Both the position numbers and the translations under genes were made by a program. The notes beneath the pieces are model-generated. The model was not told where the DNA came from. It saw only the letters and a program-made list of their open reading frames with translations, and ran no database searches. Source: a virus. Taken from it: a stretch of 21,857 nucleotides of DNA. How positions within the stretch are numbered: position 1 is the first letter of the stretch; the number at the start of each line of letters is the position of its first letter. This document shows, piece by piece, positions 1 through 21,857 of the stretch. Location: positions 1-21,857 of the IMG/VR virus record IMGVR_UViG_3300043399_000424; one strand, written 5' to 3'.

Positions 1-485
1 TGAGCGACTACCCGGCCAGTGCCGGCTGGTCGTTGGCATACACCCTGATTAACGCGTCCAGCAAGATCACCCTGACCAGTGTTGGCAGCGGGGACTCGTT
101 CACGGTGAACGCAGCCTCGGCCGACACGGCTGCCTGGTCGGCCGGCACCTACGCCTGGCGCGCCCAGGTGAGCAAGGCCGGCGAGGTTTACACCGTGGGC
201 GAAGGCCAGCTCACGGTCCGGCCTGCCTTCAGCGCGGCCACGCTGGACACGCGCAGCCACGCCCGCAAGGCGCTGTCGGCCATCGAGGCCTACCTGGAGA
301 ACGCCAGCAACCTGGCGGCCAGCGAGTACCAAATTGCCGGCCGCCAGTTGCGGCGCTTCCCGCTGCCGGAGCTGATGGCCATGCGCGACCGCTACCGAGG
401 CGAGGTGGCGCGCGAAGACGCTGCCGCCAGGCTGGCCGCTGGCCTGCCTGACCAACGACGCATTTTTGTGAGGTTTGGCGCATGA
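1..485 (+). CDS. gpW-like head-tail joining protein, 5' partial
   Basis: The reading frame is open from base 3, so the gene probably begins at or before the window edge; a TTG at 33 is only an internal candidate. The visible part has two sections. The first is a beta-rich, Ig-like stretch (about residues 1-75 of the visible protein). The second is a helical tail of about 70 residues containing YQIAGRQLRRFPLPEL, which resembles the gpW/connector-type small proteins encoded just before lambda-type portals. It probably sits at the head-tail connector. Its stop overlaps the portal start (ATGA at 482-485), which suggests translational coupling. The family assignment rests on motif style and gene position, so an unrelated small head protein remains possible. 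Confidence 0.6.
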   Translation, partial: SDYPASAGWSLAYTLINASSKITLTSVGSGDSFTVNAASADTAAWSAGTYAWRAQVSKAGEVYTVGEGQLTVRPAFSAATLDTRSHARKALSAIEAYLENASNLAASEYQIAGRQLRRFPLPELMAMRDRYRGEVAREDAAARLAAGLPDQRRIFVRFGA

Positions 486-2356
486 ACATTTTTGAGCGCG
501 CATGGAGCGCCGTGCGCAAGGGGCCGGCCAAGGCTGCCCAGGTGCGGCGCTTCCAGGCGGCCCGCATTGATCGCCTGGCTGCCGACTGGATGTCCACCAC
601 GCAGAGCATCAACGAAGAACTGCGTGCCGATCTGGACAAGCTCCGCAGCCGCGGCCGCGACCTGGTCAACAACAACGACTATGCGCGCAAGTTCCGCGAG
701 ATGTGCCAGGACAACATTGTGGGGCCCGGAGGCATTCGGCTGCAGAGCCGCGTGGAAGACAAGCCGGGCCAGCCAGACAACCTGGCCAGTGATGCCATCG
801 AGTCGGCCTGGGAAGAGTGGCAGGCGGTGGCCGACATCACCGGCCGGCAGCATTTTCGTGACATGTGCCAGACGCTGATCGGCGGGTTGCCGTCCGATGG
901 CGAGTTTCTGGTGGCGGTGATCAAGGGTGCCTCGGCGGGCAATCGGTTCCAGTTTGCCCTGCAGCTGATCGACGTGGACCGCATCGACACCACCTTTACC
1001 GGCAGTCACGGCAACAACCGCGTCATCATGGGTGTGGAGGTCAACGAGTTTCGGCGGCCGGTGGCCATGCACATTTTTGCCGCCCACCCAAACGACGGCA
1101 CCTCGAGCAACCGCCAGCGCGTGCGCTTGCCCATGTCGGACGTCATCCATGCTTTCAAGGTCGAGCGACCGGACCAGTTGCGCGGCATTCCGTGGATGGC
1201 GCCAGGCATGCTGAGCCTGCACCACCTGGGAAATTTCAAGCTGGCCGCCTTGCTGGCGGCAGAGCATGGCGCCAATCACTACGGATTTTTCACCACGCCA
1301 GACGGACAGGCTCCCATCGGCGGCGTGGACGGTGGGTCCGGCGAAATGGTGGCTGTCAGCCAGCCTGGCACTTTTGACACCCTGCCGGTTGGCGTCAGTT
1401 TTCAGGCCTATGACAGCAAATACCCGGAGCAGAACTTCGGACCGTTTGTCAAGACGACGCTCCAGCGAATTGCCAGCGGTTGGGGCGTGGCATACCACTC
1501 GCTGGCCAATGACCTCGAGGGGGTGAGCTTCAGCTCGATCCGTTCCGGGACGCTGGAAGAGCGCGACCGCTGGATGTCGGATCAGCAGTGGTTCATCGAT
1601 GTGCTGCTCGAGCCCGTGTTCCGCGCCTGGCTGGAGTGGGGCCTGATGGCCGGCGCCATCACCATGCCCAATGGCTCGGCGCTGCCCGCTGCAAAGCGGC
1701 AGAAGTTCATACGCCACGAATGGCAGCCGCGCCGCTGGGACTGGGTGGACCCGAAGGCGGACACCGAGGCCAACATCCTGAAGGTCAAAGCCGGCCTGAT
1801 GAGCCCGCAAGATCTGGCCGCCGCCATGGGGTACGACTTCGAGGACACGCTCAAAGCCATTGCCCGGGCGCAGCAGTTGGCCGCGCAGTATGGCGTCCCG
1901 TTGACGGCCTATGACGCGCTTCCGGGAGCCGCTGGCGCGCCTAATGCCGAGGGTGGCGTTCGTATGCCAAGTGGTGAGGAATACTCGCTCAAGACGTTTG
2001 ATGTGGCGTTGCGGGCTCTTTCTGACCTTGTTGCATCAAATTACGCCCGTGAGGCTCCTCCTCCAGTCATTCATGCTCACGTCAACATTGCCGAGCAGCG
2101 CCACGAACACCACACCCATGTTCAGCCGCCATCCGTTGAGGTGCGCAATGAAATCACCACGCCTGAGCCGGTGGTGAATTTTGAGGCGCTGCTTCCGCAG
2201 GTGCGCGCCGAGGCGCCGCAGGTGAATGTGGTCAACCAGGTGCAGCCCGCGCCAGTGACTGTGGTCGACAACCACCCGAATCGCGCCGTGCAGACCGTCG
2301 AGCGGGATGCCGATGACGAAATCATCCGCACCGTGACAATTTACGAGAAAGCCTGA
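482..2356 (+). CDS. Phage portal protein, lambda family
   Basis: A 624-residue portal subunit. Portals form the dodecameric ring at one capsid vertex through which DNA is packaged and to which the tail attaches. Lambda-family features include the N-terminal TQSINEELRADLDKLRSRGR region, NNDYARKF and NIVGPGGIRLQSR near residues 60-95, and a later GVSFSSIRSG segment. The ATG at 482 has a TGAGGT Shine-Dalgarno at 469-474 and overlaps the preceding stop. The protein is longer than the roughly 500 residues usual for the family. The last 120 or so residues form an extension with a histidine-rich patch (HAHVNIAEQRHEHHTH) and several VN/VV-rich strands. The extension is not part of the core portal fold and its role is unknown. 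Confidence 0.93.
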   Translation: MNIFERAWSAVRKGPAKAAQVRRFQAARIDRLAADWMSTTQSINEELRADLDKLRSRGRDLVNNNDYARKFREMCQDNIVGPGGIRLQSRVEDKPGQPDNLASDAIESAWEEWQAVADITGRQHFRDMCQTLIGGLPSDGEFLVAVIKGASAGNRFQFALQLIDVDRIDTTFTGSHGNNRVIMGVEVNEFRRPVAMHIFAAHPNDGTSSNRQRVRLPMSDVIHAFKVERPDQLRGIPWMAPGMLSLHHLGNFKLAALLAAEHGANHYGFFTTPDGQAPIGGVDGGSGEMVAVSQPGTFDTLPVGVSFQAYDSKYPEQNFGPFVKTTLQRIASGWGVAYHSLANDLEGVSFSSIRSGTLEERDRWMSDQQWFIDVLLEPVFRAWLEWGLMAGAITMPNGSALPAAKRQKFIRHEWQPRRWDWVDPKADTEANILKVKAGLMSPQDLAAAMGYDFEDTLKAIARAQQLAAQYGVPLTAYDALPGAAGAPNAEGGVRMPSGEEYSLKTFDVALRALSDLVASNYAREAPPPVIHAHVNIAEQRHEHHTHVQPPSVEVRNEITTPEPVVNFEALLPQVRAEAPQVNVVNQVQPAPVTVVDNHPNRAVQTVERDADDEIIRTVTIYEKA

Positions 2357-2361
2357 TCGCC

Positions 2362-2742
2362 ATGGCCGTCAATTACTCCACCGCCACCAAGACCGCTCGC
2401 ATGAATGCGGTTGTCAGCCAAATCGGAAGCAGCGGGAAAATCAAATTTTTCACCGGGGCTGATGTGCTGGTATGCACTTTCACGCTGGGGGCAACCGCAG
2501 GCACGGTGAGCGGCGCCGTTTTGACTTTCAGCGACGCCAACGGAGCCACCGCTGGCATCCTCAACACCACCGGCAGCAGCGCGGGCGTTGTGGCCAAGGC
2601 GACAGTGACTACCTCGGCTGATGTGGATGTCATCACCGGCCTGACGGTGGGCACCAGCAGCGCAGATTTCATCATCGACAACACCAACATCGCCGCTGGT
2701 CAGTCCGTGACCATCAGCAGCGCCTCGATCACGCACGCCTGA
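2362..2742 (+). CDS. Small phage structural protein (putative head accessory)
   Basis: A 126-residue, Thr/Ala/Ser-rich, beta-predicted protein without cysteine clusters or membrane segments. It starts MAVNYSTATKTARMNAV, a style seen in small structural proteins found near portal genes in betaproteobacterial prophages. It lies five bases after the portal stop and two bases before the next gene, so it is clearly within the head operon. A decoration or accessory head protein is the most plausible role, but no specific family is recognised. Confidence 0.7.
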   Translation: MAVNYSTATKTARMNAVVSQIGSSGKIKFFTGADVLVCTFTLGATAGTVSGAVLTFSDANGATAGILNTTGSSAGVVAKATVTTSADVDVITGLTVGTSSADFIIDNTNIAAGQSVTISSASITHA

Positions 2743-2744
2743 CC

Positions 2745-3020
2745 ATGGCCGGCAAAGCCTCCGCAACCATAGACTTTGGCGCCACACCGGTTGCCGAAGC
2801 CTCGTTCACGATCACGGACGCCAACATCACCGCCACAACCGAGGTCGAGGCGTTTGTGGTGGTGGACTCCACCGTCGAAAACGACCAGGAGGCGCATCGC
2901 CACGCCGCTGCCAGCTGGCAACTGTCTGCTCTGCCGGCCAGTGGTTCTTTTACGCTCTACGTCACCTGTCTGATCGACCTGTGCTGGGGCTCTTTCAAAG
3001 TTCGATACGCATACGCATGA
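2745..3020 (+). CDS. Small hypothetical phage structural protein
   Basis: A 91-residue protein with alternating hydrophobic and polar residues (ASFTITDANITATTEVEAF) consistent with beta strands. No signal peptide or membrane segment is seen. The ATG lies two bases after the preceding stop. It is probably a minor virion component because it is embedded between head genes. I do not recognise the family. Confidence 0.65.
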   Translation: MAGKASATIDFGATPVAEASFTITDANITATTEVEAFVVVDSTVENDQEAHRHAAASWQLSALPASGSFTLYVTCLIDLCWGSFKVRYAYA

Positions 3021-3028
3021 GGTAAGTC

Positions 3029-3685
3029 ATGGGCTGGGCAAACAAACTGATCGGCTGGACAGACAACAAAGGCGCAGAAGTCAACGCAGACGGCGCCCTC
3101 TATACCGTCGATTTGGACCCCACGGGAAACAACTACGTGGTCACCGGAAAAACGGGGACGATTGCCGCCGCTGCCGCCGCCGGCGCGTGCGTCTTTGCCA
3201 TGCGCCTAGACCCCGGTTCGACCAAAAAGGCCTGGATCGACATGATCAAGCTGCGCTGGACAACCATTGCAGCTTTCACCGCCCCGGTGACCGCGACGCG
3301 CTCGCTCGTCATTACGCGTGGATCTGGCGCGGCCACCTCCGGTGGTACTTCGATTGCCGCGGCAACCAAAAAGGATTCGCTGTATGGCGCCTCCGAGTTT
3401 GACGTAGCACTTGGAGGCGATCTTCGCATTGCCACCACTGGCGCTCTGACGGTGACCGGGATCACCTGGGAGTCGACCAACCTGGCAGAGGCCACGCTGA
3501 TTCAGGTCGGCGCGGCGGGCGGCTATGTGGAGCTGGTGTACGAGTTCTCCAACCGCAACCACGCCGTTGAGCTTAATCCCGGGGAGCTGCTTGGCGTTCG
3601 CGTCGGCCCATCTGCCATGGATGCCGCGGGCACCTGGGTCTTGAACGTTGAAGTCGCCTGGCGCGAGTCCACCACCGAGGCTTGA
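3029..3685 (+). CDS. Hypothetical phage virion protein, 218 aa
   Basis: A 218-residue, Ala/Thr/Gly-rich protein starting MGWANKLIGWTDNKGAEVN. A good Shine-Dalgarno (GAGGTAAG, beginning about 3018) precedes the ATG by a few bases. Beta-strand-like segments run throughout (for example TRSLVITRG and YVELVYEFS), which suggests a structural or decoration protein. Its neighbours are small structural genes upstream and a repeat protein downstream. No enzymatic motif is visible and the function is not recognised. Confidence 0.68.
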   Translation: MGWANKLIGWTDNKGAEVNADGALYTVDLDPTGNNYVVTGKTGTIAAAAAAGACVFAMRLDPGSTKKAWIDMIKLRWTTIAAFTAPVTATRSLVITRGSGAATSGGTSIAAATKKDSLYGASEFDVALGGDLRIATTGALTVTGITWESTNLAEATLIQVGAAGGYVELVYEFSNRNHAVELNPGELLGVRVGPSAMDAAGTWVLNVEVAWRESTTEA

Positions 3686-3688
3686 TCC

Positions 3689-4393
3689 ATGTCCCTGCTG
3701 CTGGCCCTGGTTGGCGGATCTGCTCCAGCCGGACTGACTGCCAGCCTGACGGCCGCAGAAGGCGGCAGCGATGCGCTTGCATCACATGTGGCGGTCAGCA
3801 TATCGGCCAATTTCTCGGCGGCTGAAAACTTTGCTGATGGCTTTTCTGGCAGCGTAGCGGTCCAGACATCTTCCTCCCTGGATGTCAGTGAATTTGGCGC
3901 AGACGTTGCGGCTGGATCTGTAGCCGCCGCGCTACTGGCGGATGCCGGCCTGCAAGAGTCCGGATCCGACGCCTTGACCGGCCTCGCGAGCGTCAACAAT
4001 GAGGCCGTGGCCAGCATACTTTCCGCCCTGGAATCTGGCGCTGACACTGCCACTGGCGCTGCTGCTCTGGATGTGCTGGCATACAGTGCGGCCTCCGAGG
4101 GAGCCGCGGACACGCTGTCCGCAAATTTAGCCGCGCATGTTTTCATCTCCTTCGATCGGCAGGAGCTGTCTGATGACAGCGCGACCGCCGCTGCTGCAGT
4201 GGCCTCTTCCTGCGTCATGGCGGCATCTGAGTCCGGCCTCGATGTGCTGTCTGCCTTTGTGGGCGACGCTGGGTATGAGCCTCCAAAGCCTCCAACCGTT
4301 TCTGGCGGAGCGCCATTCCGATTTGTGCCATTTCACCCCGCGCGACCCAGGCGGCCGCGCAAACGACGCCAGGCCGACATGCTGTTCCTGTGA
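3689..4393 (+). CDS. Alanine-rich 22-residue-repeat phage protein
   Basis: A 234-residue protein. Residues about 20-190 consist of eight degenerate repeats with the core x-A-A-E-S-G-A-D-x-L-S-G. The anchoring glutamates are at residues 24, 46, 68, 90, 115, 137, 159 and 181, each followed by Asp four residues later. Spacing is 22 throughout except for one interval of 25. The C-terminus changes to a Pro/Arg-rich tail (PPKPPTVSGG, then RPRRPRKRR) that is strongly basic. The gene ends the first head sub-operon and its stop abuts a terminator. Similar repeat proteins occur in proteobacterial prophages without an assigned role. An elongated beta-solenoid-like or filament structural element is my inference. 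Confidence 0.72.
   Translation: MSLLLALVGGSAPAGLTASLTAAEGGSDALASHVAVSISANFSAAENFADGFSGSVAVQTSSSLDVSEFGADVAAGSVAAALLADAGLQESGSDALTGLASVNNEAVASILSALESGADTATGAAALDVLAYSAASEGAADTLSANLAAHVFISFDRQELSDDSATAAAAVASSCVMAASESGLDVLSAFVGDAGYEPPKPPTVSGGAPFRFVPFHPARPRRPRKRRQADMLFL
3749..4255 (+). repeat. Eight degenerate 66-bp coding repeats (22 aa each)
   Basis: The repeats are visible at protein level as E-x-G-x-D cores at a strict 22-residue period, with one three-residue expansion between copies 4 and 5. At DNA level they are highly diverged, so they are old duplications under protein-level constraint rather than recent tandem copies. Confidence 0.75.
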
Positions 4394-4413
4394 CCCGCCG
4401 ATGGCGGGTTTTT
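4393..4413 (+). terminator. Rho-independent terminator after the repeat-protein gene
   Basis: A 7-bp stem ACCCGCC / GGCGGGT (4393-4399 and 4403-4409) with a 3-nt loop is followed by a run of T. It starts at the last base of the preceding stop codon. It could attenuate transcription into the capsid gene or separate two transcription units. Confidence 0.75.
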
Positions 4414-4424
4414 CTGTGCAGCAG

Positions 4425-4452
4425 GTGACATTTCACCCCTTAGAAATGTCAC
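4425..4452. promoter_or_regulatory. Perfect 10-bp inverted repeat upstream of the protease-capsid gene
   Basis: The arms GTGACATTTC (4425-4434) and GAAATGTCAC (4443-4452) are separated by 8 bases. No T-run follows, so it is not a standard terminator. It ends 24 bases before the protease-capsid ATG. It could be an RNA hairpin protecting or regulating the capsid mRNA, or a protein-binding operator. Confidence 0.55.
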
Positions 4453-4476
4453 TTCAATGGCCTTGCAATAGCGGCC

Positions 4477-6351
4477 ATGAAAACGCAAACCCCGACCCAA
4501 GGGATCGAGCGCCACCTCAAGGAGTTCAAGGCCGAGCGCGCGCTCCTGGTGGACCGTGCTGCCGTGGATGTGGCTGCCCGCACCGCGACGCTGGCCTTTG
4601 CCAGCGAAACCCCGTACGAGCGCTACTGGGGCGTTGAAATTCTGGATTGCACCGCCACCAGCATGCGCCAAGGTCGCCTGCGCAGCGGCGCCAATCTGCT
4701 GTGCGACCACGACTGGACCGATGTCGTGGGCGTTGTCGAATCTGTCGAGATCGGTGCGGACCGGGTGGCCCGCGCCGTGGTGCGCTTCGGAAAAAGCGCT
4801 CGTGCAGAGGAAGTGTGGCAGGACGTGGTCGACGGCATCCGCCGCAACGTCTCCGTCGGCTACATGGTTCACAAGGCGCAACTGGTCGAGACCGTCGATG
4901 GGCTGGAAACCTATCGCGTCACCGACTGGGAGCCCTTCGAAGTGTCGCTGGTCAGCGTTCCTGCTGACGCCAGCGTCGGTGTGGGGCGCAGCCTGGAGGC
5001 CGAGCGCAGCGGGGACGCTGCTGACGTTGATCCAGAAAACCCCGATGCCGAACCGGCTGCACCAGCCGAGGCCGTCCAACCAAAAACTGAGGAAGTCAAG
5101 ATGACTGAAAAAATCGAAGTCGTCGAGCGTAACCACGCCGCCGAAATCTCCAAAATCGCCGCGAGCATTCCTGGCGGCGCCGAAATGGCCCTGTCCGCCA
5201 TTCAGCGCGGCCTGACTGTGGAGCAGTTCCAGGGTGAAGTCCTGGTCAAGATGTCCACGCAGCCCGTGCCGACCAACGACATTGGCATGTCCGACAAGGA
5301 AGCCCGCCAGTTCAGCGTGGTGCGCGCACTGAACGCCCTGGCCAACCCGGCCAACAGCAAGGCCCAAGCAGAAGCCCGCTTCGAACGCGAAGCCTCCGAC
5401 GCCTATGCCGCCAAGCTCGGCCGCAGCGCTCAGGGTTTCTTCGTGCCCGTCGAAGTGCAGCGCCGTGACCTGGTTGTCGGCACCCCGACGGCCGGCGGGA
5501 ACGTCGTCGCAACCAACCTGCTGGCTGGCAATTTCATCGACCTGCTGCGCAACAAGATGGCTCTGACCGGCCTGGGCGCCCAGTTCCTGACCGGACTGGT
5601 TGGCCAGGTGGCCATTCCCCGCCAGACGGGTGGAGCGACTTCTTACTGGGTCGCGGAAAACAACGCCCCGACGGAAAGCCAGCAGTCGTTTGACCAGGTG
5701 TCGCTGACCCCAAAGACCGTGGGCGCATTCACCGACATCAGCCGCAAGCTGCTGCTCCAGTCGTCCATCGACGTCGAGGGCTTCGTGCGCAACGATCTGG
5801 CCACCGTGCTGGCTCTGGCCATTGACCTGGCCGCCATTGCCGGCTCCGGCGCTTCGAACCAGCCCACCGGCATCCTGGCCACCAGCGGCATCGGTGACGT
5901 GGCCGGAGGCACCAACGGCCTGGCTCCGACCTGGGCCCACATCGTGGACCTGGAGAGCAAGGTCGCCATTGCCAACGCCGACGCAGGCAGCCTGGGCTAC
6001 CTGACCAACGCCAAGGTTCGCGGCAAGCTCAAGCAGACCAGCAAGGTCAGCGGCCAAAACGGCTTCATCTGGGACGACGGCATGAACCCGGTCAACGGTT
6101 ACATGGCTGGCGTTTCCAACCAGGTGCCTTCCAACCTGACCAAGGGCACCAGCTCCGGCATGTGCTCGGCCATCATCTTTGGCAACTGGTCCGATCTGAT
6201 CATCGGCCAGTGGGGCACGCTGGACCTGATGGTGGACCCGTACACCGGCTCTACCGCTGGCACCGTCCGTGTCGTGGCCCTGCAGGACGTCGACGTGGCC
6301 GTGCGCCACGCCGAATCCTTCGCCGCCATGAAGGACGCCCTGACCGCCTGA
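4477..6351 (+). CDS. Prohead protease-major capsid protein fusion (HK97 type)
   Basis: A single 624-residue frame joins two normally separate head proteins. Residues 1-175 or so match the U35/HK97 prohead protease: CDHDW with candidate catalytic His78, RNVSVGY with candidate Ser126, and the WEPFEVSLVSVPADASVGVGRS-type end. An acidic Pro/Glu linker (about 180-208) follows. From about residue 209 it is an HK97-fold major capsid protein, with a helical delta-like region (about 209-300) and a shell domain containing YWVAENNAP, ISRKLLLQSS and GSGASNQPTGIL. The fused protease would cleave its own scaffold during maturation. The ATG at 4477 has no strong Shine-Dalgarno. An internal ATG at 5101 (Met209) sits exactly at the capsid boundary and does have one. 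Confidence 0.93.
   Translation: MKTQTPTQGIERHLKEFKAERALLVDRAAVDVAARTATLAFASETPYERYWGVEILDCTATSMRQGRLRSGANLLCDHDWTDVVGVVESVEIGADRVARAVVRFGKSARAEEVWQDVVDGIRRNVSVGYMVHKAQLVETVDGLETYRVTDWEPFEVSLVSVPADASVGVGRSLEAERSGDAADVDPENPDAEPAAPAEAVQPKTEEVKMTEKIEVVERNHAAEISKIAASIPGGAEMALSAIQRGLTVEQFQGEVLVKMSTQPVPTNDIGMSDKEARQFSVVRALNALANPANSKAQAEARFEREASDAYAAKLGRSAQGFFVPVEVQRRDLVVGTPTAGGNVVATNLLAGNFIDLLRNKMALTGLGAQFLTGLVGQVAIPRQTGGATSYWVAENNAPTESQQSFDQVSLTPKTVGAFTDISRKLLLQSSIDVEGFVRNDLATVLALAIDLAAIAGSGASNQPTGILATSGIGDVAGGTNGLAPTWAHIVDLESKVAIANADAGSLGYLTNAKVRGKLKQTSKVSGQNGFIWDDGMNPVNGYMAGVSNQVPSNLTKGTSSGMCSAIIFGNWSDLIIGQWGTLDLMVDPYTGSTAGTVRVVALQDVDVAVRHAESFAAMKDALTA
5089..5103 (+). promoter_or_regulatory. Candidate internal translation start for free capsid protein
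   Basis: GAGGAAG (5089-5095) lies 5 bases before an in-frame ATG (5101-5103) at the linker-capsid junction. This is a far better Shine-Dalgarno than the one at the annotated gene start. Initiation here would give a 416-residue capsid protein without protease. Confidence 0.6.
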
Positions 6352-6379
6352 CGGCTGAGTCGCACCAGGACGCCGCGCC

Positions 6380-6658
6380 ATGTTTGTCGAAGACCTGTCC
6401 GTGTTCTTTGCCGACTTCGGGGTGCCTGCCACCCTGAACGGCGCGGCCGTGACTGGCATCTTCGACGCCGCATACGCGGTCGGCAATGTCGGCATCGGCA
6501 TGGCGGGGACGCAGCCTGTGTTCACGCTGGCTACCTCCGGCATTGTGGGTGAGGCCGTGGGCCAGACACTGGTGGTGAATGCCGCCTCATACGTTGTGTC
6601 CGCCCACGAGCCTGACGGCACAGGCATGAGCCGCCTCCTGCTGGAGGTGGCGGCATGA
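6380..6658 (+). CDS. Head-tail joining protein, FII-like
   Basis: A 92-residue protein resembling lambda FII-type head-tail attachment proteins. It begins with a helix (MFVEDLSVFFADFG). A beta core follows with YAVGNVGIGMAGTQPVF and a C-terminal VSAHEPDGTGMSRLLLE stretch, which is typical of the group. It would form the ring between connector and tail terminator. An AGGA at about 6367-6370 serves as Shine-Dalgarno. Its stop overlaps the next start (ATGA). The family is recognised from motifs and its place between capsid and tail genes. Confidence 0.75.
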   Translation: MFVEDLSVFFADFGVPATLNGAAVTGIFDAAYAVGNVGIGMAGTQPVFTLATSGIVGEAVGQTLVVNAASYVVSAHEPDGTGMSRLLLEVAA

Positions 6659-7092
6659 GCGCGTTTTCCGGCCTGGTCACCGCCGTGGTGGCTGCACTGC
6701 AGGCGGCTCCCTCGGTTGCATCAGGCCGGGTGTTTGCCAATCGGCTGCGGACGCTGTCAGCCAGCGAGACCACTGCCGTCGTGGTTCGGGTGGAAAGCAC
6801 TTCGGCCACCGAAACGGTCTTGGGTGCGCATGACTGGCAAACACAGGTATCCGTGGAGTGCTACGGCAAGACGTCGAGCGGCACTTCTGCGGAAGCCGCG
6901 GTGGACACGCTGCTGGTGGCCGTTTGGCCGCGCCTGATGGCCTTGAGTCCGGCCAGCCTGGCTGTCTCCCGAGTGGCAGTCGACCCGCAAATTGTCTGGG
7001 ACCGCGACCTGGATGCGACCGACACCGTCTGCGCCTCCGTGCGACTGACGGTGCAGCACAGGACACCCGTCAACTCTTTGGAGAGCTGGTAA
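6655..7092 (+). CDS. Tail terminator / minor tail protein U-like
   Basis: A 145-residue protein in the position of lambda gpU, after the head-tail joiner and before the tail tube. Its size and alpha-beta pattern (an N-terminal helix, then strands such as TAVVVRVES and WQTQVSVECYG) fit a tail terminator that caps the tube and docks it to the head. It starts inside the previous stop (ATGA) and its own stop shares a base with the next ATG (TAATG). The assignment is mainly by position. Confidence 0.6.
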   Translation: MSAFSGLVTAVVAALQAAPSVASGRVFANRLRTLSASETTAVVVRVESTSATETVLGAHDWQTQVSVECYGKTSSGTSAEAAVDTLLVAVWPRLMALSPASLAVSRVAVDPQIVWDRDLDATDTVCASVRLTVQHRTPVNSLESW

Positions 7093-7244
7093 TGGCCACT
7101 CAAAAGCCCACACCCGTTGAGCAAGATCCGCAAGCCGGCGGAAGTTACACCCGCCAGGCGGACGGCACGCTGACGCCGACATCCGTCCCCACGCAGGCGC
7201 AAGACGCGCCCGTGACCTCCGACACCAACACCACCCAGGAATAA
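7092..7244 (+). CDS. 50-residue Thr/Pro/Gln-rich phage protein
   Basis: Starts at the ATG overlapping the preceding stop by one base and ends three bases before the tail tube gene. It is low in hydrophobics, rich in Thr, Pro, Gln and Asp, and probably disordered. The tight spacing on both sides supports translation. Function unknown. Confidence 0.6.
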   Translation: MATQKPTPVEQDPQAGGSYTRQADGTLTPTSVPTQAQDAPVTSDTNTTQE

Positions 7245-7247
7245 GCC

Positions 7248-8204
7248 ATGCCACGCGTCATTCGCAAGACAGCCATTCTGGCAAAGATCGAAACCACCTA
7301 TGGCACCGACGCCACGCCCACGGGCGCAGCCAATGCCATGCTGATTTCCAATGCCTCGTTTGAAATCAGCTACAACAACGTCAGCCGTGATCTGATCCGA
7401 CCGTTTCTAGGCGGCTCTGAGCAGCTGACCGGGACACGCTCCGTGCGTGCAACCTTTGACGTGGAAATTGCCGGATCCGGTGCCGCCGGGACGGCGCCTG
7501 CTTACGGCGCGCTCTTGCGTGCCTGCGGCATGGCCGAAGCGGTCACGGCGTCCACCCGAGTGGACTACACGCCTGTGAGCACCGGCTTCGAGTCGGTCAC
7601 CATCTACTACAGCGTCGATGGCGTGCTGCACAAGGCACTGGGTTGCATGGGCAACTTCACCATGAACATGAACGAGGGCGAGCGGCCTGTGTTCAGTTTC
7701 ACGTTTACCGGCATCGATGGCGGCACCACCGCAGCCGCCGACCCGTCGCTGACCTTGACCGCCTGGAAGGCCCCCCTGGTGATCACCGACCAGAACACGG
7801 GCGACATCAAGCTGGGCGGCACCTACAGCGCCGGCACCATTACTGGCGGAACCATCTACCCCAGCCGTGGCCTGTCTCTTGATGCCGGCAACAGCGTGCA
7901 GTTCATCCCGCTGCTTGGCGGCCAGACGGTCAACATCACGCAGCGTGAAACGACCGGATCCATGCAGCTGGATCTGACGGCCGCGCAACTGGTGACCGCC
8001 ATCACCGACATCAACGGCAACGCGACCACCAGCCTGAGTCTGGAGCATGGCACGGCGACCGGCGGAAAGATCATCGTCTTTGCGCCTTCAGTCCAACGCA
8101 TCAACCCGCGCCATGTGGACTTCAACGGCAATGCCCACTTGAGCACGGATTTGCGCCTGCTGCCGAGTTCTGGCAACGACGAGCTGCGCATCGTCGCCCT
8201 GTGA
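7248..8204 (+). CDS. Phage tail tube protein
   Basis: A 318-residue protein with the opening RKTAILAKIETTYGTDATPT and the long beta-rich body typical of the siphovirus tail tube family (Phage_tube_2-like). Glycine- and threonine-rich strands recur, for example NFTMNMNEGERPVFSFTF and a central TYSAGTITGG region. Subunits polymerise as rings around the tape measure to make the tail tube. It lies between the tail terminator-like gene and the G/GT chaperone genes, as expected. The ATG is preceded by only three intergenic bases. Confidence 0.82.
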   Translation: MPRVIRKTAILAKIETTYGTDATPTGAANAMLISNASFEISYNNVSRDLIRPFLGGSEQLTGTRSVRATFDVEIAGSGAAGTAPAYGALLRACGMAEAVTASTRVDYTPVSTGFESVTIYYSVDGVLHKALGCMGNFTMNMNEGERPVFSFTFTGIDGGTTAAADPSLTLTAWKAPLVITDQNTGDIKLGGTYSAGTITGGTIYPSRGLSLDAGNSVQFIPLLGGQTVNITQRETTGSMQLDLTAAQLVTAITDINGNATTSLSLEHGTATGGKIIVFAPSVQRINPRHVDFNGNAHLSTDLRLLPSSGNDELRIVAL

Positions 8205-8210
8205 CAGTTT

Positions 8211-8272
8211 TGACGCGGCAGCGGATTGGGGGATCCTGGTTCGTGCCGTTTGCCTGAGCGGCAGCCGCGTCA
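8211..8272. other. Structured intergenic element between tail tube and chaperone genes
   Basis: The perfect 9-bp arms TGACGCGGC (8211-8219) and GCCGCGTCA (8264-8272) enclose 44 bases. These include a smaller hairpin TGCCG / CGGCA (8244-8248 and 8259-8263). The arrangement is a closing stem with at least one inner hairpin, in the longest gap of the tail operon so far. No T-run follows, so it is not a simple terminator. Possible roles are mRNA processing or control of tube versus chaperone levels. Confidence 0.45.
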
Positions 8273-8306
8273 CCCACACATCAGGCGTTTTCAAGGAAAT
8301 CAGGCA

Positions 8307-8639
8307 ATGACTTTCAAGCTGGTACAGCGCAACTCCTGCAAGGTCCCCGTTCGTGGCGTACTCAAAGCCGACGACGGAAAGATGGAGAAATTTGAGTTCA
8401 ACCTGGTGTGTCGCCGCCTGGGGGCCGCCGAGCTGAAATCCGCGCTTGATGACAAGGAGCGGTCCGTCATTGATTTTGTGCAGTCGCTGGCCGAGGGCTG
8501 GAGTGGCGTCAAAGACGAAGACGGAAACGAAATCCCATTCAACCAGGACGCACTGGCCCAGCTGCTGGATGTGCCCGGAGTGGCCCGCCTGGCGTTTGAT
8601 GCCTACCTGGTGGAGCAGGGGGCGCGAGAAAAAAACTGA
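8307..8639 (+). CDS. Tail assembly chaperone, G-like (0-frame product)
   Basis: A 110-residue protein starting at the ATG preceded by AAGGAAAT. It occupies the slot of lambda gpG between tail tube and tape measure. Such chaperones coat the tape measure protein during tail assembly and are not in the finished virion. The body has LGAAELKSALDDKERSVIDFVQ and an acidic DEDGNEIPF loop. Its last codons form an A AAA AAC heptamer directly followed by the TGA stop. Confidence 0.78.
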   Translation: MTFKLVQRNSCKVPVRGVLKADDGKMEKFEFNLVCRRLGAAELKSALDDKERSVIDFVQSLAEGWSGVKDEDGNEIPFNQDALAQLLDVPGVARLAFDAYLVEQGAREKN

Positions 8640-9013
8640 TTGAGCTCGCGCGCCTGCAGGCGCGTGGGCAGCTTCAAGCCAATTCTGATGCCCATGACCC
8701 TCAACCTGCTGATGAATCCGCGCAAGCCCTGGCCGCTTTTGGCCTGGTTTGCGTCAATGGCATGGGTGAGGTTTTTGATGACCAGGTGTTTTTGTGGCCA
8801 GACAACCAGGTGGCCTGGCAATGCTGGTGCGCTGCGCAAACTCAATGGCGCATTGGCCTTGGCGGACCGACCGGACTGGACTATGCGGGCGTGCAAGCGC
8901 TACTTGAGCTTTCCGGAGTTCGCAAAGCAACGCGTCCTGAAATCTTTGCGTGTCTGGTTGGTATGGAGCGCGCAGCTTTGGAGGAATTTGGTTCAAAAGC
9001 AAAAGAGCATTGA
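8307..9013 (+). CDS. Frameshifted tail assembly chaperone, GT-like (-1 shift, DUF1799-like domain)
   Basis: If ribosomes slip by -1 at 8630-8636, translation resumes at CTG 8636 and continues in an open frame to the TGA at 9011-9013. This adds 125 residues for a fusion of about 235. The added part contains LWPDNQVAWQCWCAAQTQW and GLDYAGVQALL, typical of DUF1799-type proteins encoded after the G gene. The extension has no ATG until 8762, in the middle of the conserved block and without a Shine-Dalgarno, so frameshifting is the natural way to express it. By analogy, the T part would recruit the tube protein to the tape measure. Known for lambda G/GT; inferred here. Confidence 0.75.
8630..8636 (+). 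promoter_or_regulatory. Programmed -1 frameshift slippery heptamer A AAA AAC
   Basis: The heptamer is in the exact X XXY YYZ phase of the upstream gene and is followed immediately by TGA. A stop right after the slip site would make ribosomes pause there. Confidence 0.78.
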
Positions 9014-9016
9014 GTT

Positions 9017-9208
9017 CTATTTTTGCGCAATGCGTTTGGTTGGAGTAATTCCAAATCCTACGCATAGCAATAAAGATTCAATCACAAACACAATGCAGCC
9101 GGCAGCCAACGTCCAAGCCACTGCATGGCCAAGAATCAGCCACTTTGTCAACAGCAGTAATGCAAATTCTGCAATTGCCAACTGCGCCAGTGCGATGGTG
9201 AGTCTCAT
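9017..9208 (-). CDS. Small two-helix membrane protein on the opposite strand
   Basis: A 63-residue protein read leftward from an ATG at 9208 (a GAAAG Shine-Dalgarno precedes it); an upstream in-frame TTG at 9244 is an alternative start. Two hydrophobic helices span about residues 3-27 and 30-54, with a basic C-terminus (TKRIAQK). The frame fits precisely between the end of the chaperone extension (9013) and the tape measure start (9244). Part of the region is AT-rich (23 of 60 G+C at 9021-9080) compared with its neighbours. This looks like a moron, a late-acquired accessory gene, possibly for superinfection exclusion. No family is recognised and expression is unproven. Confidence 0.5.
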   Translation of the reverse strand: MRLTIALAQLAIAEFALLLLTKWLILGHAVAWTLAAGCIVFVIESLLLCVGFGITPTKRIAQK

Positions 9209-9243
9209 GTCTTTCAGGGTTTCACCAAAAGGAATTCGATTCA

Positions 9244-12200
9244 ATGGCTAATACCGAAGTCGGATTCAAACTCAGTGTCAGTGGAGAGCAGCAAGTCCGC
9301 GCGGCTTTTGGCGGTGTGGAGAGCCAAGTTGAGCGTTTGACGGGCGCCGTGTCGCGCGTCAGCAATTATGGCGCTGCTTTTCTGGCGATCACGCAAGGTG
9401 TTGTGCCATTGGCGCAGGCGGCCATTCGCGCGGCCGACGCGGTGACCACACTGAACAATCAGCTCGTGCTGGCCACGGGCAGTGCCCAGGCCGCCAATGC
9501 GGCCTACCGCGAGCTGTTTGACATTGCCCAGCGCAGCCGCGTGAGCTTCACCGATCTGGGCGGCACGTTTGCCAGCATCAGCCGAGCAGGCCAAGAGCTT
9601 GGCTTGAGCCAGCAGCGCCTGCTGAAAGTGACCGAGGCCATTGGCAACGCCATGACGGTCAGCGGCGGCAGTGCTCAAGGCATGAATGCCGCGCTGACGC
9701 AATTGGGCCAGGGCCTGGCCAGCGGCACGCTGCGCGGCGAAGAGCTCAACTCCGTCATGGAGCAGGCGCCAAGATTGGCCAAGGCGCTGGCTGACGGCCT
9801 TGGTGTGCCCATTGGAAAACTGCGCGAGATGGGCGCAGCCGGCCAGATCAGCGCCGAGCAAGTCATTCGCGCCCTGGAAAGTCAGTCTGCCGTACTGCGC
9901 GGCGAGGTGACGGGCGCCGTGCTGACTGTGGGTCAAGCAATGACCCAACTGCAGAATGCCACCATCCTTTCCATTGGTGATCTTGACAAGGCCACCGGCG
10001 CCTCCAGTAGCCTGGCTGAAGCGCTGTCCTGGGTGGCCAGCGGCATTGGCGCCATCGGTCAGGCCGCTCGAGAAAATGAGGTGGCGGTCAAAACGGTTTT
10101 TGGCGCCGTCGCCGGGGCCGGCGTTGCGGCTGGATTGCTGGCGGTTGGAAGTCGCTTGACGCGCGTCGCGGCCGCCATTGGATCGGTTGGCGCAGCGCTG
10201 GTGGCCAACCCCGCGGTGGCTGCGGTGCTTGGGGTTGGGGCGGCCGTCACGGCCGGCGCTTCCTATGTGTCTGCGCGCAGCCGCACGCCGGAAGGGATGC
10301 GGGAGGCGATTGCCACGCTCGAAGAGCAAAACCGCATGTCTGAGGTCAAGCTGCAGCGCGCCATCGATGGCGGGCGAGCCGCAGGGGCGGCCAACATTCA
10401 GTCGGTGATGGAAGACCGGCGTCGCCAGATCCGCGGCCTGGTGGCTGAATTGGCCTTGCTGGACAGCGCCAATCTTGACACTCGCGCCGAGGACGCCAGG
10501 CTGGCGGCTACCGTGCAAAACACCAAGGCCGTCGAAAAAGACCGCGATGCCTACGCCAAGCTCGCGCGAGAGTTAAGTGGCTTCAAAGGAAATTACCAGG
10601 AGTACAACGACAGCATTGCTCTGATTGAGCGACTGCAGGCGCGCGGCACCATTACCTCCCAAGAGGCTGCCAAGCAGCTGCAGGAGCTGGCAAAAAAACA
10701 TGGACTGGCCGCCAAGGAGACCAAGGGCACTCAGGACGCCGAGCGCGAGCTCGCCAAGCAACGCCAGGCCGCTTGGAAGATCGGGGAATTGCGCAACCGC
10801 CAAGTCGAAGAGCAGTTCAAGTTTGAGGCGCAACTGGCCGCTCAGCAGGCCGCCACGGTTGCCCGCGAGTACGAGCAAGCCGACTCCATCCATGCGCAGG
10901 CTCAGGCCCGAGAGTTTGCCAATGACAAAACCGTGGATGCGGCCCTGGCCATGCAGCGGCTGACGCTGGCTCAACTGGAGCAGCAGCGCGCCGATCTCGA
11001 GGCAACGGATAACGTGATCCCGGGCTACATCCAGGCGCTGGACGCCAAGATCGCCGCTCAGAAGCGGCTGATTTCTGCCACGCAGGCAGGCATCGAGCGT
11101 GAAGAGACGGACAAACGTGCCCGGGAGGCTGAAGAGGCCTGGCGCCGCGCCGCATCCAAAATTGAAGACGCCTTGACCGATGCATTGATGCGCGGGTTCG
11201 AGTCCGGAAAGGACTTTGCGCGCAACCTTCGCGACACCGTGGTCAACATGTTCAAGACGCTGGTGCTGCGCCCCGTCATCAGCGCCATCATCAACCCGGT
11301 GGCCGGCGTCATTACGGGCGCCTTGGGATTTGGCGGCGCCTCGGCGGCCGCCGCTGGCCAGGCCGGAGGATCTTCGCTGGCTACTGCCGGCGGCCTGTCA
11401 AACCTCTATAGCATGGGCAAGGCGGCCTACAGCGGGTTCCAGAACATTGGATCTCTGGGATCTGGCGCCATTGGGTATGTCGGCTCCGGCATGTCCTCTT
11501 TGGGGTCCCTGTTTGGCTCGCAGTCCATGGTCGGCTACGGCGCAGGCCTGCAATACGGCCAAATGGCTGCTGGCCAGTACGCCTCGTTGGCTCAGTCCGG
11601 GGTGGTATCGCAATCCAGCGCCGCAGCGGCCGCCTCTGGCGCCAACATGGCGTCTACGGTGGGGCCGTACGCTAACGCGCTGGGCGCCGCCCTGGTGGCC
11701 TACATGGCCGGGAAGATGATCAGTGGCGGCTACTCCGCTATCGGAAAAACCGGCAATACCGCCGTCGTGGCCGGTACCGCCATTGGAGCGGCCATTGGCG
11801 GGCCCATTGGTGCGGTCATTGGCGGAACCATTGGCGGCCTGGTCAACCGTGCTTTTGGCATGGGCCCAAAGAAGATCACCAGCCAAGGCATCACCGGCAC
11901 GTTTGGTGAGTCCGGAGCCAATGTGCAGACCTACACAGACTGGTACCGCAAAGGCGGATGGTTCCGCAGCAGCCGTCGCGGAACGAATTACGGATCCATT
12001 GACGCATCGGTGGACTCTTCGCTTGACGCATCGATCCAGTCGGTGTTTGCGGCCAATCGCGCGTTTGCCTCTGCGGTTGGCTTGAGCGCCGACGCGGTCA
12101 ACGGGTACACGCAAAGCATTCGCATCAGCCTATCCGGCCTGGATGCCGCCGGCCAGGAAAAAGCCCTGTCAGATGCCATTCAGAGGTTTGGCGCCGACAT

Positions 12201-14112
12201 GGTGTCGTCCGCCTATGGCCAGGCACTGGCGCAGTACCAGCAAGGCACCGAGACCGCTGCCGACGCCTTGGCCCGCCTGGCCAACAGCCTGACATCGGTC
12301 AATAAGATTTTTGACGCCTTGGGTCAAAAGGCCTACTCGGCCAGCCTGGCCACCGCGGCCATGGCCGATGACCTGATTCGGATTTTTGGCAGCCTGGATG
12401 TCATGGCTTCAAAAACCGAGGCCTATTACCAGGCCTTTTACACCGAGGGTGAGCGCAGCGCCAATGCAACCCGGCAGTTGACGCAGGCATTTGCCAGCAT
12501 CGGCATGTCGCTGCCCGCGACTCGAGAGCAATTCCGCCAATTGGTGGAGGCGCAGGACCTCAGTACCGTGGCCGGACGTCAGACCTATGCCGCGCTTATC
12601 AATGTGTCCGGCGCGCTCGACCAGGTGTTGCCAAAATTTGATACGTTGGCTGGAAAGTTTGGGCAGTTGGCCGCCACCATGGCGGACCAGGTGCTGGTGG
12701 TGTTGGACGAACAAATGGCCCGCAATGCGCTGGCTGCTCGCCAGTCAGAGGAGTCCGCCCGCAGCTACCGCGCGGCAGCCGTAGACATGCGGGCATCCAT
12801 CGAGGCGCTTTACGGAACCGCCGCCGGTCCGCAAGCCGGCCAGTCGGCATTGCGCGCCAAGTTCAATGCGGCCATTGCCGGCGCGCAAGCCGGCAACCTG
12901 GATTCCATGGCGACGGCGTCTCAATTGTCTGGCAGCCTGGCGGAATCCTTGCGCGGAACGGCACGCACCCGGGCCGAATACACCATCCAGGCCGCCATGC
13001 TGCAGGCGCAACTGGCTCAGGCCGCCGAGGCGGCTGACCAGTACGCCGAGCTGGCCGACTACCAGAAACGCCTGTATGACATCAATGCCGCCGTTCTCAA
13101 TGTGCTGCGAGACAGTCTGGTTAGCGGAAACGCCACGGTCGAGCAATTGGCCGTCATTGATCGCACGCTGGAGCGCCTTGGGACTCTGATTTCGCAAAGC
13201 GGTGGCATGACCATCGAGCAGCTGCAGGCCGTCGATCAGACCACCGGCCTGGTGGCGGAAGCCACGGGCGGGAATGAGCTGCTGAGCGAGTCCATTTTGC
13301 GGCAGCTACAGACGCCAGACGCGGGCTCAAAATTCCTGTCTGAAATTATTGCCACTTCAAACGACTACCTGGCAGGTCGCGTTGACGGCGTCATTGCCGC
13401 CATCAATCAGCAAACGGCAGCCCAGCAGGCCGAACTCAAACGGCAGCAAGACTTGCAAAAGGCGCAGGAAAAGCTGTCTACGATTGCGTCTGCAAGAAAT
13501 TTGGCTATTGGTCAAGTGGAGCAGGGGATTCAAAGAATTTGGGAATTGGCATCTGCTTACGGCGTTTATTTAAATTCCAATGCCGGACCTCTGCAATACG
13601 CAAATACGGCCGTGTTTGATGTGAATGATCAAGGTTTATTTACATCTCAGTACGGTCAAATTTCGTCGAAAGATTACAGACGACTGGCTCCATTTAAATC
13701 GGCCTTTTATGCAGCAGGAGGCGTCTACGAGCAAACCTATGGCCGTGCTGGAGAATTGCAGCAATTGGCCAGCGACCTCGAGGCGCAGCGCAAAGTCATT
13801 CGCGACTTGGGTGGGATTCCCGCGTTTGCAGCCGGCGGCCTGCATGCTGGCGGCATTCGTCTTGTGGGCGAGCGCGGGCCGGAGTTGGAAGTGACAGGGC
13901 CGTCACGCATCTTCAATGCGGCGCAGACGGCCAGGATGCTGTCTGGCGGAGATGCGGGGCGCCTGGCTGTGCTGCTGGAGGCGTTAACGCGCGAAGTGTC
14001 CGAGCTGCGCGTAGAAGCTCGAGCAACCGCTGCAGCCACGAACAAAACCGCCCGCATCCTGGACCGCGTCACGCCTGATGGCAGCAGCTTGCAAACGGTG
14101 GCCGCCGCATGA
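9244..14112 (+). CDS. Tail tape measure protein
   Basis: A 1622-residue protein, the largest in the window. The N-terminal domain (about residues 1-250) has the TMP_3-type pattern NNQLVLATGSAQAANAAY, LRGEELNSVMEQAPRLA and QISAEQVIRAL. Hydrophobic Gly/Ala stretches lie at about 282-345 and 813-873, followed by long helical coiled-coil-like segments. The C-terminus has FAAGGLHAGGIRLVGERGPE and TGPSRI, the usual tape measure ending in these phages. It sets tail length and is ejected with the DNA. AAAAGGA at 9227-9233 acts as Shine-Dalgarno. The stop overlaps the next start (ATGA). Residues about 1413-1500 are encoded by unusually AT-rich DNA. Confidence 0.93.
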   Translation: MANTEVGFKLSVSGEQQVRAAFGGVESQVERLTGAVSRVSNYGAAFLAITQGVVPLAQAAIRAADAVTTLNNQLVLATGSAQAANAAYRELFDIAQRSRVSFTDLGGTFASISRAGQELGLSQQRLLKVTEAIGNAMTVSGGSAQGMNAALTQLGQGLASGTLRGEELNSVMEQAPRLAKALADGLGVPIGKLREMGAAGQISAEQVIRALESQSAVLRGEVTGAVLTVGQAMTQLQNATILSIGDLDKATGASSSLAEALSWVASGIGAIGQAARENEVAVKTVFGAVAGAGVAAGLLAVGSRLTRVAAAIGSVGAALVANPAVAAVLGVGAAVTAGASYVSARSRTPEGMREAIATLEEQNRMSEVKLQRAIDGGRAAGAANIQSVMEDRRRQIRGLVAELALLDSANLDTRAEDARLAATVQNTKAVEKDRDAYAKLARELSGFKGNYQEYNDSIALIERLQARGTITSQEAAKQLQELAKKHGLAAKETKGTQDAERELAKQRQAAWKIGELRNRQVEEQFKFEAQLAAQQAATVAREYEQADSIHAQAQAREFANDKTVDAALAMQRLTLAQLEQQRADLEATDNVIPGYIQALDAKIAAQKRLISATQAGIEREETDKRAREAEEAWRRAASKIEDALTDALMRGFESGKDFARNLRDTVVNMFKTLVLRPVISAIINPVAGVITGALGFGGASAAAAGQAGGSSLATAGGLSNLYSMGKAAYSGFQNIGSLGSGAIGYVGSGMSSLGSLFGSQSMVGYGAGLQYGQMAAGQYASLAQSGVVSQSSAAAAASGANMASTVGPYANALGAALVAYMAGKMISGGYSAIGKTGNTAVVAGTAIGAAIGGPIGAVIGGTIGGLVNRAFGMGPKKITSQGITGTFGESGANVQTYTDWYRKGGWFRSSRRGTNYGSIDASVDSSLDASIQSVFAANRAFASAVGLSADAVNGYTQSIRISLSGLDAAGQEKALSDAIQRFGADMVSSAYGQALAQYQQGTETAADALARLANSLTSVNKIFDALGQKAYSASLATAAMADDLIRIFGSLDVMASKTEAYYQAFYTEGERSANATRQLTQAFASIGMSLPATREQFRQLVEAQDLSTVAGRQTYAALINVSGALDQVLPKFDTLAGKFGQLAATMADQVLVVLDEQMARNALAARQSEESARSYRAAAVDMRASIEALYGTAAGPQAGQSALRAKFNAAIAGAQAGNLDSMATASQLSGSLAESLRGTARTRAEYTIQAAMLQAQLAQAAEAADQYAELADYQKRLYDINAAVLNVLRDSLVSGNATVEQLAVIDRTLERLGTLISQSGGMTIEQLQAVDQTTGLVAEATGGNELLSESILRQLQTPDAGSKFLSEIIATSNDYLAGRVDGVIAAINQQTAAQQAELKRQQDLQKAQEKLSTIASARNLAIGQVEQGIQRIWELASAYGVYLNSNAGPLQYANTAVFDVNDQGLFTSQYGQISSKDYRRLAPFKSAFYAAGGVYEQTYGRAGELQQLASDLEAQRKVIRDLGGIPAFAAGGLHAGGIRLVGERGPELEVTGPSRIFNAAQTARMLSGGDAGRLAVLLEALTREVSELRVEARATAAATNKTARILDRVTPDGSSLQTVAAA

Positions 14113-14999
14113 AAGTCATTGCTCCAACCACTTTTAATGCCGCCATCCACCTGGTGAGCAGCACCGCCACCGAGGTCTACAGTGCCTGGGCGTCTGGCAC
14201 CACCTATGCCAAGGATGCAAGGGTGGACTATGGAACGTTCATCTATCAAAGCCTGGTCAACAGCAATACCGGCAATCAACCAGATATTTCCACGGCGTTC
14301 TGGGTCCAGGTCGGGCCTGACAACACGCACGCCATGTTTGACGATCAGATCAGCACGGCCACCATCTCGGCCACGCCGCTGACGGTCGTTTTGGACACGG
14401 GTCTGGCCAACTCTCTGGCGCTGTTTGGCCTGGTTGGAAGCCAGGTTGTCATTACCGTGACGGACGGTCCATCCGGGCCCACCGTGTACACGCGCACCGT
14501 CAGCCTGGATGGCACGTTCATTTTTGACTGGTACCAGTATTTCTTTGAGCCTTACGTGCAGATTGAAGAGCTGGTTCTGACCGATTTGCCGCCATACCCC
14601 GCCGCCAGACTGACCGTGACGCTCAGCGGCAGCGGCACGGCGCAGGTTGGGCAGCTGGTGTTTGGCACCCAGTATGAGCTTGGCGATGCGGAATACGGCG
14701 CTGGCGTGGGGATCATTGACTACAGCCGAAAAGACACTGACGAATTTGGCATCACCACCTTTGTGGAGCGCGCCTTCAGCAAGCGGATGACTGTTCGCTT
14801 GATGCTGGATACGGTTCAGATTCGACGTGTGCAGCAGGTCCTGTCCCGCATTCGAGCCAAACCCAGCGTCTGGGTCGGCGTTCCTGGCGACAGCACATAT
14901 GACCCGCTGACCGTGTACGGTTTTTACCGAGACTTTTCTGTGGAGGTGGCCTACCCCACCAAGAGCTATTGCAGCCTCGAAATTGAGGGCCTTGTGTAA
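14109..14999 (+). CDS. Tail protein with N-terminal carbohydrate-binding-like module
   Basis: A 296-residue protein starting inside the tape measure stop. Residues about 25-72 (YSAWASGTTYAKDARVDYG, FIYQSLVNSNTGNQPD, FWVQVG) follow the aromatic and glycine pattern of CBM5/12 chitin-binding-type modules. The rest is beta-rich and ends in VYGFYRDFSVEV and YCSLEIEGLV, resembling distal tail baseplate-type proteins. It probably forms part of the tail tip and may contact surface glycans. The CBM likeness is by eye and its ligand is unknown. Confidence 0.65.
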   Translation: MKVIAPTTFNAAIHLVSSTATEVYSAWASGTTYAKDARVDYGTFIYQSLVNSNTGNQPDISTAFWVQVGPDNTHAMFDDQISTATISATPLTVVLDTGLANSLALFGLVGSQVVITVTDGPSGPTVYTRTVSLDGTFIFDWYQYFFEPYVQIEELVLTDLPPYPAARLTVTLSGSGTAQVGQLVFGTQYELGDAEYGAGVGIIDYSRKDTDEFGITTFVERAFSKRMTVRLMLDTVQIRRVQQVLSRIRAKPSVWVGVPGDSTYDPLTVYGFYRDFSVEVAYPTKSYCSLEIEGLV

Positions 15000-15034
15000 G
15001 GCCGTCCGCCCACCACTCACCCGCCCAAGACGAC

Positions 15035-15502
15035 ATGCCCACCAATCCGACACCCATCACCTCGCTGCCCACGGCGCCATCGCGCGCCGACCCGGCCAAC
15101 TTTGCCGCACGCGCCGATGCGTTTTTGGGCGCCCTGGGCGCTTTCGGCACTCAGACCAATGCTGTTGGGTCGGCCACCTACACCAACGCCGTGGAGGCCG
15201 CTGCTGCAGCCAATGCCGCCCAGGCCGACCGCGTGCTGGCTCAAAGCGCTGCCGCCGCCGTGGCCGCTCAAAGTCCCGCCTCCAACGCCGCCGCCGCGGC
15301 CAGTTCCGCTGCAGCTGCAGCCGTCAGCGCCGGCCAGGCCATGGCCGTTAGCCCAGACAGCCCGGTACGGTTCAACTCGCGCCGCATCAGCGCTAACTTG
15401 ACCATCGGCAGCAATTACAACGCGGCCAGCACTGGCCCTATTTCCGTGGATGACGGCATCACCGTCACCGTTCAAGACCACGCCACCTGGAGCATCCAAT
15501 GA
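15035..15502 (+). CDS. Alanine-rich tail fibre / adhesin-anchor protein
   Basis: A 155-residue protein in three parts: a Pro/Thr-rich N-terminus, a helical region dominated by Ala (about 50-102) that could form a trimeric coiled coil, and a C-terminal beta part with TGPISVDDGITVTVQDHATW. That last motif is common at the ends of short phage tail fibre proteins. Its stop overlaps the start of the DGR variable protein (ATGA at 15499-15502), implying coupled synthesis. It is likely the stalk or adaptor that links the variable adhesin to the tail. The link is inferred from position. Confidence 0.62.
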   Translation: MPTNPTPITSLPTAPSRADPANFAARADAFLGALGAFGTQTNAVGSATYTNAVEAAAAANAAQADRVLAQSAAAAVAAQSPASNAAAAASSAAAAAVSAGQAMAVSPDSPVRFNSRRISANLTIGSNYNAASTGPISVDDGITVTVQDHATWSIQ

Positions 15503-16845
15503 GTAACCTTGTTATCCGTACCATTCAAACGCCCGACGGATCGCCCGTCGCTTTCCCTGATGGCATCCGCATTGGATCAGCGGGCGGAGCCGGTATGGTC
15601 AATCACATCGGCGTCCCAGGCCAGCAGGGCTTTGGCGTAGGCATCGCCCCCGAATTGCCTGCAGGCTTTGCCAAGCTGTATGGCACCGAGGACCCTGCCA
15701 GCGACAACTACGGCAACTACGTCTACAGCGACGGGTCGGTGATGTGCTACATCCCGGCGTTCTTCTACAAATACGGCACCGGCACCAACGGCCTGGCCAT
15801 CAACGTCGTTGACATCAAGCCATTCTCGCAATTTGCCACGGTTGCAGACGCCAATGCCAGCGGCTACGCCCTGCACCGCGCCTTCTACAACGGCGGCAGC
15901 ATTCGCCAGGGCTTTTTTGTCGACAAGTACCTGTGCAGCAACAACAGCGGCGTCGCGTCTTCGCTCAAAAACGGCATTGCGCTCAGCTCCGCTCAGCGCG
16001 GCTCGCTGTCTACGGCAACTTTTGCCTCGCTGACGGGCGCGCCCGGCAACAACCTGGCCGGCGCCATTGCGGCCGCCAAAACGCGCGGCAGCCGCTTCCA
16101 CGTTAACACCCGCTTCATCCGGGGGGCCATGGCACTGTTGGCTAACGCCCACGGATCTGCCGCTACGGGGTCCACCTGGTGCGCCTGGTACTCGGCCGGC
16201 TCGACCAACTTCCCCAAGGGCTGCAACAACAATGCCCTGGGTGACGCAAATGATGCGGCCATCGCCTATGTATCCGACGGCAACGGAACCTACGCATGCG
16301 GAAAGACCGGCTCGGCCAACATCTTTGCGCGCACCACGCACAACGGCCAAGTTTGCGGTGTGGCCGACCTCAACGGCTTGCTGTGGGAGGCGGAGCTTGG
16401 GCTGACCAGCAATGGCACCAACTTCTTTGTGCTGAAGACGGCTACCGATGTTGGCACCATCACCGGAGGAAACTCGGGAGCAACTGATGCCTGGGGCGCC
16501 ACCGGCCTGGCCGCCATGTACGACGACATCGGCGCCACCTATGAGATCCTGACTGCATCGGCCAGCAACAAAGTGTTTGGCGCAGCTGCGCAAGTGCTCA
16601 GCGCATCTACCAGCGGCACCGCCTGGTCGTTTGCCGGACTTGGCATCCCAATCGTTGGCGGCACCGGCGGAAGCAACCAGTTCGGCAGCGACTACCTGTA
16701 CGACGCCCGCCCGAATGAGCTTTGCGCGCTCTCTGGCGGCAACTGGACCGACGGCAGCAATGCCGGCGTCTGGGCGCTGTTTCTCAGCTCCGTACGCGGC
16801 AGCTCGGACAACTCCGTCGGGTTCCGCGCCGCCTCTTATCTGTAA
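15499..16845 (+). CDS. DGR variable protein (receptor-binding tail adhesin)
   Basis: A 448-residue protein whose last 40 or so codons are the variable repeat. The C-terminus has the C-type-lectin-like DGR pattern: GGNW, NAGVWAL at 421-427, VRG and GFRAASYL at the end. Diversified residues compared with the template are 411, 417, 418, 428, 430, 431, 435, 437, 439, 440 and 445. The upstream part is Gly/Ser/Asn-rich with CYIPAFFYKYG and FIRGAMALLANAHG, consistent with the lectin fold of Mtd- or TvpA-type variable proteins. GGAG at 15489-15492 is a well-spaced Shine-Dalgarno. The protein presumably sits at the tail tip and binds the host surface. The receptor is unknown. Confidence 0.92.
   Translation: MSNLVIRTIQTPDGSPVAFPDGIRIGSAGGAGMVNHIGVPGQQGFGVGIAPELPAGFAKLYGTEDPASDNYGNYVYSDGSVMCYIPAFFYKYGTGTNGLAINVVDIKPFSQFATVADANASGYALHRAFYNGGSIRQGFFVDKYLCSNNSGVASSLKNGIALSSAQRGSLSTATFASLTGAPGNNLAGAIAAAKTRGSRFHVNTRFIRGAMALLANAHGSAATGSTWCAWYSAGSTNFPKGCNNNALGDANDAAIAYVSDGNGTYACGKTGSANIFARTTHNGQVCGVADLNGLLWEAELGLTSNGTNFFVLKTATDVGTITGGNSGATDAWGATGLAAMYDDIGATYEILTASASNKVFGAAAQVLSASTSGTAWSFAGLGIPIVGGTGGSNQFGSDYLYDARPNELCALSGGNWTDGSNAGVWALFLSSVRGSSDNSVGFRAASYL
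16719..16836 (+). repeat. DGR variable repeat (VR)
   Basis: 118 bp that align without gaps to the template repeat at 17383-17500 (offset 664). There are 14 differences, every one opposite an A in the template (5 A to C, 5 A to G, 4 A to T). They change 11 amino acids and none is silent. The match ends one Tyr-Leu before the stop codon of the variable protein. Confidence 0.97.
16817..16831 (+). promoter_or_regulatory. Candidate initiation-of-mutagenic-homology (IMH) core
   Basis: A GC-rich, adenine-free run TCGGGTTCCGCGCCG is identical in TR (17481-17495), at the 3' end of the VR. IMH elements in known DGRs sit here and define where cDNA priming starts. The differences just after it (A in TR to C in VR at 16832, then GAG to TAT at 16837-16839) could be the IMH/IMH* polymorphisms that give directionality. 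A weak GGCCC / GGGCC stem (16851-16855 and 16871-16875) follows the stop. Confidence 0.6.
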
Positions 16846-16884
16846 CTCTGGGCCCTGAGCGATAGCGATTGGGCCACCGAGACC

Positions 16885-17379
16885 ATGGGACACCACACAC
16901 GCAGCATTCACGCCGAAGCCGGACTGCATCGCAAACTGATCCTGTTTGCGGTGCAGCTGGAGACCTACCTGGCGCATTTCCCGGCGTGCCACAAATACAC
17001 GCTGACACAGGAAATTCGTCAGGCGTGGCTGGATGTCTACAACCTGGTCACGGAGGCCCAAAAGCGCTATCACAAGCGCACCTCTCTGACGCAGCTCGAT
17101 GTCAGGCATGAGCAGCTGCGCATGATGCTGATCCTGGCCAACGAGCTGGGACTGTTTGATTTTTCTCGCGGCAAGCGCGACCCGGAGACCCCGGGAGAGC
17201 ACCGCTTTTTGGTCATCTTGCGCCTGGTCGACGAACTTGGAAGGATGATCGGCGGCTGGATGCGGACGGAGTTTCCCGATGCAGACCAGTCACCAAAGAC
17301 AGACCGCCAGGCTGCACAGCCTGCGGTGACCGAGTCCAAAAGGCAGGCGTTGCCTGCCCTGGATGCGGTGGGGGCTTGA
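16885..17379 (+). CDS. avd: DGR accessory variability determinant (Avd)
   Basis: A 164-residue, mostly helical, basic protein between the variable protein and the template repeat, the standard place for Avd. The segment HRKLILFAVQLETYLAHFPA and the following IRQAWLDVYNLVTEAQKRY match the helical bundle pattern of Avd, related to the S23/IVP four-helix family. Known Avd forms a pentameric barrel that binds the reverse transcriptase and the template RNA and is essential for cDNA synthesis. The last 35 or so residues look disordered. The stop lies three bases before TR begins. Confidence 0.87.
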   Translation: MGHHTRSIHAEAGLHRKLILFAVQLETYLAHFPACHKYTLTQEIRQAWLDVYNLVTEAQKRYHKRTSLTQLDVRHEQLRMMLILANELGLFDFSRGKRDPETPGEHRFLVILRLVDELGRMIGGWMRTEFPDADQSPKTDRQAAQPAVTESKRQALPALDAVGA

Positions 17380-17382
17380 CAT

Positions 17383-17500
17383 GCTTTGCGCGATCTCTGG
17401 CGGCAACTGGAACAACGGCAGCAATGCCGGCGTCTGGGCGCTGAATCTCAACAACGTACGCGGCAACTCGAACAACAACATCGGGTTCCGCGCCGACTCT
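17383..17500 (+). repeat. DGR template repeat (TR)
   Basis: The invariant donor copy of the variable repeat. It holds 27 adenines, of which 14 differ in the current VR. Read in the variable-protein frame it has 11 Asn codons of the AAC/AAT type (for example NWNNGSNAGVWALNLNN, then NSNNN), which is characteristic: A-mutagenesis of AAY reaches many amino acids but cannot give stops. It is transcribed and copied by the RT with errors at A. Confidence 0.97.
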
Positions 17501-17658
17501 GAGCCTGGCATGCCTCATGCGGCAATGGCCGACCGGCACAGAGGGAGCCCCCGTCGCGGCTTGCGCCGAAATCTTCAGCCTGCCCGCCCTTTGGTAGCTC
17601 ACGTCGGCCATGTTGCCGGCCGCGCGACGACTGGCGGACCGGCGCCTCGGAGGCGTGC
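17383..17658 (+). ncRNA. DGR template RNA (TR plus spacer)
   Basis: The 158 bases between TR and the RT start (17501-17658) carry no convincing gene. In characterised DGRs this spacer is part of the structured RNA that primes and positions the RT. A short palindrome GGCATGCC lies just after TR, and the region is GC-rich with complementary segments. The RNA ends are not defined by the sequence. Confidence 0.6.
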
Positions 17659-18684
17659 ATGAGGCGCCACGGCCAGCTTTTTGACCAAATTGCCACGCAG
17701 GAATCTTTGCTGGCTGCCTATAAACGCGCACGCGAAGGCAAGCGCAACCACCGTGGCGCATTCTTGTTTGCGCGCAACCTGGGCGCCAACATTCATGCGT
17801 TGCTGCAGGAGCTGCGCAGCGGCACCTACGCGCCGCAGCCCTGCAATTCATTCTGGGTGCGCGACGGTCGCAAGCCGCGGCTGATCGAGGCACCGTCCTT
17901 TCGCGACCTGGTGGTTCAGCACGCCGTCTATGCCGTAGTGGGACCGCTGTTTGAGCGCCGCTACATTGCCACCAGTTTTGCCTGCCGCGAGGGTCTTGGA
18001 ACCCATGCCGCCGCCGATTGGCTGCAGGCAGCCATGCGGCGCGCCCCACGCACCGCCTGGGTGTTGCACGTGGACGTGCGCAAGTTCTTCTACAGCGTCG
18101 ACCGCGACGTGCTTGCTTCCCTGGTCCGCCAGATCATCAAATGCCGTGACACGCTGCGCCTACTCGACCTGTTTGCCGTCCGTCCTGCGCCGACTGGCAT
18201 TCCAATCGGCAACCTGATGTCGCAAACATTTGCCAACCTGTACCTCAACAGTCTGGACCACTACGCCAAGCGCACCCTCCATGCCAAGGAGTATGGCCGG
18301 TATATGGATGACGCTGTCATGCTGGCTCCAGACCGCTCCACCGCGCAGCGCTGGCTGGACGGCATCCGTCGGCATCTGGCGCTCCTTGGCCTGGAAATCA
18401 GCCACTTCACCATGCAGCCCATCCGCCGCGGCCTGAATTGGGTTGGCTACCGCACCTGGGCCCGCATTCGTTTTGTGCGGCCACATCTCATTCATTCCGT
18501 GCGCCGCGACGCCAAGGCCGGGCGCATGGAGTCCTTGGTTTCACGTCTGGGGCACGCGCGCTGCACGGCCTCCCATCAACCACTCATCCGCTATCTACAG
18601 GAGCACCACCATGACATCGCTTGTTGCCTACCGCAAAGTCATCGACGCCATCACCACACACACTCTGCGCCTTCCGCAGTCTGA
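17659..18684 (+). CDS. DGR reverse transcriptase
   Basis: A 341-residue RT that copies the template RNA into A-mutagenised cDNA. Motifs in order: LIEAPSFRDLVVQHAVY (palm entry), HVDVRKFFYSVD with catalytic Asp139, GIPIGNLMSQ at 180-189 (the DGR-group variant with SQ in place of the QG common in other bacterial RTs), YMDD at 215-218, and GLNWVGYR at 258-265. The length and compact thumb fit DGR RTs; no maturase or endonuclease domain is present. The ATG at 17659 has a strong GGAGG (17649-17653). The last 25 or so residues are His/Ser-rich and overlap the next gene in another frame, so they may be poorly conserved. Confidence 0.96.
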   Translation: MRRHGQLFDQIATQESLLAAYKRAREGKRNHRGAFLFARNLGANIHALLQELRSGTYAPQPCNSFWVRDGRKPRLIEAPSFRDLVVQHAVYAVVGPLFERRYIATSFACREGLGTHAAADWLQAAMRRAPRTAWVLHVDVRKFFYSVDRDVLASLVRQIIKCRDTLRLLDLFAVRPAPTGIPIGNLMSQTFANLYLNSLDHYAKRTLHAKEYGRYMDDAVMLAPDRSTAQRWLDGIRRHLALLGLEISHFTMQPIRRGLNWVGYRTWARIRFVRPHLIHSVRRDAKAGRMESLVSRLGHARCTASHQPLIRYLQEHHHDIACCLPQSHRRHHHTHSAPSAV

Positions 18685-19078
18685 CGGCGCCTCACGCCAG
18701 GCCGGCCAGGAGCTTGCCACATTGCCTGACGGCCGCACTGTTGTCGCGCTTGATGAAGGCGCGGAGCTCCCGACCGCACAGCCTGCGGCCATCGCCTCAA
18801 GCATCGAGGTCCTGCCCAGCCCGCTTCCGGCTTCTCTTCGCGATGAAATCCGCGCATCCAGCCCGCAATGCCGATTGATCGACGCTCAGATGATCGAACA
18901 GATCCGCTCGGCGTACTCTGTGGACGACGAAATGTATCTGGCCCGCATTGGCGTTGGTGCCGCGCTTGGCACCTACACGCCCACCGACTCTGAGCTGGCC
19001 GCATTGCGCGACTACCAGGCCTGGGTTGAGGGTGTGCGGGCATGGGGACGCGCCCAGCGCTCTGCCCTCGGCCTCTAA
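18611..19078 (+). CDS. Conserved-looking phage protein downstream of the DGR RT
   Basis: A 155-residue protein. The ATG at 18611 has AGGAG at 18599-18603 and lies inside the RT gene, overlapping it by 74 bases in the +1 frame. The N-terminal half is Pro/Ala-rich. The C-terminal half (about 85-155) is helical, with LIDAQMIEQIRSAYSVDDE and YQAWVEGVRAWGRAQRSALGL. The latter resembles C-terminal ends of small phage tail-associated proteins that follow tail fibre genes. It may be a tail fibre chaperone or accessory protein for the variable adhesin, but this is inference and no family is certain. Confidence 0.68.
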   Translation: MTSLVAYRKVIDAITTHTLRLPQSDGASRQAGQELATLPDGRTVVALDEGAELPTAQPAAIASSIEVLPSPLPASLRDEIRASSPQCRLIDAQMIEQIRSAYSVDDEMYLARIGVGAALGTYTPTDSELAALRDYQAWVEGVRAWGRAQRSALGL

Positions 19079-19093
19079 TTGCCAGCCGGCGCT

Positions 19094-19288
19094 ATGACAA
19101 AAGTCATCCAACTGCTCAAATCACGCACCGTCTGGTATGCCATTCTGGTGGCGGTGCTTTCTGTCGTGCAGGGCTACGTCGGCCTCATTCCCACAACGCC
19201 TGCCAATCAAATGCTGGTTGGCTGCGCCATTTCAGTGGGCATTGTGGTGTTGCGCGCACTCACCACGGTGCCACTGTCTGAAAAATAG
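19094..19288 (+). CDS. Small membrane protein, candidate holin
   Basis: A 64-residue protein with two hydrophobic helices (WYAILVAVLSVVQGYVGLI and MLVGCAISVGIVVLRAL), a short basic N-terminus and a charged end. Size, topology and place at the start of the lysis-type cluster suggest a holin or pinholin. A TTG at 19079 is an alternative start giving five more residues; the ATG is preferred. Confidence 0.65.
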   Translation: MTKVIQLLKSRTVWYAILVAVLSVVQGYVGLIPTTPANQMLVGCAISVGIVVLRALTTVPLSEK

Positions 19289-19309
19289 ACATCCATCGAA
19301 AGCCTACCC

Positions 19310-19681
19310 ATGGAAGAAAACGCAACCGAGTACCAGGGGCCCGAGCGGCGCCGAACCGCTGTGCACACCATGTCGGAAGCGCAGGTCGCTCTCATGATCG
19401 AAGAAGAGGTGGACCGCCGGGTGGGCAAATTCGAGGAGCGAATGATGCTGCACATGGACGGCAAGTTCGCCCAACTGCACCGCCTGATTTCCGACGCTTT
19501 TCCAGACGGCGACCCACACGGTCACCGGATGTATCACGAGCGCCAAATCAAGGATGCCGACGGCTGGGACAAGATGAAGGCCGACATCCTTAGCAAGTTC
19601 TTGTCCAGCGGCCTGTGGGTGGCAGCCGGGTGGCTAGCGTATGCGGTCTGGCAGTCGTTCAAAAACGAGGTGCAGAAGTGA
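19310..19681 (+). CDS. C-terminally membrane-anchored phage protein
   Basis: A 123-residue protein. Residues 1-95 or so are charged and soluble (YQGPERRRTA, then a helical MIEEEVDRRVGKFEER). A single hydrophobic helix follows at about 98-115 (FLSSGLWVAAGWLAYAVW) and a basic end. The arrangement is common in small proteins of proteobacterial phage lysis regions. It could be a holin partner or antiholin. No family is recognised with confidence. Confidence 0.65.
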   Translation: MEENATEYQGPERRRTAVHTMSEAQVALMIEEEVDRRVGKFEERMMLHMDGKFAQLHRLISDAFPDGDPHGHRMYHERQIKDADGWDKMKADILSKFLSSGLWVAAGWLAYAVWQSFKNEVQK

Positions 19682-19731
19682 TCTGGCTGCTGTTGTGGCC
19701 GCGCCTGTGGTGGCGCTTCTTTGAGTGTTGA
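19678..19731 (+). CDS. Possible 17-residue hydrophobic peptide
   Basis: A GTG that overlaps the preceding stop (GTGA) opens a 17-codon frame encoding VIWLLLWPRLWWRFFEC, ending 13 bases before the next gene. Four tryptophans and mostly hydrophobic residues suggest a membrane peptide, and the stop-start overlap is the same coupling used elsewhere in the operon. It could also be chance. Confidence 0.25.
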   Translation: MIWLLLWPRLWWRFFEC

Positions 19732-19744
19732 AAGGCAATCGATC

Positions 19745-20164
19745 ATGGACCCATTGACCGTATCTGGCCTCCTCGGAATTGGCGGAAGGCTGATTGACAA
19801 GCTTTTCCCAGATCCAGAGCAAAAGGCCAAGGCCCAACTCGAGCTCCTGCGCATGGAGCAGGCCGGCGAGCTCGACGAGATGAAGACCCGGCTGTCGGCT
19901 ATCATCGCTGAGGCCAGTAGCGCCGACCCATGGACATCCCGCGCCAGGCCTTCCTTCCTGTACGTGGTCTACATCCTGCTGCTGTGGTCGATCCCGATGG
20001 GCGTGCTGTCCGTGTTCCGCCCTGAAGCAGCGGCCGCGTTTGCCTCTGGGTTCAAGGCGTGGCTCTCTGCGATCCCTGAGCCCATCCTCACGCTTTTTGG
20101 CGTGGTCATGACCGGTTATGTGGCCGGACGCTCATGGGAAAAGGTCAGGGGTGCATCCAAGTGA
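19745..20164 (+). CDS. Holin of the 3TM family (GTA-holin-like)
   Basis: A 139-residue protein with the typical opening LGIGGRLIDKLFPDPEQKAK, a charged helical middle (about 27-58), then hydrophobic segments at about 71-91 and 111-128 (PILTLFGVVMTGYVAGRSW). This is the pattern of Holin_3TMs proteins. It would permeabilise the inner membrane at lysis or act in virion release. The ATG at 19745 is preferred over the TTG at 19721 because AAAGG (19731-19735) lies just upstream. The stop overlaps the next GTG. Confidence 0.8.
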   Translation: MDPLTVSGLLGIGGRLIDKLFPDPEQKAKAQLELLRMEQAGELDEMKTRLSAIIAEASSADPWTSRARPSFLYVVYILLLWSIPMGVLSVFRPEAAAAFASGFKAWLSAIPEPILTLFGVVMTGYVAGRSWEKVRGASK

Positions 20165-20337
20165 CTGACGACCAGGACGTGTTTGACTGGAAGCGGGACC
20201 GCGGGCGGCGCTCGCCCAAGCAGTTGCAGGACCGGGAGACAAGGCGGCGGCGTGAGCTCTCCGACGAGCTGCAGCGCCGCTATGAGCAGGACCGTCCTGG
20301 ACTGGATGACCTGGGTCCGCCACCCCGGGTGGACTGA
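20161..20337 (+). CDS. Small highly charged phage protein
   Basis: A 58-residue protein from GTG 20161, which overlaps the holin stop (GTGA); an in-frame ATG at 20134 is a less likely start. It is very rich in Arg, Asp and Glu (KRDRGRRSPKQLQDRE) with no hydrophobic segment, so it is not a spanin by itself. It is the last gene of the late operon. Function unknown. Confidence 0.55.
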   Translation: MTDDQDVFDWKRDRGRRSPKQLQDRETRRRRELSDELQRRYEQDRPGLDDLGPPPRVD

Positions 20338-20364
20338 GGAGGCGCTACACTGCAGTCTTGCGAT

Positions 20365-20393
20365 CCTTCCATTGTGGTCGCATAAATGGAAGG
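20365..20393. promoter_or_regulatory. Perfect 9-bp inverted repeat after the late operon
   Basis: CCTTCCATT (20365-20373) and AATGGAAGG (20385-20393) are separated by 11 bases. It begins 28 bases after the last late gene and has no T-run. It may be an mRNA 3'-end hairpin or a recombinase-binding site. Confidence 0.5.
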
Positions 20394-20405
20394 TTCCAAA
20401 GTGGG

Positions 20406-20425
20406 ATTCCCCAAAAATTCCCCAC
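20406..20425 (+). repeat. Tandem ATTCCCCA(C) motifs
   Basis: ATTCCCCA at 20406-20413 and ATTCCCCAC at 20417-20425, 11 bases apart (about one helical turn). Related copies occur at 20638-20656 as a palindrome (TTTCCCCAC facing ATTCCCCAC on the minus strand) and at 20943-20951 inside int (TTTCCCCAC). Candidate arm-type integrase, excisionase or repressor sites. Confidence 0.45.
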
Positions 20426-20477
20426 TTGGCTGGTAAGCGGTTGATTTTATTGATCTTCCGACTCACCCCCCGCGCAC

Positions 20478-20496
20478 CAACCATAAAAAATGGTTG
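20478..20496. repeat. 7-bp inverted repeat with an AAAAA centre
   Basis: CAACCAT (20478-20484) and ATGGTTG (20490-20496) flank five A residues. Two short inverted arms around a 5-8 bp centre is the layout of a tyrosine-recombinase core site, so this is the best single candidate for an attP core. This is by layout only. Confidence 0.35.
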
Positions 20497-20515
20497 AAGC
20501 GAATCGAATTAAACC

Positions 20516-20527
20516 GAGTCGCGCACA
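20516..20527 (+). repeat. 12-bp direct repeat, copy 1
   Basis: GAGTCGCGCACA is repeated exactly at 20582-20593, 66 bases downstream, with the terminator between the two copies. Confidence 0.6.
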
Positions 20528-20529
20528 AG

Positions 20530-20561
20530 AGCCCTTTCTCCTATGAGAAAAGGGCTTTTTT
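20530..20561 (+). terminator. Rho-independent terminator of the late operon
   Basis: AGCCCTTTCTC pairs with GAGAAAAGGGCT (one bulged A) around a CTAT loop, followed by six T. It would stop late transcription before it enters int. Confidence 0.85.
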
Positions 20562-20581
20562 GTTGCCTGAAGCTCCGCACT

Positions 20582-20593
20582 GAGTCGCGCACA
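20582..20593 (+). repeat. 12-bp direct repeat, copy 2
   Basis: Second exact copy of GAGTCGCGCACA; see 20516-20527. It lies between the terminator and the candidate int promoter. Confidence 0.6.
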
Positions 20594-20617
20594 GTGGCAT
20601 GGAAAATCACCCAGTCT

Positions 20618-20655
20618 TAGAATCCGTTTACCCAAAATTTCCCCACAGTGGGGAA
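20618..20655 (+). promoter_or_regulatory. Candidate int promoter -10 with overlapping 17-bp palindrome
   Basis: TAGAAT (20618-20623) is a good -10 hexamer but no convincing -35 is seen, so an activator or extended element would be needed. TTCCCCACAGTGGGGAA (20639-20655; 8-bp arms around one A) lies about where transcription would begin, a typical operator position. Confidence 0.35.
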
Positions 20656-20681
20656 TCTGGTTCGGTAGACAGGGATGTTCA

Positions 20682-21692
20682 ATGGCGTACTTCACCAAAA
20701 CCACGGCAGGATGGCGCTGCCAGATTGCCCGCAAGGGCATCCGACTGAGCAGCACCTTCCCCACCAAGGCGGCGGCCCAGGCGTGGGCTGCTGAGGAAGA
20801 GCGTAAGATCCTGCGTGGCGCCAGCGGGGCGTACCCGGACAAGACTCTGGCCGACGCGCTTGATGATTACCACCGCAAGGTCAGCGTCCACAAGCGCACC
20901 GCTCGGTCGGAGGGCTTGCGATTTGAGGCGATGAAACGCGAATTTCCCCACTTGTGCGTAAAAAAGTTGCACGAGATCACGCCGACAGACATTGCCGAAT
21001 GGCGGGATGCGCGGCGTGCTCAGGTCAGCGACTCCTCGGTCGTGCGTGAGGCGTCCACCCTGAAGAACCTATGGAATATCGCGCGTGACGAATGGGGGTG
21101 GTGCGGGGAATCCCCGTGGAAGAAAACCAAGATGCCGCGCAAGGCCCACGCCCGCACGCGCCAGACCTTGCGCAGTGAGCTGTACCGGCTGGTGCGATCC
21201 ATGGGCTACGTCACCGGCAATAAGCCCCGCACGCCGCAGCACCAGGTTGCGCTGGCCTACCTGTTGGCGCACCACACAGCGCTGCGGGCCGGTGAAATCT
21301 TGAGCCTTTCGCGGTCGTCGGTAGACCTGGAGAAACGAGTCATCTTCTTGGGCCACCACAAAACTGTCAAGGATGTCGGGGCGCGGAAGGTGCCGTTCAC
21401 CAGCAGGGCGCTGCGCCTGATGCGTCTGCTGGATGAGTGGGCAACCGAGGATGTCCGAGATGACTATTTCACCATCTCATCGCAGAGCCTGGACGTGCTG
21501 TTCAGAAAGGTGCGAGACAGACTGATGATCGAGAACTTGCGATTCCACGACAGTCGGGCGGCGGCGTTAACCCGACTTGCCAAGCGCATGGATGTGATGC
21601 GCCTGGCGCGGATCAGCGGCCACAAGGATCTGAGGCAGCTCATGGATGCTTACTACCGGGCGACTGCCGAGGACATCTCGGCGACCATTTAG
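20682..21692 (+). CDS. int: Phage integrase, tyrosine recombinase
   Basis: A 336-residue site-specific recombinase for integrating and excising the phage. An N-terminal arm-binding-type region (1-60 or so) is followed by a SAM-like core-binding domain (about 65-165) and the catalytic domain. Catalytic residues are visible in order: Arg202 in TALRAGE, Lys227 in GHHKTV, His289 and Arg292 in FHDSR, His314 in SGHKD, and nucleophile Tyr324 (or Tyr325) in DAYYRATAED. All are present, so the enzyme should be active. AGGG at 20671-20674 serves as Shine-Dalgarno. The stop overlaps the stop of the convergent AlpA-like gene by three bases. Confidence 0.95.
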   Translation: MAYFTKTTAGWRCQIARKGIRLSSTFPTKAAAQAWAAEEERKILRGASGAYPDKTLADALDDYHRKVSVHKRTARSEGLRFEAMKREFPHLCVKKLHEITPTDIAEWRDARRAQVSDSSVVREASTLKNLWNIARDEWGWCGESPWKKTKMPRKAHARTRQTLRSELYRLVRSMGYVTGNKPRTPQHQVALAYLLAHHTALRAGEILSLSRSSVDLEKRVIFLGHHKTVKDVGARKVPFTSRALRLMRLLDEWATEDVRDDYFTISSQSLDVLFRKVRDRLMIENLRFHDSRAAALTRLAKRMDVMRLARISGHKDLRQLMDAYYRATAEDISATI

Positions 21693-21857
21693 CCTTGCAC
21701 CCACTTAAGGATGTCCTGGCGCTTCCACTTGCGCAGACGCTGGGATAGGTTGATGGCGGGCTTCGGGAAGTCGGGACGCTTGATGATGCGACCGACGCAA
21801 TGGGCGCGGGTGATGCCGAGCAGTTGTGCAATCTGTTTGGTGTCGACCAGGTCTTGT
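21689..21857 (-). CDS. AlpA-family / excisionase-like DNA-binding protein, 5' partial
   Basis: Read leftward from the window edge, 55 codons encode a winged-helix-type protein with DLVDTKQIAQLLGITRA, then GRIIKRPDFPKP, and a C-terminal WKRQDILKWVQG. This is the pattern of AlpA/MerR-like excisionases and small phage regulators: a helix-turn-helix for the MerR-type wing, then F-P-x-P, then W-x-x-x-D-I-x-x-W. No start codon is present, so the N-terminus lies outside the window. Convergent overlap with int suggests it is the directionality factor or regulator for the integrase. Confidence 0.75.
   Translation of the reverse strand, partial: QDLVDTKQIAQLLGITRAHCVGRIIKRPDFPKPAINLSQRLRKWKRQDILKWVQG

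Follow-up and report, generated by a model that had tools for sequence, protein, structure and literature searches.

What kind of element is formed by the repeat pair and the reverse transcriptase gene found in this viral contig of 21,857 bases (the window), and has it been at work on the phage protein encoded next to it? With a probability of about 0.97, the stretch is a complete, canonical diversity-generating retroelement (DGR) from a tailed phage that is probably temperate, and its genes are arranged as in Bordetella phage BPP-1. Three open reading frames follow each other on the + strand: the variable, or target, protein (15499–16845, 448 residues), Avd (16885–17379, 164 residues) and a reverse transcriptase (RT; 17659–18684, 341 residues), with the template repeat (TR, 17383–17500) lying between Avd and the RT. 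This order on one strand is the one that the sequence-only reading had proposed. Upstream of the target gene are a tape measure gene, a gene for a phrog_6278 protein and a fibre-like gene. Profile matches identify a three-TM holin (19721–20164) and a tyrosine integrase (20682–21692) downstream, which suggest that the phage is temperate, and the contig ends directly after the integrase. Searches of the window for tRNA genes and Rfam families found none. An open reading frame of 155 residues (18611–19078), the start of which overlaps the end of the RT gene, has no Pfam or PHROG match, and part of it falls inside the stretch that can be aligned to relatives.

The variable repeat (VR) occupies the end of the target gene (16719–16836, + strand). 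It differs from the TR at 14 of 118 positions, and every mismatch falls on one of the 27 adenines of the TR (five A>C, five A>G and four A>T; hypergeometric p 3.8e-11), exactly as had been read from the letters alone. The VR/TR pair is the only long direct repeat within 15000–19500, and in the whole 21,857-base record the TR matches only itself and this one VR. The mismatches alter 11 codons and none is silent. These counts, too, had been given correctly, together with the interpretation that the element has been "active and selected". The first half of that interpretation holds for the lineage, in which the VR turns over (see below), and the second half does not follow from these counts. When placed in the VR frame, 14 TR adenines are at the first codon position, 12 at the second and one at the third, and only three of the 81 possible single changes at these adenines are silent, while none leads to a stop codon. 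An absence of silent changes is therefore expected from mutagenesis alone and cannot be taken as a sign of selection. What it shows is a shaped template, rather than selection of the present VR changes. The AAC design of such templates is discussed in PMC12875486.

The RT matches RVT_1 in a profile search and PHROG 1423 (E 1e-94). Among solved structures it is closest to 8ub7, a "reverse transcriptase" of 328 residues (E 6e-55) that we take to be the BPP-1 enzyme, and it is 37.9% identical to BPP-1 brt. The protein carries IGNLMSQ (18205–18225, + strand), which fits [IVL]GxxxSQ, the DGR form of QGxxxSP, and the catalytic motif YMDD (18301–18312, + strand). Group II intron, retron and DRT reverse transcriptases were considered as alternatives and rejected: their models give weak matches far below curated cut-offs, neither QGxxxSP nor YADD is present, and phylogeny places the RT with those of DGRs. 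In that maximum-likelihood tree of 48 RTs, a branch supported at 100/99 separates 31 DGR-like RTs, the window's included, from group II-type, retron-like and DRT2 outgroups (some of them labelled from weak family matches), so that the phylogenetic check proposed at the outset puts the RT inside the DGR clade. A recognisable [IVL]GxxxSQ is absent from the pieces of L028 and L030 used in this tree. The window's RT branches beside that of L003 in a clade of viral contigs and two Burkholderiales genomes, to which the RT of Pseudomonas phage Bise is sister. The Bise RT is the closest among annotated phages (42.6% identity), and this phage also has a "four helix bundle" gene. The annotation of the Bise RT says no more than "reverse transcriptase family protein", and the likeness is one of RT sequence.

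Avd scores 50.5 bits against Pfam bAvd (cut-off 40) and matches PHROG 3206 (Avd of DGR). It falls below the NCBIfam equivalog cut-off, and a search of PDB sequences with it gave no meaningful match. For the target protein, an AlphaFold model built from 60 sequences, including diverse relatives, has a mean pLDDT of 81.8 and a pTM of 0.86. Foldseek ranks the Thermus aquaticus prophage protein TaqVP first (E 3e-13), followed by Mtd variants, and VIA-align gives the same picture, with a Z of 29.5 for TaqVP (298 residues, 3.2 Å), 12–13 for Mtd and about 10–11 for FGE-family enzymes. TaqVP (5VF4) is a DGR variable protein with an FGE-type C-type-lectin fold and, like the target, has its VR at the C-terminus (PMC6328139). 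The structural matches thus support a predicted C-type-lectin fold with the VR at the C-terminus of the target. The two proteins are only 23% identical and come from different phage lineages, and the likeness covers the target protein only. Relatives of the target are encoded in 415 viral stretches, and no plasmid with such a relative was found. Many of the viral matches are tail fibre proteins. Judging from gene order and fold, the target is probably a receptor-binding adhesin at the tail tip. The earlier description of a complete DGR acting on a tail adhesin therefore stands, in that target, Avd, TR and RT are all present and the target is a phage protein with a predicted C-type-lectin fold, the adhesin role being the probable part of it.

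Relatives of the element provide a natural experiment. A close RT is carried by 24 viral contigs and two Burkholderiales metagenome-assembled genomes (MAGs), one of them Rhodoferax; the papers available for searching included none that joins DGR and Rhodoferax. A TR/VR pair with the same architecture and pattern is present in 25 of the 25 close-RT loci that hold a whole VR (L011 was left out of this count, as its contig begins inside the VR). With the window added, the duplicate L019 dropped and one fixed A/C site, described below, excluded, the resulting 25 pairs show changes in the VR at 347 of 607 TR adenines vs 4 of 2,315 other positions. The most telling comparison is between L004 and L005, which come from different metagenomes and have about 13 differences over 8,299 aligned bases (99.84% identity). 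Their TRs are identical, their VRs have 13 differences, all at TR adenines, and about 1.9 kb around the VR are without any difference. Twelve other pairs with identical TRs, which share sequences and are not independent, have 11–19 VR differences, and in 10 of the 12 these fall wholly at TR adenines. The comparison across relatives that the sequence-only reading had called for thus finds VR variants almost wholly at TR adenines and a constant TR. It shows that the lineage has been active recently; this holds for the lineage, and not directly for the window's own phage.

These numbers bear on two other explanations of the locus. One is an ordinary duplication, in which the differences would have accumulated by positive selection on the adhesin and the RT would be a bystander from a group II intron, a retron or a defence system. 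It could draw on the fact that all mutagenised differences are non-synonymous and on the weak matches of the RT to group II and DRT models, but selection cannot restrict changes to template adenines in the way seen over the 25 pairs. Together with the grouping of the RT with DGR enzymes and with a TR that stays identical while the VR turns over, the adenine-only pattern in relatives refutes this explanation, and hardly any credence can be left to it.

An element that looks intact and is inactive in this particular phage, its VR frozen from past activity, is also improbable, if less so. Only a single VR is known for this phage, and relatives with deleted RT or Avd indicate that the lineage does lose its machinery. 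Of the 415 viral stretches with target relatives, 80 were kept, and in four of them (L115, L120, L145 and L116) the machinery is partly deleted. In three, the N-terminal part of Avd is fused in frame to the C-terminal end of the RT (L115:5230–5814, L120:2546–3052 and L145:1336–2013); these remnants have different junctions and contain neither the TR nor the catalytic domain. The fourth retains an RT remnant alone (L116:5379–5792). The machinery thus appears to have been lost recurrently among target relatives. In the window, however, RT, Avd, TR, spacer and motifs are all intact, near-identical relatives carry different VRs, and the TR and VR are free of the non-A differences that drift would add.

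Among known systems, the closest in organisation is the BPP-1 DGR (mtd, bbp7/avd, TR, brt), with which the window shares the gene order on one strand, an RT that is 38% identical, an AAC-rich TR, A-only changes upstream of an IMH/IMH* end, a GNNA-loop hairpin after the VR and a C-type-lectin target, the fold of which is nearer to TaqVP here than to Mtd. An adenine bias, a C-terminal C-type-lectin VR and signs of recent activity also characterise the metagenomic phage DGRs of Roux et al. 2021 (PMC8144416). The parts seen here could work together as follows, with BPP-1 as the model for the biochemistry, for the steps of homing and for the role in receptor binding. A transcript of avd, TR and spacer would fold by means of the spacer and be bound by the RT and Avd. 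The RT would copy the TR from just inside its 3' end, with frequent misincorporation opposite adenines. With the IMH and the downstream hairpin as guides, the mutated cDNA would then take the place of the VR at the end of the adhesin gene, and the changed residues would be displayed on the C-type-lectin fold of the adhesin, allowing progeny to try new receptors.

The element is a new member of a well-known kind, without a new mechanism, and it leaves the concept of the DGR unchanged. Its contribution is a well-defined DGR lineage of uncultivated phages, active in the recent past and with dozens of relatives, and with close RTs also in two Burkholderiales genomes. Since natural near-clones differ only in the VR, the mutation spectrum, the copied region and the requirements on the target site can be read from sequence alone. 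The mild novelties are a target hairpin interrupted by tandem G·A and the relatives with deleted machinery, three of them with in-frame Avd–RT remnants.

The repeats have a fixed difference near their 3' ends. When repeat pairs are aligned on the TR 3' end and compared site by site, TR A17496 (in GACTC) faces a C in the VR (C16832 in the window, in GCCTC) in 25 of 25 distinct pairs. Every other commonly present TR adenine faces a mix of VR letters, and C is found in about 13% of cells overall. In a wider set, which overlaps the 25 pairs, the TR-A/VR-C combination is fixed in 45 of 46, with one not scored. This constancy makes the site a fixed IMH/IMH* difference, so that 13 and not 14 of the VR–TR differences are attributable to mutagenesis; the earlier assignment of all 14 holds for the other 13 and fails at A17496/C16832. 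The IMH-like invariant 3' end of the VR, GGGTTCCGCGCCGCCTCT, would span 16819–16836 (+ strand; putative boundaries), with the fixed C at 16832 and no mutagenised adenine further downstream. The first mutagenised adenine upstream of A17496 lies 15 nt away, and these two sites bracket the 3' boundary of the copied stretch. cDNA synthesis in BPP-1 begins at the repeat 3' end and is primed by a spacer adenine (PMC12875486). The BPP-1 repeats also confine their non-A differences to the 3' end in our TR/VR comparison, but their IMH and IMH* differ at four non-A sites, whereas here there is one A/C site.

Immediately downstream of the VR is the putative target-site hairpin GGCCC-TGA-GC-[GATA]-GC-GATT-GGGCC (16851–16875, + strand), with a GATA loop and a 5+2 bp stem that, unlike that of BPP-1, is interrupted by tandem G·A. 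Published phage hairpins have GC-rich stems of 7–10 bp and GRNA loops (PMC3240598). The hairpins at 72 related VRs (some contigs were fetched twice) comprise 35 distinct ones, most of which combine a GNNA loop, a 2-bp stem and GA opposite GA; their loops include GCTA, which is outside the published GRNA consensus. The stem is near-continuous in L004 (GGCGC-GAAA-GCGCC) and in some other relatives, and that of L032 has a compensatory GT/AC apex. The outer stems covary: 30 distinct GA-type arm pairs have a mean of 4.43 bp, vs 3.31 when partners are exchanged (0/2000) and 1.21 when the letters are shuffled. As DNA, the window's own hairpin sequence folds no more stably than shuffles, and the function of its hairpin is thus one that we infer.

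The spacer between TR and RT (17501–17658, + strand) is predicted to be the structured part of the template RNA. RNAalifold, run on an alignment of 17 sequences comprising the TR end and the spacer, gives a consensus of 35 pairs with 95.5% of cells paired, and in 17 of the 35 pairs both sides have changed. The score for covariation, 0.344, compares with 0.169 after shuffling (0/500; the shuffles ignore relatedness), and sliding the partners abolishes the signal, which supports a structured RNA in this region. The fold of the single spacer sequence differs from that of the alignment and its z-score is not significant, so only the covarying consensus was used. Helix 1 of the consensus pairs CGAC at the TR end (17494–17497, + strand), which includes the fixed A17496, with GUCG in the spacer (17553–17556), and 98.5% of cells are paired. 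It contains no compensatory change, its support being conservation only. Such a helix would explain why the TR keeps an A where the VR has a C. Tentatively, and with rather less than an even chance of being right, the lineage may have a distinct variant of the target site, in which a GNNA-capped 2-bp stem sits on a tandem G·A internal loop (a Watson–Crick stem in some relatives) and a single invariant TR-A/VR-C difference between donor and target, its TR adenine being part of a helix formed with the spacer RNA, marks the 3' limit of the copied region. In one of the Burkholderiales MAGs (L031:4749–5000) the TR–RT spacer is 252 nt long vs 150–170, with the extra sequence located just before the RT.
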